Source of the DNA: Limimaricola cinnabarinus LL-001
Lineage (GTDB): Bacteria > Pseudomonadota > Alphaproteobacteria > Rhodobacterales > Rhodobacteraceae
Length of the DNA: 64,000 nt
Direction: 5' to 3'
Assembly: GCF_000466965.1 (NCBI RefSeq)
Contig: NZ_BATB01000001.1
Coordinates: forward strand, 1 to 64,000
The translations under genes and the position numbers were made by a program. This document shows, in pieces, positions 1 through 64,000 of this stretch. A model generated the notes under the pieces. The model worked only from the letters and a program-made list of their open reading frames with translations. It had not been told where the DNA came from and ran no database searches. Position 1 is the stretch's first letter; the number at the start of each line of letters is the position of its first letter.

Positions 1-285
1 GACCGGGACAGAAAGAGGAGCGCGGACAATCTGCTTCATATCTCCCGCCGTTCGGAACCTGACCTGATGTGATGGCCGCCGAAGCCCGACTTCGAAGCAG
101 TGCCGCAGATCATTTGGGCTCGGCGGGTCCGGTGGTTCGCCTCCTCGGCAAAGGGTGCGCGCAGCGTAGAAGAAGCTCCTTTGCCCGGGCGGCCGCATGC
201 AGGGACTTTGTGACGCTGAACGTTTCCGGCCGATCCCGGTCGAACCGAAATACTGGCTACGACCCACCCCAGTACGAGGAAAAAA
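1..285. other. Left-edge gap, no gene recognised
   Basis: No convincing reading frame is seen here. The overlapping frames on both strands have no recognisable protein character. The last 20 bases carry the purine-rich ribosome-binding region of the gene starting at 286. The stretch probably continues an accessory element that begins outside the window. Confidence 0.4.
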
Positions 286-1023
286 ATGATCAGCACGGGA
301 CTTCACATACCTGCCGCCACGCTCACGAAGCTCGCCAAGATGGTGGCGGAGGTGCAGCGGCAAACTGCCACGATGACACTTGCGGAACTACGGAAAGCGC
401 CGCGGGAACGGTACGCTCCGACGATTTCGCACTTCGTCCGCACGGATTTCACCGCCACGGGAGCGGTCGAGGCTTTCGTCGCCAAGCGGCTTGTCAGACC
501 TGACCACACCCAGTCGAAGAACGGGTTTATTGCCGACATTCCGATCATCGAGGATGCAAGGTACGGTGCCGAACGCATTGTTGGTGAGTGTGGCAGGTAC
601 CTGCTCGACCGAGAGATCGAGCGGCGTACACGAAACGACTTGCGGGAGTTCGTCTGCTTGACGGCTGATGAGCTCAGCGCTGCTTGGGATGAGTTGGCAC
701 CTCTGAGGAGTATCTTCGGCACCTCCTCATGGCGATGCGGGTGCCTGAGCGAACGACTTCGTCTGCGGCTCCTCGAGCAAGAAATCAAATTGCGTGAAAC
801 CGAGGCCAACCATCAGCGGCTCGTTGCGATCGCGGCAAATTCTGAGTTTCTGGCTCAGTGCCGAAAGGCCCTCGAGACAGAAACAGAGCGAGCGCTCTTC
901 CGTCGCGAGCAGATCGACCAAAGTCGATACGGGTCCTTCTACGTTTCCAGCGACTTCCAGGCCCGTTCTCACCTCGATCAGTCGGTCATCGAGTATCGCA
1001 ACTGGAAAGGTTGGAGGGCCTGA
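286..1023 (+). CDS. Hypothetical protein, 245 aa
   Basis: I do not recognise this family. The ATG follows a purine-rich stretch (ACGAGGAAAAAA) that can serve as a ribosome-binding site. The protein is charged, with no signal peptide or membrane segment. Residues from about 155 to 215 (LRLRLLEQEIKLRETE onward) are predicted by eye to be helical and coiled-coil-like, which hints at an oligomerising cytoplasmic protein. It lies upstream of a relaxase gene on the same strand but is separated from it by about 800 bp, so it is not clearly in the same operon. It is probably cargo of the accessory element. Function unknown. Confidence 0.5.
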   Translation: MISTGLHIPAATLTKLAKMVAEVQRQTATMTLAELRKAPRERYAPTISHFVRTDFTATGAVEAFVAKRLVRPDHTQSKNGFIADIPIIEDARYGAERIVGECGRYLLDREIERRTRNDLREFVCLTADELSAAWDELAPLRSIFGTSSWRCGCLSERLRLRLLEQEIKLRETEANHQRLVAIAANSEFLAQCRKALETETERALFRREQIDQSRYGSFYVSSDFQARSHLDQSVIEYRNWKGWRA

Positions 1024-1827
1024 GCTTCAGCCTTCAAAAGGCAGATCGGCTGGCACGTGACCCGTCGCGATGGGTTCGGCCAGCCCATCTTTTCTTCGCG
1101 CCCTGAGCTTGGCCTGTGAGACGCGCACCAATCTCAAGCGGTTAGCAGACAGGTGAGCGCATTTCGTCCGACATGCAAGCGCCGGGGGGGGGTTGATCAA
1201 TCGCGCCGCCTCGCGCGTCGGGATAGGACACGTGCTCCGCCAGTGCGCTCACCCTGCTCCGGTCATTCGATTTCCCCGCTCCACCAGGCACTTGCCCAAA
1301 GTGCCGGGTTGAGCGGGAAAACAGGTATGCCGACGAGCATTAGCTCACCGGCGACCCGCCGGCGATGCACTCGCCGACCTGTTCGGCGTCTTGAGGGGAG
1401 AGGTCGAGGAGAGGACCCCCTCTCCTTGCCGGGGCCGGGGAGGCCCGAGCAGGCGGGGCGGTGGGGAAGGAGTGCGGAACGACCTCCCCACCCCGTCGGA
1501 GACGCCAGGGGGTTTCCAAAGGGGGAGTGGCGAACGATGACCCTTGGCCCGCCAGGAGGCGCCGGAGTGCAGGGGTGGCGAGCGCCCTGCCGCCGTCCGC
1601 GCAGGACCGCCCGCCGCGCAGGCGCCCCGCCGGAGGCGCGGGGTCCGGGGCAGCGCCTCGGCGAACGGGAGAGCTGCGCGCAACGAGACGAAGGCCGGTG
1701 CGCGCAGCTCAGTAGTGAGTACAGAGTACAGAGCTGCGCGCATCCCGGGAGGCGCCCGCAGGGCCGCCCGAGGCGGTCCTGATCCCGATCGGTAGCGACG
1801 GCCTTGGCCGGGACGCAATTCCCCGGA
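1024..1827. other. Non-coding leader of the relaxase gene
   Basis: This stretch of about 800 bp has no credible gene; the frames in it are arginine- and proline-rich shadows. It is strongly GC-rich around 1380-1640 with short inverted repeats. At 1671-1742 it carries the ordered inverted and direct repeats reported separately as a candidate transfer origin. Confidence 0.5.
1671..1742 (+). other. Candidate oriT upstream of MobV relaxase
   Basis: GAGCTGCGCGCA (1671-1682) is followed by its exact reverse complement TGCGCGCAGCTC (1699-1710), giving a perfect 12-bp inverted repeat with a 16-nt loop. A third direct copy lies at 1731-1742. The 20 bases between arms two and three contain TAGTGAGTACAGAGTAC, which resembles in layout the TAGTG-type nick region known for MobV plasmids such as pMV158. 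The position, about 90 bp before the relaxase start, is where MobV origins usually lie. The repeats are seen directly; the oriT role is inference. Confidence 0.45.
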
Positions 1828-3543
1828 ATGGAAGAGCCAGAGAACCTCATCGTCCAGCGATATCAGCGCGTGACCTGTTACAGCCTCGGCGGGGTCGAAG
1901 CCCATGGGAAACGCCTCGGAGACGATCTCGAACATGTCGATCCCACTCGCACGCACCTGAACGAGTATCTCGTAGGGCACGAGCATCTTCGTGACATCGC
2001 CAACGAGCACATTGCGCGCATGCAGAAGGACAACGGCGTACGTAAGGCAGCGGGACTGCGCCGCAGCCGACATACTTCCCAAGCCAGAGAACTCGAAGAC
2101 GCCATCGAGGGGGCCGGGGACGATCCGCACGCGCTGGCGGAGCTCGTCGGCTGGCCGTGGGACCTCAAGAATGTCGCTCCGTTCACTGAGGGCCTGATCT
2201 CCGTCTCGCACGAATGGTTCCTCGACTGCGAGGGCAGCGAAGACCCCGCCAAGATCGATGTCTTCCGCGACTTCGTCATGGGCTATCTGGAGGAGGAGTT
2301 CGGCGATGAGGTGCTCTACGCCCGCTTCGACCGCGACGAGAAGACCCCGCACATCTCGTTCATCGTTGCACCCGAGCACGAGAACAAGAGGACCAAGCGG
2401 CGGGAGCTGAGTCATCATCGACATCGACTGTTCGGCATGAAGGAGGTGCAGCCGCTCTTCGAGGGCGACGAGCCCGACCCGAAGCTCACTCGCCGGAGCT
2501 ACGAGCTCCTCCAAGATCGTATTGCCGACTTCGCCCAGCGTCAGGGTCTCGACCTCCAGCGCGGCGAACGCCGTGCCGCCAAGGAACGAGCCAAGCGGAT
2601 ACGTGGCGAGGCGGTATGCAAGCGCAGGAACATTTCGCCGGCTCGCGGCCGTGAGTTGGCCGCGATGGAGGCCGAGGCTGCCGTCGAGGACCGGAAGGAA
2701 GCAGTGAAGGAAAGGGCCGCGGCGGTTGAGGACAGGAAGGCTGCTGCACAGGAGCGAGCCGAGGCAAAGGAAACGCTCGTCGGGGTCCGAGCCAAGCAAC
2801 AAGCGGCTGAACAGGCCCGGCGAGAGGCCGCCACTGCCAGTGCGGCTCTGGCAGCCAGAGAGCAGTCCCTGCGCATAGGGACGCAAGCTGTCATAGCCGA
2901 AGAGCTCACCTACTCGCCGCCTTCAGCAGAACGGCCCGAGGGCCTGACTTGGGGGCGCAACAAGCCGAAGAGCAAGAAGCGGCGCGAATGGCTCATGGAA
3001 AAGATCCAGCCGGCGCGGGACTGGATCGTGGGCTTCGCCCGGACTACGTTCGGCCTCCACAAGCGCATCGCTGCCAAGCTGGCAAAGCAGCAAGCTCGCG
3101 CAGCCGCCATCATCGACTTCGAAAAAGCCCAGAACCAGACGCCTCCGAAGTCGATGCTCGACATCGTAAACCTGAACGAGGCAGGACCCGACGACGAGCT
3201 GCGACCGATCCCGGGGGCATGGGCGGTGCCCACCGACTTTACGGTCGAGCGCCTCGACGAACATCTTCGAGGTCTTACTAACACTGATATCTGCGACGCC
3301 TACGCTCCGACGCGAGACGCAGCGGACTTCGCAGAGCATGATGACATCCAGGTTCGTTACCGGGCTGGCCAGCATCATCTTGCCGAGGAAGCAGCACGTC
3401 GTGGCTTGGTCATCGAGTTGCGCGAGCACCACCCCGGCCAAGCCACTGACGCCGGGCGCGCGCTTCTGCACACCGACTCTCCGCCCCGGGCCCTTCACGT
3501 GATCCGGACAAATCACGCCCGCGAGAGGCGGCGGGGCAGCTGA
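1828..3543 (+). CDS. MobV/Mob_Pre-family relaxase, 571 aa
   Basis: This is a plasmid mobilization relaxase of the MobV (Mob_Pre) family, which nicks oriT on one strand and carries it into the recipient cell. The N-terminal domain has the family motifs: YSLGGVEAHGKR with the presumed catalytic His26, then HVDPTRTHLNE, and the metal-binding-type motif DEKTPHISFIVAPE near residue 190. From about residue 255 to 370 there is a long Ala/Glu/Arg coiled coil, as is common in this family. A TTG eight codons earlier also keeps the frame, but the ATG at 1828 precedes the conserved start of the family. A candidate oriT lies just upstream. It marks the region as derived from a mobilizable plasmid or element. 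Confidence 0.85.
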   Translation: MEEPENLIVQRYQRVTCYSLGGVEAHGKRLGDDLEHVDPTRTHLNEYLVGHEHLRDIANEHIARMQKDNGVRKAAGLRRSRHTSQARELEDAIEGAGDDPHALAELVGWPWDLKNVAPFTEGLISVSHEWFLDCEGSEDPAKIDVFRDFVMGYLEEEFGDEVLYARFDRDEKTPHISFIVAPEHENKRTKRRELSHHRHRLFGMKEVQPLFEGDEPDPKLTRRSYELLQDRIADFAQRQGLDLQRGERRAAKERAKRIRGEAVCKRRNISPARGRELAAMEAEAAVEDRKEAVKERAAAVEDRKAAAQERAEAKETLVGVRAKQQAAEQARREAATASAALAAREQSLRIGTQAVIAEELTYSPPSAERPEGLTWGRNKPKSKKRREWLMEKIQPARDWIVGFARTTFGLHKRIAAKLAKQQARAAAIIDFEKAQNQTPPKSMLDIVNLNEAGPDDELRPIPGAWAVPTDFTVERLDEHLRGLTNTDICDAYAPTRDAADFAEHDDIQVRYRAGQHHLAEEAARRGLVIELREHHPGQATDAGRALLHTDSPPRALHVIRTNHARERRRGS

Positions 3544-3589
3544 GGCTTCCGAGGCCTCCCTGCCCTTCTCACCGCCGATGCGAGCAAGG

Positions 3590-4276
3590 CTACTGATCCG
3601 TGCTCGGCAGAGCGGAGAAAATCATCGGTAGATCCCCGGTTTCGGGGCCGACGATTTTCCGGCTCCCCCGAGCGCGTTTGGTCGCATTCATGTCATTGCC
3701 CTCCTCCAAGGCGCCGCCGGACTGGCGCAGGGCGGCAAGGATGTCGGCACGTTCTGCCAAGCGCGACTCCGCGGCGGCCAGTTCAGCCTGAATGGTCTCA
3801 AGCTGCAAACGCAATGTTTCCGCCTGCTTCTCCGCCGCATCGGCCCGGTCGCGCTCGGCATCGCGATCGGCTTCGACGACAGTGACGACTTCCTGCATCT
3901 GCGCCAGATCGGTTCGGTGGTTGCCGCGCTCAATCGCCAGAATGCGCTTCGTGTCGACGAGTTCACCATTCAGAAGCTCGCGGGCTTTCGCCCAAATCGC
4001 CTTGAGACCCTGATCATTCGCGAGGCGCAGTTCCTCGGGAATATCGGGCATGGACGCAAGGCGCGTCTCGATCGCACCGAGCCGTGCCTCCACCAGGCGG
4101 GCTGCCTCGCACAGACGCGAGAAGGAAGTTTTGATGACCGCGTTGAGCTGGACCCGGGTGGGATTCTTGCCGTCGTGCTCGGCGCGAAAAGCGAGATACG
4201 CTTCTTCGACGCGTCGCAACAGCTCCGGGTTGATCGACCTGGGGTCTTGGGATGGGGAAGGCTCTGGCGCGGTCAT
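3590..4276 (-). CDS. KfrA-like DNA-binding coiled-coil protein, 228 aa
   Basis: The N-terminal 60 residues (LLRRVEEAYLAFRAEHDGKNPTR region) resemble the KfrA_N type helix-turn-helix domain of plasmid-encoded regulators. This is followed by a long helical coiled coil from about residue 60 to 190, and a basic tail. KfrA proteins bind operators upstream of their own gene and help organise or partition plasmids. A pair of GGTATTACC palindromes stands just upstream of the start codon and is a good candidate operator. The gene converges on the relaxase gene with a gap of only 46 bp. The assignment rests on the domain pattern and the plasmid-like context; the exact subfamily is uncertain. Confidence 0.6.
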   Translation of the reverse strand: MTAPEPSPSQDPRSINPELLRRVEEAYLAFRAEHDGKNPTRVQLNAVIKTSFSRLCEAARLVEARLGAIETRLASMPDIPEELRLANDQGLKAIWAKARELLNGELVDTKRILAIERGNHRTDLAQMQEVVTVVEADRDAERDRADAAEKQAETLRLQLETIQAELAAAESRLAERADILAALRQSGGALEEGNDMNATKRARGSRKIVGPETGDLPMIFSALPSTDQ

Positions 4277-4310
4277 GGCGAACTCCGTGTAAGATGTAAC
4301 GTCCGGTAGC

Positions 4311-4330
4311 GGTATTACCGGGTATTACCG
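4311..4330. promoter_or_regulatory. Tandem palindromic operator upstream of KfrA-like gene
   Basis: Two copies of GGTATTACC (4312-4320 and 4322-4330) sit one base apart. Each is an odd palindrome (GGTA-T-TACC), extended to CGGTATTACCG at the first copy. They lie about 35-55 bp before the start of the minus-strand KfrA-like gene. Such paired palindromes fit autoregulation by a dimeric DNA-binding protein. The binding protein is inferred. Confidence 0.5.
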
Positions 4331-4341
4331 CCCCGAAGGGG

Positions 4342-4867
4342 GTGGCACAGAGAACATTGGTCCATATGGGCCAGCCCAAAACGATCCAAGCACGATTTTC
4401 GAAAAGCTCACGATTTCGGGGCTTTGACACAGCATCACCTGACCCGGATGTGCATCTGTATGGAAAGATTGCTGGCTCGCAGCACATCAGCCCGAGCCTT
4501 GTTTTTTCGAGTGCTGGGCCTCCAGGCATGGCTGCCAGGTATTGGCCCCTCAACGGTGGCCAAACCTATCAGTCGCTACGGCTGGTAATTCCGGCACCTG
4601 AAGGCCGGGCCTGTATCATGGCGGTGGCGCTCGGAGCAGCGACGGGCTTCGGCAGCTTGGCCGAAGCCGGCGGTCCGACGCGCTGCGGACGTTCCGACCA
4701 CCGAAATTCGGCTAAAGTTGGCCGCTGTTTCCGACCAGGAAATTTTGGCTTTTCCCGTTCAATGCATCCGTCCTCACGCACTTCTGGGGGTTCTTGAGCT
4801 TCCATAGGTTCCGCAGGTTCTCACCCCGACTTTTTCTTTTTGCCTCAATGACATGACGAGGATCGGC
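4342..4867. other. Non-coding region ahead of the 21-bp repeats
   Basis: No convincing gene is seen; the open frames here have no recognisable character. Two related 21-mers, TTCCGACCACCGAAATTCGG+C (4692-4712) and TTCCGACCAGGAAATTTTGG+C (4729-4749), lie 37 bp apart and may be extra protein-binding sites for the origin-like repeats that follow. Confidence 0.35.
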
Positions 4868-5035
4868 CGGCAGAGATCCGGCATTCCCGGGCAGAAATTC
4901 GGACTTTCGGGGCAGAACTTCGGAGTGCGCGGACAAGCTGACGGAGTATTTCGGCAGGAACGGGCCCCGTTCAGACCACCGTCGGCACGGCTCAGGCAGT
5001 TTTCCGGCTGGGTCAGACAATTTTGCGGGTGGTTG
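4868..5035 (+). repeat. Eight degenerate 21-bp direct repeats (iteron-like)
   Basis: The stretch divides exactly into eight units of 21 bp: 4868-4888, 4889-4909, 4910-4930, 4931-4951, 4952-4972, 4973-4993, 4994-5014 and 5015-5035. The best-kept core is GGGCAGAA.TTCGGA, clearest in units 2 and 3 and weakening at both ends. There are no unique spacers, so this is not a CRISPR array. A regular period of two helical turns directly upstream of a gene resembles the iterons of theta-replicating plasmids. Because 21 is a multiple of three, the array could also be read as a heptapeptide repeat, but no start signal or homologous protein supports that. Confidence 0.6.
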
Positions 5036-5102
5036 TCACGGGTTCTTTTTCCGAGCGGTTCGCTTCGGACCCAGATCCCCTCTGAACAACAGGAGGGACC
5101 TC

Positions 5103-5888
5103 ATGTCCAAACCCACAGAATACCTCATGCCCAAAGAATTAGTCGCCCTGGTGGAGAAGGCCAAACCATCACTGCACCTGCTCCGGCTGTTTCACGGCTG
5201 CTATGCCTTTGTCGATTCTCAGAAGCACCTCTCGGTCGGCGTCATTGCGACAACCGGCCTTCGGGGTTGTAGCGTTGCATGCTCGGACATTGCGGCGATT
5301 GCCGGCTCCCCCGGTGGAAAGAGCAATGCCTGGGTCGAAGCCGCCATCGACGCCGGTGATTGGCGCCACCTGTTCTCTCACCTGAGCCTGGATACGACTG
5401 GGCGCGACCTGACCTTCAAGTTCGCTCCCAAGGTAGGGAATGCGTGGCTTCGGCAAAAAGCGGACCCGTTCGCGATGCTCGACAGCGAGGAGGTCCGGAA
5501 GATAAGTTCGGCCAACGAAGTACTCTTCTACACACAGGCGGCGATGGTGCATCGGGCGGAACAGCCGATGTTCAATCTGCCCTTCATCTGTCCGATCTCG
5601 CAGCCTTGGAACGATGACACCAAGAAGACGTGGCTACGGATCGCCGTCCGGGTAGGACAGAAGCTCGGACAGGATTACGTCTTCATTCCCAAGCGTGACC
5701 CTCTGAACCGCCTCGTCGTGGCAGTCGTGGTCAAGGTCGTGACCTCGTCCTCCCTTTGGTCACCTGGAGCGCTCTTCCCACGGCCGCCATGCCCCCCCGT
5801 CAGCGTGGTTCATGACAGCGGCTTCTCCAGTTTGAGGAAGGCAGAACTCATAGCTCGTCGGAACTGGACCCGCGCGACGGGTTCATGA
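5103..5888 (+). CDS. Unrecognised protein downstream of iterons, possible Rep
   Basis: I do not recognise this 261-residue protein by family. The start is well supported: AGGAGGG lies about 6 bp before the ATG. It is soluble, with no signal peptide or membrane segment. The region from about residue 140 to 200 (FYTQAAMVHRAEQPMFNLPF and the following KKTWLRIAVRVGQKLG) has a mixed helix/strand character. The last 50 residues are proline- and serine-rich and may be altered sequence. Its place directly after eight 21-bp direct repeats, near relaxase and KfrA-like genes, suggests a plasmid replication initiator that binds those repeats. That role is inferred from context only. Confidence 0.5.
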   Translation: MSKPTEYLMPKELVALVEKAKPSLHLLRLFHGCYAFVDSQKHLSVGVIATTGLRGCSVACSDIAAIAGSPGGKSNAWVEAAIDAGDWRHLFSHLSLDTTGRDLTFKFAPKVGNAWLRQKADPFAMLDSEEVRKISSANEVLFYTQAAMVHRAEQPMFNLPFICPISQPWNDDTKKTWLRIAVRVGQKLGQDYVFIPKRDPLNRLVVAVVVKVVTSSSLWSPGALFPRPPCPPVSVVHDSGFSSLRKAELIARRNWTRATGS

Positions 5889-6250
5889 TCCAAACCATTA
5901 AGAAAACGAGACAAGTCGAGGAGTAGCCAACTTAGACTTGCCTCGGGTTCGGCCTGACGAGAACTCCATGGGGAATATCCTTGCCATACAACCTTGGCAC
6001 CAGGGTCTATGTATCCAGGTTCGTAAGCATCGGCGGATCGCCACCGCTTGTTGCGTGTCCAAGTTACAGCCTCTACACGTTGGGCCATCCGCCATCGCAC
6101 GAAGTACCAAGAAGCGGAGCAGTAGCAGTAGGGCATAGGTGGCCGATCCACAGGAAGCCTCAGCCCCAACGCCATTCGTTCTTGTTATGTTCTCAGATCC
6201 AGTGTAGCAAGACTGCACGCAAGCGCACAGTATAAGGAAGCAAGAACGAT
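5889..6250. other. Intergenic stretch before the methyltransferase operon
   Basis: No credible gene is seen; short frames on both strands lack conserved features. Base composition becomes AT-richer toward the right. The final 20 bases include the AAGGAAG ribosome-binding region of the methyltransferase gene. The promoter of the restriction operon should lie here, but no clear -35/-10 pair could be picked out. Confidence 0.35.
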
Positions 6251-7276
6251 ATGGATTCTTCGTCTTTTCCAAACACCCTCACTGTCGATAGCGAGAAATC
6301 CGCTCAGTCAGTTCCGGTTTCCGCCGCTGCGTCGAAGTACGCCTATACGTCGAAATCTGGACACTTCGCAGGCCTCATGCATGGTGACTCAGCTACAATG
6401 CTGAAGTCACTGCCGAGTAATGTCTTTAATGTAGCTGTCACGTCACCCCCTTACTTTTGGGTGCGAGATTATGGCTATGACGACCAGCTCGGCCACGAAG
6501 AATCTGTGGACGCCTACGTCGAAGCTCTAATGGGAGTTTTCGATGAAGTAAAACGGACGCTCCACCCTGAAGGTGTCTTCTTTCTGAATATCGGTGATAC
6601 CTACTATTCAGGAAATGGGCAACCGCACGGCAGCGACCCGAAATGTTCCTCCCGAAACTTCCTCCGCACGAAGGTCCGTCCTGTCGATATGAGCGGGTGG
6701 GATATTCCGAAGAAAAGCATGATTGGCATACCGTGGAAAGTTGCCTTCGAAATGCAGCAGCGTGGCTGGACGCTTCGTAGTTCGATCATCTGGAACCGCT
6801 GCAACGCTTTCGTCGAACCAACTGCGCGGGATCGGCCATATCGGCAGTACGAATTTGTCTTTATGTTTTCCAAAAGCCGTTTTTACAGCTTCGACCGCTC
6901 GAAGCTGGTCGAGGAAGATGTCTGGAACATCCCAATAGAACGCAACCGACGCGCCAGTCACAACGCCGCGTTCCCTTCGGAGCTTGTGCGTCGTTGTATT
7001 GAGGTCGCCAGTCCACCGAACGGCCATGTTCTCGATCCCTTTGTTGGAAGCGGAACATCCATCCTGACTTCTATGGCCAATCACCGTAATGTTGTCGGCA
7101 TCGATATGAGCGATGACTATATCGATTACGTTCAAGGCGCAGTCGAGGCTGAAGAATACCAATCTTCGTCTTGGGGTGAACTCGTAGAACGCCTTCAGAA
7201 GCCGTCCCCGCTTTGGGATGACTGGACAGGTAACCGACAGAACTTCCGCAAGCCGGGAAAATCGAAGAAAGAGTAA
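6251..7276 (+). CDS. Site-specific DNA methyltransferase (SPPY type), 341 aa
   Basis: This is an amino-group DNA methyltransferase of the N4-cytosine/N6-adenine superfamily. The catalytic motif IV is TSPPY (residues 64-68) and the AdoMet-binding motif is DPFVGSGT (262-269). The catalytic motif precedes the AdoMet motif, which is the beta-class order. SPPY often, though not always, goes with N4-methylcytosine. AAGGAAG precedes the ATG. The gene ends three bases before the GTG of a McrB-like gene, so the two are translationally close and form one operon with the following McrC-like gene. The codons are AT-richer than in the core genome, a sign of recent transfer. The recognition sequence cannot be read from the protein. 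Confidence 0.9.
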   Translation: MDSSSFPNTLTVDSEKSAQSVPVSAAASKYAYTSKSGHFAGLMHGDSATMLKSLPSNVFNVAVTSPPYFWVRDYGYDDQLGHEESVDAYVEALMGVFDEVKRTLHPEGVFFLNIGDTYYSGNGQPHGSDPKCSSRNFLRTKVRPVDMSGWDIPKKSMIGIPWKVAFEMQQRGWTLRSSIIWNRCNAFVEPTARDRPYRQYEFVFMFSKSRFYSFDRSKLVEEDVWNIPIERNRRASHNAAFPSELVRRCIEVASPPNGHVLDPFVGSGTSILTSMANHRNVVGIDMSDDYIDYVQGAVEAEEYQSSSWGELVERLQKPSPLWDDWTGNRQNFRKPGKSKKE

Positions 7277-7279
7277 ATC

Positions 7280-8887
7280 GTGCAGTACTTCGATATTCCG
7301 ACAATTAAGCAGTCGATAGAAGCGCTTCAAGAGGTCAGTGCAAATTGGCTGATCCCCGCTTTTGTTTTCGCCGCAAACGATATCGGCACAAGTGCCTTTG
7401 TGGACATGTCCCAGCAAGCTGGCACCGATCGCTTCCTTGACCAATATTTCAACGCTGACTTGGTAGGAATCGACGCTTTCCCGTCTGGGAACAATCTGCT
7501 TCGCCCTCGCCTCAAAGGCATTAAATGGAAGAGTGGCAACTTCGCTGGCGACTACATGATCCGCCAAGATACGAAGATGTGGGGCAATCTCTTTTCCAGC
7601 CGTGGCTACCGTGAAATGCGGATGCAAGGCCAGATTGAAGGCGAGAAAACCACCATTCGCCTTACAACAGACTTTCAGTCCGCCTTTGAAGAAGAAATTC
7701 CTGACGCGTTCGAGTTTGAAGATTTCATGGTCTGGCTTTTTGCCTTCAAAGGCTTTCCAGACGACATTATGAGCTGGCAGGCTCTATATGATTACCTTTT
7801 GCAGAATGAACTCGAAATCCCAAGCTTCCAGCCCCCTTACCAGGGCAGGTTCAGATTGACGCAAGATCGCGATTGGCCTGCGACATCGAATGTTCGACCT
7901 TCGGATGAAGACTTTATTAACGAACTTGCGCCTCGCTTAGCAGCATATCTCGCTGAGCCGCCCGCGACTGAAACCGATGCTGCCATAAAGAATCCTATTA
8001 GCGCCGACGATGCAGTATTGGCAATTATTCTCAATGCCATCAACAAGAAAACCAGCCATTCGTTTCTTCTTGCTGGGCCGCCAGGTACGGGAAAGACTAA
8101 ATATGCGCATGATATCGCTGACTATCTGACTGACGCAGATGAGAGCCGCATCCTCTTTCTTCAGTTTCATCCAGCCTTCGGCTATGATGATTTCGTCGAA
8201 GGTTTCAGACCAGTCGAAGCCAAGGACGCAAACGGAGGTGACATAGGGGTCACTTACAGGCTTGACTCGCGGCATTTCCTAAACTTTGCAAATCAGGCAA
8301 AATCCGACCCTAACAATCATTATGTTCTTGTAATTGACGAACTGAACCGCGGTGATGTGGCGCGTATTTTTGGTGAGCTCCTGACGTATCTGGAGCTTGA
8401 CTACCGTGACAAGGAGTTCACGCTCGCTATTTCTGGTACGAAAACCAAGCTACCTCGCAATCTGATTGTCTTGGCTACTGCGAACCCGTTTGATCGCTCA
8501 GTTACTGATCTCGATGATGCACTTCTGCGTCGCTTTATTGTCATCTCAATGGAGCCGGACAAAGTATTTCTTCAGAAGTACCTGAAGGACAAGGGAGTTG
8601 AAGAACGTGTGCTTACACGCGTTGTGCGTCTGTTCGATATATTGAACGAATCCTTTCCGGCAGGCTTTGGCCACACCAATTTTCTGCATGTTCGCAGCGT
8701 CGAAGATTTGGCTCATGTATGGGAAGGACGAGTAAAGCTCGGCTTGCAGCGCACGCTTTTCCATGACCGCCAAAGGTTCAACAGCATAAAGGAGGAGGTA
8801 GATCAACTGCTTGAAGTTGATGAAGAAGCGGAAGCGGCTGGAAGCGATGAAGCGGCCGCGGCAATCGATGTGGCGATAGAAGGTTGA
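7280..8887 (+). CDS. mcrB: McrB-like AAA+ GTPase subunit, 535 aa
   Basis: This is the motor subunit of a McrBC-type restriction system. The C-terminal AAA+ domain shows Walker A GPPGTGKT (266-273), the McrB-type stretch FHPAFGYDDFVEGF (296-309), Walker B LVIDELNRGD and the sensor TANPFDRS (400-407), equivalent to the NTADRS signature that favours GTP. The first 180 residues form a separate N-terminal domain, presumably for target recognition; it does not obviously match the 5-methylcytosine-binding domain of E. coli McrB. The start is a GTG three bases after the methyltransferase stop. The stop overlaps the TTG start of mcrC. The AT-rich composition matches its operon neighbours. Confidence 0.88.
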   Translation: MQYFDIPTIKQSIEALQEVSANWLIPAFVFAANDIGTSAFVDMSQQAGTDRFLDQYFNADLVGIDAFPSGNNLLRPRLKGIKWKSGNFAGDYMIRQDTKMWGNLFSSRGYREMRMQGQIEGEKTTIRLTTDFQSAFEEEIPDAFEFEDFMVWLFAFKGFPDDIMSWQALYDYLLQNELEIPSFQPPYQGRFRLTQDRDWPATSNVRPSDEDFINELAPRLAAYLAEPPATETDAAIKNPISADDAVLAIILNAINKKTSHSFLLAGPPGTGKTKYAHDIADYLTDADESRILFLQFHPAFGYDDFVEGFRPVEAKDANGGDIGVTYRLDSRHFLNFANQAKSDPNNHYVLVIDELNRGDVARIFGELLTYLELDYRDKEFTLAISGTKTKLPRNLIVLATANPFDRSVTDLDDALLRRFIVISMEPDKVFLQKYLKDKGVEERVLTRVVRLFDILNESFPAGFGHTNFLHVRSVEDLAHVWEGRVKLGLQRTLFHDRQRFNSIKEEVDQLLEVDEEAEAAGSDEAAAAIDVAIEG

Positions 8888-10179
8888 GTCGAGCGACGTC
8901 AATGCCACCTCCTGAAGCACGAGTTATCGAAATCGCAGAACGTGGAAGACACTATTTTCCGCGAAGCGAACTCGTGGACCACCATGGGCGCTCGCTCATC
9001 CTTCCCGAAACTCGCGAACTAAAAGCGATTGAACTTAAAGACGTTTCCGATGGCATAGATCTCGTGGCGCTCGGATTAATTGGATTCTTGCCGCTCACCA
9101 GCTCGATCACTCTTAACATTGTCCCAAAATTTCCAATCGAAAATTTGTGGGCAATGCTGGAGATTGGCGGCGAAACATACGCCCGGATTCTTCCGACAAT
9201 TAGGCGCTATCAAGTCACAGAAAAATCTACACCTATACACCTTCTTGCGCGGAGCTTTTGCCACTATTTGCGTAAGGCGCTTTCAGCAGGATTTGAGCGC
9301 AGCTATTACCCGCGCGCCGTGAACGGCTTCTACCAGCCACGTGTCGAGTTTGGCCAAACTATAAGCCGCTACCTTTCACGCGGAAACCCCATTAATACTG
9401 TTTCAAGCGTATTTGAATTCGGACTCGATAGTCCAATAAATCGGGTGGTAAAGGCCGCGTGCCTCCGCTTCGCTCGAATTATTCCACCCACGAAAGACTG
9501 GGATGAGGAACGCCGCCTCATTCAGATCGCACTCGATACGTTGCGTCGCGTCAATGAGCGTGAACCGACCGGGCATGACTTTTCCCTCGACGAGAGCGTC
9601 TCGCTGAGGCTCCGCAGCAATTATGAGGCCTTGCTCCGCGTCTATCATCTTTTACTGACAGGCGGCGGAATCGCCTTTACGTTCGAACCAAGAGGAAAAG
9701 AGCTCCCCTCGTTCCTCTTCAACCTCGAAGATGTGTTTGAGAGATTTATCCGTCAGACCTTCGTAGAGGCTCTTCGCCCCCAGCGGATTTCTGTTCTCGA
9801 TGGTAACAAGCATCAAGGCAGGCTTTTCGAGGACAACAGTACCTACCCAACAAAGCCCGACTTGATTTATCGGCGAGGCAAGAAGGAAGTTCTTGGCCTC
9901 GGCGAAGTGAAGTACAAGCCAAAAATCAAGGAAGTTGATCGCTACCAGATTATTAGCCATGTCACAGCTGCCAGCGCGCAATTCGGGGTTCTATTCTCTC
10001 CAGCCAACGAAGGTGAGAGTCAGGGCCTTAAGCGCATCGGCCGCATGTCAACAGGCGCAAAATTTTATCACTACCGTGTAGATATCCGCGGCGATATCCA
10101 CTCCGCCCGGGCTCAGATGGTGAAAGATATCTCTGCATTGCTACCAGCAGGTATAAATGCCGATGCCATTTCGGTATAG
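8884..10179 (+). CDS. mcrC: McrC-like nuclease subunit, 431 aa
   Basis: This is the nuclease partner of the McrB-like GTPase. The N-terminal half (to about residue 250) is the McrC arm that contacts the McrB ring. The C-terminal half has the PD-(D/E)xK nuclease motif, KPDLIY (Asp326) followed by GEVKYK (Glu341, Lys343), preceded by LFNLEDVFERFI, which is typical of McrC. The TTG start overlaps the mcrB stop (TTGA); an in-frame ATG at 8902, six codons later, is an alternative start. All catalytic residues are present, so the subunit looks functional. With the upstream methyltransferase it forms a three-gene restriction-modification operon. Confidence 0.88.
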   Translation: MSRATSMPPPEARVIEIAERGRHYFPRSELVDHHGRSLILPETRELKAIELKDVSDGIDLVALGLIGFLPLTSSITLNIVPKFPIENLWAMLEIGGETYARILPTIRRYQVTEKSTPIHLLARSFCHYLRKALSAGFERSYYPRAVNGFYQPRVEFGQTISRYLSRGNPINTVSSVFEFGLDSPINRVVKAACLRFARIIPPTKDWDEERRLIQIALDTLRRVNEREPTGHDFSLDESVSLRLRSNYEALLRVYHLLLTGGGIAFTFEPRGKELPSFLFNLEDVFERFIRQTFVEALRPQRISVLDGNKHQGRLFEDNSTYPTKPDLIYRRGKKEVLGLGEVKYKPKIKEVDRYQIISHVTAASAQFGVLFSPANEGESQGLKRIGRMSTGAKFYHYRVDIRGDIHSARAQMVKDISALLPAGINADAISV

Positions 10180-10478
10180 CACTTTTGTTTCGCACAAGCG
10201 TTGACGGCCTCTTCGGCGAACGGCGATGTTTCGCTAATCCCATGGAGGCCGGATCTTTTTCGTTCCCGTCGCGCCTCAAGTTGGCGCTGTTGTAGAGCTC
10301 AAGCTTGAGCCTTAGTTTTCCGTTTCCCCAACGAGGTCTTGCCGCGCGAACGTTCTCGGCAGCGCCGAGGGTTGAGAAGCGGTTCATGAGGGCATTGCGG
10401 ATGTGGACTTCAGCGGACTGGCGGTCGGGGTTTCTCGCGGCGATGCGCTCCCCGAGCGGATCGTCACCCATGAGGTAG
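10180..10478. other. Spacer between mcrC and the IS256 remnant
   Basis: No complete gene is seen. A minus-strand frame entering from 10471 (MGDDPLGERIAARNPDRQSA and on for about 45 residues) has coding character and may be the truncated end of an unrelated gene, but it runs into mcrC antisense without conserved features. I could not name it. Confidence 0.35.
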
Positions 10479-11760
10479 TGTAGCTCCTGGCTGGCCTGAT
10501 GGGTTTCGGCGGGCCGAGTTGATCAGTCCGTCTGCGGGGCAGGCACGAGCACTTCCAGCGTCATGTAATAGAGCGCTGCACCGTCCCTCCTCGGTCTGCT
10601 CCATCAGGATCGCTCCTACCAGGCGTCGAATGGCGACCTCATTGGGGAAGATGCCAACAACATCGGTGCGCCGTTTGATCTCACCGTTCAGGCGCTCAGT
10701 CGGATTTGTCGAATGCAGCTCTGTCCCGTATTGCTGGGGAAAGGTCATGTAGGCAAGGGCATCCTCCTTGGCCCCGTCCAGGAGGGCAGCAAGCTTCGGC
10801 AGCTTGCCTCGCATCTGGTCGGCCATGAGGGCCATTGCGTTCTGGCGGCGCCGTGGTCGGGCTGGGCGAGGGCCGTGGCAATGAACGCTGACACGACCCT
10901 GCGGCTGCTCTTGCCGGCATGGGCCAAGGCGTTTCGCTGGAAATGCACTCGGCAACGCTGCCAGGTCGTGGACAGCACGCGGGCGGTAGCAGCCTTGATG
11001 CCTTCGTGAGCATCGCCGATCACAAGCTTCACGCCGGACATCCCTCGGCGCACGAGGTCGCGCAGGAAATCGGTCCAGAACGTCTCCGCCTCGGAAGGGC
11101 CGATGGCCATGCCAAGCACCTCGCGACGGCCATCGGTGTTCCCACCCACGGCGATGGTGACGGCGACGGACACGATGCGGCCGCCTTGGCGGACCTTGAG
11201 ATAGGTCGCATCGATCCAGAGATAGGGCCGCTCGCTCTCGATCGACCGGTCAGGAAAGCATCGACCCGATCGTCGATCTCTTCGCACAACCGACTGACCT
11301 GGCTCTTGGCGATGCCGATGCCGCCCGTGGCCTGCACCAGATCGGCCATGACACGCGTCACAACACCGTGGACGCAGGCCTTCTGGATTACCGCCATCAC
11401 TGCCTATTCAACGTCCCGCCGGGGCTCCAGGAACGAGGAAAAGTAGCTGCCCGTCCGCAGCTTGGGAGTGCCCAGCTCTACGTTCCCGGACCGCGCCTGC
11501 CAGTCCCGGTAGCCGTTGCGCTGCGCCCGCCGCTCAAGGCTCATCTCGCCATAGGCGGCGCCGGTCTGGCCGCCGACCTCGAGCTCCATCCGGCGCTCGG
11601 CGGTAAAACCGATCATCTCGCGCAGAAGATCCGCGTCACCGCTCTTCTCCACAAGCTCTCTCAGGTCCATCAGGGGTTTGGTCATCGGGGTCATCCCATT
11701 GTTCAGGTTGGCTTTCGCCCTCCGACCCTATCGAGAAAACCGATGGCTGCTTCAGCTACA
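10479..11760 (-). mobile_element. Degenerate IS256-family insertion sequence
   Basis: The element is defined by a broken IS256-type transposase on the minus strand. TGTAGCT occurs at the left end (from 10479) and, inverted, as AGCTACA at 11754-11760, giving possible imperfect terminal inverted repeats. No flanking target-site duplication of 8-9 bp could be recognised, so the exact ends are uncertain. It lies between the McrBC operon and the tRNA-Ser gene. Confidence 0.5.
10521..11694 (-). pseudogene. IS256-family transposase, inactivated
   Basis: The N-terminal piece (11694 to 11404, MTKPLMDLRELVEKSGDADL) is followed in the same frame by a TAG at 11404-11406 where a Lys codon is expected. 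Reading then continues through SKSQVSRLCEEIDDRVDAFL. A frameshift near 11251 moves to the frame with the first catalytic Asp (LWIDATYLKV) and the second (VIGDAHEGIKAA). Another near 10850 leads to the piece with the catalytic Glu (NPTERLNGEIKRRT). A third near 10585 changes the C-terminus, whose expected frame ends around 10521. All three DDE residues are still readable but are spread over several frames. The element can no longer make an intact transposase unless the sequence has errors here. Confidence 0.85.
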
Positions 11761-12104
11761 CCATACTCCGCGACACGACCGCCTAAAGCTACTCGGCGAG
11801 AGGATCATGTAACGAAATCCCGACCGCTAAACTGCCGAAATCCAGATCTGCATCGCCATCATGAACCGCTTCTCGACCTTTGGCAGGGCCGAGGTCGAAG
11901 CCGTCCACTGAAGAAAGGCAGAAAAAGAGGCAGTCATGCTCGAGACGGATTTGCGCAACATCGCCCATTCGCGTGCCCCACATTGTGTCCCAAATTGCGT
12001 CCCAAAATAGTGACTCGGCGCAGGCGCTTAACTGCCACTTGGCGCAAATTTAGCTATATAACAGAGACTTACCCGCCACCCGCAGACTGAGATCGATTGT
12101 CGGG
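11761..12104. other. Junction between accessory region and tRNA-Ser
   Basis: No gene is recognised in these 340 bp. Codon-like patterns of the core genome are absent. At 11971-12007 there are three tandem repeats of about 12 bp, described separately. The stretch just left of the tRNA 3' end is where an integration attachment site would be expected, but no second copy of the tRNA 3' end is visible inside the window. Confidence 0.4.
11971..12007. repeat. Three tandem 12-bp repeats near tRNA-Ser
   Basis: GCGTGCCCCACA, TTGTGTCCCAAA and TTGCGTCCCAAAA follow one another without spacer. On the minus strand they read as TTGGGACGCAA, TTTGGGACACAA and TGTGGGGCACGC. They end about 100 bp from the tRNA 3' end. 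Such repeats can be arm-type binding sites of a tyrosine recombinase, but no integrase gene is present to support this directly. Confidence 0.4.
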
Positions 12105-12110
12105 TGGCGG
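12073..12110 (-). other. Hairpin overlapping the tRNA-Ser 3' end
   Basis: CCGCCACCCG (12073-12082) and CGGGTGGCGG (12101-12110) are exact reverse complements with an 18-nt loop. The right arm includes the tRNA CCA end and discriminator. It could act in transcript ending or processing of the tRNA, or be part of an attachment site; there is no T-run after it. Confidence 0.35.
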
Positions 12111-12194
12111 AGGAGGTGGGATTCGAACCCACGGTACGCTCTCACGCACGGCGGTTTTCAAGACCGCTGCAATCGACCACTCTGCCACTCCTCC
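12105..12194 (-). tRNA. tRNA-Ser(UGA)
   Basis: The minus strand folds as a 90-nt class II tRNA. It has acceptor arms GGAGGAG and CTCCTCC, discriminator G and an encoded CCA at 12107-12105. The anticodon loop CTTGAAA has anticodon TGA, there is a long variable arm, and the T-loop is GTTCGAATC. The 3' end points toward the accessory region, the usual arrangement when an element has integrated at a tRNA. Confidence 0.95.
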
Positions 12195-12399
12195 GGCGCA
12201 CTCGCCCTAAGCACTGCGGCGCGATTCGGAAAGAGGTCCGATCACGCGATTTTCCGCGAGCTGACGCGCTACCGGCTTTCAAAGCCGCACGCCCCCCCGA
12301 TATGTTCGCCACGCATCGCCGACCACCCGATCGCGGGCGGCGGTGAACAGACAAGAGCGGACCGGGCAACGGTCCGAGCGGGCAATCGAGGGACGACAC

Positions 12400-13224
12400 A
12401 TGCCAGCCACCATTACTGCGCGGCCGGTCGCGATGCTGCTGGGCACGCTGCTCGCCCTCGGTGCCTGCGGCGAGACCGGCTCCGCCACCGGCCCCGGCGG
12501 CGCCGACCGCACCGAGATCGTCTCGCGCGACGTGGAGGCCCCGGGCGTGTTCCAGGTCACCGATTCCGGCCTGTGGGACGGGCGCCCCTCGCTGGGCGGC
12601 GTCTGGGTCGCCTATCCGGAGGTCGACGTCGAACAGATCGGTCAGGTCGTCATCCGCAACGAGGCCAATGGCCGCTTCGTGATCGGCGCGCTGTTCCGGC
12701 GCGAGCGCGAAACGCCGGGACCGGCGCTGCAGGTCAGCTCCGAGGCCGCCGAAGCACTGGGAATGCTCGCCGGTGCGCCCGCCCGGCTCAATGTCACGGC
12801 GCTGCGCCGCGACGAAAGCGCCGCCCCCGAGGCCCCCGGCGCCACCACCGATTTCGACGACCCCATGCCGATCGCCGCCGTGCCGCTGCCGCCCACCGAC
12901 GGCGCCGCCGGGGCTCCGGCGGCGGCACCCGAGACCCTCGCCCCCGCGCCTGCGACGCCCGCCCTCGAGACGCCCGCCCCGAGCGGCGATCTCGATCGGC
13001 CCTTCATCCAGATCGGCATCTTCTCGGTCGAGGCCAACGCCCGCGACACCGCCACGGCGATGGAGGTCGAGGGGCTGGCCGCGCGCGTCGTCACCTCCGA
13101 GATCCAGGGTTCGAGCTACTGGCGCGTCGTCGTCGGCCCCGCCGCGGCGGCGGAGGCCCGCGACGCGGCGCTGGTGCGCGTCAAGGCTTTGGGCTTCACG
13201 GATGCCTATTTCGTGCGAAACTGA
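12400..13224 (+). CDS. SPOR-domain lipoprotein, 274 aa
   Basis: A signal peptide ends in the lipobox LGAC (Cys23), so the protein should be anchored in the outer membrane facing the periplasm. A compact domain (about residues 40-140, GVWVAYPEVDVEQIGQVVIR) resembles the double-psi-barrel region of RlpA-like proteins. An Ala/Pro-rich linker follows, and the last 75 residues form a SPOR domain (FIQIGIFSVEANARDTA to the end) that binds denuded septal peptidoglycan. An upstream GTG at 12343 keeps the frame, but the ATG at 12400 places the signal peptide correctly. The gene sits upstream of a D-Ala-D-Ala carboxypeptidase, consistent with a role in cell-wall remodelling during division. Confidence 0.75.
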   Translation: MPATITARPVAMLLGTLLALGACGETGSATGPGGADRTEIVSRDVEAPGVFQVTDSGLWDGRPSLGGVWVAYPEVDVEQIGQVVIRNEANGRFVIGALFRRERETPGPALQVSSEAAEALGMLAGAPARLNVTALRRDESAAPEAPGATTDFDDPMPIAAVPLPPTDGAAGAPAAAPETLAPAPATPALETPAPSGDLDRPFIQIGIFSVEANARDTATAMEVEGLAARVVTSEIQGSSYWRVVVGPAAAAEARDAALVRVKALGFTDAYFVRN

Positions 13225-13312
13225 TCCGGGACCGGGCCGACGCATGGCCCGGTCTCGACCTCTTCTTCCCGGCCGCCGCCGCGTGGCCCGCCAACCGACC
13301 GGAGCGACCTTG

Positions 13313-14568
13313 ATGATCCGTGCCGTCTTCCTCGCCGCCGCGACCCTCGTCGCTCTCACGCCCCTCGCCCATGCGCAGGGCTTCGAGACACCGGCCCGCG
13401 CGGCCTATGTGCTCGACCACACCACGGGCACCGAGCTTCTGGCCAAGAACGCCGACGAGGCGCTGCCGCCCGCCTCCATGTCCAAGCTGATGACGCTCTA
13501 CATGGCCTTCGAGGCGATCGCCTCGGGGCGGCTGTCGGCCGATCAGCGTCTGCCCGTCTCCGAACATGCCGCCTCCTATGGCGGCTCTTCGATGTTTCTC
13601 GACACCACCGACCGTGTGCGGGTCGAGGATCTGCTGCGCGGGGTGGTCGTGCTGTCGGGCAACGACGCCTCCGCCGTGCTGGCCGAGGCGCTGTCGCCGG
13701 ACGGAACCGAGGCGGGCTTTGCGCGGCTGATGACCGAACGCGCCCGCGAGATGGGCATGATGAACTCCACCTTCGCGAACTCCAACGGCTGGCCCGATCC
13801 GCGTCAGCGCATGTCGATGCGCGATCTGGGCATCCTCGCCAGTCACCTGATCTCGGATTTCCCGACCTTTTACCCGATGTTCGCCGAGCAGGAATTCGAG
13901 TTCGATGGCCGCGTGCCGTCGAACAGCCAGAACCGCAACCCGATCCTCGGCCTCGGCATCGGCGCCGACGGGCTCAAGACCGGTCATACTTCCGAGGCGG
14001 GCTACGGCCTCGTCGGCTCGGCCAAGCAGGGCGAGCGGCGGGTGATTTTTGTGATCACCGGCCTCGACAGCACGGAATCGCGCCGCGTCGAGGCCGAGCG
14101 GATCGTCAACTGGTCATTCCGCCAGTTCGCGCAGCGCGACATCGGCGCCGCCGGCACCCGGATTTCGGAGGCCGAGGTCTGGATGGGTGAGCGGAACCGG
14201 GTCGGCCTGACGCTGGCCGAGGACGTGTCGGTGCTGCTGCCCGTCATGTCGGGCGACGATCTCGCCGCCGAGGTGGTCTATCAAGGCCCCGTCGAGGCCC
14301 CGATCGAAAAGGCCAGGCATTGGCCGAGTTGGTGATCGCGCGCGAGGGGATGCCCGCGACGCGAGTACCGCTGGTGGCCGAGACGGGCGTGGCGCGGGGC
14401 GGCTTCGTGCCGCGGGTCAAGGTCGCGGCCTCGGTGCTGTTCGATCGCTTCGGTCCCGAGGGGCTCACGCTGCCCGGCCTCGATCCCTTGGCCGAGGACC
14501 CTGCCCCGGAAACCGACGCGACCCCCGAGGCGGAGCCCGCCACCCCCGCCACCGAAGACGAAACCTGA
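13313..14568 (+). CDS. D-alanyl-D-alanine carboxypeptidase (PBP5-like), frameshifted
   Basis: This is a periplasmic carboxypeptidase that trims the terminal D-Ala from peptidoglycan stem peptides. The signal peptide ends at AHA-Q (residue 21/22). The catalytic motifs are intact: S55MSK58, SGN (115-117) and KTG (222-224). The frame closes early at 14335, and the rest of the PBP5 C-terminal domain (ELVIAREGMPATRVPLVAE onward) continues in another frame to 14568. Adding one G at about 14311-14313 (AAGGCC to AAGGGCC) joins the two parts into 418 residues. The catalytic domain would fold either way, but membrane attachment by the C-terminus would be lost if the shift is real. It is probably a sequencing error. 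Confidence 0.85.
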
Positions 14569-14575
14569 TCCACCG

Positions 14576-15205
14576 GTGTCCGGCCTCTTCATAAGCTTCG
14601 AAGGCATCGACGGCTCGGGCAAGTCCACCCAAGGGCAGCGTCTGGCCGAGACGCTGCGCGCCGCCGGGCGCGAGGCGGTGCTGACGCGCGAACCGGGCGG
14701 CAGCCCCGGCGCCGAGGAGATCCGGCGGCTCGTGCTCACCGGCGATCCTGCGCGCTGGTCCGCCGAGACCGAGCTTCTGCTCTTCACCGCCGCGCGGCGC
14801 GACCATCTGGAGCGGACCATCCGCCCGGCGCTCGAGGCCGACAGGATCGTCATCACCGACCGCTTCGCCGACAGCACCCGCGTCTATCAGGGCGCCACGC
14901 GCGGCGACCTGCGCGACACGGTGGACCGGCTGCACGCGCTGATGATCGGCACCGAGCCGGACCTCACCTTCCTGATCGACATGGACCCCGCCACCGCGCT
15001 CGAACGCGGCCTCGCGCGGCGTTCGGGCGAGGACCGGTTCGAGGATATGGGGCTGGGGTTCCAGGAAACGCTGCGCGCGGGCTTTCTCGATCTTGCCGCC
15101 AAGGCCCCGGAGCGGTTTCGCGTGATCGACGGCGACCGCGCGCCCGACGAGGTGGCCGCCGAGATCGCGGCCATCGCCCTGCCCCGCGCCGGGATCGCGC
15201 CATGA
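14576..15205 (+). CDS. tmk: Thymidylate kinase, 209 aa
   Basis: Phosphorylates dTMP to dTDP in the cytoplasm for dTTP synthesis. The P-loop is EGIDGSGKST (residues 9-18), followed by the DR(F/Y) motif TREPGG and the catalytic-loop region ITDRFADSTRVYQG. The LID region (ARRSGEDRFE) is present and the length is normal. A GTG start at 14576 fits the conserved N-terminus. The stop overlaps the ATG of holB (ATGA), an arrangement of tmk and holB that is common in this group. Confidence 0.95.
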   Translation: MSGLFISFEGIDGSGKSTQGQRLAETLRAAGREAVLTREPGGSPGAEEIRRLVLTGDPARWSAETELLLFTAARRDHLERTIRPALEADRIVITDRFADSTRVYQGATRGDLRDTVDRLHALMIGTEPDLTFLIDMDPATALERGLARRSGEDRFEDMGLGFQETLRAGFLDLAAKAPERFRVIDGDRAPDEVAAEIAAIALPRAGIAP

Positions 15206-16293
15206 GCGAGGATCTGCCCGATCCGACCGGCCTGCCCGGCCTGCCGCACCCGCGCGAGACGGCGCGGCTGATCGGGCAGGACGCGGCGGTGGCCGAGTTC
15301 CTCGCCACGCAGGCCGGGGGGCGGATGCATTCGGGCTGGCTCGTCACCGGGCCGATGGGGGTGGGCAAGGCGACGCTGGCTTACCGCATCGCGGCGCATC
15401 TTCTCGCCGGGCGCGACGCCTCCGAAGGGCTGGAGATGGCCGCCGATCACCCCGACCTGCGGCGTATCCGCGCCGGGTCGCATCCGCGTCTCTTCGTGCT
15501 CAAGCGCGGCCCCAACGACAAGGGCGACCGGATCTCGGCGCAGATCCGGGTCGAGGAGATGCGCAAGCTCAAGAGCTTTTTCCATCTCAGTTCCACCGAT
15601 GGCGGCCACCGCGCGGTGATCGTCGACGCCGCCGACGAGATGAACCTCTCGGCAGCCAACGCGCTTCTCAAGGAGCTCGAGGAGCCGCCCGCCAACACCA
15701 CCTTGATGCTGATCTCGCACCAGCCCTCGGCCCTGCTGCCGACGATCCGCTCGCGCTGCCGGGTGCTGCGGCTACGCCCGCTCGAACCCGCCCCGCTGGC
15801 CGAGGCACTGGCGCAGGCCGGTGTCGCGAGCGAGGCGCCCGAGGCGCTCTCGGTGCTGGCGGCTGGGTCGGTCGGCGGGGCGGCCCGGATCGCGCAGGCC
15901 GACGGGCGCGCGCTCTACGCCGATCTGGTGGCGCTGCTCTCGGGGCTGCCGCATATCGACCGGCCCCGCGCCATCGCCATGGCCGATGCCTGCGCCGGCA
16001 AGGGGGCCGAAACCCGGTTTCCGCTGATGCTCGATCTGATCGACCTCCTGCTGACCCGCGCGGCGCGCGCCGGGTTGATGGGCGCGCCGGATCTGGAGGG
16101 GGCACCGGGCGAGGCGCGGCTTCTGACGGCGCTGGCGCCTGATGCGCGGGCGGCGCGGCGCGTGGCCGAGCTTCAACAGGAGTTGTCGGCGCGGGCGCGG
16201 CATGGGCGGGCGGTCAACCTTGACCCTTCGGCGCTGCTTCTAGATATGCTGTTGAGGATCGAAGCGATGGCGACCGGTGTCGCCGCAGCCTGA
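15202..16293 (+). CDS. holB: DNA polymerase III delta' subunit, 363 aa
   Basis: This is the clamp-loader subunit delta' of the replicative DNA polymerase. The N-terminal AAA-type domain has the P-loop-like GPMGVGKAT (about residues 51-59) and the SRC motif (TIRSRCRVLRL), which helps trigger ATP hydrolysis in neighbouring clamp-loader subunits. The sequence IVDAADEMNLSAANALLKELEEPP is the typical Walker B and sensor region. The start codon overlaps the tmk stop, so the two genes are translationally coupled. It is followed six bases later by tatD. Confidence 0.93.
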   Translation: MSEDLPDPTGLPGLPHPRETARLIGQDAAVAEFLATQAGGRMHSGWLVTGPMGVGKATLAYRIAAHLLAGRDASEGLEMAADHPDLRRIRAGSHPRLFVLKRGPNDKGDRISAQIRVEEMRKLKSFFHLSSTDGGHRAVIVDAADEMNLSAANALLKELEEPPANTTLMLISHQPSALLPTIRSRCRVLRLRPLEPAPLAEALAQAGVASEAPEALSVLAAGSVGGAARIAQADGRALYADLVALLSGLPHIDRPRAIAMADACAGKGAETRFPLMLDLIDLLLTRAARAGLMGAPDLEGAPGEARLLTALAPDARAARRVAELQQELSARARHGRAVNLDPSALLLDMLLRIEAMATGVAAA

Positions 16294-16299
16294 GGCCAG

Positions 16300-17106
16300 A
16301 TGACTTCTCCAGATTTCCAACTCGTCGACGCGCATTGCCACCTCGACTTTCCCGACTTCGCCGAGGAACGCGAGGCGGTGATCGCCCGTGCCTTGCAGGC
16401 CGGCGTGACCCGGATGGTCACGATCTGCACCAAGCTGAAGAACGCGAGTGCCGTGCGTGCCATCTCGGAGGCGCACGACCCGGTGTTCTGGGCCGTGGGC
16501 ACCCATCCGATGAGCGCCGCGGACGAGCCGCTCGCCTCGGTCGAGGATCTCGTGGAGCTCGCTCGGCACCCCAAGATGGTCGGCATCGGCGAGACCGGGC
16601 TCGACTACCACTACACCGCCGAGAGCCGCGCGGTGCAGCAGGAGAGCCTGCGCATCCACATCGAGGCGGCGCGCCGCACCGGCCTGCCGCTCATCATTCA
16701 CGCCCGCGACGCCGATGACGACATGGCGCGCATCCTCGCCGAGGAGCACGCGGCGGGCGAATACGCCTGCATGATGCACTGCTTCTCCTCCTCCGCCGCG
16801 CTGGGGCGGGCGGCGCTGGATCTCGGCTTCTACCTGTCGATGTCGGGCATCGCGGCCTTTCCGCGCTCGGGCGAGCTGCGCGAGATCTTCAAGAGCGCCC
16901 CGCTCGACCGCATCCTGGTCGAGACCGACAGCCCCTATCTCGCGCCGCCCCCCCATCGGGGCCGCCGCAACGAACCCGCCTATACCGCCTATACGGCCAA
17001 GGTCGGTGCCGAGGTCTTCGGCCTCTCCCTGCCCGAGTTCGCCGCCCGTACCTCGGCCAATTTCGACCGGCTGTTCTCCAGAGCCGCCGGCTGGAGTCGC
17101 GCATGA
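16300..17106 (+). CDS. TatD-family metal-dependent hydrolase, 268 aa
   Basis: This is a TatD-family (amidohydrolase fold) DNase. Metal ligands are visible: HCH in VDAHCHLDFP near the N-terminus, Glu in GIGETGLDYHY, His in IIHARDAD, His in MMHCFS and Asp in VETDSPYLAPP. The length is normal for the YcfH/TatD group. It sits in the same operon as tmk and holB and overlaps the next gene by four bases. Members have been linked to DNA repair and quality control; the physiological substrate here is unknown. Confidence 0.9.
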   Translation: MTSPDFQLVDAHCHLDFPDFAEEREAVIARALQAGVTRMVTICTKLKNASAVRAISEAHDPVFWAVGTHPMSAADEPLASVEDLVELARHPKMVGIGETGLDYHYTAESRAVQQESLRIHIEAARRTGLPLIIHARDADDDMARILAEEHAAGEYACMMHCFSSSAALGRAALDLGFYLSMSGIAAFPRSGELREIFKSAPLDRILVETDSPYLAPPPHRGRRNEPAYTAYTAKVGAEVFGLSLPEFAARTSANFDRLFSRAAGWSRA

Positions 17107-17903
17107 GCGACCGGTTGGAGGCGCGCATCCTCGGCTGCGGCTCCTCGGGGGGCGTGCCACGCCTTGGCAATCTCTGGGGCGATTGCGACCCCGCCGATCC
17201 GCGCAACACCCGCACCCGCTGCTCGCTCCTGCTGACGCGGCACGGGCCGGGCGGCGTCACGCGGGTGCTGATCGATACCTCGCCGGACCTGCGCGCGCAG
17301 ATGCTCGACGCCCAGGTGGGCGAACTCGACGGTGTGGTCTGGACCCATGCCCATGCCGACCACGTGCATGGCATCGATGATCTGCGGATGATCGCCTTCA
17401 ACATGCGCAGTAGGCTGCAATGCTGGGCCGACGCGCCCACCACAGAGGCGCTGATGCTGCGCTTCGGCTATGCCTTCGAGACGCCCGCGGGCTCGGCCTA
17501 CCCACCGATCTGCGACCTGCACCCGATCGACGGCGACGTGGTCGTGACCGGTGCCGGCGGCGAGATCCGCCTCGCGCCCTTTGACCTCGTGCATGGCAAC
17601 ATCACCGCGCTGGGCCTGCGCTGCTGCGGGCTGGCCTATCTCCCGGACGTCAACGAGATCCCAGAGGCGGCATGGCGGCACCTGCAGGGCCTCGACTGCC
17701 TGATCGTCGACGCGCTGCGCCGCAGCCCGCATCCGAGCCACGCGCATCTCGCCCTGACGCTGGACTGGATCGAGCGCGCCGCCCCGGGGCGCGCGGTGCT
17801 GACCAACATGCATTACGACCTCGACCATGCCACCGTCGCGGCCGAAACCCCCGACTACGTGACACCTGCCCATGACGGGATGACGCTGGTCTTCGAGCTC
17901 TAG
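17103..17903 (+). CDS. MBL-fold metallohydrolase (PhnP-like), 266 aa
   Basis: A metallo-beta-lactamase-fold hydrolase. The signature THAHADHVHGIDD supplies the zinc ligands, and the N-terminal GCGSSGGVPR matches the PhnP/ElaC-like subgroup. Further His ligands appear in DLVHGN and near the C-terminus (NMHYDLDH). PhnP proteins are cyclic phosphodiesterases, but this copy is not next to phosphonate genes; it follows tatD with a four-base overlap, a pairing common in alphaproteobacteria. The substrate is therefore not assigned. Confidence 0.8.
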   Translation: MSDRLEARILGCGSSGGVPRLGNLWGDCDPADPRNTRTRCSLLLTRHGPGGVTRVLIDTSPDLRAQMLDAQVGELDGVVWTHAHADHVHGIDDLRMIAFNMRSRLQCWADAPTTEALMLRFGYAFETPAGSAYPPICDLHPIDGDVVVTGAGGEIRLAPFDLVHGNITALGLRCCGLAYLPDVNEIPEAAWRHLQGLDCLIVDALRRSPHPSHAHLALTLDWIERAAPGRAVLTNMHYDLDHATVAAETPDYVTPAHDGMTLVFEL

Positions 17904-17974
17904 GCAAGGGGTCCCGCCCCTTTCGATCCGACCTCACGCAAATCCGCGGCTCCGTCCCGCGCGGAGGCCCGAAC

Positions 17975-18904
17975 ATGCTGCTGCTGCTGACCGTCACGCT
18001 GCCGGTCTTTCTGGTGCTGGGCTTCGGCTATCTCGCCGCGTGGCGCGGCTGGATCGGCGAAAACGCGATCGACGGGGTGATGAAGTTCAGCCAGAGCTTC
18101 GCGATCCCCTGCCTGTTGTTTCTGGCCATCGCCCGGCTCGATCTGGGGCAGGAATTCGATCTCACCCTCTTGGGCAGCTTCTATGCGGGCGCGCTGGCGG
18201 GGTTCTTCGCGGGGCTGTTCGGAGCGCGGCTGATCTTCGGTCGCAGCTGGGAGGACGCGGTGGCGATCGGCTTCGTCGGGCTGTTCTCGAACTCGCTGCT
18301 GCTGGGTCTGCCGATCACCGAGCGCGCCTACGGAGCCGACGCGCTGCAGGCCAATTTCGCGATCATCGCGCTGCATTCGCCGTTCTGCTACGCGGTGGGG
18401 ATCACCGCGATGGAGCTGGCCCGGGCGCAGGGCAAGAGCCTGCGGCAGCTGCCGCTCAAGGTGCTGCGCGGCATGGGGCGCAACGCGCTGATCCTCGGCA
18501 TCGGCCTCGGGGCGCTGGTCAACCTGTCGGGGCTGGGGCTGCCCGAGGTGGGGATCGAGGCGCTCGAGATGATGGCGCGGGCGGGGTTGCCGACCGCGCT
18601 GTTCGGGCTGGGCGGCATCCTCTACCGCTACCGCCCCGAGGGGGACATGCGGGTGATCCTCTATGTCGTCGCAGTGTCGCTGGTGCTGCACCCGGCGGTG
18701 GTCTGGGGCGTGGGCTCTCTGGCAGGGCTACGCGTCGAGGCGTTCCGCTCGGCAGTGATCACCGCGGCCATGGCGCCGGGGGTGAACGCCTATCTCTTCG
18801 CCTCGATCTACGGCTCGGCCAAGCGGGTGGCCGCCTCGGCGGTGCTGATCGGCACGGTGGCCTCGATTCTGACCGCGACGCTCTGGCTGGCGCTGTTGCC
18901 CTGA
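17975..18904 (+). CDS. AEC-family (auxin efflux carrier-like) transporter, 309 aa
   Basis: An inner-membrane transporter with about ten hydrophobic segments spread over the whole length, in the AEC family. The family pattern is seen in the N-terminal LLLLTVTLPVFLVLGFGYLA and the central region with GLFSNSLLLGLPI. The C-terminal bundle contains the segment APGVNAYLFASIYG, typical of the family. Bacterial members export or take up organic acids such as malate, but the substrate cannot be read from the sequence. The gene ends shortly before a strong hairpin shared with the convergent ABC operon. Confidence 0.85.
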   Translation: MLLLLTVTLPVFLVLGFGYLAAWRGWIGENAIDGVMKFSQSFAIPCLLFLAIARLDLGQEFDLTLLGSFYAGALAGFFAGLFGARLIFGRSWEDAVAIGFVGLFSNSLLLGLPITERAYGADALQANFAIIALHSPFCYAVGITAMELARAQGKSLRQLPLKVLRGMGRNALILGIGLGALVNLSGLGLPEVGIEALEMMARAGLPTALFGLGGILYRYRPEGDMRVILYVVAVSLVLHPAVVWGVGSLAGLRVEAFRSAVITAAMAPGVNAYLFASIYGSAKRVAASAVLIGTVASILTATLWLALLP

Positions 18905-18920
18905 TCCGCATCGGACGCGA

Positions 18921-18949
18921 AACGCCCCGCAGGTGACCTGCGGGGCGTT
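18921..18949. terminator. Bidirectional terminator hairpin
   Basis: AACGCCCCGCAGGT (18921-18934) and its perfect complement (18936-18949) form a 14-bp stem with a single-base loop between two convergent genes. The arms begin with AA and end with TT rather than a long T-run. It likely ends transcription from both sides. Confidence 0.7.
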
Positions 18950-18977
18950 CGATGCCGTGTCACGGGTGGGCCCGGCC

Positions 18978-19832
18978 TCAGCCCGGCGACATGCCGCGCA
19001 GCCGCTCGGAGCGGCGCCGCAGCACCTCGAGCGTGACCAGAAGCACCACCGAGATCGAGATCAGCACCGTCGCGGCAGCGAGGATGGTGGGCGAGATCTG
19101 CTCACGCAGGCCGGTGAACATCTGCCAAGGCAGCGTCTTCTGCCCCGCGGAGCCCACAAAGAGCACCACCACCACCTCGTCGAAGGAGGTGATGAAGGCG
19201 AACAGCCCGCCCGAGACCACGCCCGGCAGGATCAGCGGCATCTGCACCTTGAAGAAGGTGCGCACCGGCCCCGCCCCGAGGTTCGCCGCCGCCCGCGTCA
19301 GCGAACGATCAAAGCCCACCAGCGTCGCGGTGACGGTGATGATCACGAAGGGGATGCCCAGAGCGGCGTGGGCGAGCACCACGCCCCAATAGGTCCCCTG
19401 CAGGCCGATCCGGCTGTAGAAGAAATACATGCCCGCCGCCGAGATGATCAGCGGCACGATCATCGGCGAGATCAGGATCGCCATGATCGCCCGGCGGAAC
19501 GGCACGTGCGGCTGGCTCAGACCGATCGCCGCGAGCGTGCCGAGCGCCACCGACAGGAAGGTCGCGACCGGCGCGATCTTCAGCGAGTTCCACAAGGGCA
19601 CCTGCCAGTCGGGGTTGGTGAAGAAGTCGCGGTAATGCTTGGTCGAATAACCCTCGGGGTCGAGCGCCAGCATCTCGGGCGTGAAGGTGAAGAAGTTCTC
19701 GGCGTTGAACGACAGTGGGATGATGATGAGGATCGGCGCGATCAGAAAGAAGAAGATCGCCGCGCAGATCACGAGGTAGGAATAATGCCAGACCTTCTGG
19801 CCGGTCGAGGCATAGGGGGGAAGTCCAGCCAT
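18978..19832 (-). CDS. ABC transporter permease, PotC type, 284 aa
   Basis: Inner-membrane permease of a spermidine/putrescine-type (ATP-binding cassette) importer. It has six hydrophobic segments and the EAA loop TRAAANLGAGPVRTFFKVQM that docks on the ATPase. It starts three bases after the stop of the companion permease and is the last gene of the four-gene operon. The general PotC similarity does not fix the substrate; polyamines, gamma-aminobutyrate-like compounds or other small cations are possible. Confidence 0.88.
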   Translation of the reverse strand: MAGLPPYASTGQKVWHYSYLVICAAIFFFLIAPILIIIPLSFNAENFFTFTPEMLALDPEGYSTKHYRDFFTNPDWQVPLWNSLKIAPVATFLSVALGTLAAIGLSQPHVPFRRAIMAILISPMIVPLIISAAGMYFFYSRIGLQGTYWGVVLAHAALGIPFVIITVTATLVGFDRSLTRAAANLGAGPVRTFFKVQMPLILPGVVSGGLFAFITSFDEVVVVLFVGSAGQKTLPWQMFTGLREQISPTILAAATVLISISVVLLVTLEVLRRRSERLRGMSPG

Positions 19833-19835
19833 GTC

Positions 19836-21431
19836 TCAGCCTCCCAGCTTGACGTTGTCGATGCCGACGATGCGGTCGTAGACCCAGTAGAGCGTGAGCA
19901 CGAGCGCCAGCAGGATGGTGCCCAGCGCGGCCGCGAGGCCCCAGTTCAGCGACGACGAGATGTGGTAGGCGATCCGGTTCGAGATGAAGACGCCGGAGGT
20001 GCCGCCGACGATCTCGGGCGTGATGTAGTAGCCGATCGACAGGATGAAGGCGAGGATGGAGCCCGCGCCGATGCCCGGCACCGAGAGCGGGAACCACACC
20101 CGCCAGAAGGCGGTCCAGTCGTTCGCCCCCATGGATTTGGCGGCCCGCATGTAGGAGGGCGGGATCGTCTTCATCACCGAGTAGAGCGGCAGGATCATGA
20201 AGGGCAGCAGGATATGCGTCATCGCGATCACCGTGCCGGTGGCGTTGTTGATCAGCTGCAGCCGGTTGAGATCGTCCACCAGCCCGAGCCAGACCAGCGT
20301 GTCGTTGATCACGCCCTGCTGTTGCAGCAGCACCTTCCAGGCGCTCGTCCGCACCAGAAGCGAGGTCCAGAACGGCAACAGCACGAGGATCATCAGCACG
20401 TTCGCCGTGCGCAGCGGCAGCGTCGAGAGCAGGAAGGCGATCGGGTAGCCCAGCAGGATGCAGGAGAAGGTGATCGCCATCGACATCCACATGGTGCGCC
20501 AGAACAGCTTGAGATAGATCTGCTCGCTCTCCGGGCGCCATTCGGCCTCGCCGCCGGGGCCGTTCATCATGTCGACCGAGTTGAGAAAATAGCCGTCGGT
20601 GTAGTTCGGGCTGTAGGTCTTGATGACCTGCCAGACGTCGGGGTCGACCCAGTCCTCATCCGACTCCTCGAACAGCGCCTTGATCGAGACGCTTTCGAAG
20701 TTCGAGACATCGACATCGGGAAAGCCGGAGGGCGACGCGCCGTTCGCGAAGTCGCGGTAGAGCGCGGTATAGACGAAATCCTCGACATCCTCCTCGAGCG
20801 GGTCGTCCTCGTTGGCCTCGACGGTCAGCGTGACCCACGCGTCCCACGCGTCGGCGGTAAAGGGCAGCGCCTCGCGGATTTCGTCGTCGGCCATCCAGTT
20901 CGACCACGCGACGGGGTCCTCGAGTGCAGGTGCGGCCTCGACGAACTGGTCGGTATAGATATCGGTGTCAAAGCGGCCGACATCGCGGCCGGTGCCGCGG
21001 AACAGCGAACTCAGGCCGGTCGATTCGTAGTTCAATCGGCTGCCCAGACGGGTGTGCGACTTGTATTCCGCAGCGATGAAAAGATCGGTGTAAAGCGCCT
21101 CGTAGACCGGCTCGCCGGGGGCCGCCTCGGGCAGGTTCTGGTCCTCGCGCAGCGCCGCCACGGTGCGCGGCAGCGTCTCCGAGACGATCTGGTTCTCGAC
21201 TGAGCGGAACAGCATTTCGGCGATCGGGGCCACGAAGGCCACGAGGATGAAGACCAGCAGCGGCGAGATCAGCAGAAAGGCGCGCAGCTTCTCGCGCCGC
21301 AGCGCCCGGTTCAGGCTGTGCTTGAGAGGTCGGCCGTCGGCGGCCAGCATCGGGCCGTTTTCGGTCACCTCGCCGCCCGGAAGCACCGCCATCGGCTGGC
21401 TCGGGGGTGTCGTCGCGCTGTCGGTCATCAT
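19836..21431 (-). CDS. ABC transporter permease, PotB type with large insert, 531 aa
   Basis: Inner-membrane permease partner of the operon. A first transmembrane helix (about residues 50-77) is followed by roughly 240 hydrophilic, acidic residues (about 78-320). The remaining five helices come after this, with the EAA loop MRAAKSMGANDWTAFWRVWF. Ordinary PotB proteins are near 280-300 residues, so the insert nearly doubles the length. It lies where the first periplasmic loop belongs and contains many Asp/Glu and aromatic residues. It is intact in frame and bracketed by typical permease sequence, so it is part of the protein. Two adjacent ATGs start the gene. Confidence 0.85.
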   Translation of the reverse strand: MMTDSATTPPSQPMAVLPGGEVTENGPMLAADGRPLKHSLNRALRREKLRAFLLISPLLVFILVAFVAPIAEMLFRSVENQIVSETLPRTVAALREDQNLPEAAPGEPVYEALYTDLFIAAEYKSHTRLGSRLNYESTGLSSLFRGTGRDVGRFDTDIYTDQFVEAAPALEDPVAWSNWMADDEIREALPFTADAWDAWVTLTVEANEDDPLEEDVEDFVYTALYRDFANGASPSGFPDVDVSNFESVSIKALFEESDEDWVDPDVWQVIKTYSPNYTDGYFLNSVDMMNGPGGEAEWRPESEQIYLKLFWRTMWMSMAITFSCILLGYPIAFLLSTLPLRTANVLMILVLLPFWTSLLVRTSAWKVLLQQQGVINDTLVWLGLVDDLNRLQLINNATGTVIAMTHILLPFMILPLYSVMKTIPPSYMRAAKSMGANDWTAFWRVWFPLSVPGIGAGSILAFILSIGYYITPEIVGGTSGVFISNRIAYHISSSLNWGLAAALGTILLALVLTLYWVYDRIVGIDNVKLGG

Positions 21432-21499
21432 GCCTCCGGGATTGGGGGTGGGACGGGGCCATGGCGGCCCCGCCCCGTCATGCGGTCAGGCCGGAGGCC

Positions 21500-22623
21500 T
21501 TACTGCGCGAGCCAGGCTTGGAACTTGGCGTCCAGATCGTCGCGGTAGTCGGCCCACCACTCGTAGTTCTGCACGAAGGCGCCTTCCGAGTTCTCGGGGT
21601 TGGTCGGCATGTGCGGCGCCATGTCGATGCCGAGCGTGGCGTGCTCGCCGACCAGCGGCGCCGAGGATTTGCGGGCCGGGCCGTAGGAGATGTACTTGGC
21701 CTGATCCGCGAGACGCTGGGTGTCGGTCGCGAAGTAGAGGAAATCCTTGACCCGCGCGAGCTGCGGCTCGTCGAGGCCCTCGGGGATGATCCAGCCGTCG
21801 AGATCGTAGGACTGGGTGTCCCACATCATGTTGACCGGCTGGTCCTGCTCGACGATCAGGCTGAACAGGCGACCGTTGTAGGTCGAGCCGAAGACCACCT
21901 CGCCATCGGCGAGAAGCTGCGGCGTGTCGGCGCCCGAGGACCACCAGATGGTCTCGTCCTTGATGGTGTCGAGCTTGGCGAAGGCGCGGTCCTGGCCTTC
22001 CTCTGTCTCAAGCACGTCGTAGAGTCCTCATAGGCGACGCCGTCACAGATCAACGCCCATTCGAGGTTGTTGTGCGGGCGCTTCTCGAGGCTGCGCTGAC
22101 CCGGGAAGGTCTCCAGGTCGAACACGTCGCAGACGCTCTCGGGCTGCTTGCCGTCCCATTCGGCCACGTCGTTGCGATAGCCGAAGGTGTAGGAATAGGC
22201 GATCTGCGGGACAAAGCAGTCGGAGACCAGCATCTCCTCGCCGAAATCCTCGGAGGCCGGGGTGCCGTCGGGCGCGGGTGCGAGGTCCTCGTCCGCGTCG
22301 ATCTCCATCGCGAGACCTTCGTCGCACAGGCGCATCGCGTCGGCGGCGGTGGCGTCGACCAGATCCCAGGTGACGTTGCCCGCCTCGTTCTGGGCGCGCA
22401 GCTTGGCCACGGCCTCGGCCGAGCTTTCGTCCCAGGTGACGGTGACGTCAGGGTTGGCCTCGAGATAGGGCTCGACATAGGCCTTGAGCTGGCTTTCCTG
22501 ATAGGCGCCGCCCCAGCTGACGATGGTCATCTCGTTGGCCATCTCGGTATGCGCCTCGGCGCCCGCCATGGTGGCGGTGGCCACGAGCGCGGTGGTCGCT
22601 GTCAGTAGACGAGTGATGTTCAT
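21500..22623 (-). CDS. ABC transporter substrate-binding protein, PotD type, frameshifted
   Basis: Periplasmic binding protein of the polyamine-type operon. The signal peptide ends near MAGAEA (residue 23), and the mature start TIVSWGGAYQESQLKAY is typical of PotD-like proteins. The first frame is lost after ALICDGVAYED, and the rest (VLETEEGQDRAFAKLDTIKD to the C-terminal AKFQAWLAQ) continues in another frame to 21500. One extra C at about 22024-22028 (GGACTC to GGACCTC) restores 374 residues, the usual size. It lies between the ATPase gene upstream and the permeases downstream. Confidence 0.87.
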
Positions 22624-22736
22624 TCAGAACTCCCGTTGTATACCCGGTTCTTGGTGTCACAGGGGGCGCTGTCCGGGCGGCGGCACCCCGCTTGGCCGCG
22701 CCCGTTTCCGTTGCCGGGGGGCGCGGAGACGCACGC

Positions 22737-23837
22737 TCAGGCGTCGAGCGCGCGGCAATCCTCGGCGAGCCAGCCGATGCGGATCTGTTCGCCCGGCTTC
22801 AGGCGCGGCTGGTCGGGGGCGTTGCGCGTCTTCATGATGAAGTCATCGCGCCCGGCGACCTTGAGCCGCGTCCGGAAGGTGTCGCCCATGTAGATGAACT
22901 CCTGCACCGTGGCGGGCAGCGTGTGTGCATCCGCGTGCAGACGTTCGAGGTTGGATTCGACCCGTTCGGGGCGGATCGAGACGCGGGTGCGTTCGCCCAC
23001 CTTCGAGACGTTGACCGGCAGCGCGTCGATCAGCTCGCCATCATCGAGCCGCACGAGGCAGGAGGTCGCGTCGATCCTCTCGACCACGCCCTCGAGCGTG
23101 TTGTTCTCGCCGATGAACTGCGCGACGAAGCTGTTCTGCGGCTTTTCGTAAAGCTCGTCCGGCGGCGCGAGCTGCTGGATCCGCCCGTCATCGAACACCG
23201 CGACGCGATCCGACATGGTCAGCGCCTCGGTCTGGTCGTGCGTGACATAGACCACCGTGATGCCCAGGCGATGCGCCAGATCGGTGATCTCGAACTGCAG
23301 CGTCTCGCGCAGCTGCTTGTCGAGCGCACCCAGAGGCTCGTCCATCAGCACCAGCTCAGGCTCGAACACCAGCGCGCGCGCCAGGGCGATCCGCTGCTGC
23401 TGACCACCCGAAAGCTGGGTCGGACGGCGGTTCTTGAACTCGCCCATCTGCACCATGTCGAGGGCGCGGGCGATCTTCTTCTCGCGCTCGGACTTGCCCA
23501 GCTTGCGCACCTCGAGCGGGAAGGACAGGTTTTCGCCCACTGTCATGTGCGGAAACAGCGCATAGTTCTGGAACACCATGCCGATGCCGCGCTTGTGCGG
23601 CGGGATGTTGTTGATCGACTTGCCATCGAGCCGGATCTCGCCATGGGTGGCGGTCTCGAAGCCCGCGAGCATCATCAGGCAGGTGGTCTTGCCCGAGCCC
23701 GACGGCCCGAGCATGGTCAGGAACTCGCCCTTGGGCAGCGAAAGATTGAGATCCTTCACGACGAGCTTCTCGCCGTCATAGCTTTTCTGCACGCGTTCGA
23801 ACTCGACGAACGCCTCTGAACTCGAGCCTTGGGCCAA
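22737..23837 (-). CDS. ABC transporter ATPase, PotA type, 366 aa
   Basis: Cytoplasmic ATPase that powers the importer. It has Walker A GPSGSGKT (44-51), the Q-loop FQNYALFPHMT, the signature LSGGQQQRIALARAL, Walker B LVLMDEPLGALD and the switch His in VYVTHDQTEAL. A C-terminal TOBE-type regulatory domain covers about residues 280-366. It is the first gene of the operon on the minus strand, about 113 bp ahead of the binding-protein gene. Confidence 0.92.
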   Translation of the reverse strand: MAQGSSSEAFVEFERVQKSYDGEKLVVKDLNLSLPKGEFLTMLGPSGSGKTTCLMMLAGFETATHGEIRLDGKSINNIPPHKRGIGMVFQNYALFPHMTVGENLSFPLEVRKLGKSEREKKIARALDMVQMGEFKNRRPTQLSGGQQQRIALARALVFEPELVLMDEPLGALDKQLRETLQFEITDLAHRLGITVVYVTHDQTEALTMSDRVAVFDDGRIQQLAPPDELYEKPQNSFVAQFIGENNTLEGVVERIDATSCLVRLDDGELIDALPVNVSKVGERTRVSIRPERVESNLERLHADAHTLPATVQEFIYMGDTFRTRLKVAGRDDFIMKTRNAPDQPRLKPGEQIRIGWLAEDCRALDA

Positions 23838-24266
23838 GCCTTGCTCCCTGTTGTAATGCCGGCGGATTTTTTCCGCACTTGTCGAGCAAGACTAAAACAA
23901 GCTGCCCCCCGCATTGCAACCGAATAGCCGACCCGTGACCATGACGCCGGGTCACATCTCAAAGGGGCTGCGTCGAAGTGCCTGCCACGCAGGCAGTGGC
24001 GGAGTTCAACGCGGCGCGATGCCGCAGTCGATGTGGGACCAAAACGGAACAACCATGAGATGTATTTTTATAGAATTTTCACTTTTTGCGAGTCTCGGCT
24101 GTCGCTGATGGACAATCTCCTGTCGGATTTTGCCTCCGCCCGGTTGCCCGAACGGGCCTCCACCGCGCCCTTAAAAGCCGCCCCTTCCAGCTGCATGACG
24201 AACGAAAAAGGGCCAGCGTTTCCGCGGCCCTGCGATCCGATGCTCGTCTGCTTTGGGAGATCCGGC
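23838..24266. other. Intergenic region upstream of the ABC operon
   Basis: No gene is seen in about 430 bp between the ABC operon and tRNA-Leu. It includes a short inverted repeat GCCTGC-CAC-GCAGGC near 23980 and an AT-rich block at 24060-24090 that may hold the operon's promoter on the minus strand. No confident promoter elements could be defined. Confidence 0.4.
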
Positions 24267-24287
24267 GGCCCGCCTTGCCGGCGGGCC
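24267..24287 (-). terminator. Hairpin downstream of tRNA-Leu
   Basis: GGCCCGCC (24267-24274) and GGCGGGCC (24280-24287) form a perfect 8-bp stem with a five-base loop, eight bases beyond the tRNA 3' end. There is no T-run, so it may work with Rho or in 3' processing. Confidence 0.5.
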
Positions 24288-24295
24288 TGCCTGAA

Positions 24296-24382
24296 TGGTG
24301 CGGTCGAGAAGACTCGAACTTCCACGGGTGTTACCCCACAGCGACCTCAACGCTGCGCGTCTACCAATTCCGCCACGACCGC
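24296..24382 (-). tRNA. tRNA-Leu(GAG)
   Basis: The minus strand gives an 87-nt class II tRNA. Acceptor arms GCGGTCG and CGACCGC pair, the discriminator is A, and CCA is encoded (24298-24296). The anticodon loop GTTGAGGTC carries GAG. The variable arm is long and the T-loop is GTTCGAGTC. Confidence 0.95.
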
Positions 24383-24562
24383 ACGTAATCAGGTAGGATG
24401 GCGGCCTCATAGCCTCGGGCTTCGGGGGAGCGCAAGAGCGAATTTCGCCAGACCCGGCGTCAAGCGCAAGAAAGTCGGGCGGTGGCCCGGGCTTTGACTT
24501 TTCCGCCCCCCCGCGCCACCCCATCTGCGACGAGGAACGAAGCGGAAAGCGGAGCGCGAAGA

Positions 24563-25237
24563 ATGGTCGACTGGATCGTGAGCGACGGGCTGACGCCCTA
24601 TGAGGACGCGGTCGCCGCCATGGAAACCCGCGCCCGCGCGATCGCGGCGGGCGCGGCCCGCGAGGCGGTCTGGCTGGTCGAGCATCCGCCGCTCTACACC
24701 GCCGGCACCTCCGCGCGGCCCACCGACCTGACCGAGCCCGACCGGTTTCCCGTGCACCTCAGCAAGCGCGGCGGCCAATACACCTATCATGGCCCCGGAC
24801 AGCGCGTGGTCTACGTGATGCTCGACGTCGGCGCGCGCGGCCGCGACGTGCGCGCCTTCGTCAAGTCGCTCGAAGGCTGGATCATCGGCACCCTTGCCGA
24901 GTTCAACGTCACGGGCGAGCTACGCGAGGGCCGCGTCGGCGTCTGGGTGCAGCGACCCGACCGCCCCCTCACCGCCACGGGGGCGGTGGCCGAGGACAAG
25001 ATCGCGGCCTTGGGCATCCGCCTGCACAAGTGGGTCAGCTACCATGGCCTCGCGATCAACGTGGAGCCGGACCTGTCGCATTTCGGCGGCATCGTGCCCT
25101 GCGGCATCGCCGAGCACGGCGTCACCAGCCTCGTCGATCTGGGCCTGCCGGTCACCATGGCCGATCTCGATACGGCGCTGGAGCGCAGCTTCACCGATCA
25201 TTTCGCGGGAACGCCGCGCCGCGCCGCGTCGCTCTGA
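24563..25237 (+). CDS. lipB: Lipoyl(octanoyl) transferase, 224 aa
   Basis: Transfers octanoyl groups from acyl carrier protein to lipoyl domains, the first step of lipoate assembly. Family motifs are [33 protein letters not shown] with the catalytic Lys, and IVPCGI with the acyl-accepting Cys. An upstream in-frame start at 24482 exists, but the ATG at 24563 fits the family N-terminus ([14 protein letters not shown]). The gene stands alone between tRNA-Leu and ctaD. Confidence 0.93.
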
Positions 25238-25380
25238 GGCCATCGGGCAACCCCGGCACGAGACGGCCTCCTGCGGCACCGTGACCGTTGCCCTGCCCCG
25301 CTTCTCCTTCTAGAAGGACGCCAATTGCCTGCGCGTCGCTGCGTGCGGGCCCGTCAGGCAACCAAACTCGGGAGAGCCAC

Positions 25381-27084
25381 ATGGCAGACGCCGCCATCCA
25401 CGGCCACGGACACGAGGACAAGCGGGGCTTCTTCACCCGCTGGTTCATGTCCACCAACCACAAGGACATCGGGATACTGTATCTCTTCGCGGCGGGCTTC
25501 GTGGGCCTGCTGTCGGTGATGCTGACCATTCACATGCGACTCGAGCTGATGCAGCCGGGCGTGCAGTTCATGTGCACCGAGAACGTCAGCGGCAACCCGA
25601 TCATGACGGTGCTGCGCTCCTGGGTGCCCACCGCCACCGAGGCCTGCACCCCCAACGGCCACATGTGGAACGTCGCGATCACCTATCACGGCGTGCTGAT
25701 GATGTTCTTCGTCGTCATCCCGGCGCTGTTCGGCGGCTTCGGCAATTACTTCATGCCGCTGCAGATCGGCGCGCCGGACATGGCCTTTCCGCGGCTGAAC
25801 AACCTCAGCTTCTGGATGTTCATCGCCGGTGTGGCACTGGGCGTCGCCTCGCTGTTCTCGCCGGGCGGCAACGGCCAGTCGGGCTCGGGCGTGGGCTGGG
25901 TGCTCTACCCGCCGCTCTCGACCTCCGAGCCGGGCATGTCGATGGACCTCGCGATCTTCGCGGTCCACGTCTCGGGCGCCAGCTCGATCTTGGGCGCGAT
26001 CAACATCATCACCACGTTCCTCAACATGCGCGCGCCGGGCATGACCCTGCACAAGGTGCCGCTCTTTGCGTGGTCGATCTTCGTCACCGCCTGGCTGATC
26101 CTTCTGGCTCTGCCGGTGCTGGCCGGCGCGATCACCATGCTGCTGACCGACCGCAACTTCGGGACCTCGTTCTTCCAGCCCGCGGGCGGCGGCGACCCGA
26201 TCCTGTACCAGCACATCCTGTGGTTCTTCGGTCATCCCGAGGTCTACATCATCATCATCCCCGCCTTCGGCATCATCAGCCACGTCATCGCGACCTTCTC
26301 GCGCAAGCCGATCTTCGGATACCTGCCGATGGTCTACGCGATGGTGGCGATCGGCGTGCTCGGTTTCGTCGTCTGGGCGCACCACATGTACACCGTGGGC
26401 ATGTCGCTGACGCAGCAGTCCTACTTCATGATGGCCACCATGGTCATCGCGGTGCCCACCGGCGTTAAGATCTTCTCGTGGATCGCGACGATGTGGGGCG
26501 GCTCGGTCGAGTTCAAGACGCCGATGCTCTGGGCCTTCGGCTTCCTGTTCCTGTTCACCGTGGGCGGCGTCACCGGCATCGTGCTGAGCCAGGCCGGCAT
26601 CGACCGCGCCTATCACGACACCTACTACGTCGTGGCGCACTTCCACTACGTGATGTCCTTGGGCGCCGTGTTCGGCATCTTCGCGGGGATCTACTTCTAC
26701 TTCCCCAAGATGACCGGCAAGATGCTCCCCGAGCTCGCGGGCAAGATCCACTTCTGGATGATGTTCATCGGTGCGAACATCACCTTCTTCCCGCAGCACT
26801 TCTTGGGCCGTCAGGGCATGCCGCGCCGCTACATCGACTACCCGGAGGCCTTCGCCACCTGGAACCTCGTATCGTCGCTCGGTGCGTTCCTGGCCTTCGC
26901 GAGCTTCGTGTTCTTCATCGTGGTACTGTTCTACACGCTGGCCCGCGGCAAGGTGCATGGCCTCGCCAACCCGTGGAACGAATACGCCGACACGCTCGAG
27001 TGGACCCTGCCCTCGCCGCCGCCGGAGCACACCTTCGAGACGCTCCCCAAGCAGAGCGACTGGGACCGCAGCCACGCCCACTGA
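25381..27084 (+). CDS. ctaD: Cytochrome c oxidase subunit I, 567 aa
   Basis: Catalytic subunit of the aa3-type terminal oxidase in the inner membrane, with twelve hydrophobic segments. Heme- and copper-binding features are visible: an early [10 protein letters not shown] His ligand for heme a, WFFGHPEVY with the cross-linked His-Tyr of CuB, and [16 protein letters not shown] supplies the K-channel Lys, and [11 protein letters not shown] carries the two heme ligands. The ATG at 25381 follows GGAGAGCC, which serves as the ribosome-binding region. Other oxidase subunit genes are not adjacent, which is usual for ctaD in Rhodobacteraceae. A strong terminator follows. Confidence 0.96.
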
Positions 27085-27108
27085 GGCACGGCCCGCGAGA
27101 CGAGATCG

Positions 27109-27136
27109 GGGCCCGGCGGAAACGCCGGGCCCTTTT
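27109..27136 (+). terminator. Rho-independent terminator after ctaD
   Basis: A perfect 10-bp stem, GGGCCCGGCG and CGCCGGGCCC, closes a GAAA tetraloop and is followed by TTTT. It sits 24 bp after the ctaD stop. Confidence 0.9.
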
Positions 27137-27168
27137 CGCATCCCCCCTCCCGAACCGGCCCGAGACAC

Positions 27169-27675
27169 ATGATGCCCATCGAATGGACTCTGCGCCCTAC
27201 CGACGACGCCCCCACGCGGGCCCGGCTGCAGCTCTGGCCCTACCGGTCGCTGCCCAAGCGCGGCTTTGCGGGCTTCATCGGCGGCACCGCCGCGCTGATC
27301 GCGCTGCCGCTCGTCACGGTGCTGGGAACGCCGGTGCTGTGGGCCCTGCTGCCGTTCCTCGCCGCTGCCGTGGCCGGGGTCTGGTGGGCGCTGTCGCGCA
27401 GCTACCGCGACAGCGAGGTACTCGAGACGCTCGAGATCGACGAGCGGCGGATTCGCCTGACCCGTCGCGAGAGAGGCCGCGCCGACCGGGTCTGGGAGGC
27501 CGATCCCTACTGGGTCGAGTTGCGGCTGCACGAGGGCGACCGACCGGTGCCGGCCTATCTCACGCTGCGCGGCGCGGGCCGCGAGGTCGAACTCGGCGCG
27601 TTTCTACCGGAGGATGAGCGCCGGGAGCTGGCCGAGAAGTTGCGGCGGCTTCTGACCCGCCTCTCCCGGCATTGA
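27169..27675 (+). CDS. DUF2244 family membrane protein, 168 aa
   Basis: A small inner-membrane protein of the DUF2244 family. Two hydrophobic segments (about residues 34-52 and 55-75) form a hairpin after a short N-terminal region (LQLWPYRSLPKRGF is typical of the family). A cytoplasmic beta-rich domain then contains YRDSEVLETLEID and ADPYWVELRLHEGD. Genes of this family are commonly found near cytochrome c oxidase genes, as here just after ctaD. The biochemical role is unknown. Two adjacent ATGs begin the gene. Confidence 0.8.
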   Translation: MMPIEWTLRPTDDAPTRARLQLWPYRSLPKRGFAGFIGGTAALIALPLVTVLGTPVLWALLPFLAAAVAGVWWALSRSYRDSEVLETLEIDERRIRLTRRERGRADRVWEADPYWVELRLHEGDRPVPAYLTLRGAGREVELGAFLPEDERRELAEKLRRLLTRLSRH

Positions 27676-27760
27676 ACCGCGCAATATACCGCCGCGTCGT
27701 TACGTCGCCATGGAACTCCGGCCCCGATATGGGCATTTTCATGGCAACGGAGGATTCGTC

Positions 27761-27913
27761 ATGCCCAAGCACACCGCGCCGAAAGAAACGATCCGCAGGC
27801 TGGCCCAGACCGGGCGCGCCATTCTCGAAGGTCTGGTCGGCGCACTGCTGCCTCAGCCTCGTCCCCAGCATCGGCCCATCCCGATTCCCGTCACGCCGCC
27901 CCGCCGCCGCTGA
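27761..27913 (+). CDS. Small basic protein, 50 aa
   Basis: This short frame begins with ATG ten bases after a good GGAGG ribosome-binding site. The product is a basic peptide (MPKHTAPKETIRRLAQTGRA) with an amphipathic helix and a proline/arginine-rich tail. I do not recognise it. It lies before a bidirectional terminator. The strong ribosome-binding site is the main reason to call it. Confidence 0.5.
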   Translation: MPKHTAPKETIRRLAQTGRAILEGLVGALLPQPRPQHRPIPIPVTPPRRR

Positions 27914-27954
27914 CGGCCTGCCTCGCGACGGCGACACCGAAATCCTTGAACGAC

Positions 27955-27988
27955 AAAGGCGGCCCCCGCTTGGGGAGCCGCCTCTTTC
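27955..27988. terminator. Bidirectional terminator
   Basis: AGGCGGC and GCCGCCT arms enclose an inner CCCC/GGGG stem (CCCCGCTTGGGG). It is followed by CTTTCTT on the plus strand and by a short T-run on the minus strand. It separates convergent genes. Confidence 0.75.
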
Positions 27989-28012
27989 TTGCCCGACGGC
28001 GCAAGCCCCGTC

Positions 28013-28195
28013 TCAGCCCTTCTTGTCGGGCAGGTCCTTGCGCTTGGTATGGGCCATGTCTTCGAGCTTGTTCTCGCTCATGTCGTCATACATCTCTTTC
28101 GAGGCGCCTTTCAGATCCTTGACCTTGGTGTCGCCCCGCTTCGCCGAAAGCGCCGCTCCCGCCGCCTTCTGCTGTGCCTTGGATTGTGCCGGCAT
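28013..28195 (-). CDS. DUF3008 family small protein, 60 aa
   Basis: A short, very hydrophilic protein of the DUF3008 family, beginning MPAQSKAQQKAAGAALSAKR and rich in Lys, Asp and Glu. Such proteins are small and probably unstructured; their function is unknown, though some are stress-linked. The start at 28195 fits the family better than the upstream ATG ten codons earlier, which adds an unrelated leader. Confidence 0.75.
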   Translation of the reverse strand: MPAQSKAQQKAAGAALSAKRGDTKVKDLKGASKEMYDDMSENKLEDMAHTKRKDLPDKKG

Positions 28196-28258
28196 GTCGG
28201 TCCTCCATTCACTGGATGCCCGCAAAACGCGAAGAGCCCGCCCCGCGTTCCCGTCAGT

Positions 28259-28717
28259 TCAACTCAGACGATCGCGCACCAGCGGGCCGACCCGGCCGAA
28301 ATCCATCCGCCCCATGTAACGCGCCTTGAGCGCCGCCATCACCTTGCCCATGTCGCGGATCGACCCGGCATCGGTTTCGGCGATGGCCTGGGTCACGGCG
28401 GCCTCGGTCTCGACTTCGGTCAACTGGCGCGGCAGGAACTCCTCGATCACCGTGATCTCGGCGCGCTCCTTCTCGGCCAACTCGAGCCGACCGGCCTCGT
28501 CATAGGCGCGCGCGCTTTCCTGGCGCTGCTTGACCATCTTTCCCAGAATGGCGAGCACGACCTCGTCCGAAACCAGCCCCTCCTCACCTTCGCCCCGCGC
28601 GGCGATGTCGCGGTCCTTGATGGCGGCATTGATCAGGCGCAGCGTGGAGAGGCGCTCGGCCTCCTTGGCCTTCATCGCATCCTTGAGGGAAGCGTTGAGC
28701 TTGTCGCGCAGGGTCAT
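28259..28717 (-). CDS. GatB/YqeY domain protein, 152 aa
   Basis: A YqeY-family protein, related to the C-terminal tRNA-binding region of GatB. It is all-helical, beginning TLRDKLNASLKDAMKAKE, with the family motif VIEEFLPRQLTEVE and a C-terminal GKVMAALKARYMGRMDFG. It is thought to bind tRNA or assist amidation, but has no proven activity. The start at 28717 matches the family N-terminus; the frame extends farther upstream without conserved sequence. It is divergent from carA, which is its usual partner in this group. Confidence 0.88.
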   Translation of the reverse strand: MTLRDKLNASLKDAMKAKEAERLSTLRLINAAIKDRDIAARGEGEEGLVSDEVVLAILGKMVKQRQESARAYDEAGRLELAEKERAEITVIEEFLPRQLTEVETEAAVTQAIAETDAGSIRDMGKVMAALKARYMGRMDFGRVGPLVRDRLS

Positions 28718-28870
28718 CTGGTCCCGTTCCGGATTGTTGCAGACACAAGCGGGCAAGCTACCCGTTTCGGCGGGGCCTGACAACAAGCCGCGCCGGGTGC
28801 CGCCGCGTCTTGATTCTTCCGCGCCCTGCCCCTAGGTAGCGGCGGGTTTCACTACAGGAGCAATGACGCC

Positions 28871-30031
28871 ATGCCGATTAATGTTTCCGGCAAGCCGACC
28901 GCCTGCCTCGCGCTCGCGGATGGGACCGTGTTCTACGGGCAGGGCTTCGGCGCTCCGGGCCGCACCGTGGCCGAGCTGTGCTTCAACACCGCGATGACCG
29001 GCTACCAGGAGATCATGACCGATCCCTCCTATGCGGGTCAGGCCGTCACCTTCACCTTTCCGCATATCGGCAACACCGGCACCACCGACGAGGATGACGA
29101 GGCCGCCGATCCGGTCGCCGCGGCGATGATCGTCAAGTGGAGCCCGACCGAGCCTTCGAACTGGCGCGCCACCGAGACCCTGTCGGCATGGCTCGCCAAG
29201 CGCGGCCGCATCGGCATGGGCGGCATCGACACCCGCCGCCTGACCCGCGCGATCCGCCAGCAGGGTGCGCCGCATGTCGCGATCGAGCACAACCCCGAGG
29301 GCAATTTCGACCTCGAGGCGCTGGTCGCCGCAGCGCGCGACTTCAAGGGCCTCGTGGGGCTCGATCTCGCGCGCGAGGTCAGCTGCGTGCAATCCTACCG
29401 CTGGGACGAGATGCGCTGGGCCTGGCCCGACGGCTTCAAAACGCAGGAGAACCCGCGTCACAAGGTCGTGGCCATCGATTACGGCGCCAAGCGCAACATC
29501 CTGCGCAGCCTCGCCTCGACCGGCTGCGAGGTCACGGTGCTGCCCGCCACCGCCACCGCCGAGGAGATCCTCGCGCTGAACCCCGACGGTCTGTTCCTGT
29601 CGAACGGCCCCGGCGATCCGGCGGCCACCGGCGAATACGCGGTCCCGGCGATCAAATCGGTGCTGGAGCAGTCGCAGATCCCGGTCTTCGGCATCTGCCT
29701 CGGCCACCAGATGCTGGCCCGCGCGCTCGGCGCGCAGACAGTGAAGATGAGCCATGGCCACCACGGCGCCAACCACCCCGTGAAGGACCGCGAGACCGGC
29801 AAGGTCGAGATCACCTCGATGAACCATGGCTTCACCGTGGACAGCCAGTCGCTCCCCGAAGGGGTGATTGAGACGCATGTGTCGCTGTTCGACGGCTCGA
29901 ACTGCGGCATCCGCATGACCGACCGGCCCGTGTTCTCGGTGCAGTACCACCCCGAGGCCAGCCCCGGCCCGCAGGACAGCTACTACCTGTTCGAACGCTT
30001 TGCCGAGGCCATGGAAGCGCGTCGCGGCTGA
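28871..30031 (+). CDS. carA: Carbamoyl-phosphate synthase small subunit, 386 aa
   Basis: The glutaminase subunit that releases ammonia for carbamoyl phosphate, used in pyrimidine and arginine synthesis. The N-terminal domain (LALADGTVFYGQGFGAPG) is followed by a class I amidotransferase domain. The nucleophile is the Cys in FGICLGHQ (about residue 277), and the His-Glu of the triad is in QYHPEASPGP. An ACAGGAGC ribosome-binding site precedes the ATG. carB is not adjacent in the window. Confidence 0.96.
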   Translation: MPINVSGKPTACLALADGTVFYGQGFGAPGRTVAELCFNTAMTGYQEIMTDPSYAGQAVTFTFPHIGNTGTTDEDDEAADPVAAAMIVKWSPTEPSNWRATETLSAWLAKRGRIGMGGIDTRRLTRAIRQQGAPHVAIEHNPEGNFDLEALVAAARDFKGLVGLDLAREVSCVQSYRWDEMRWAWPDGFKTQENPRHKVVAIDYGAKRNILRSLASTGCEVTVLPATATAEEILALNPDGLFLSNGPGDPAATGEYAVPAIKSVLEQSQIPVFGICLGHQMLARALGAQTVKMSHGHHGANHPVKDRETGKVEITSMNHGFTVDSQSLPEGVIETHVSLFDGSNCGIRMTDRPVFSVQYHPEASPGPQDSYYLFERFAEAMEARRG

Positions 30032-30098
30032 CGCGTTAACCACGCGTTAACCCGAAACCACCGAGCATCGGGCAGTCTTTCGCAAGGAAAGCCGCCCG

Positions 30099-31846
30099 AT
30101 GAACGCCTTTCCTCCGCCCCGCGCGGCGGAGGTCGTGACTGGCCCTGAGGCCGCCCCGCCCGTCACGCCCGGCCGCTTCGATCCGTTCCGGCAACCGCCG
30201 GACCTGCGGCTGTTGCACCGGCTCGGCGCGACGCGTGCGCTACGGTTCGGGGTGATGCCGTGGCGCCGGATCGGCGGGCGCACGGTCGTGCTCTGCGCCG
30301 TCCCGCCCTCGCAGGAGGCACGCGACGCGATGGCCCGCGCCGGGCTGGGCCGGCTGCGCTGCGCCACCTGCACGTCCGAGGCCCTGCGCGCCGCGCTCGA
30401 GCCGCATGTCGCGCCGGTGCTCCTGATGCGGGCCGAGGCGCGGGTGCCGCTCGACCAGAGCTGTCGGGGCGTCGGACGCAGGCCGTTATGCCTGCTCGCC
30501 GTCACTGCCGCGCTCACGGCCACCCTGTCGGCCGCATTTGCTCCCTGGGCGGCGTTGGCGCTGCTCTGCGCCCTTTGCGCGCTGACCTCCTGCGCCAACA
30601 CCGCGCTCAAGCTCGCCGCCATGATCGCCACGCTGGGCCGCGCCCCGGCACGACCGCCTCCCGCCTCGTCCGCCGCCGACAGGCTGCCCGTCGTCACCCT
30701 TCTGGTGCCGCTGTTTCGCGAAGGGGCGATGGCGGCGCCGCTGCTGGAGCGGCTGGGGCGGCTCGACTATCCGCGTGACCGGCTCGACCTGTGCCTGATC
30801 GTCGAGGCCTGCGACACCGAAACCCGCGAGACGCTGGCCCGCATGGCGCTCCCCCCCTGGGCGCAGGTGGTGGTGGTGCCCGAAGGGCGCATCCGCACCA
30901 AGCCGCGCGCGCTGAACTACGCGTTGTTCTTCACGCGTGGCAGCATCATCGGCATCTACGATGCCGAGGACGCCCCCGCCCCGGACCAGCTTTTGCGCGT
31001 GGTGGCGCGCTTTGCGGCCTGCGGGCCGCAGACCGGCTGCCTGCAAGGTGTGCTCGACTACTACAACGCCCGCTCCAACTGGATCGCGCGATGCTTCACC
31101 CTCGAATACGCAAGCTGGTTCCGCGTCGTTCTGCCGGGGCTCGACCGGCTCGGCCTCGTGGTGCCGCTGGGGGGCACGACGCTGTTCCTGCGCCGACACG
31201 CGATCGAGGCGGTGGGCGGCTGGGACGCGCACAACGTCACCGAGGACGCCGATCTCGGCGTGCGTCTGGCACGGCGCGGGTTTCGCACCGAACTGATCGA
31301 CAGCGTCACGCTCGAAGAGGCCAACGCCCGCATCTGGCCCTGGATCAAGCAGCGCTCGCGCTGGCTCAAAGGCTACGCGATGAGCTGGGGCGTCGCGATG
31401 CACGACCCCGAACGGCTCTGGCGCGAGCTTGGGCCGTGGCGCTTTCTGGGGGTGCAGGTGCTGTTTCTCGGCACGTTGGCGCAGTTCGCGCTGGCCCCGG
31501 TGCTGTGGTCGTTCTGGCTGGTGATCTTCGGGATGCCGCATCCGATGTCGCCATGCTGCGCCCCGAGAACCTCACGGCGCTGGCCGTGGTCTTCTTGCTC
31601 TCCGAATGTGTAACCTATGCGGTCGCGGCGCTGGCGGCCCATCGGGCCGGGCGGCCCCGGCTGGCGCTCTGGGCACCGCTGTTGCAGATCTACTTCCCGC
31701 TCGCCACCATCGCGGTCTGGCGTGCGCTGTGGCAGGTGCTGCACCGCCCGTTCCACTGGGAAAAGACCCGGCACGGCATCTTCGCGCCCTCGACGCCGCT
31801 CAGGTCGCCGCCTCCACCTTCGCCGCGTCGAGCTTCAGACGGGTGA
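30099..31846 (+). CDS. Cellulose-synthase-like family 2 glycosyltransferase, frameshifted
   Basis: A membrane glycosyltransferase. The N-terminal 120 residues look like the small MshEN/GspE_N-type domain sometimes fused to such enzymes. Two membrane helices follow (about 130-180), then a GT2 catalytic domain with LLVPLFREG, the DxD-like IYDAEDAP, EDADLGVRL and the QRSRWLKG motif, and C-terminal membrane helices. The first frame ends at 31613 after one helix. The rest (MLRPENLTALAVVFLLSE onward) continues in another frame to 31846. One missing base at about 31545-31552 explains this, giving 582 residues. The 3' end overlaps the convergent GntR gene by about 46 bp. The polysaccharide product is unknown. 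Confidence 0.75.
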
Positions 31847-32468
31847 CGAAGGCGTGGCTGATGTGATCGCGCAGCGCCCGGTCGGCGGCGTCGCCATCGC
31901 CCGCCTCGATCGCCGCGACGATCACCGCGTGCTCCTCGAGCGCGCCGCGCCCGCGCCCTTCGGCTGCGAGCGAGGTCGAGGCCAGAAGCGCCATCGAGCG
32001 GTGGACGAGATCGAGCTGACGCACCAGAAAGCGGTTGTGGCTGGCGAGGTGGATCTGCTTGTGAAAGCGCCGGTTGGCGCGCGACAGCGCGGCGGGATCG
32101 TTGACCAGCGCCTGATCGGCATCGAGCATGTCGCGCAGCACCCGCACCTCCTCTGGCGCGGCGTGGCGCGCCGCCAGCCGCGCGGCCAACCCCTCGAGCT
32201 CGCCGCGCACCACGTAGAGCTCGGCCAACTGCGTGTGATCGAGCGAGGCCACGATCAGCGAGCGGCCATCGCGGGTCAGCATGCCTTGGGTCTCCAGCCG
32301 CTGCAGCGCCTCGCGCACCGGGGTGCGCGACACGCCGAACCGATCCGCCAGCTCGCTTTCGACGAGCCGGTCGCCGGGGTGGTAGATGCCGCCGTCGATC
32401 GATTCGAGGATCAGCCCGTAGGCGTCCTTCTGCGAGGGTCTGGTGTCCTGCATGCGCGGCCTTCCCAT
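31800..32468 (-). CDS. GntR-family regulator, FadR/FCD subgroup, 222 aa
   Basis: A transcription regulator with an N-terminal winged helix (DRLVESELADRFGVSRTPVREALQRLETQGML) and a helical FCD ligand domain. Metal- or acid-binding residues there include the His in NRRFHKQIH and in RDHISHAF. Regulators of this group respond to sugar acids or other carboxylates and usually control neighbouring catabolic genes; no clear target is adjacent. An alternative ATG five codons downstream is possible. Confidence 0.9.
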   Translation of the reverse strand: MGRPRMQDTRPSQKDAYGLILESIDGGIYHPGDRLVESELADRFGVSRTPVREALQRLETQGMLTRDGRSLIVASLDHTQLAELYVVRGELEGLAARLAARHAAPEEVRVLRDMLDADQALVNDPAALSRANRRFHKQIHLASHNRFLVRQLDLVHRSMALLASTSLAAEGRGRGALEEHAVIVAAIEAGDGDAADRALRDHISHAFVTRLKLDAAKVEAAT

Positions 32469-32555
32469 GGGTCGAACGACGATAGCCCCTGCGCGCGGCC
32501 CTGTTCAACCCGCGCCCGGCTTGCCGCGCCCTGCCCGCGACCATAGTGTCGCGCC

Positions 32556-33239
32556 ATGACCGACACGCTCCGCTCCGATCCCGCCACTCACTATGCCACC
32601 GATTTCGCGCATGTCAGGGCATGGGTCTTCGATCTCGACCACACGCTCTACCCGCCGCGGGCACGTCTCTTCGACCAGATCGAGGGGCGGATGCGCGCAT
32701 GGATGATGCGCGAGCTGGCCATCGAGGCCGCCGAGGCCGACCGGCTGCGCGCCGATTACTGGAGCCGCTATGGCACCACGCTGGCCGGGCTGATGGCCGA
32801 GCACGGCCTGCCCGCCGATGATTTCCTGCTCGATGTGCACGACATCGACATGGGGTCTCTCGACCCCGATCCGGCCCTCGCCCGCGCCATCGCGGCGCTG
32901 CCGGGCCGCCGCATCGTCTATACCAACGGCACACGGCCCTACGCGTTGCGGGTGCTGGCGGCGCGCGGGCTGTCGGAGGTGTTCGACGCGGTCTACGGCG
33001 TCGAACACGCGGGCCTCGTACCCAAACCCCAGCGCGCCGCCTTCGAGGCGGTCTTCGCGCTCGACGGGCTGGCCCCTGAACAGGGCGCGATGTTCGAGGA
33101 CGACCCGCGCAACCTCGCGGTGCCGCACGCGATGGGCATGCGCACGGTGCTGGTCGGGCCGCCCGGGGCGCTGGCCGCCGATCACATCCATCACCACACA
33201 GACGATCTCGCGGGCTTTGTGTCGCAGCTGGTGCGTTAG
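32556..33239 (+). CDS. HAD-family pyrimidine 5'-nucleotidase, 227 aa
   Basis: A HAD-superfamily phosphatase of the pyrimidine 5'-nucleotidase group (Sdt1-like). Motif I is VFDLDHTLYP with the nucleophile Asp, motif II is VYTNGTR, motif III Lys is in GLVPKPQ, and motif IV is MFEDDPRNL. The helical cap lies between motifs I and II. The subgroup assignment rests on DLDHTLYP and the length. It likely dephosphorylates nucleotides or related metabolites in the cytoplasm. Confidence 0.85.
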   Translation: MTDTLRSDPATHYATDFAHVRAWVFDLDHTLYPPRARLFDQIEGRMRAWMMRELAIEAAEADRLRADYWSRYGTTLAGLMAEHGLPADDFLLDVHDIDMGSLDPDPALARAIAALPGRRIVYTNGTRPYALRVLAARGLSEVFDAVYGVEHAGLVPKPQRAAFEAVFALDGLAPEQGAMFEDDPRNLAVPHAMGMRTVLVGPPGALAADHIHHHTDDLAGFVSQLVR

Positions 33240-33276
33240 GCTTTCCCGCACCCGTATGGCGGCCTATCTCTGCTGC

Positions 33277-34473
33277 ATGACGCGCAACATCGACATCCTC
33301 GTCTCGGGCGGCGGCATCGCCGGCCTCTCCGCCGCCGCCGCCTTCGGCACGCGGGGCTTCTCGGTGCTCTGCGTCGATCCGGCCCCCCCGGTCAGGGACA
33401 TGGCCGAAGCCGGGGCCGATCTGCGCTCCACCGCCTTCCTGCAACCCGCGCGCGCCTTGCTCGACAGCGCCGGCCTGTGGGACCGCCTCGCGCCACACGC
33501 CACGCCGCTTCAGGTGATGCGGATCGTCGAGGCCGGGCGCGGCACGGCGGTGAGCCGCGATTTCGACGCCGCCGATCTCGGCCCCCTGCCCTTTGGCTGG
33601 AACCTGCCCAACTGGCTCCTGCGCCGCGAGATGGCGGCGCGGATCGAAGGTATGACCCAAGTCGAGTTCCGGCCGGGTTGCGGCTTTGCCGGGCTGACAC
33701 CGCGCGACGACCGGGCGCTGGTGCGGCTGAGTGATGGCAGCCGCGTCTCGGCCCGGCTGGTGATCGCCGCCGACGGTCGCGCCAGCCCCGTGCGCGAGGC
33801 CTGCGGCATCGGCGTGCGCACGCGGCGCTACGGGCAGAAGGCGCTGGCCTTTGCCGTGACCCATGAAAGACCGCATGACAACGTCTCGACCGAGATCCAC
33901 CGCTCCGGCGGGCCCTTCACGCTGGTGCCGCTCCCTGATCTCGACGGCGCGCCCTCCTCGGCGGTGATCTGGATGGAGCTGGGGCGCGAGGCCGATCGTC
34001 TTTCCGCCCTGCCGGTGAGCGATTTCGATATCGAGGCCACGGCCCGTTCCGAAAGGGCGCTGGGGCGGCTGCACCTCGTGACCCGGCGGCAGAGCTGGCC
34101 GATCATCCTGCAGACGGCGCGCGCGCTTACCGCGCAGCGGGTGGCACTGGTGGCCGAGGCCGCGCATGTGATGCCGCCCATCGGCGCGCAGGGGCTCAAC
34201 ACCTCGCTGGCCGACATCGCCTGCCTCGCCGATCTGGCGGCCGCGCGCCCAGAGGGCCTTGGAGATGCGGCGATGCTGGCGACCTATGCCCGAAGGCGCG
34301 CGGGCGACATCACGCTGCGCGAACACGGGATCGACGCGCTGAACCGCATCGCCATGGCGGGCGGACCGCTGGCGCAGGCGGTGCGTGGGGCTGGCTTGGG
34401 CGTGATGCACGACCTGCCGGCGCTGCGGCTCGGGTTGATGCGGCTGGGGCTCGGCGCGGGCAAGTCCCGCTAG
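33277..34473 (+). CDS. FAD-dependent ubiquinone-type hydroxylase (UbiH/UbiF family), 398 aa
   Basis: A flavin monooxygenase of the ubiquinone-biosynthesis hydroxylase family. It begins with the dinucleotide-binding motif ILVSGGGIAGLSAAAAFG and later has the DG motif region VIAADGRASPVREACG. The second FAD motif reads VAEAAHVMPPIGAQGLN, where the usual GD before AAH is replaced by EA; the rest of the motif is kept. The family hydroxylates the benzoquinone ring at one of three positions, and which one cannot be decided here. The ATG at 33277 fits the family. It ends four bases into the convergent Lrp gene. Confidence 0.85.
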   Translation: MTRNIDILVSGGGIAGLSAAAAFGTRGFSVLCVDPAPPVRDMAEAGADLRSTAFLQPARALLDSAGLWDRLAPHATPLQVMRIVEAGRGTAVSRDFDAADLGPLPFGWNLPNWLLRREMAARIEGMTQVEFRPGCGFAGLTPRDDRALVRLSDGSRVSARLVIAADGRASPVREACGIGVRTRRYGQKALAFAVTHERPHDNVSTEIHRSGGPFTLVPLPDLDGAPSSAVIWMELGREADRLSALPVSDFDIEATARSERALGRLHLVTRRQSWPIILQTARALTAQRVALVAEAAHVMPPIGAQGLNTSLADIACLADLAAARPEGLGDAAMLATYARRRAGDITLREHGIDALNRIAMAGGPLAQAVRGAGLGVMHDLPALRLGLMRLGLGAGKSR

Positions 34474-34925
34474 AGCGGGCCGGGCAGCCGTTCCTCGGAC
34501 AACAGAACGTTGGCCTCGACCGGACCGATCCCCGGCAACGTCATGATCCGGCGCCGCAGCACCCGCTCGAAATCCTCCAGATCGCGCGCCACGACCCGCA
34601 GGCGGTAGTCATAGAGCCCCAGCACATGCTCGACCGTCTGCACCTCGCGGATGGCGCAGACCGCGCGTTCGAAATCCTCGAGGCTGGCGCGGCCCCGGCT
34701 GGCGAGCTTGATGCCCAGAAACACCGTGACGCCGAATCCCAGCGCCGCCGCATCGAGATCGAGACGCCGCCCCTTGAGCGCGCCCAGATCGCGCAACCGC
34801 CGGATGCGCCGCCACGTGGCGGGCTGCGACAGGCCAAGCTCGCGCCCCAGATCGGCGGCGGGACGGGTCGCGTCCTGCGCGAGGGCGCGCAGCAGGAGGC
34901 GGTCGAGGGCGTCGAGATCGGTCAC
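34470..34925 (-). CDS. Lrp/AsnC-family regulator, 151 aa
   Basis: An amino-acid-responsive regulator with an N-terminal helix-turn-helix (DLDALDRLLLRALAQDATRP then LGLSQPATWRRIRRLRDLGA). The C-terminal RAM/AsnC ligand domain is recognisable from HVLGLYDYRLRVVARDLEDF. The start overlaps the stop of a second Lrp-type gene by four bases, so they are coexpressed. The pair is divergent from ilvC and may regulate it. Confidence 0.92.
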   Translation of the reverse strand: MTDLDALDRLLLRALAQDATRPAADLGRELGLSQPATWRRIRRLRDLGALKGRRLDLDAAALGFGVTVFLGIKLASRGRASLEDFERAVCAIREVQTVEHVLGLYDYRLRVVARDLEDFERVLRRRIMTLPGIGPVEANVLLSEERLPGPL

Positions 34926-35378
34926 AGCGGCAGCGCCTCGTCGGACTTCACCACGCTCAACGTCATCAGGCTTTCGATGTCGGCGATGTGCGGCAGCACG
35001 AGGATCTTCTCGCGGTAGAGGTCGCGGTAATGGCCCAGATCGCGCGCCACGATCTGCAACCGCACGTCGACGCGGCCGAGAAATGTCTGGATCTCGATCA
35101 CCTCGGCCACCTCGCGGGCGCGGGCAAGAAACTCGTCGAAGGCGCGCGGCTGCGTCTTGTCGAGCGTCACCCGCAGGCTGACCGCCACCGCGAATCCCAG
35201 CGCCTTCCAGTCGATCACCCCGCGCACCCCGCGCAGCACGCCGGCCTCCTCGAGCCGCGCGAGACGCCGCGCGCAGCGCATGGCGGTGAGACCGGCGCGG
35301 TCGGCCAGCTCGGCGGTGGAGAGGTCGGGCGCCTCCTGCAGGAGGCGCAAGAGGCGGCGGTCGGTGTCATCTTGCATG

Positions 35379-35386
<8 letters not shown>
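34922..35386 (-). CDS. Lrp/AsnC-family regulator, 154 aa
   Basis: The upstream member of two paralogous Lrp genes. The helix-turn-helix reads LLRLLQEAPDLSTAELADRA with RCARRLARLEEAGVL, and the ligand domain contains VDVRLQIVARDLGHYRDLYRE. The ATG at 35386 lies within one arm of an inverted repeat shared with the ilvC promoter region; a second ATG three codons later (35377) is an alternative. The divergent placement to ilvC suggests control of branched-chain amino acid synthesis and autoregulation. Confidence 0.92.
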
Positions 35387-36540
<1,154 letters not shown>

Positions 36541-36577
36541 GCGTCGCCACAACCCGGAGTTGCCAATTGGCAACATC

Positions 36578-36604
36578 GACAGGGCGCCTCCGGGCGCCCT
36601 GTCC
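36578..36604 (+). terminator. Terminator after ilvC
   Basis: GACAGGGCGCC and GGGCGCCCTGTC form a stem with a TCC loop, about 40 bp after the ilvC stop. It is followed by CATTTGG rather than a full T-run. Confidence 0.7.
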
Positions 36605-36724
36605 ATTTGGACATGTCCGAACCGAGTCTTTCGTATAGAGTCGTGTTAAGGCCATGTTTTCCATGAAGTCTCGCCGCAATTTGGCGCGACGTCATTCCTG
36701 TATGACTTAACAGGAGTATCACCC

Positions 36725-37243
36725 ATGCTTTCCGGCCTTACCTCCGCCGTCACGTCCGGCCTGCAGTCGGCCTTTTCGAACCAGACGTCGACCACCAACT
36801 CCGTGACGAGCGCCACCTCTTCGACCGAAACCGCCGCGACGAGCGGCGCGACCGCCAGCGCGACGACCGCCGTCTCGACCGAAGACACCGTCGTCTCGGC
36901 ATCGCGCGCCACCGGCAACACCGAAGCGCAGAGCAGCACGGCCCGGCGCGACGACGCGGCCGCCCGCAGTTCCACCGCGGCACGTGCCGTCAGTGCAGAA
37001 GCGGCCGCCGAGACCGCCGCCCAGGCGAACGATCTCGCCCGCTCGCGCGCCGAGGCACTGGCGACGCAGGACAGGCTGCGTCAGACCACGCTGGTCGCCA
37101 CCATCTCGGACGGCGGCTCCAGCGCGCCGAAGATCGCTTTGGTGGAGGACAAGCCGGCTTCGACCGAGGCCGCCGCGACGCGCTATGCCGCCGCCAACAC
37201 CCCGGCCGCACCGGCCAAGGCGCTCGCCGAACTGCGCGCCTGA
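36725..37243 (+). CDS. Ala/Ser/Thr-rich hypothetical protein, 172 aa
   Basis: I do not recognise this protein. It has an AGGAG ribosome-binding site eight bases before the ATG, so it is probably translated. The composition is extreme: mostly Ala, Ser and Thr in the first 75 residues (TNSVTSATSSTETAATS), then an Ala-rich helical stretch. There is no signal peptide and no Cys. The N-terminal MLSGLTSAVTSGLQSAFSN could be amphipathic. It stands alone between ilvC and a convergent secreted-protein gene. Confidence 0.6.
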   Translation: MLSGLTSAVTSGLQSAFSNQTSTTNSVTSATSSTETAATSGATASATTAVSTEDTVVSASRATGNTEAQSSTARRDDAAARSSTAARAVSAEAAAETAAQANDLARSRAEALATQDRLRQTTLVATISDGGSSAPKIALVEDKPASTEAAATRYAAANTPAAPAKALAELRA

Positions 37244-37309
37244 CAGGGCTGGGGCCGGCTTAGAAGGCCGGCCCCGCCACGATTCGCATCGCATCTCATG
37301 CGAACCGGT

Positions 37310-37651
37310 CTAGCGCTCGATCACGTCGAAGCGATGCGTGGCCAGCACCTCTCCGCCGACCCGCAGCACCGCGACGATGTCGCGCCGCACCGGGTGGCCG
37401 ATGTGAACGCGCACGTTCTGGTTGGCACCGGCATGGACCTGCTGGGTGCCGAGCAGCTTCATCGTGCCGTCCGGTCCCTTGGTATAGATCTCGACCATAC
37501 CGTTGCTTTGGGACCGCACCACGCCCACGTCGATCACCGATGTCTGTTCCTGGATGCGGCTCAGAGAGGGGAACGCATTCTCCCCGGTCGTCGCCAACGC
37601 GCCCGTGGCCGAAGTAGTGAAGATTGCCAGAGCTAAGAGTTTTCCATACAT
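37310..37651 (-). CDS. Hypothetical secreted protein, 113 aa
   Basis: The start at 37651 gives a clear signal peptide (MYGKLLALAIFTTSATGALA) and follows GGAAGGG. The mature part is about 90 residues and beta-rich (VHIGHPVRRDIVAVLRVGGE), without Cys. I do not recognise the family. It should be periplasmic. The frame extends farther upstream, but only from 37651 does it begin with a signal peptide. Confidence 0.6.
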   Translation of the reverse strand: MYGKLLALAIFTTSATGALATTGENAFPSLSRIQEQTSVIDVGVVRSQSNGMVEIYTKGPDGTMKLLGTQQVHAGANQNVRVHIGHPVRRDIVAVLRVGGEVLATHRFDVIER

Positions 37652-38063
37652 GGTTTGAACCCTTCCGTAACATGTCGGGTCATACGACCCACGGGAACAG
37701 GCTGCGCCCCGTTCGACCATCTGGCGACCTCTGAAACATCACAAGATCGATCCGAAAATTTGAAGAATTTGACCCCTTGAAATTCGGCTCCGGCGCACCG
37801 GTCCTCCCACTCGCGCAGTCGTGAACATCTCAATTGCCCCCTCCGCACCGATTTCAACCATAAGGCAGGCCAGTGTCATCGCGGATATGTGATTGATGCG
37901 TGATCAGCCGTTATATTCCGTGAAAGTGTCACACGCGGAGGTCCGATGCGCGTGAACAGTCGGTGTGCAACACCCGAAGCGCAGCATTGAAGCGGACCGA
38001 ATGCCCTTGTGGATACATGCCGGGGTCATGGACTTTGCCGCGTCGTCGTGCTGAAGCGGGCGC
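37652..38063. other. Divergent intergenic region, no gene seen
   Basis: These 412 bp separate two divergent genes. The part around 37740-37800 is AT-richer than its surroundings, and the segment near 37890-37940 has several short palindromes (for example TGATCA). I find no RNA gene or convincing promoter. Confidence 0.4.
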
Positions 38064-38993
38064 ATGACCGCGCAACCGACACCCGCCAACTGGCTCTCCA
38101 TCCTGCTGCTCGGCCTGATCTGGGGCGGAACCTTCGCCGTGGTCCGGCTGGCGCTCGACGGCTATGGTCCGGTCACGGTGGCCTGCGCGCGCACTGCGCT
38201 GGGGGCGGTGGCGATGCTTGGGCTGATGCAGTTGATGCGGCGCCGCGTGCCGCCGCTCACCCGAGCACTGGCGGGCTACCTCGTGGCGATCGGGCTGCTG
38301 TCGACGGCCCTGCCCTTCCTGCTGCTCTCATGGGGGCAGCAATACGTGCCATCGGCCTTCGCGGGGATCTCGATGGCGGCGCTGCCGCTCTTCGTGCTGC
38401 CGCTGGCGGCGCTGTTCTCGGACGAGCCGTTCCACTGGCGCAGCGCCATAGGGGTGGGCGTCGGCTTTCTCGGGGCGCTGGTGCTGATCGGTCCGGGCGT
38501 TCTGGCGCCGGGGGCTGGGCTCTCGGCTTGGGGCCAGATGGCGTGCCTTGCCGCGGCCCTGTCCTACGCGGTGGCGTCGATCCTGACCCGGCGCTGCCCG
38601 CCGATCGACGGCATCGTGCTGACGGCGCTGAGCCTGACGGTCGGGGCGATGGTGCTGGTCCCGGCGATGCTTCTGACCGAAGGGGTGCCGGGCTGGACAG
38701 GCGCGGTGCCGGGCGCGGCGCTGGTGTTCCTCGGCCTGCTGCCCACGGCGCTTGCGGCGCTGATCCGGGTGACGGTGATCCGCTCGGCCGGCTCGGTCTT
38801 CATGACGCTGGTGAACTATCAGGTGCCGGTCTGGTCCATGGCAATCGGCGCCTTGGGTCTGGGCGAGGCGCTGCCTTGGCGGTTCTTCATCGCGCTGGCG
38901 CTGATCCTGACCGGCCTCGGGATCAGCCAGGGCCGAAACCTGCGCGGGTTGCTCGCCCACGGGGCCCCGGCCCGGCAAGGCGGGGCCCGCTAG
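38064..38993 (+). CDS. EamA/DMT-family transporter, 309 aa
   Basis: An inner-membrane protein of the drug/metabolite transporter superfamily with ten hydrophobic segments in two EamA repeats. The first repeat starts NWLSILLLGLIWGGTFAVVR, and the second includes MACLAALSYAVASILTRRC-like sequence. Members export amino acids, metabolites or drugs; the substrate is not predictable. It converges on glmM with a two-base gap. Confidence 0.9.
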   Translation: MTAQPTPANWLSILLLGLIWGGTFAVVRLALDGYGPVTVACARTALGAVAMLGLMQLMRRRVPPLTRALAGYLVAIGLLSTALPFLLLSWGQQYVPSAFAGISMAALPLFVLPLAALFSDEPFHWRSAIGVGVGFLGALVLIGPGVLAPGAGLSAWGQMACLAAALSYAVASILTRRCPPIDGIVLTALSLTVGAMVLVPAMLLTEGVPGWTGAVPGAALVFLGLLPTALAALIRVTVIRSAGSVFMTLVNYQVPVWSMAIGALGLGEALPWRFFIALALILTGLGISQGRNLRGLLAHGAPARQGGAR

Positions 38994-38995
38994 GT

Positions 38996-40338
38996 TCAGG
39001 CGACCGCCTGCACCTCGGCGACGATGCCCTCGACCACCTGCGCGAGTAGCGCGTCATCCTCGCATTCGGCCATGACACGGATCAGCGGCTCGGTGCCGGA
39101 CCTGCGGATCAGCAACCGTCCCTTGCCGTTCAGGAGCCCTTCGGCCTCCGAAATCGCGGTCTTGACCGAGGCCGCATCGAGCGGGTCCTGCCCTGGGGCA
39201 TAGCGGACGTTCTGAAGAAGCTGTGGTACCCGCTCGAATTGGCGCACCAGCGCGCTGGCGGGCTTGCCCGTCTCGATCATCGCGGCGAGGAACTGCAGGC
39301 CCGCCAGCAGCCCGTCCCCGGTGGTGGCGTAATCGGTCATCACGATATGGCCCGACTGTTCGCCGCCCAGATTCCAGCCACCGCGCCGCATCGCCTCGAC
39401 CACGTAGCGGTCGCCGACCTGCGTGCGTTCCAGCGTGAGGCCGCGCGCGGTCATGAACCGCTCCAGCCCGAGATTGGACATCACCGTGGCGACCAGCGTG
39501 CCGCCGCGCAGCCGGTCCTCCGCGGCCCAGCGGCCCGCCATCAGCGCCATCAATTGGTCGCCATCGGCGATCTGGCCGGTCTCGTCGATGATCATCACCC
39601 GATCGGCGTCGCCGTCGAGGCAGATCCCCAGATCCGCGCCCTCCTCGAGCACGCGGGCCGCGGCGTGGCGCGGCGCGGTCGAGCCGCAGTTCTGGTTGAT
39701 GTTGGTGCCATCCGGAGAGACGCCCACCGGGATCACCGTGGCGCCAAGCTCCCACAGCACCTCGGGGGCGACCCTGTAGGCCGCGCCGTTGGCGCAATCG
39801 ATCACCACCTTGAGCCCGTCGAGGCGGCGGCCTTGCGGAAACGTCGCCTTGACCCGCTCGGCATAGCGGAAGCGGCCGTCATCGACACGCTTGGCCCGGC
39901 CTATATTGGCAGCTTGGCAGGCTCGATCTCGCCCGCGACGATGGCCTCGATCTCGGCCTCGGCCTCGTCAGAGAGCTTGAAGCCATCGGGACCGAAGAAC
40001 TTGATGCCGTTGTCGTGGTGCGGGTTGTGGCTGGCCGAGATCATGATGCCGACATCGGCGCGCATCGAATGGGTTAGCAGGCCAACGGCGGGCGTCGGCA
40101 CCGGGCCGAGCAGCAGCGCGTTCATCCCCGTGGAGGTGAGCCCCGCGACCAGCGCGTTCTCGAACATGTAGCCCGACAGCCGCGTGTCCTTGCCGATCAC
40201 CACGCGGTGACCGTTCGAGCCGTCATTGCGGAAGTAACGACCGGCAGCCGCGCCAATCCGGAGCGCGATCTCGGCCGTCATCGGCCAGGTGTTGGCGGTG
40301 CCGCGCACCCCGTCGGTGCCAAAGAGCTTGCGTGTCAT
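38996..40338 (-). CDS. glmM: Phosphoglucosamine mutase, frameshifted
   Basis: Interconverts glucosamine-6- and glucosamine-1-phosphate for peptidoglycan and lipopolysaccharide precursors. The first part ([17 protein letters not shown]) contains the phosphoserine loop [15 protein letters not shown] (Ser101 region). It stops at a TAG (39901-39903) after AKLP. The rest, with the metal-binding [11 protein letters not shown] and the sugar-phosphate loop [14 protein letters not shown], is in another frame. Adding one G to the TTGG run at about 39906 (plus strand) restores exactly 447 codons, close to the normal length. As glmM is essential in most bacteria, a sequence error is likely. The ATG overlaps the folP stop (ATGA). 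Confidence 0.92.
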
Positions 40339-41330
40339 TCGTCCCATCCCATCACTGCTCTGAGCAGGCTCAGCGCCTGCTTCGTTTCCTCGACGTCGTG
40401 CACCCGAAGCACATGCGCCCCCTGCTGCGCCGCGATCAGCGCCACCGCGACCGAGCCGGGCATCCGCGCCTTGGGGGCCTCGGCCCCCGAGATCGTGCCG
40501 ATGAACCGCTTACGCGAGACCCCCAGCAGCAGCGGCAGGCCGAAGCCGTGAAACAGAGGCAGGGCGCGCAGCAGGGCGAGGTTGTGGTGCAGATCCTTGC
40601 CGAAGCCGATGCCCGGGTCCACCAGAAGCCGCGCACGGGCGAGGCCCATCGACAGCGCCGCCTCGATCCGCGCGGCGAGCGCGTCGTGCACCTCGGCCAC
40701 CACGTCGTCGTATCGCGGCGCACGCTGCATGTCGGCGGGGGTGCCCACGGCGTGCATCAGGCACAAGGGCGCATTCGCCTCGGCCACCACGCCCGCGAGA
40801 TCGGGATCGAAGCAAAGCGCCGAGACGTCGTTGATCATGTCGGCGCCTTCGGCGAGCGCCGCGCGGGCGACCGCGGATTTGCGGGTGTCGATCGAGATCG
40901 GCACCGTCATGCCGGCCGCGCGCAGCGCCGCCACCACCGGGACCACGCGGGCGATCTCCTCGGCCACGGGCACCTCCGTCGCGCCGGGCCGGGTCGATTC
41001 GCCGCCGATGTCGAGGATCTCGGCCCCTTGGGCCACGAGCAGCCGCGCCCGCGCCACCGCCGCCTCGCGCGTGGCGTGGTCACCGCCATCCGAAAAGCTG
41101 TCTGGCGTCACGTTGAGGATGCCCATGATCCGGGGTCGGTCGAGCGGCAGGCCGCAGAGCGGCGGCCGCGCAGCGCTCAGCCGGTCGCGCAGCGCGGCGT
41201 CGAGCGCTGCGGCCTCGACCGAGGCACCATCATGGCTGGCATGGGCGAAGCGCGGGCCCGACTGACCGGCCAGCGGCAGGCCCGGCTCGGGCGAGGCGGG
41301 CCAGAGCGGCAGCGGCGCGGCCGGGTTCAA
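40335..41330 (-). CDS. folP: Dihydropteroate synthase, 331 aa
   Basis: Joins dihydropterin pyrophosphate and p-aminobenzoate in folate synthesis. Motifs are [24 protein letters not shown] and the SRKRF loop in [11 protein letters not shown]. The probable start is a TTG at 41330 that overlaps the stop of folB (TTGA), giving a 50-residue N-terminal extension before the conserved core; a later start is also possible. It sits between folB and glmM with four-base overlaps on both sides, so the operon is translationally coupled. Confidence 0.93.
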
Positions 41331-42229
41331 GACGCCACCCCCGGCAGAGCGATGCGGCGCAGCGGCCGGGTCGTCGCTACGGGCTGTTCCAGCCTTGCCG
41401 CGCCGACCAGCACGATCTCGCGCGCGTCGAGCGTGTCGGCCAGCCAGAAGGCCAGATCGCCAGCTCCCGTGCCCTTGGGCCCATCGAGCGCGCTTACTGC
41501 CATGCGCGCCGGGGCCCAGAGCGTCGCCGCGCCCTTGCGCTGGGCCCAGTCGATCTCGGTGCGGTTGTCGCGCACCTCGACCTCGGGCAATTCGGACGAC
41601 AGCCGCCAAGCCGCCTGATCGAGCGCCAGAAGCTCGATCCGGCCCTGGATCGCCGCGTCGTCGGCCACGGCGGAGACGGCAGGTTCGGTCTCTACGCACA
41701 GGATCAGCGGACCGGGACCGTCGAGCAGCGCCTCGCGCCACGGCGACGGATCCGCCGCCGCTTTGGCCGAGATCAGCACTACGACCGGGCGCGGTGCAGT
41801 CGAGGGCGGGCGTGTGCTGGGCCCGGCGCGCATGATCTCGACCCCGAGCGCGCCGGGGCCGCGATCGAGCTTGCGGATACGCACGAAGACCCGTTCGGCC
41901 TGCGGCTCGGCGAGGATGCGTTCGGCGATGCGCTCGGCCAGCGTCTCGAGCAGGTCGAGCCGCTCGGTCGCCAGCGAATCCGCCACTGCCTCGGTCAGCC
42001 GGTCATAGGAAAGGATGCGGTCCACATCGTCGCCAGCGGAAGGCGCGGGTGCCAGCTCGGCCACGATGTCGAAGGCCAGCCGTTGCGTGGCGCCGCGCTC
42101 GGCGCGAAAGGCGCCGATCTCGACCTCGATGATGTGATCTTGCAGCAGGATGCGGTCGCGCAGGCCGGAGGCCGTCGCCGCGGCGCGGGCCTGCGGATGC
42201 TCGAATGCGTGGCGGGTCTCATCGGTCAT
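41327..42229 (-). CDS. folB: Dihydroneopterin aldolase with C-terminal extension, 300 aa
   Basis: The first 125 residues form a FolB-type domain (RILLQDHIIEVEIGAFRAER and the LLETLAERIAERI stretch), which cleaves dihydroneopterin in folate synthesis. The remaining 170 residues (VVVLISAKAAADPSPWREAL to the end) are an extra domain I do not recognise. A normal FolB is about 120 residues. It is the first gene of folB-folP-glmM and overlaps folP by four bases. Confidence 0.8.
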   Translation of the reverse strand: MTDETRHAFEHPQARAAATASGLRDRILLQDHIIEVEIGAFRAERGATQRLAFDIVAELAPAPSAGDDVDRILSYDRLTEAVADSLATERLDLLETLAERIAERILAEPQAERVFVRIRKLDRGPGALGVEIMRAGPSTRPPSTAPRPVVVLISAKAAADPSPWREALLDGPGPLILCVETEPAVSAVADDAAIQGRIELLALDQAAWRLSSELPEVEVRDNRTEIDWAQRKGAATLWAPARMAVSALDGPKGTGAGDLAFWLADTLDAREIVLVGAARLEQPVATTRPLRRIALPGVAS

Positions 42230-42296
42230 CTGGCCACTCCGGGCTTGCGGGCATGGGGCATCTAACCGTCCCCCGCCCTCCCGGCAAGCACGGGCC

Positions 42297-43022
42297 TCAG
42301 TTCGAGGCGGTGCGGGTGGCCTCGCGGTAGAACAGATGCGCGCCGATCGCGGCGGTCTGTGGGATGCGCCCGGCCCAGGAGGGGTTCACCGCAGTGGTGT
42401 GGTAATGCGTGGCACCGCCGGTCAGCTCGCGCGGGCCGTCGCCGATCATGATCTTGGCAATGCGGCCCAGCTTGCTCCACGAGCCGCGGTCATTGACCGT
42501 GTCGGGGATGCCGTCGCAGGTATAGGAGAACTGACAGGCGTATTTGCGCCCTGTGCCCTGATTGACCACGCCACAGACCGTGCGGGGGTAGTCGGGGCTG
42601 TCGACGCGGTTGAGGATCACCTCGGCCACGGCGAACTGGCCTTTGAGCGACTCGCCGCGCGCCTCGAAATAGAGCGCCTCGGTCAGGCATTCCCATTCCG
42701 CGTCGCCCTTGGCGGCGGGCAGCGATGCCATCAGGACGTCGTAATCCTGCGTGGTCTGGGAGGCGATGCTCAGCCCGCGCTCGGCGGGGGCGGGCAGCGT
42801 GGTAGCCTCGGCGCTGGCGGCGAAGGGAACAATTTCGCCCGAGCCACGTTGTTGCCCCAGAAGCAGAGCGAGCCGGTCTTCCGCAGCGAGGGCCGAGACC
42901 GTGCCATTCTGCGCCGCAGCGGAGCCATCTTCGCTGGCGGTGGCTGGTGCTGCGGCTATCACCGTCGCAAGACAAGCCATCGCGCCAAAGCTGGGCAGGC
43001 GCAGAAAGTTCAGTCGCTTCAT
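42297..43022 (-). CDS. Cell wall hydrolase, SleB-like, 241 aa
   Basis: A secreted peptidoglycan hydrolase. The signal peptide ends near ATASE (about residue 30), followed by a low-complexity linker. The C-terminal hydrolase domain (about residues 105-235) contains [13 protein letters not shown] with the catalytic-type Glu, CQFSYTCDG and [13 protein letters not shown]. The domain resembles spore-cortex-lytic SleB, which in non-sporulating bacteria acts on the cell wall. The gene stands alone. Confidence 0.87.
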
Positions 43023-43179
43023 TGCAGTGTCCCCGGTTCCTCGCGGTATGCCCCGCGCTGGCAGGTGGCGGGGTATGGGAACAGGTCGGGAGTGTCTACC
43101 TTCGCGTCACCCGACTCGTCGGGAACCGGCGATTCCTTGCCACAGTTGCAAGCTGAAAATCGCTTCTGTCCACATGCGG

Positions 43180-45749
<2,570 letters not shown>

Positions 45750-45821
45750 TGCGGCACTCCTTGTCGCCGCAAGATAGGCCGTGCGAGGCGATCCGCCAAG
45801 CACGGCCTTGGTATTAAGCGC

Positions 45822-47882
45822 TCAGCCTTCGATTTTCGTCAGGTCCGCCACCGCGCCGCAGGTCGCGCGGATGCGCGACAGCAGGTTGAGCCGGTTGCGG
45901 CGCAGCACCTGATTGTCGGCGTTGACCTGCACCGCCTCGAAGAAGGCGTCGATCGGGGCGCGCAAGCTTGCCATCGCGGCCATCGCGGCGCCGAAATCCT
46001 CGGATGCCATCGCCGCGTCGATCTTGGGCTGCGCCCCGTCGAGCGCCGCGAAGAGCGCCTTTTCCTCGGCGCTCTCGGCGAATTTCGCGTCGGCGCCATA
46101 GGAATACTCGACCCCGTCCTTTTCCTCGGCCTGGGTCAGGATGTTGTTGGCGCGCCTGAAGCCTTGGGTGAGGTTGGTGCCGTCCTCGGTCTTGAGGAAG
46201 GCCGCCAGCGCCTCGGCCCGGGCCACCAGAAGCGTCAGGTCGTCATTGCCGGGCATGGCGATGCAGGCGTCGATGACGTCATGCGGGATGCCCTCGGCGC
46301 GCAGGTGCACCTTGAGACGGTCGTGGAAGAACGACATGAGGTCGTCGGCGCTGGCGCGCGCGTCGGCCTCGGCGAGCAGGTCGCGCAGCTTCAACCGCAG
46401 CCCGTTCGACAATACCAGACGGATCACCCCCAGCGCGGCGCGGCGCAGCGCGAAAGGGTCCTTGGAGCCGGTGGGCTTTTCGTCAATCGCCCAGAAGCCC
46501 GCCAGCGTGTCGAGCTTGTCCGCCAATGCCACGGCGACCGAGACCGGCGCGGAGGGCACGGCATCGGAGGGACCGAGCGGCTGGTAATGCTCCTGCGCGG
46601 CGGCGGCGATCTCGGGGGAGAGGCCCTGCGCTTGCGCGTAATACCGCCCCATCAGGCCCTGAAGCTCGGGAAACTCGCCGACCATCTCCGAGCGCAGGTC
46701 GGCCTTGGCCACCCGCGCGGCCTTCTCGGCGGCGTCGGCCTCGGCCGAGACCTGCGGCGCGATCTCGCGGGCGAGGGCCGCGATGCGGGCGATGCGGTCG
46801 GACTGGGAGCCGAGCTTGTTGTGGAAGGTGACGTTGGACAGCCCCTCGACCATGGCTTCGAGCCCCCCCGCCTCGACGATGCGCAGGTCGTTCTCCCAGA
46901 AGAACTTGGCATCCGACAGACGCGCGGCGAGCACCTTGCCGTTGCCCGCGAGGATGGTGGCGCCGTGATCCGGCGTCTCGATGTTGGCGACGGTGACGAA
47001 GCGGGTGATCTTGCCCGATCTGGGGTCGCGCACCGAAAAGAACTTCTGGTGCTCCTTCATCGAGGTCTGCAGCACCTCGGGCGGCAGGTCGAGGAACTCC
47101 TCGCCGATCTCGCCCATCAGCACGACGGGCCATTCGACGAGGCCCGACACCTCGTCGAGAAGCCCGCGATCCTCGACCAGAGCGAGCCCTTGGGCGAAGG
47201 CTTGGGACGAGGCTTCGGACCAGATCGTCTCGGCCCGCTCCTCGGCGCGCAGCATCACGCGAGCGCGCTTCAGCTTGGTCTCGTAATCCTCGAAGGAGGA
47301 CACGGTGAACGCATCCGGCCCCATGAAGCGGTGGCCGCGCGTGGCGGCACCGGCCTCGATGCCCTCGATCTGCATCGGCACGACCTGCGCGCCCTGTTCA
47401 TCCGTCAGGATGCACAGGATCGAATGCAGCGGCCGCACCCAACGCAGATCGCCCGCGCCCCAGCGCATCGATTTGGGCCATGGAAAGTTGCGGATCGCCG
47501 CGTCCAGCACCTCGGCCACGATCGCCTGCGCCGACCGCCCCTCATGGGTGATCCGGGCGAAATAGGCCTGACCCTTCTTCTCGTCGCGGATCTCAAGTTG
47601 ATCACGGGTGAGGCCGGTCGAACGCAAAAAGCCCTCGAGCGCCTTTTCCGGCGCGTCGGTGCGCGGGCCCTTGCGCTCCTCGACGGTGTCGCGGCTGGCC
47701 GCGGTCAGCCCCTCGACCGAAAGGGCAAGGCGGCGCGGCGTGTGAAACGCCCCGGCGGAGGCATAGGTGAGGCCGGCTTCGATGAGGCCGTCGGTGACCA
47801 TGCGCTTCAGGTCGTCGGCAGCCTTCGCCTGCATGCGGGCGGGAATTTCCTCGGAAAACAGTTCGATCAGCAGGTCGGGCAT
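45822..47882 (-). CDS. glyS: Glycyl-tRNA synthetase beta subunit, 686 aa
   Basis: The beta chain of the alpha2-beta2 glycyl-tRNA synthetase, holding the tRNA-binding and HD-like domains. It begins [20 protein letters not shown], which is the family signature, and has the DALRRAALG-type motif DPFALRRAALGVIRLVL toward the C-terminus. The length is normal. The ATG overlaps the predicted stop of the small DUF6446 gene between glyQ and glyS. Confidence 0.96.
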   Translation of the reverse strand: MPDLLIELFSEEIPARMQAKAADDLKRMVTDGLIEAGLTYASAGAFHTPRRLALSVEGLTAASRDTVEERKGPRTDAPEKALEGFLRSTGLTRDQLEIRDEKKGQAYFARITHEGRSAQAIVAEVLDAAIRNFPWPKSMRWGAGDLRWVRPLHSILCILTDEQGAQVVPMQIEGIEAGAATRGHRFMGPDAFTVSSFEDYETKLKRARVMLRAEERAETIWSEASSQAFAQGLALVEDRGLLDEVSGLVEWPVVLMGEIGEEFLDLPPEVLQTSMKEHQKFFSVRDPRSGKITRFVTVANIETPDHGATILAGNGKVLAARLSDAKFFWENDLRIVEAGGLEAMVEGLSNVTFHNKLGSQSDRIARIAALAREIAPQVSAEADAAEKAARVAKADLRSEMVGEFPELQGLMGRYYAQAQGLSPEIAAAAQEHYQPLGPSDAVPSAPVSVAVALADKLDTLAGFWAIDEKPTGSKDPFALRRAALGVIRLVLSNGLRLKLRDLLAEADARASADDLMSFFHDRLKVHLRAEGIPHDVIDACIAMPGNDDLTLLVARAEALAAFLKTEDGTNLTQGFRRANNILTQAEEKDGVEYSYGADAKFAESAEEKALFAALDGAQPKIDAAMASEDFGAAMAAMASLRAPIDAFFEAVQVNADNQVLRRNRLNLLSRIRATCGAVADLTKIEG

Positions 47883-48402
47883 CAATAGGTCCTTCGGGTG
47901 GGGTCGGGCATCCGGGCGGGGCCGGGTCGCCGTCGAAGACGATTTCGCCGCAGACGTTGATCTGGTTCCAGGCGAGCGCGCGCCCGTCGGGCATGACGGC
48001 GAGCACGCGGTCGATGCCATAGGGTTCGTTGAGCTTCCAGACATAGGATCGCGCCTGACCGCTCTCGAGCGCCTCGCCCACCTCGCGCGCGTCGAAGCAG
48101 TCGAACCAGCCGGGGGCGACCAGCGGCTCGGCGCGCTCGTGGATCACGGCGTTGTCGAAGGCACTGGCGTCTTCGATGGTCATGCAGGCGCGAAAGCGGA
48201 TCGGCGAGCTGTTGCTGTCGATGGCGCGCAGGTTCGACACGGCGACGGGGACCGGCGCGGCCCGGTCGTCAAGCACCACGACCTCGCCCACTTGGGCCGG
48301 CGTCAGCTCGTCGTAATAGGCATAGACCTGCAGGTACCACATCAGCACGCCCGAGAAGAGCGCGAAGGCCAGCAGCACCGAGATGACGATCCGGGTGATC
48401 AT
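47882..48402 (-). CDS. DUF6446-like membrane protein between glyQ and glyS, frameshifted end
   Basis: A small protein with one N-terminal membrane helix ([20 protein letters not shown]) and a periplasmic domain with Cys residues ([26 protein letters not shown]). It resembles the protein commonly found between glyQ and glyS in Rhodobacteraceae (DUF6446). As written, the frame has no stop and runs 280 bases into glyS. If one C is added at about 47888 (GGACCTATTGA to GGACCCTATTGA), it ends after CPTPPEGPY with a TGATG overlap on the glyS start, giving 173 residues. The function is unknown. Confidence 0.7.
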
Positions 48403-49316
48403 GCGGCGCCACCGGCGCGCGTGGTCACGAAGGCGTCGGCGCAGGCCTTGGCCAGCGCCCGGACGCGGCCGATATAGGCCTGCCGCTCGGTGACCGAAAT
48501 GACGCCGCGCGCGTCGAGCAGGTTGAACAGGTGCGACGCCTTGATCGCCTGATCATAGGCGGGATGCGCCATGACGATGCGCTTGCCGGTGCGCGGGTCC
48601 TCGGCGGGGGCCGACAGGATCTTCGCGCATTCGGCCTCGGCATCCTCGAAATGCCGCAGCAGCATCTCGGGCGTGGCGGTGTCGAAGTTGTGGCGCGAAT
48701 ACTCTTCCTCGGTTTGGCGGAACACGTCGCCGTATTTGAGCGCGATCGGCGCGTCGGGGACGTTGAACGGCATCTCCATGACGTGATCGACGCCGAGCAC
48801 ATACATCGCCAGACGCTCCAGCCCGTAGGTCAGTTCGCCCGAGACGGGGCGGCAGTCATGGCCGCCAACCTGTTGGAAATAGGTGAACTGCGACACCTCC
48901 ATGCCGTCGCACCAGACCTCCCAGCCCAGGCCCCAGGCCCCGAGCGTCGGGCTTTCCCAGTCGTCCTCGACGAAGCGGATGTCGTGCAGGCCGGTGTCGA
49001 TGCCGATGGCGCGCAGCGAGCCGAGATAGAGGTCCTGCAGATCCTTGGGTGAGGGTTTGATGATGACCTGATACTGGTAGTAGTGCTGCAGCCGGTTCGG
49101 GTTCTCGCCGTAGCGCCCGTCGGTGGGACGGCGCGAGGGCTGCACATAGGCCGCGGCCCACGGGTGCGAGCCCAGCGCGCGCAGGGTCGTCGCCGGGTGG
49201 AAAGTGCCCGCGCCGACCTCCATGTCGTAGGGCTGCAGCACCGCACAGCCCTTCGAGGCCCAGTAGGACTGCAGCCGCAGGATGATTTCCTGAAAGGAGC
49301 GGGGAGCGTCGGTCAT
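48399..49316 (-). CDS. glyQ: Glycyl-tRNA synthetase alpha subunit, 305 aa
   Basis: Catalytic alpha subunit that activates glycine and charges tRNA-Gly. Typical class II motifs are [20 protein letters not shown] near the start and [20 protein letters not shown], followed by [15 protein letters not shown]. The length is normal. It is the first gene of glyQ-DUF6446-glyS and overlaps the next gene by four bases. Confidence 0.96.
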
Positions 49317-49494
49317 CTGGGGGCCTCTCGCGGGTTCACGGATCGCGGGTCTGCTTACGGCGCGGCGCTGATAGCGTCAATCATGGCGCGGGCGCGCAAC
49401 AGCCCCGTTCCGGTGCGGCGCTTTGGCATGGCCCCTGCCCGGGGCAATGCTATGCTCGCAGGCCAGATCCAGAACAACGGGACCCGCGATTCAC

Positions 49495-51267
49495 ATGAAA
49501 CGACTGCTTGCAGCCCTGCTCGCCACCGGTTTCTTCTCTGGCGCGGGATGGGCGCAGGAGGGCGGCGTCTGGCTGCAGGTCGAGGCGTTGCCGACGCTGA
49601 ACCGCGCAGAGAACCGCGCGCGCGCCTATGCGGGGCGTTTCGACGCGGTTTCGGGCTATGCGCTCGGCAGCGGCTGGTACGGCATTGCGCTGGGTCCCTA
49701 CGACCCCGCCGAGGCGCAGCGTCTTCTAGGTGAGTTGAAGGCGGCGGGCGCGGTGCCCGGCGACGCCTTCGTGGCCGACGGGGCGCAGTATCGCTCGCGC
49801 TTCTGGCCGGTAGGCGCGCGCGGCGATGCGCCAGGCCGCGCGCCGGTCGTGGCCGAGACGGCCACCGCGCCGGCGACGCCCTTGCCCGAGGGGGCTGGGC
49901 CGGGGGCGACCTCGCCCGAGGCCCCTGCCCCCGCCCCTCGTGTCGAAACGCTGGCCGAGGCGCGCGCCTCGGAGCGCGATCTCGATCAAGCCGCGCGCGA
50001 AGAGGTGCAGGTCGCGCTGCGCTGGGCCGGGGTCTATGACGCAGGCATCGACGGGGCCTTTGGCACGGGCACCCGCGCCGCCATGGCCGCTTGGCAGCGG
50101 CAGAATGACCATGAGGAAACCGGCGTGCTGACCTCGACGCAGCGCGCGGCGCTCATCAATGCCTATGACGCGGTGCTCGACGGGCTTGACCTCGCGGTGG
50201 TGACTGATGATCAGGCGGGGATCGAGATCGTGATGCCGACCGCTCTCGTCGCGCGCGGCGAGGCGCAGCCGCCCTTAGTGCGCTACGACGCCAGCGGCGA
50301 GGAGGCGGTGCGGGTGCTGCTGATCTCCCAGCCCGGCGACGCGCGGCGTCTCGCCGGGCTCTACGAGATATTGCAGACGCTCGAGCTCGTGCCGCCCGAG
50401 GGGGCGCGCGGGCTCGACACGAACCGCTTCGTGATCGAAGGGGCGGATGACAGCCGCGTCACCCATGTCGAGGCGGCGCTGATCGACGGCGCGATCAAGG
50501 GCTTTGCTCTGGTCTGGCCCGCGAATGACGACAGCCGCCGCGCGCGGGTGCTGTCGGAAATGACGGCGAGCTTCAAGGCGCTGCCGGGTGTGCTCGAACG
50601 CGGCAAGGTACCCGCTGACGAGGCGCAGGCCATTGATCTGGTCTCGGGGCTGCAGATCCGTACACCGCTGCGCGAGCGGGCCGGCGTCTTCGTCGATGCG
50701 CGCGGCATCGTCGCCACGACAACGGAGGCGGTCTCGGGCTGCGGCGACGTGGCGATCGACGGGCAGCTCGGTGCGACGCTAATGATGCAGGACGCGGCTT
50801 CGGGTCTCGCGCTGCTGCGTCCTGCCACGCCGCTGGCCCCGCGGGGGGTCGCCACGTTCCAGACCGGCGTGCCGCGCATCGACGACAAAATCGCCGTGGC
50901 CGGGTTCCCCTATGGCGGCGCGCTGTCGGTGGCGGCGACGACCTTCGGCCGCCTCGCCGATATTCGCGGGCTCGGCGGCGAGGAGGATCTCAAGCGACTC
51001 GACCTGAACGCACAGCCCGGCGATGCGGGCGGGCCGGTGCTCGACATGGGCGGCGCGGTGCTGGGGCTATTGCTGCCGGGCGACCGCCAATCGGGCCGGG
51101 TGCTGCCCTCCGGCGTGGCGCTGGCGCTTGAAAGCGAGGTCGTGCTCACGGCGCTCGAAGCTGCAGGCGTCGAGGCCAAGCGCACCGAGGCGCGTATCGA
51201 AGAGACGGTGCAGGCCGTGGCCCGGCGCGCGGGCGAGATGACGGCGCTGGTGAGCTGCTGGGAGTAA
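49495..51267 (+). CDS. Secreted SPOR/peptidoglycan-binding/trypsin-like protein, catalytically degenerate, 590 aa
   Basis: A signal peptide (MKRLLAALLATGFFSGAGWA) leads into a SPOR-like domain (about 25-105) and a Pro/Ala linker. A peptidoglycan-binding domain 1 module follows (about 160-215: VQVALRWAGVYDAGIDGAFG). A middle domain of unknown type and a C-terminal trypsin-like fold (about 385-565) complete it. The protease motifs are altered: the His position reads GIVATTTEAV instead of a TAAH-type motif, and the Ser motif reads GDAGGP (about residue 509) instead of GDSGGP. It is likely an inactive protease that binds peptidoglycan or proteins in the periplasm. The start is chosen from the signal peptide. 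Confidence 0.75.
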   Translation: MKRLLAALLATGFFSGAGWAQEGGVWLQVEALPTLNRAENRARAYAGRFDAVSGYALGSGWYGIALGPYDPAEAQRLLGELKAAGAVPGDAFVADGAQYRSRFWPVGARGDAPGRAPVVAETATAPATPLPEGAGPGATSPEAPAPAPRVETLAEARASERDLDQAAREEVQVALRWAGVYDAGIDGAFGTGTRAAMAAWQRQNDHEETGVLTSTQRAALINAYDAVLDGLDLAVVTDDQAGIEIVMPTALVARGEAQPPLVRYDASGEEAVRVLLISQPGDARRLAGLYEILQTLELVPPEGARGLDTNRFVIEGADDSRVTHVEAALIDGAIKGFALVWPANDDSRRARVLSEMTASFKALPGVLERGKVPADEAQAIDLVSGLQIRTPLRERAGVFVDARGIVATTTEAVSGCGDVAIDGQLGATLMMQDAASGLALLRPATPLAPRGVATFQTGVPRIDDKIAVAGFPYGGALSVAATTFGRLADIRGLGGEEDLKRLDLNAQPGDAGGPVLDMGGAVLGLLLPGDRQSGRVLPSGVALALESEVVLTALEAAGVEAKRTEARIEETVQAVARRAGEMTALVSCWE

Positions 51268-51275
51268 GGCGCAGG

Positions 51276-51310
51276 CCGGGATGGCAGGCGGTCCCTGCCC
51301 GCCATCCCGG
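51276..51310. terminator. Hairpin between convergent genes
   Basis: CCGGGATGGC (51276-51285) and GCCATCCCGG (51301-51310) form a perfect 10-bp stem, with an inner GGC/GCC pairing in the loop. It lies between the protease-like gene and the convergent ThDP-enzyme gene. There is no T-run. Confidence 0.6.
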
Positions 51311-51330
51311 GTCGTAGATCAGGCCAGGAT

Positions 51331-52926
51331 TCAGGTCAGGCCCGGCGTGAGCCGGATCAGCGTCGGCCCGTCGGCGGCAAGCGCGCGCTCGAGCGCCGGC
51401 GCGATCGCGTCGAGGCTTTCGGGCGTCTCTGCCTCCGCCCCCCAAGCCCGGGCCAGCGCGCAAAAATCGGGGTTGCGCTGATGCACCGCGCGCGGCGCGA
51501 TCTGAGCTGCGACCATGCTGGCCTCGATCTCGCCCAACCGCTCATTGTCCCACACCACGAGCGGCAGCGACAGGCCCAGCTCGACCGCCGTGCCCAGCTC
51601 CTGAATCGTGTATTGCACGCCGTAATCCCCGGCGAGCGCTACCACCGGCACCTCAGGGCGGCCCACCGCCGCGCCGATCGCGGCGGGCAGCGCGTAGCCC
51701 AGCGTGCCAAAGCCAGAAGGGTGATGCCACAGCCCCGGCGCGGATGCGGGCCAAGCTTCGACCGCCGCATAGGCGATCTGGGTCATGTCCGAGAACACCA
51801 TCGCCTCCGGCGGCAGCGCCTCGCGCAGCGCGCCGATCACCGCCAGCAGCCCCGGCCTGTCGGCGTCGATCTCGGCGAACCAGCGTCGCCGCGCGGCGTC
51901 GATCCGGTCGGGCTGCCAGTCCGAAGCGGCGGCCCCCTGCCCCAGCGCCGCGCCGATCATCGCCAGCCCCGCCGCTGCATCACCGGCAAGCCGCAGCTCG
52001 GACCGGGTGTCGGCGGCGAGGATCGCGGGATCAATGTCGAGCCGGATCACCCGCGCATGGTCGTCGAAGCCGGGCGTCTCGCGCCACAGATCCGTCTCGG
52101 ACAGCGCGCAGCCCGCCACCAGCACCACATCGGCGCGGGCGATCTCGCGGGCGCTGTCGGGCCGGGCAAGAAAACTGCCGAAATGTAGCGGATCGCCCGG
52201 TGCGATGACGCCGCGCCCGGCGCTGGTCACGAAGCTCGCGGCCCCGAGCCGGGCCGCCAGAGCGCGCGCCTCGGGCGCAGCCCCCCTGGTGCCGCCCCCG
52301 AGGATCAGCAGCGGCCGGCGCGCCTCGGCCAGAAGCCGCGCCGCACGGGTGACGATACCGGGATCGGGGCGGCCGGGCGGCTGGGGCCGCACGGCGGGAG
52401 GGGCGGCGGGCGCGGCCGCCTCGAGCAGTGGGATCGGAACCTGCATATGCGCAGGCCGCGGGCGGCGCTCGGCAAAGCCAGCGAAGGCGCGATCGAGCAG
52501 CGCATAGGCGTGATCGGCGTCGCGCGCCTCCTCGGACCACGCGGTGACGGCGGCGGCAGCGGCGCGCTGGTCGCGCATCTCGTGCAGGCGGTGATCGGGC
52601 GGGCCGCCATTCGGAAGACAGGAGGAGAGCGCCAACACCGCGACGCTGTCGGACCAACTCTGGCCCAGCGGCGTCATCAGGTTGCACAGCCCCGGCCCCG
52701 AGATCACGCAGGCCACGCCGGGCCACCCGGTCGCGCGCGCATAGCCGTCGGCCATGAAGCCCGCGCCCTGTTCGTGGCGCGCCAGCACATGGCGCAGCCC
52801 CGCCTCATCGAGACCGCGATAGATCTCCTGGTTGTGGACGCCGGGGATGCCGAACACCACCTCGACGCCGCGCGCGGCCAGCGCATGGGCCAGCTGCACT
52901 CCAAGAGGGCGTCGGTCTTGCGGCAT
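51331..52926 (-). CDS. ThDP-dependent enzyme, acetolactate synthase/AruI-like, 531 aa
   Basis: A thiamine-diphosphate enzyme with the three domains of the acetolactate-synthase superfamily. The activating Glu is in VLARHEQGAGFMADGYAR, and the ThDP motif near the C-terminus reads ALAGDYGVQYTIQEL ending in VVWDN. The GDY variant and the stretch GEIEASMVAAQIAPRAV resemble 5-guanidino-2-oxopentanoate decarboxylases, though the substrate is not proven. The ATG overlaps the trkH stop (TGATG), so the two are cotranscribed. Catabolism of a 2-oxo acid is the most likely role. Confidence 0.75.
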   Translation of the reverse strand: MPQDRRPLGVQLAHALAARGVEVVFGIPGVHNQEIYRGLDEAGLRHVLARHEQGAGFMADGYARATGWPGVACVISGPGLCNLMTPLGQSWSDSVAVLALSSCLPNGGPPDHRLHEMRDQRAAAAAVTAWSEEARDADHAYALLDRAFAGFAERRPRPAHMQVPIPLLEAAAPAAPPAVRPQPPGRPDPGIVTRAARLLAEARRPLLILGGGTRGAAPEARALAARLGAASFVTSAGRGVIAPGDPLHFGSFLARPDSAREIARADVVLVAGCALSETDLWRETPGFDDHARVIRLDIDPAILAADTRSELRLAGDAAAGLAMIGAALGQGAAASDWQPDRIDAARRRWFAEIDADRPGLLAVIGALREALPPEAMVFSDMTQIAYAAVEAWPASAPGLWHHPSGFGTLGYALPAAIGAAVGRPEVPVVALAGDYGVQYTIQELGTAVELGLSLPLVVWDNERLGEIEASMVAAQIAPRAVHQRNPDFCALARAWGAEAETPESLDAIAPALERALAADGPTLIRLTPGLT

Positions 52927-54374
52927 CACGATCTCCAGAACTCGCGGGTGACGACCACCAGCACCACCAGAAGCTCGAGCCGTCCGATGAACATGGCGAT
53001 GGTGAGGATCCACTTGGACACATCCGGCAGCGGCTGGAAGTTGCCCGCCGGGCCGATGATCGGCCCCAGCCCCGGCCCCACATTGGCGATGGAGGTCGCG
53101 GCCCCTGACACGCTGGTGATGAAGTCGAGACCGGTCAGCGACAGCAGCACCGAGGTGATGCCGATCGAAACGATGAACACCACGAAGAAGGACATCACCG
53201 AGGACAGCACGTCCGGCGGCACCGGCCGCCCGTCATAGCGCGGCATGAAGACACCGTGCGGCTGGTGGATCTTGCGGATCTGCGCCGCGATCGAGGCGAA
53301 GAGGATCTGGTAGCGGAAGATCTTGACCGAACAGGCGGTCGAGCCGGCGCAGCCGCCGATCAGCCCGATGAAGAAGAACATCGCCACTGGGAACGGGCCC
53401 CATGTCATGTAGTCGGCGCTGGCATAGCCGGTGCCCGACATGATCGAGACCACGTTGAACAGCGATTCGCGGAACGCGACCTCGCTGAAGCCATGGGTAT
53501 AGTCGGCCAACGACAGCGCGATCAGCAGCACGCAGACGAGGATCGTCAGGAAGAAGTCGCGCACCTGCGTGTCGCGCAGCAGGGGCCGCGCCTGACCGGC
53601 GGCGAGCTGCACGTAGCGCACGAAGGGGAGGGCCGCGAGAAACATGAAGACCGTGCCGACGTAATGCGCGCCCGCGCCATAGGCCGCGAAGGAGGCGTCG
53701 GTGGTGGCGAAGCCGCCCGTCGAAATCGTGGTCATCGCGTGCACCACCGCGTCGAAGGGCTCCATGCCGGTGGTGATGTAGGCGAGGATGCAGGCCAGCG
53801 TCAGCCCGACATAGATCACCGAGATGCCGCTCGCGATCTCGGCGGCGCGGGGCAGGATCTTGCCCATGGTCTCGAAGGCTTCGGAGCGGAACACCTGCAT
53901 GCCGCCCACCTTGAGTTCGGGCAGGAACACCATGGCAACGACGATGATGCCGATGCCGCCCAGCCATTGCAGGATGCCGCGCCATAGCAGGATGCCTTGC
54001 GGCAGATCGTCGAGACCTGTGAGCACGGTGCCGCCGGTGGTCGTGATCCCCGACATCGCCTCGAACACCGCGTCGGTGACGCTGCTGTCGGTGGCGCCGA
54101 GGATGAAGGGCAAGGCCCCGAAGCTCGGCAGCGAGATCCACACCGAGGCGGTCACCAGAAAGGTCTGGCGCAAGGTGAGCTTGGGCTTCACCCCGTTGTG
54201 GCACGACAGCGCCGTCAGAAGGCCGGTGAGCAGCGTCAGTACGGCGCTTTGGAGAAACACCGGCCAATGGCCGTTGCGTGCCCCGATATCGGCCAGCATC
54301 GGACCCAGCATGGTCAGACCCAGCACCGACAACAGAAGGCCGTTCACATATCCGACGGGGCGCAGGTCGATCAT
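52926..54374 (-). CDS. trkH: TrkH-family potassium uptake protein, 482 aa
   Basis: Potassium-translocating membrane subunit of the Trk system. It has about twelve hydrophobic segments arranged as four M1-P-M2 repeats, with pore glycines in FEAMSGITTTGGTVLTGLD, HAMTTISTGGFATTD and the final GAATSIANVGPGLG. The length fits TrkH. It is followed by a one-base overlap with the ThDP-enzyme gene. The cytoplasmic TrkA partner is not in the window. Confidence 0.93.
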   Translation of the reverse strand: MIDLRPVGYVNGLLLSVLGLTMLGPMLADIGARNGHWPVFLQSAVLTLLTGLLTALSCHNGVKPKLTLRQTFLVTASVWISLPSFGALPFILGATDSSVTDAVFEAMSGITTTGGTVLTGLDDLPQGILLWRGILQWLGGIGIIVVAMVFLPELKVGGMQVFRSEAFETMGKILPRAAEIASGISVIYVGLTLACILAYITTGMEPFDAVVHAMTTISTGGFATTDASFAAYGAGAHYVGTVFMFLAALPFVRYVQLAAGQARPLLRDTQVRDFFLTILVCVLLIALSLADYTHGFSEVAFRESLFNVVSIMSGTGYASADYMTWGPFPVAMFFFIGLIGGCAGSTACSVKIFRYQILFASIAAQIRKIHQPHGVFMPRYDGRPVPPDVLSSVMSFFVVFIVSIGITSVLLSLTGLDFITSVSGAATSIANVGPGLGPIIGPAGNFQPLPDVSKWILTIAMFIGRLELLVVLVVVTREFWRS

Positions 54375-54472
54375 GCCGGAGCGTTGTCCCAGCCCCCTTG
54401 CCCTGTCAAGCGAAGGGCGCGGGCACGCTGCGGAACGTGGCGCGCCTGCCGCGGCGGCGGCAGCGCGCGGCT

Positions 54473-55591
<1,119 letters not shown>

Positions 55592-55686
55592 GAGGGATAT
55601 CCTCCGGTCGGTCGACCCCCACCATATAGGAGGTCTGCGAGTGATGTTCAGGCCTGCCGCGATCTGCCCGGTCCGGTTTTCCGAAC

Positions 55687-56861
55687 TCAGATGGCCGCGA
55701 TTGCGTGTCTCAGATCCTCGATCAGATCCTCGGCATCCTCGAGCCCGACAGACAACCGGATCAGGCCCGGTGTGATTCCAAGTGCCGCTTTTTGTGACTC
55801 CGGCAACCTTTGATGCGTGGTCGATGCCGGATGGGTCGCGATTGACTTGGCATCCCCAAGGTTGTTCGAAATGATCACGATGTCGAGAAAATTCAGAAGC
55901 TTGAATGCAGCTTCTCGCGAACCTGCGTCGAAAACGACGACAGTGCCGCCGGCGCCATCTGCCGCTCGACGAGGTCGTGCTGCGGATGGGTGGGCAGACC
56001 GGGGTAGATCACCTGGGCCAGTTTGCTTTCCTGCGACAGGGCCTGAGCCACGCGCCCGGCGCTTTCGGTCTGCGCGCGCACACGAAGCTCGATGGTCTCC
56101 AGCCCCTTGAGCATGAGCCATGCGCTGAAGGGCGAAAGCGAGCCGCCGGTGTGCTTCATGTAGGGCTCGACCACGCCGCGGATGTGCTCCTCGGTGCCGA
56201 GGATCACGCCGCCCAGCGCCCGGCCCTGACCGTCGATATGCTTGGTGGCCGAATAGACGACGACATCGGCGCCCTGGGCGATCGCCTCCGAATAGACCGG
56301 CGTGGCGAAGACGTTGTCGCAGACCACCTTGGCGCCGACGGCGTGGGCCAGCTCGGACACCGCGGCGATGTCGACCACCTCGAGCGCCGGGTTCGAGACG
56401 CTCTCGAAGAACACCGCCGCCGTGTCGGGGCGGATCGCGGCGCGCCACTCGTCGAGGTTCTTGCCGTCGACGAAGCTCACCTCGACGCCGTAGCGCGGCA
56501 GGATCTCCTCTAGGATGTAGAGGCACGAGCCGAACAGCGCCCGGCTCGACACGACATGGTCGCCCGCCTTGAGCATGGAGGTCAGAGCGCCGTTGACGGC
56601 GGCCATGCCGGAGGCGCAGGCGAAGGCGGCCTCGGCCCCTTCGAGCGAGGCCAGCCGGTCCTCGAACATCTTGACCGTCGGGTTGCCGTAGCGGGCATAG
56701 ATGAACTCGTCGCCCTCGATCTTGACGAAACGCTGCTCGGCGGCCTCGGCACTGTCATAGACGAAGCCCTGCGTCATGAAGATCGCCTCGCTCACCTCGC
56801 CATACTGGCTGCGGCGGGTGCCGGCGTGAACCGCGCGGGTGCGTTTGCGATATTCGGTCAT
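55687..56861 (-). CDS. metZ: O-succinylhomoserine sulfhydrylase, frameshifted
   Basis: A PLP enzyme that makes homocysteine from O-succinyl- or O-acetylhomoserine and sulfide. The PLP Lys is K207 in VVYSATKHIDGQGRALGG, and the N-terminal TRAVHAGTRRSQYGEVSEAI is typical of MetZ. The frame is lost after LVERQMA at about 55949-55956; GGTVVVFDAGSREAAFKLLN and the C-terminal RLSVGLEDAEDLIEDL follow in another frame. With one base added the protein has 391 residues. The ATG at 56861 has GGAGG upstream and is chosen over a longer frame. A GC-rich leader hairpin lies just upstream. Confidence 0.9.
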
Positions 56862-56886
56862 GTGATGGCCTCCGGGCCGAGTTGTT

Positions 56887-56929
56887 CCGGGGCGGCACGG
56901 TCGGTCGCGGCACAGAGGCCGCGCCCCGG
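56887..56929 (-). promoter_or_regulatory. Structured leader upstream of metZ
   Basis: CCGGGGCG (56887-56894) and its complement CGCCCCGG (56922-56929) enclose a second, partly competing stem GCGGC/GCCGC (56907-56911, 56918-56922). The element ends about 25 bases before the metZ start codon. It could be a regulatory leader, since methionine genes often have one, but it does not match the SAM-II consensus as I know it. Confidence 0.35.
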
Positions 56930-57094
56930 TCCGGACGCCGCTGTCTGACGTCGCGATAGCTGCCGGCCCGGTCCCGGTCAAGCGTGGCACCGGCGCGGCC
57001 CGTTCCGCCCCCGACCGGTCCCGCCTGCCCTGCCCGCTTGCATCCGCCGCGTGGCCTGCCAGTCTTGCCGGATCACCGCAGGAGGATCCTCGCC

Positions 57095-57796
57095 ATGCCC
57101 GACCCCATCGATCTGCATTACTGGCCCACCCCGAACGGCTGGAAGGTGTCGATCGCGCTCGAGGAGATGGGCCTGCCCTACGCGGTGCATCTGGTGGACA
57201 TCGGCGCGGGCGATCAGCGCCGCCCCGAATTCCTTGCGCTGTCGCCCAACGGCCGGATGCCCGCGATCACCGATCCTGACGGCCCCGACGGCGCGCCGGT
57301 CTCGATCTTCGAAAGCGGTGCGATCCTGCAATATCTCGCGCGCAAGACCGGCCGTTTCTGCGGCGCGACCGAAAGGGCGCGCATCGCGGTTGACCAGTGG
57401 CTGATGTGGCAGATGGGCGGGCTGGGGCCGATGGCCGGACAGGCGCATCATTTCCTGCACTACGCGCCGAACCTGACCCCGCCGCAGGACATCGCCTATG
57501 CCAAGGACCGCTACAGGGGCGAGGCCGCGCGGCTTTACGGCGTGCTCGACCGGCAGCTCACCCGCGCCGAGTTCGTGGCGGGCGACGACTATACTATCGC
57601 CGACATGGCGGTGTTTCCGTGGGCCCGGCTCTGGGCGCGACAGGAGCAGAAGATCGAGGATTTCCCGCATATGGCGCGGTGGCTCGACACGCTGGAGGGC
57701 CGCCCGGCCACCGCGCGCGGCGTCGCGCTGCATCTCGACAGGAGGCAGGGCACGGCGGACCGCGACCAGCAAAGGCACATGTTCGGCCAGCGTTAG
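57095..57796 (+). CDS. Glutathione S-transferase, 233 aa
   Basis: A cytoplasmic glutathione transferase. The N-terminal thioredoxin-like domain (IDLHYWPTPNGWKVSIALEE) has the NGWKV pattern and the glutathione-contacting FESGAILQYLARKTG. The C-terminal helical domain has FVAGDDYTIADMAVFPWARL. It resembles the Nu class (YfcG/YghU-like), though the class is not certain. A strong AGGAGG precedes the ATG at 57095. Confidence 0.9.
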   Translation: MPDPIDLHYWPTPNGWKVSIALEEMGLPYAVHLVDIGAGDQRRPEFLALSPNGRMPAITDPDGPDGAPVSIFESGAILQYLARKTGRFCGATERARIAVDQWLMWQMGGLGPMAGQAHHFLHYAPNLTPPQDIAYAKDRYRGEAARLYGVLDRQLTRAEFVAGDDYTIADMAVFPWARLWARQEQKIEDFPHMARWLDTLEGRPATARGVALHLDRRQGTADRDQQRHMFGQR

Positions 57797-57865
57797 GAAA
57801 CGACCCCGGCGGCCCCGCGCATGCGCCGGGCCACCTTGTGCCTCAGAGACTCGAAATCCGAGGGG

Positions 57866-58465
57866 CTATTTCTCGGGCTCGATCATGTAGCACTGCAAGG
57901 CCGCGATCTGCAGCCACAGGAACACAAAGAGCGCCGCCGGAAAGGCGAAGGTCTCGAGCTTGACCCAAAGCTCCTCGGACTGGGTGCGCCAGATGATCTC
58001 GTTGGCCACGGCGAGGGCTGCGAACATCATCGCGAGTCGACGGGTGAGCAGCAGCCAGCCCTCATGGCGCATCGGCAGCGCCTCGCCCATCACCCATTCG
58101 AGCCAGCTCTTTCGCAGCAAGAGCCCGGTCGCGAGGATCACGGCGAAGAGGCCATAGACGATGGTGGTCTTCATCATGAAGAACCGCTCGTCGTTGAACC
58201 ACGCGGTGAGGCCGCCGAAGAAGATCACCATGAAGGCGGTGAAGATCTGCATCCGGCTCAGCGCCCCGGTGAGCACCCAGAGCGCACCCATGGCGGCGAG
58301 CAGGATCGGGATGAAGATCAGCGTGGCGAGGATGAAGCCCGAATATTCCGTTCCCGCGATCACGAAGCTGTCGTCCTTGATCCTGAGATAGACAAGGAAG
58401 AAGGCCAGCGTCGGTCCCAGTTCCAAAGCCTGCTTGAGCCAAGGGCTGATGTTGCGTTGCGCCAT
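57866..58465 (-). CDS. yciB: Inner membrane septation protein, YciB/IspZ family, 199 aa
   Basis: An inner-membrane protein with five or six hydrophobic segments. The opening LKQALELGPTLAFFLVYLR and the stretch FFMMKTTIVYGLFAVIL followed by LLRKSWLEWVMGEALPM are characteristic of YciB (also called IspZ or septation protein A). YciB is linked to cell-envelope synthesis at the division site. The length is normal. It is divergent from the MgtC-type gene. Confidence 0.92.
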   Translation of the reverse strand: MAQRNISPWLKQALELGPTLAFFLVYLRIKDDSFVIAGTEYSGFILATLIFIPILLAAMGALWVLTGALSRMQIFTAFMVIFFGGLTAWFNDERFFMMKTTIVYGLFAVILATGLLLRKSWLEWVMGEALPMRHEGWLLLTRRLAMMFAALAVANEIIWRTQSEELWVKLETFAFPAALFVFLWLQIAALQCYMIEPEK

Positions 58466-58621
58466 TTCCGGTCTCCCCTATGGGCGCACCGCGCCCGCTG
58501 TCGGGCCTGACATACGCGTTACACCCCCTTTGGACCAGTCCCCGGCGGCTTGGCACCGGGCCGGGAACACGGCGCGGTGATGCGCCGTTGTCACGCAAAC
58601 GACCAAGGGAGACCCCGATCC

Positions 58622-59107
58622 ATGCTCGAAGCGCTGCAAGCCGATCTCGCCACCGGGTTTCGCTCCACCGGCCCGTGGGTCGCGGCGATGCGGCTCATGG
58701 CGGCGATCGTGCTGACCGGGATCATCGGGATCGAGCGCGAATGGCGAGGCAAGCCCGCGGGACTGCGTACCCATATCCTCGTGGGGCTCGCCGCCGCGCT
58801 CTTCGTGATGCTGGGCCAGGAGGTCACGCAGCTCGATTTCGGCGGCACCGACGACAAGCGGATCGACCCCTTGCGCCTGATCGAGGCGGTGACCTCGGGC
58901 GTGGCCTTCCTCGCGGCGGGCATCATCTTCACCTCCAAGGGCGAGGTGCGCAACATCACCACCGGCGCGTCGCTCTGGCTCGCGGGGGCCGTGGGTCTGG
59001 GCTGCGGCGCGGGGCAGATCCCGCTTGCCGCAATGGCCAGCGTGATGGTGGTCGTGGTGTTGATGCTGCTGCGCGAGGTCGAGCGTCTGCTCGGCTGGCA
59101 CGACTAG
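58622..59107 (+). CDS. MgtC/SapB-family membrane protein, 161 aa
   Basis: A short MgtC-family membrane protein with four hydrophobic segments. The family pattern IIGIEREWRGKPAGLRTHILVG with VTSGVAFLAAGIIF and TTGASLWLAGAVGLGCGAG is clear. It lacks the C-terminal ACT-like domain of virulence MgtC, so a housekeeping or cation-homeostasis role is more likely. The start at 58622 fits the family. It ends four bases into the convergent ftsY. Confidence 0.88.
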   Translation: MLEALQADLATGFRSTGPWVAAMRLMAAIVLTGIIGIEREWRGKPAGLRTHILVGLAAALFVMLGQEVTQLDFGGTDDKRIDPLRLIEAVTSGVAFLAAGIIFTSKGEVRNITTGASLWLAGAVGLGCGAGQIPLAAMASVMVVVVLMLLREVERLLGWHD

Positions 59108-60381
59108 GCCAGCTCTCCTTCCGCGCCCGTCAGCGCGCGGGCGAACTCCTCGGGGTCGAAGGGCGCGAGATCGTCGATCTGTTCGCCCACGCCGATGGCA
59201 TGGATCGGCAGGCCGAAGCGGTCCGCCAGCGCCACCAGCACGCCGCCGCGCGCGGTGCCGTCGAGCTTGGTCATCACGAGGCCCGACACGTCGGCGATGT
59301 TGCGGAAGATCTCGACCTGGCTCAGCGCGTTCTGCCCCGTGGTGGCATCGAGCACGAGAAGCGTGTTGTGCGGCGCATCCGGGTCCTTCTTGCGGATCAC
59401 CCGGACGATCTTCGACAGCTCCTCCATGAGATCCTGCCGGTTCTGCAACCGTCCGGCGGTGTCGATGAGCAGCAGATCCGCGCCATCGGCCTGCGCCTTC
59501 GTCATGGCGTCATAGGCGAGGCTCGCGGGGTCGGTGCCCTGCGGTGCGGTCATCACCGGCACGCCGGCGCGGTCGCCCCAGATCTGCAGCTGTTCGACGG
59601 CCGCCGCGCGGAAGGTGTCGCCCGCGGCGATCACCACCGACTTGCCGGCCTCGCGGAACTGGGAGGCGAGCTTGCCGATGGTGGTGGTCTTGCCCGAGCC
59701 GTTGACGCCGACGACCAGCACCACCTGCGGCGTCTTGGCATAGATCGGCATGGGCCGGGCGACCGGCTCCATGATGCGGGAAATCTCGCCTGCGAGCAGG
59801 TCCTTGATCTCGGGCACCGAGAGTTTGCGGCCCATGCGCCCCTCGGCGATGTTGGCAGTGACGCGCAGCGCCGTCTCGACGCCCATGTCGGACTGGATCA
59901 ACAGCTCTTCGAGCCGCTCGAGCATGGCGTCGTCAAGCTCGCGGCGCGGTGCGGTATCGCCGCCTCTGCCGAACAGGCGGCCGATCAGGCCGGGCTTCTG
60001 CGCGGCGGGTTCGGGTGCCGGTTCGGGATCGCGCTCCTCGCGCACCGGTGGCGCGGTGGGCGTCACCGGTGCGGCGGGCATGCCGGGGGTCACCGGGGGC
60101 GAGACAGGCGGCACGGCGTCAGGCGTGGCGGGACGCGGGCCTGCGGGGGCGCTGGGCTCGGGGCGCCGCTCGGGTTCGGGTTTGGATTCGGGGGCGGGCT
60201 GCGGCTCCGGAGCGGAGGGCGCAGGATTTGGTTCGGGGATCGGCTCGGCAGTCGGTTCGGGCGCGGCGGTCTCCTGCGGCGCGGCGCTGTCGGCCCCCTC
60301 CTCGACGATCTCCTCGAGCCCGCGGTCGAGCTTGGACGACGAGGTGAAGAGTCGGTCTTTGAGTTTTCCGAAAAAGGACAT
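59104..60381 (-). CDS. ftsY: Signal recognition particle receptor FtsY, 425 aa
   Basis: Membrane-associated SRP GTPase that delivers ribosomes to the translocon. The N-terminal A domain is a long acidic Pro/Glu-rich stretch (about residues 25-130). The N domain and G domain follow with GVNGSGKTTTIGKLA (P-loop), DTFRAAAVEQL, LLLIDTAGRLQNR and VMTKLDGTARGG. The start at 60381 gives the usual MSFFGKLKDRLF membrane-binding N-terminus. Confidence 0.96.
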   Translation of the reverse strand: MSFFGKLKDRLFTSSSKLDRGLEEIVEEGADSAAPQETAAPEPTAEPIPEPNPAPSAPEPQPAPESKPEPERRPEPSAPAGPRPATPDAVPPVSPPVTPGMPAAPVTPTAPPVREERDPEPAPEPAAQKPGLIGRLFGRGGDTAPRRELDDAMLERLEELLIQSDMGVETALRVTANIAEGRMGRKLSVPEIKDLLAGEISRIMEPVARPMPIYAKTPQVVLVVGVNGSGKTTTIGKLASQFREAGKSVVIAAGDTFRAAAVEQLQIWGDRAGVPVMTAPQGTDPASLAYDAMTKAQADGADLLLIDTAGRLQNRQDLMEELSKIVRVIRKKDPDAPHNTLLVLDATTGQNALSQVEIFRNIADVSGLVMTKLDGTARGGVLVALADRFGLPIHAIGVGEQIDDLAPFDPEEFARALTGAEGELA

Positions 60382-60498
60382 GCGCCGCCCGGTCCTGCTG
60401 TCTTTGATGTTACCTCCTTCACCTAACCCTTGCGAGGGATCTTGGAAAGGGAGGGGCGTCCGCGCAAGGATGCCCTGCCCACCGCCTTCGAGGTCGTC

Positions 60499-61542
60499 AT
60501 GCCGTTCGCCTTCGCCACCGCCACGCTGCTGCCGCTGCCGCTGATCGCGGCGGCGATGGTATGGGGCGGGATCTGGGCGCTGGTCGCGCCGCTGGCGCTG
60601 ACGCTTCTGGCGGCCACGCTCGACGAGATCGGCGCGCGGCTCGCGCCGCCGCGCCCGGGGGCGGAGTTCCCGGTTTCGGGCGCGCTCTCGACGGCGATCG
60701 GGTGGGCGCATTTCGCGGTGCTGGCGGGGGCTGTCTGGGCGCTGGCGGGCGGCTGGCTCGGAGCATTGGAAAAGGCCGCGGTCTTCGCCGCCGCCGGGCT
60801 CTGGCTCGGTCAGGTGGGCAACGCCAACGCGCATGAGTTGATCCACCGCTCCGCGCGAGGGGCGCGCAGGCTCGGGGTCGCGGTCTATGTCTCGTTGTTG
60901 TTCGGGCATCATGCCTCGGCGCATCCGCTGGTGCATCATGTCCGGGTGGCGACCCGCGACGACCCGGCCACCGCGCGGCGCGGCGAAGGCTTCTGGCGCT
61001 ATGCGCCCCGCGCCTGGCGCGGCGGGTTCCGCGAGGGGTGGCGCGCCGAGACGGCGCGACGGCGCGCGGGCGCGCGCGGAACGCACCCTTACCGGATCTA
61101 TGCGAGCGGTGCGGCGCTGGCGCTCGGGGCTTCGCTGCTGCTGGCCGGTTGGGGCGGGGTCGCCGCGCATCTGGCTCTCGCCGGATTCGCGCAGATGCAG
61201 CTGCTGCTGTCGGACTACGTGCAGCACTACGGTCTGGAGCGGGCGCGGCGCGGCGATGGCCGCCCCGAACCGGTGGACGCGCGGCACAGCTGGAACAGTC
61301 CGCACCCGGTCTCCTCGTGGATGATGCTGAACGCGCCGCGCCATTCGGACCACCACGCACGCCCCTCCCGGCCCTACCCCGCGCTCGATCTGCCGCAGGC
61401 GGCACCGATGCTGCCGCGCAGCCTGCCGGTGATGGCCTGCCTCGCGCTGTGGCCCCGCGCATGGCGACGGGTGATGGACCCGCGCGTGGCGAAATGGCGC
61501 GCAGCGGAGCGGAAGGGGCTGGCGGCGGAGGTGGCGGAGTGA
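60499..61542 (+). CDS. AlkB-type alkane/fatty-acid hydroxylase, 347 aa
   Basis: A membrane-bound di-iron hydroxylase of the fatty acid desaturase superfamily, alkane 1-monooxygenase-like group. Histidine boxes are HELIH, HHASAHPLVHH and NAPRHSDHHARPSRPYP, and several hydrophobic segments surround them. It should hydroxylate alkyl chains using rubredoxin electrons; the substrate may be an alkane or another lipid. The ATG at 60499 is chosen because the membrane region follows it; an upstream TTG (60430) would add 23 residues. Confidence 0.85.
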   Translation: MPFAFATATLLPLPLIAAAMVWGGIWALVAPLALTLLAATLDEIGARLAPPRPGAEFPVSGALSTAIGWAHFAVLAGAVWALAGGWLGALEKAAVFAAAGLWLGQVGNANAHELIHRSARGARRLGVAVYVSLLFGHHASAHPLVHHVRVATRDDPATARRGEGFWRYAPRAWRGGFREGWRAETARRRAGARGTHPYRIYASGAALALGASLLLAGWGGVAAHLALAGFAQMQLLLSDYVQHYGLERARRGDGRPEPVDARHSWNSPHPVSSWMMLNAPRHSDHHARPSRPYPALDLPQAAPMLPRSLPVMACLALWPRAWRRVMDPRVAKWRAAERKGLAAEVAE

Positions 61543-61553
61543 GAGCGTGGGGC

Positions 61554-61976
61554 ATGACCCATTCCCTTCTCAGCGCGCCATTGGCCCTCGCCCTTCTGCT
61601 CTCACTGACCTTGGCCGCGCCCTTGGTCGCGCAGGAGCGCAGGCCGCTCGGGGCCGAGGAATTCCAGAACCGGGTCGAAGGCCGCACCCTGACCTATGAG
61701 AGCCAGGGCCAGCCCTATGGCAAGGAGCGTTACGGCCCCGACCGGCAGGTGACGTGGTCGTTCCTCGACGGGCGCTGTCTCGACGGAACGTGGTATCCCA
61801 ACGCGGGCGCGATCTGCTTTGCCTATGAGGACGGTACCGGCCCGGAATGCTGGCGCTTTTACGACGAGGGCGGGCGGCTCAGCGCCGAGTTCATCAACGA
61901 CCCCGCGACGCCGCAGCTCTACCAGACCGACGAGAGCACGGCGCCGCTGTCGTGCCAGCCCGAGGTCGGCGTCTAA
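61554..61976 (+). CDS. Hypothetical secreted protein, 140 aa
   Basis: Begins 12 bases after the AlkB-like gene with a signal peptide (residues 1-27, cleaved near LVAQ). The mature part has two Cys pairs possible (GRCLDGTWYPNAGAICFAYE, CWRFYDEGG) and a short C-terminal Cys. It is a small periplasmic protein of a family common in Rhodobacteraceae, but I cannot name it. It is likely cotranscribed with the hydroxylase and ends eight bases before the convergent xseA. Confidence 0.7.
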   Translation: MTHSLLSAPLALALLLSLTLAAPLVAQERRPLGAEEFQNRVEGRTLTYESQGQPYGKERYGPDRQVTWSFLDGRCLDGTWYPNAGAICFAYEDGTGPECWRFYDEGGRLSAEFINDPATPQLYQTDESTAPLSCQPEVGV

Positions 61977-61984
61977 ATGGGCGT

Positions 61985-63532
61985 CTAAAGAAGCGTCCCT
62001 TGTTCGGGCGGCGGCGGCGCGGGCTTGGCCGCGCGCTTGGGCTTGCCCCCCTGCCCGACCTGCATGCGCCCGTCGCGGAACTCGATCTCCAGCGACGCGG
62101 CCGCTTGGGCCGCCGCGACGTCGGTGACCACCGCGCCGTCGCCGCGCACCACGGCATAGCCGCGCGCCAGCGTCGACTTGTAGCTCAGCGTATCGAGGAG
62201 GCGCGCCAGCGCCACGAGGCGGTCGCGCCTCTTGTCGAGGGGTCGCTGCACCAGATCGGGGCGCAGCCGTGCCGCGATCTGGCCAAGCGTCCGACGCTCC
62301 TGTTCGACCGCGCGCCGCAGCGCCGACGGCCCGAGGCGCAGCCCCTGAAGCAAGAGCCGCTTTTGCGCCAGCCCCGCGCGATGCGCCCCCGGCAGCCGCG
62401 CCGAGGCGGCGTTCAACCGGTCGCGCCCGCGTTCGACGGCGCGGGTGACGAGGCCGGGACGCAGCGGATGGTTCGACAGCTCGATCCGCTTGCGCGCAAT
62501 GGCGGCGCGCAGCGCGCCCGGCAGCCGGGTATCGAGCGCGTCGAGCCGCTGCGCGGGCCCCATCAGCAACGCTTCGGCACGCGGCAGGGCGCGCGACAGG
62601 TCGCGCAGCCGCTCGGCCCGCCTGTCGAGACCCGCGCGCGAGCATTGCTCCAGCCGCGCGCCGAACTGCGCCAGCGTGGCCCGAAGCTCGGCCCGGACCG
62701 GCACCGCCATCTCGGCGGCAGCGGTGGGCGTGGGCGCGCGCCGGTCGCTCGCATGGTCGATCAGCGTGGTGTCGGTCTCGTGGCCCACCGCCGAGATCAG
62801 CGGGATCGCGCTCTCGGCGGCGGCGCGCACGACGATCTCCTCGTTGAAGCCCCACAGATCCTCGATCGAGCCGCCACCGCGCGCGACGATCAGCAGGTCG
62901 GGACGCGGCAGCGCGCCGCCCGCGCTCATCGCATTGAAGCCGCGGATCGCGGCGGCCACCTCGGCGGCGGAGGATTTGCCCTGCACGGCGACGGGCCAGA
63001 CCAGCACCTTGCGCGGAAAGCGGTCGCGCAGCCGGTGCAGGATGTCGCGGATCACCGCGCCCGTGGGCGAGGTCACGACGCCGATCACCTCCGGCAGATA
63101 CGGGATGGGCCGCTTGCGCCCCTCGTCGAACAGCCCCTCGGCAGCAAGCGCCTGCCGCCGCTTCTCCAGCATCGCCATCAGCGCGCCCGCGCCTGCGGGC
63201 ACCACCTCCTCGACATTGAGCTGGTAGCGCGACTGCGATCCGAAGGTGGTCATGCGCCCGGTGGCGATGACCTCCATCCCCTCCTCGGGGCGATGCGACA
63301 GCTTGGAGACCTGTCCCTTCCAGCTGACGCTGGCCAGGACCGAGCGGTCGTCCTTGAGGTCGAAATACATGTGGCCGGTGCGCGCGACGGTGACGCGGCC
63401 CACCTCGCCGCGCACCCGGACATGGCCGAATTCGCCTTCGATGGTCTTCTTCACCGCACCCGAGATTTCGGACACGGTGAACTCATGCGCGTTGTCGCCC
63501 GCCTCGGGGCCGTCATCTTCGAAGAGGTCCAT
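61985..63532 (-). CDS. xseA: Exodeoxyribonuclease VII large subunit, 515 aa
   Basis: Large subunit of the single-strand-specific exonuclease VII, used in mismatch repair and turnover of recombination products. An N-terminal OB-fold (EFTVSEISGAVKKTIEGEFG) leads into the catalytic domain with VVTSPTGAVIRDILHRL, ARGGGSIEDLWGFN and AVGHETDTTLID. A long helical coiled region and a Pro/Lys-rich tail complete the protein. The start at 63532 gives the conserved length. Confidence 0.95.
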   Translation of the reverse strand: MDLFEDDGPEAGDNAHEFTVSEISGAVKKTIEGEFGHVRVRGEVGRVTVARTGHMYFDLKDDRSVLASVSWKGQVSKLSHRPEEGMEVIATGRMTTFGSQSRYQLNVEEVVPAGAGALMAMLEKRRQALAAEGLFDEGRKRPIPYLPEVIGVVTSPTGAVIRDILHRLRDRFPRKVLVWPVAVQGKSSAAEVAAAIRGFNAMSAGGALPRPDLLIVARGGGSIEDLWGFNEEIVVRAAAESAIPLISAVGHETDTTLIDHASDRRAPTPTAAAEMAVPVRAELRATLAQFGARLEQCSRAGLDRRAERLRDLSRALPRAEALLMGPAQRLDALDTRLPGALRAAIARKRIELSNHPLRPGLVTRAVERGRDRLNAASARLPGAHRAGLAQKRLLLQGLRLGPSALRRAVEQERRTLGQIAARLRPDLVQRPLDKRRDRLVALARLLDTLSYKSTLARGYAVVRGDGAVVTDVAAAQAAASLEIEFRDGRMQVGQGGKPKRAAKPAPPPPEQGTLL

Positions 63533-63644
63533 GCGCACTGTGTGCACCAGCGCGCGGGGCGGTTCAACGGGCGGCGGTGATTGCCCCCCGGCCCCGGCGC
63601 GCATAGAAGCGCCCCGACGGCAGGCTTTGGCGGGAGACGCGACC

Positions 63645-64000
63645 ATGAACATCCTCATCCTCGGGTCCGGCGGGCGCGAACACTCCATCGCCTGGGCGGT
63701 GCTGCAGAACCCGAAATGCGACCGGCTGATCGTGGCGCCGGGCAATGCCGGGATCGCGCAGATCGCCGAATGCGCCGACCTCGACATCCTCGACGGCGAC
63801 GCGGTGGCGGGCTTTGCCGCCGAGAACGCGGTGGATCTGGTCATCATCGGCCCCGAGGCGCCGCTGGCGCTCGGCGTGGCCGATGCCTGCCGGACGGCGG
63901 GGCTGCGGGTGTTCGGCCCCTCGGCCGAGGCGGCGCGGCTCGAAAGCTCCAAGAGCTTCACCAAGGCGATCTGCGACGCAGCCAAGGCCCCGACCGCCGG
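63645..64000 (+). CDS. purD: Phosphoribosylamine-glycine ligase, N-terminal part
   Basis: The first 118 residues of PurD, the second step of purine synthesis (GAR synthetase), cut by the window end. The start MNILILGSGGREHSIAWAVL and VDLVIIGPEAPLALGVADAC and VFGPSAEAARLESSKSFTK are characteristic of the N-terminal and ATP-grasp entry regions. It is divergent from xseA. Confidence 0.95.
   Translation, partial: MNILILGSGGREHSIAWAVLQNPKCDRLIVAPGNAGIAQIAECADLDILDGDAVAGFAAENAVDLVIIGPEAPLALGVADACRTAGLRVFGPSAEAARLESSKSFTKAICDAAKAPTA

What the first reader, a model, noticed from the sequence alone, without database searches (positions are those of the whole stretch)
6251..10179. Three-gene methyltransferase-McrB-McrC operon
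An amino-methyltransferase of the SPPY type is cotranscribed with McrB- and McrC-like subunits, with a 3-bp gap and then an overlapping start. Classic McrBC cuts methylated DNA and has no companion methylase. In a few systems, such as LlaJI, McrBC-like subunits act as the restriction part of a conventional restriction-modification system. Here the methylase is a beta-class SPPY enzyme, not a 5-methylcytosine enzyme, and the first 180 residues of McrB do not look like the E. coli modified-base reader. The operon may protect against unmodified DNA at the site methylated by its own methylase, an unusual use of the McrBC motor. The AT-rich composition shows it is foreign.
Basis: partly seen in the sequence, partly recalled or inferred. 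Interest (0 to 1): 0.75.

Follow-up and report, generated by a model that had tools for sequence, protein, structure and literature searches.

The report
Methylase-guided McrBC-type restriction-modification operon
Three neighbouring genes in a mobile DNA island most likely form a defence system that marks the cell's own DNA with a methyl group and cuts unmarked foreign DNA with a motor-driven nuclease that, in its classic form, attacks marked DNA; a few such systems are already known, but this one pairs a different kind of methylase with an unrecognised DNA reader.

Summary
The operon is real. Window 6251-7276 encodes a beta-class amino-methyltransferase, 7280-8887 an McrB-like AAA+ NTPase with an NxxD signature, and about 8902-10179 an McrC-like PD-(D/E)XK nuclease. 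McrC's "overlapping start" is probably wrong: relatives start at the ATG matching window 8902. The block is intact in 10 of 10 distinct full-length relatives (genome contigs, three plasmids, one viral contig). The McrB N-terminal domain was found only behind this methylase and matches no Pfam, PHROG or PDB sequence profile. The methylase's wider lineage pairs elsewhere with XcyI (CCCGGG) and NotI-like enzymes and, probably, with other McrBC-like pairs. Best reading: a restriction-modification system that uses the McrBC motor against unmethylated DNA. That kind is known (LlaI, BsuMI, LlaJI and the phage-tested PcaRCI), and MTase-linked McrBC has been noted since 2008. What differs is a single N4-cytosine-lineage methylase and an unrecognised reader domain. 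The target site is unknown; a tree does not support CCCGGG. The block lies in a GC-poor island ending at tRNA-Ser. All function is inferred.

The parts
6251..7276 (+). Beta-class amino-methyltransferase (341 aa), motif IV TSPPY and motif I DPFVGSGT; lineage related to N4-cytosine MTases of XcyI-type R-M systems
   Evidence: PF01555 7.9e-39; both motifs invariant in 10 aligned triad MTases but for one residue (V265, A in L004); 38-39% overall identity to three MTases next to XcyI endonucleases
7280..7957 (+). N-terminal domain of McrB (residues 1-226), proposed DNA-site reader; no recognisable family
   Evidence: no Pfam (E<=1), PDB-sequence (E<=10) or PHROG (E<=0.1) match; in plasmids at E<=10 found only in the 3 triad records; conserved NLLRPR and QxTKxWGNxxSSRGYR segments
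7958..8887 (+). McrB AAA+ NTPase module: Walker A GPPGTGKT (266-273), Walker B IDE (352-354), NxxD signature NPFD (402-405)
   Evidence: AAA_5 4.9e-14; PDB McrB structures 6hz4/6ut3 at about 1e-27; residues 266-272, 352-354, N402, P403 and D405 invariant in 10 sequences
8902..10179 (+). McrC-like nuclease subunit (425 aa, start revised from 8884): PD-(D/E)XK motif D320...E335-V-K337
   Evidence: PF10117 5.7e-21; D320 and K337 invariant in 10 sequences, E335 replaced by D in L007; start codon by alignment of relatives
7277..7279 (+). 3-bp gap between MTase stop and the GTG start of McrB, same length in 8 of 10 distinct relatives
12105..12194 (-). tRNA-Ser (TGA); its 3' end (12105) is the island boundary
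   Evidence: window 1-14500 against a 19-kb stretch of same-genus genome G107 aligns at 12105-14496 only

Best explanation
The three genes are a mobile restriction-modification system with an McrBC-type restriction half. The methyltransferase marks one base, most likely N4-cytosine, in a specific site on host DNA. The unrecognised N-terminal domain of McrB binds the same site when it is unmarked. The McrB AAA+ ring, stimulated by McrC through the NxxD motif, then uses GTP to move along DNA, and the PD-(D/E)XK centre of McrC cuts invading DNA. Shown here: gene content, intact catalytic motifs, strict co-occurrence, presence on mobile elements, and lineage. Inferred: the base modified, that the McrB N-terminal domain reads the methylase's own unmethylated site, GTP use, and translocation.
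For: (1) MTase-McrB-McrC order intact in 10 of 10 distinct full-length relatives, 53-80% identical in McrB, in Roseobacteraceae, Stappiaceae, Phyllobacteriaceae, Sphingomonadaceae, a Rhodospirillales MAG, a Latescibacterota MAG and a viral contig. (2) In these searches the N-terminal domain was never found without this MTase: 3 of 3 plasmid records at E<=10; own genome only among 385 class and 398 phylum genomes; even the broken copy L087 has the MTase 3' end 3 bp before it. (3) Catalytic motifs of all three proteins conserved. (4) The MTase is the best conserved protein of the block: mean pairwise identity 75% against 64% (N-terminus), 66% (AAA) and 60% (McrC) in 11 sequences. (5) Of 17 wider MTase relatives whose annotated neighbours were viewed, 5 have an XcyI endonuclease next (L072-L074, L090, L098), 1 a NotI-like enzyme (L096), 3 an AAA protein that is or may be McrB-like (L071, L091, L097), and 8 no evident restriction partner. 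So the restriction half appears exchangeable. (6) No EVE, YTH, DUF3578, SRA or B3 Pfam match in the N-terminus at E<=1 (list of families recalled). (7) Precedent: PcaRCI and LlaJI.
Against: No functional data. The recognition site and methylated base are unknown. Neither AlphaFold model of the N-terminus is usable (mean pLDDT 46.6 and 44.0), so a diverged modified-base reader cannot be excluded. Distances of MTase and N-terminus correlate least among the six pairs (r 0.69 against 0.83-0.92), so there is no sign of especially tight co-evolution between those two parts. The McrBC nature of L071, L091 and L097 is only partly shown: L071's third gene has no Pfam match, no McrC-like gene was identified at L091, and L097's AAA hit is below Pfam's cut-off. 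A linked MTase can also be a bystander: PMC2614495 proposes that MTases linked to McrBC have specificities that do not create a McrBC target.
Confidence: 0.8

Rival explanations
1. Type IV system with a travelling companion: McrBC cuts DNA carrying some foreign modification read by the N-terminal domain, and the MTase only marks host DNA for other purposes or prevents a competing modification.
For: Classic McrBC is modification-dependent; MTases of other specificity are often linked to McrBC (PMC2614495 passages). McrC and AAA modules are typical. NTD-wH-NTPase proteins paired with McrC-like subunits are described beside winged-helix readers of N6-methyladenine, though untested for activity (PMC11037411 passages), and the weak N-terminal model shows a helix-hairpin-helix at residues 107-139.
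Against: A bystander would be lost or swapped in some lineages; 10 of 10 distinct full-length relatives keep it. No Pfam match for a modified-base reader. Foldseek hits are all insignificant, best E 2.9.
Confidence: 0.14
2. The block is a decayed or unexpressed remnant, or the MTase alone is kept by the mobile element to protect itself.
For: Relatives of the MTase without an evident restriction partner exist (phiAH14a, L082; L045) and a broken copy of the block lies in a viral contig (L087).
Against: In the window all three frames are open with catalytic motifs intact, and McrB and McrC are conserved along with the MTase over 49-83% identity.
Confidence: 0.06

Closest known systems
PcaRCI of Pectobacterium carotovorum RC5297 (PMC8989522; passages read)
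   Same: One MTase plus McrB-like and McrC-like proteins; unrelated McrB N-terminus; MTase protects DNA from restriction; blocks unmethylated plasmids and phage ZF40
   Different: [quoted passage not shown] here the MTase is a beta-class amino-MTase and McrC is 425 aa. Sequences not compared here
LlaJI (PMC1459862 passages; PMC12707154 passages)
   Same: McrB-like R1 is the specificity subunit, McrC-like R2 has PD-D/EXK; recognises an unmodified site
   Different: Two MTases for an asymmetric site (GACGC/GCGTC) and, per the review, a B3-domain N-terminus; here one MTase and no B3 match. LlaI and BsuMI are described there with three restriction ORFs
MTase-associated NxxD branch of McrB (PMC11090510 passages)
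   Same: NxxD signature and a linked DNA methyltransferase, noted as a prevalent association left for a separate publication
   Different: Passages read do not describe this MTase, this N-terminal domain or these members; placement in that tree not tested
XcyI/Cfr9I/Pac25I CCCGGG R-M systems
   Same: MTase lineage (about 40% identity by tblastn)
   Different: Restriction enzyme is a single XcyI-family nuclease (PF09571), not McrBC; their MTases fall in a different, well-supported part of the tree
Streptococcus phage phi1207.3 spyIM locus (annotation seen)
   Same: MTase next to two subunits annotated as restriction endonuclease; the first matches the McrB AAA part (37% over 167 aa)
   Different: C-5 cytosine MTase, divergently oriented

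Membership tests
McrBC-type restriction-modification (LlaJI / PcaRCI kind) | Operon of MTase with McrB-like NTPase and McrC-like nuclease | tested here: met
   all three present and conserved in order
McrBC-type restriction-modification (LlaJI / PcaRCI kind) | McrB N-terminus unrelated to the E. coli modified-base reader | tested here: met
   no Pfam match at E<=1; sequence level only, fold unresolved
McrBC-type restriction-modification (LlaJI / PcaRCI kind) | Restricts unmethylated DNA; own MTase protects | not testable with these tools
   Needs plaque or plasmid assays
LlaJI proper | Two MTases for an asymmetric site | tested here: not met
   No second MTase frame seen next to the block in the window or annotated directly beside it in L008 and L010; L009 has two genes annotated as methyltransferases further upstream, substrate untested
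LlaJI proper | B3 DNA-binding domain in the McrB-like subunit | tested here: inconclusive
   No Pfam match; structure models too poor
Classic type IV McrBC | AAA+ GTPase with NxxD motif and McrC with PD-(D/E)XK | tested here: met
   (sequence motifs; GTP use not tested)
Classic type IV McrBC | Modified-base reader domain at the N-terminus (DUF3578, SRA, EVE, YTH) | tested here: not met
   by sequence profile; a diverged fold is not excluded
Classic type IV McrBC | No cognate MTase | tested here: not met
   MTase in 10 of 10 distinct full-length relatives
XcyI/Cfr9I type II R-M (CCCGGG) | XcyI-family endonuclease partner | tested here: not met
   Partner is McrBC in every full-length relative. 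PF09571 in 0 of 9 relatives' genomes or records, but that search rang in no control genome and so proves little
XcyI/Cfr9I type II R-M (CCCGGG) | MTase inside the group spanned by XcyI partners and the CCCGGG enzyme of phiAH14a | tested here: not met
   triad MTases with L045 and L071 lie across a branch with support 100/99
N4-cytosine MTase | Methylates the N4 of cytosine | not testable with these tools
   Nearest PDB chain is a cytosine-N4 MTase (8s9m, 2.5e-15), almost tied with a putative methylase 2zie (2.8e-15); M.XcyI, M.Cfr9I, M.SmaI are listed as cytosine-4 MTases in PMC8557920 (passage)

The most novel reading that the evidence does not exclude
A separate class of R-M system in which an N4-cytosine methylase is matched to an McrBC motor through a previously undescribed sequence-reading domain at the McrB N-terminus, possibly containing a winged helix. 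The wider methylase lineage would have acquired McrBC-like restriction halves more than once, possibly three times (triad; L071; L091/L097), in place of ordinary type II enzymes. The McrBC motor would then be a general, exchangeable cutting engine for R-M systems, not a type IV speciality.
Probability: 0.45. Interest if true: 0.55.

Novelty: new variant of a known kind. Interest (0 to 1): 0.42.

Why it matters
If confirmed, it shows that the McrBC motor is repeatedly reprogrammed from attacking modified DNA to attacking unmodified DNA by swapping the McrB N-terminus and adding a methylase, and that this happened with N4-cytosine as well as 5-methylcytosine methylases. It gives a compact, mobile, testable system, and a strictly linked methylase from whose motif the reader domain's target site could be read directly.

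Tried and rejected
CCCGGG as the target: suggested by about 40% identity to MTases beside XcyI enzymes and 37% (tblastn) to phiAH14a AH14a_p05, whose CCCGGG first-cytosine specificity is experimental (PMC4936722 passage). Rejected as unsupported because the triad MTases fall outside that group in the tree and the stretch between motifs IV and VIII differs by insertions. CCCGGG is rare in the window (20 against 48.7 expected), but 31 of 35 palindromes with a usable expectation are below expectation in 12301-64000 (CCCGGG fourth lowest), so this says nothing.

Descent of the McrB N-terminus from an XcyI enzyme: profile comparison gave probability 0.1% (3-row XcyI profile).

Fold of the N-terminus: AlphaFold with 8 rows on residues 1-226 gave mean pLDDT 46.6, on residues 1-146 gave 44.0. 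A PDB search with the second model gave 73 hits at E<=10, none at E<=0.001, best 2.9; most of the 50 listed are helix-turn-helix regulators, mostly aligned over fewer than 60 columns. Noted only as a weak hint of a winged helix.

An EVE-like N-terminus in L012's McrB was my first impression; Pfam did not support it, so it is dropped.

Literature: CC-licensed PMC papers only. No report of this operon or of an N4-cytosine MTase with McrBC was noticed in the listings of the ten searches; passages, never whole texts, were read from 13 papers. Subscription journals are not held.

Rows left out. L002 is a second contig of L001's genome with the same match values; L041, L043 and L085 are from a viral record of the length of L002's contig; L044, L086 and L088 are L042's contig again; each kind is counted once. 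L061-L070 (10 of 28 loci) and L075 were not put in the tree. The broken L087 is not counted among the full-length relatives. In one search, 110 of 394 family genomes matched McrB, but every match listed outside the own genome begins at residue 208 or later, i.e. on or near the AAA part.
Full report
WHAT IS THERE. Window 6251-10179 holds three open frames in one direction. The first is a 341-residue amino-methyltransferase with PF01555 at E 7.9e-39. Its catalytic motif TSPPY (64-68) precedes the cofactor motif DPFVGSGT (262-269), the beta order (class naming recalled). The second, starting at GTG 7280, is a 535-residue McrB-like protein: an unrecognised N-terminal part, then an AAA module with Walker A GPPGTGKT, Walker B IDE and the NxxD signature as NPFD (402-405). 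It matches PDB McrB structures at about 1e-27, on the AAA part only. The third is an McrC-like nuclease, PF10117 at 5.7e-21, with a PD-(D/E)XK arrangement D320, E335, K337 (numbered from ATG 8902).

A CORRECTION. In 6 of the 9 distinct relatives whose start was examined, the start that aligns lies 13-14 bp after the McrB stop; the matching window codon is ATG 8902, 14 bp after the stop. The 3-bp MTase-McrB gap is right and recurs in 8 of 10 distinct relatives.

HOW CONSERVED. One scan of the genome collection with McrB gave 7 loci; in the plasmid collection 3 of 313 matching records cover at least 80% of the query; the viral collection gave 2 loci, one with the length and match values of a genome contig already found. 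After removing such copies there are 10 distinct full-length relatives, and all 10 carry MTase, McrB and McrC in the same order (McrB 53-80% identical). Hosts named in the records are Roseibium aquae, a Rhodospirillales MAG, Tranquillimonas, Sinisalibacter, Citreicella and a Latescibacterota MAG, and plasmids of Roseibium porphyridii, Mesorhizobium and Sphingobium. The block is rare: the N-terminal profile was found only in the own genome among 385 genomes of the class and 398 of the phylum (the sets overlap), and the MTase profile at E<=1e-30 only there among 390 of the order. The own genome, 94.8% complete, holds one copy. Among 11 sequences the MTase is the best conserved part (mean pairwise identity 75%, against 64% N-terminus, 66% AAA, 60% McrC), and distances of all four parts correlate (r 0.69-0.92, 0 of 2000 permutations as high for each pair), as expected for a block inherited together. 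The MTase/N-terminus correlation is the lowest of the six, so no special co-evolution of reader and MTase can be claimed.

THE N-TERMINAL DOMAIN. Residues 1-226 match no Pfam family at E<=1, no PDB sequence profile at E<=10 and no PHROG at E<=0.1; HMMER's filters drop most matches above about 0.1. Across all plasmids at E<=10 it occurs only in the 3 records that also carry the MTase. A third viral contig, L087, holds only its first 56 residues, 3 bp after the 3' end of the same MTase gene, next to a frame that looks like a 5-methylcytosine MTase (by eye): a broken remnant. Two structure predictions failed (pLDDT 46.6 and 44.0). The second shows helix 107-115, strands 119-122 and 125-128, and helix 130-139, an order compatible with a winged helix, and its insignificant PDB hits are mostly helix-turn-helix regulators (best E 2.9). 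This is a hint, not a result.

WHERE THE METHYLASE COMES FROM. MTases of about 40% identity (tblastn) lie directly before XcyI-family endonucleases on Agrobacterium, Aeromonas, Xanthomonas, Serratia and Comamonas plasmids (PF09571 1.6e-104 for the one tested). M.XcyI, M.Cfr9I and M.SmaI are listed as cytosine-4 MTases in a table of PMC8557920 (passage), and the phage enzyme AH14a_p05 was shown to protect CCCGGG, by the authors' conclusion at its first cytosine (PMC4936722 passage). In a 43-row tree the triad MTases are one group (100/100) and join L045 (weakly, 87/58) and L071 (100/99), apart from the XcyI partners and AH14a_p05. So N4-cytosine is the likely product, but CCCGGG cannot be assumed. 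Several rows, L071 and L096 among them, have long branches and the tree program warns about them.

EXCHANGEABLE PARTNERS. I viewed the annotated neighbours of 17 non-triad MTase relatives: 5 have an XcyI enzyme next, 1 (L096) a NotI-like enzyme (PF12183 2.3e-8), 3 an AAA protein that is or may be McrB-like, and 8 no evident partner (L075, L082-L084, L092-L095). The three: L071 (Mycobacterium paragordonae plasmid) has a 45% identical MTase, then an AAA_5 protein (9e-18) that tblastn with our McrB did not find, then a 669-residue protein with no Pfam hit. L097 (Thauera plasmid) has a MTase, a 671-residue protein with a weak AAA hit (25.4 bits, cut-off 27; the record calls it a DNA methyltransferase) and a DUF2357 protein (3.9e-34); DUF2357 as an McrC-like family is recalled. 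L091, sister of L097's MTase, has an AAA_5 protein (6.2e-10) two genes on. In the window's own family, G342 has a 5-methylcytosine MTase (PF00145) beside an McrB (42% identical on the AAA part) and an McrC. MTase type, McrB N-terminus and nuclease module thus seem to be mixed and matched, as expected if McrBC is a restriction half.

MECHANISM. From anatomy and precedent, the MTase marks host sites; the McrB N-terminus binds the unmarked site; the McrB ring and McrC translocate and cut. Precedents: in LlaJI, R1 is the specificity subunit and R2 the presumed cutter, though R1 showed no GTPase activity in vitro (PMC1459862 abstract and passages). In PcaRCI the MTase with McrB-like and McrC-like proteins blocks unmethylated plasmids and phage, and methylation restores infection (PMC8989522 passages). 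In Thermococcus gammatolerans McrB, N and D of NxxD are essential for GTP hydrolysis and McrC acts through that motif (PMC7680126 passages). None of this was measured for the present proteins.

NOVELTY. The principle is known: LlaI, BsuMI and LlaJI were grouped as McrBC relatives that cleave unmethylated DNA, and frequent MTase linkage was noted, in 2008 (PMC2614495 passages). A prevalent MTase association of McrB branches was announced in 2024 as the subject of a separate paper (PMC11090510 passages), which I did not see among the listings. What I did not find described is this N-terminal domain or an N4-cytosine-lineage MTase with McrBC. Hence: new variant of a known kind.

ISLAND. Operon GC is 50.6%, window 1-6250 61.9%, and 12300-64000 68.6%. 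Window 1-14500 compared with a 19-kb stretch of a same-genus genome (G107) aligns from exactly 12105, the 3' end of tRNA-Ser, rightwards and not at all to the left. The contig ends at window 1, so the other island end is unseen. The island also carries a MobV/Pre-type relaxase gene (PF01076 3.2e-11) and IS256-type transposase fragments.

Noticed in passing
window 12105 (tRNA-Ser 12105-12194, minus): Synteny with a same-genus genome starts exactly at the tRNA 3' end; what lies left of it is island. No direct repeat of the tRNA end was found in 1-12600, and the left island end lies beyond the contig end.
   Followed up: yes
window 10464-11694, minus: Pieces of an IS256-type transposase in several frames between the operon and tRNA-Ser (PF00872 in 10467-10955 and 11407-11694); looks broken.
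   Followed up: partly
window 1804-3543: MobV/Pre-type relaxase (PF01076 above cut-off; NCBIfam MobV below its cut-off), suggesting a mobilisable element; no relatives of it in the other fetched loci at E<=1e-4.
   Followed up: partly
L087 2581-4199: Viral contig with a broken copy of the block: a frame that looks like a C-5 cytosine MTase runs up to the 3' part of the triad MTase, then the first 56 residues of McrB.
   Followed up: partly
L077 2988-7078 (G342, minus): Another MTase-McrB-McrC run in the window's own family, with a 442-aa 5-methylcytosine MTase and a different McrB N-terminus, beside a gene that looks mobilisation-related by eye.
   Followed up: partly
L071 3965-8716; L097 2704-6720; L091 2330-5159: Related MTases on Mycobacterium, Thauera and Mycobacteroides plasmids followed by other AAA proteins and, in L097, a DUF2357 protein: possibly further McrBC-like R-M systems.
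   Followed up: partly
L001 9051-13562: Right of the triad in Roseibium aquae lie frames that look like phage portal and terminase genes (by eye); the sister contig L002 seems also to be held as a viral contig.
   Followed up: no
L008, L009, L010, L072, L074, L075, L090, L098: A 'recombinase family protein' is annotated within a few genes of the R-M block in each, for both McrBC and XcyI partners; possible shared mobility.
   Followed up: no
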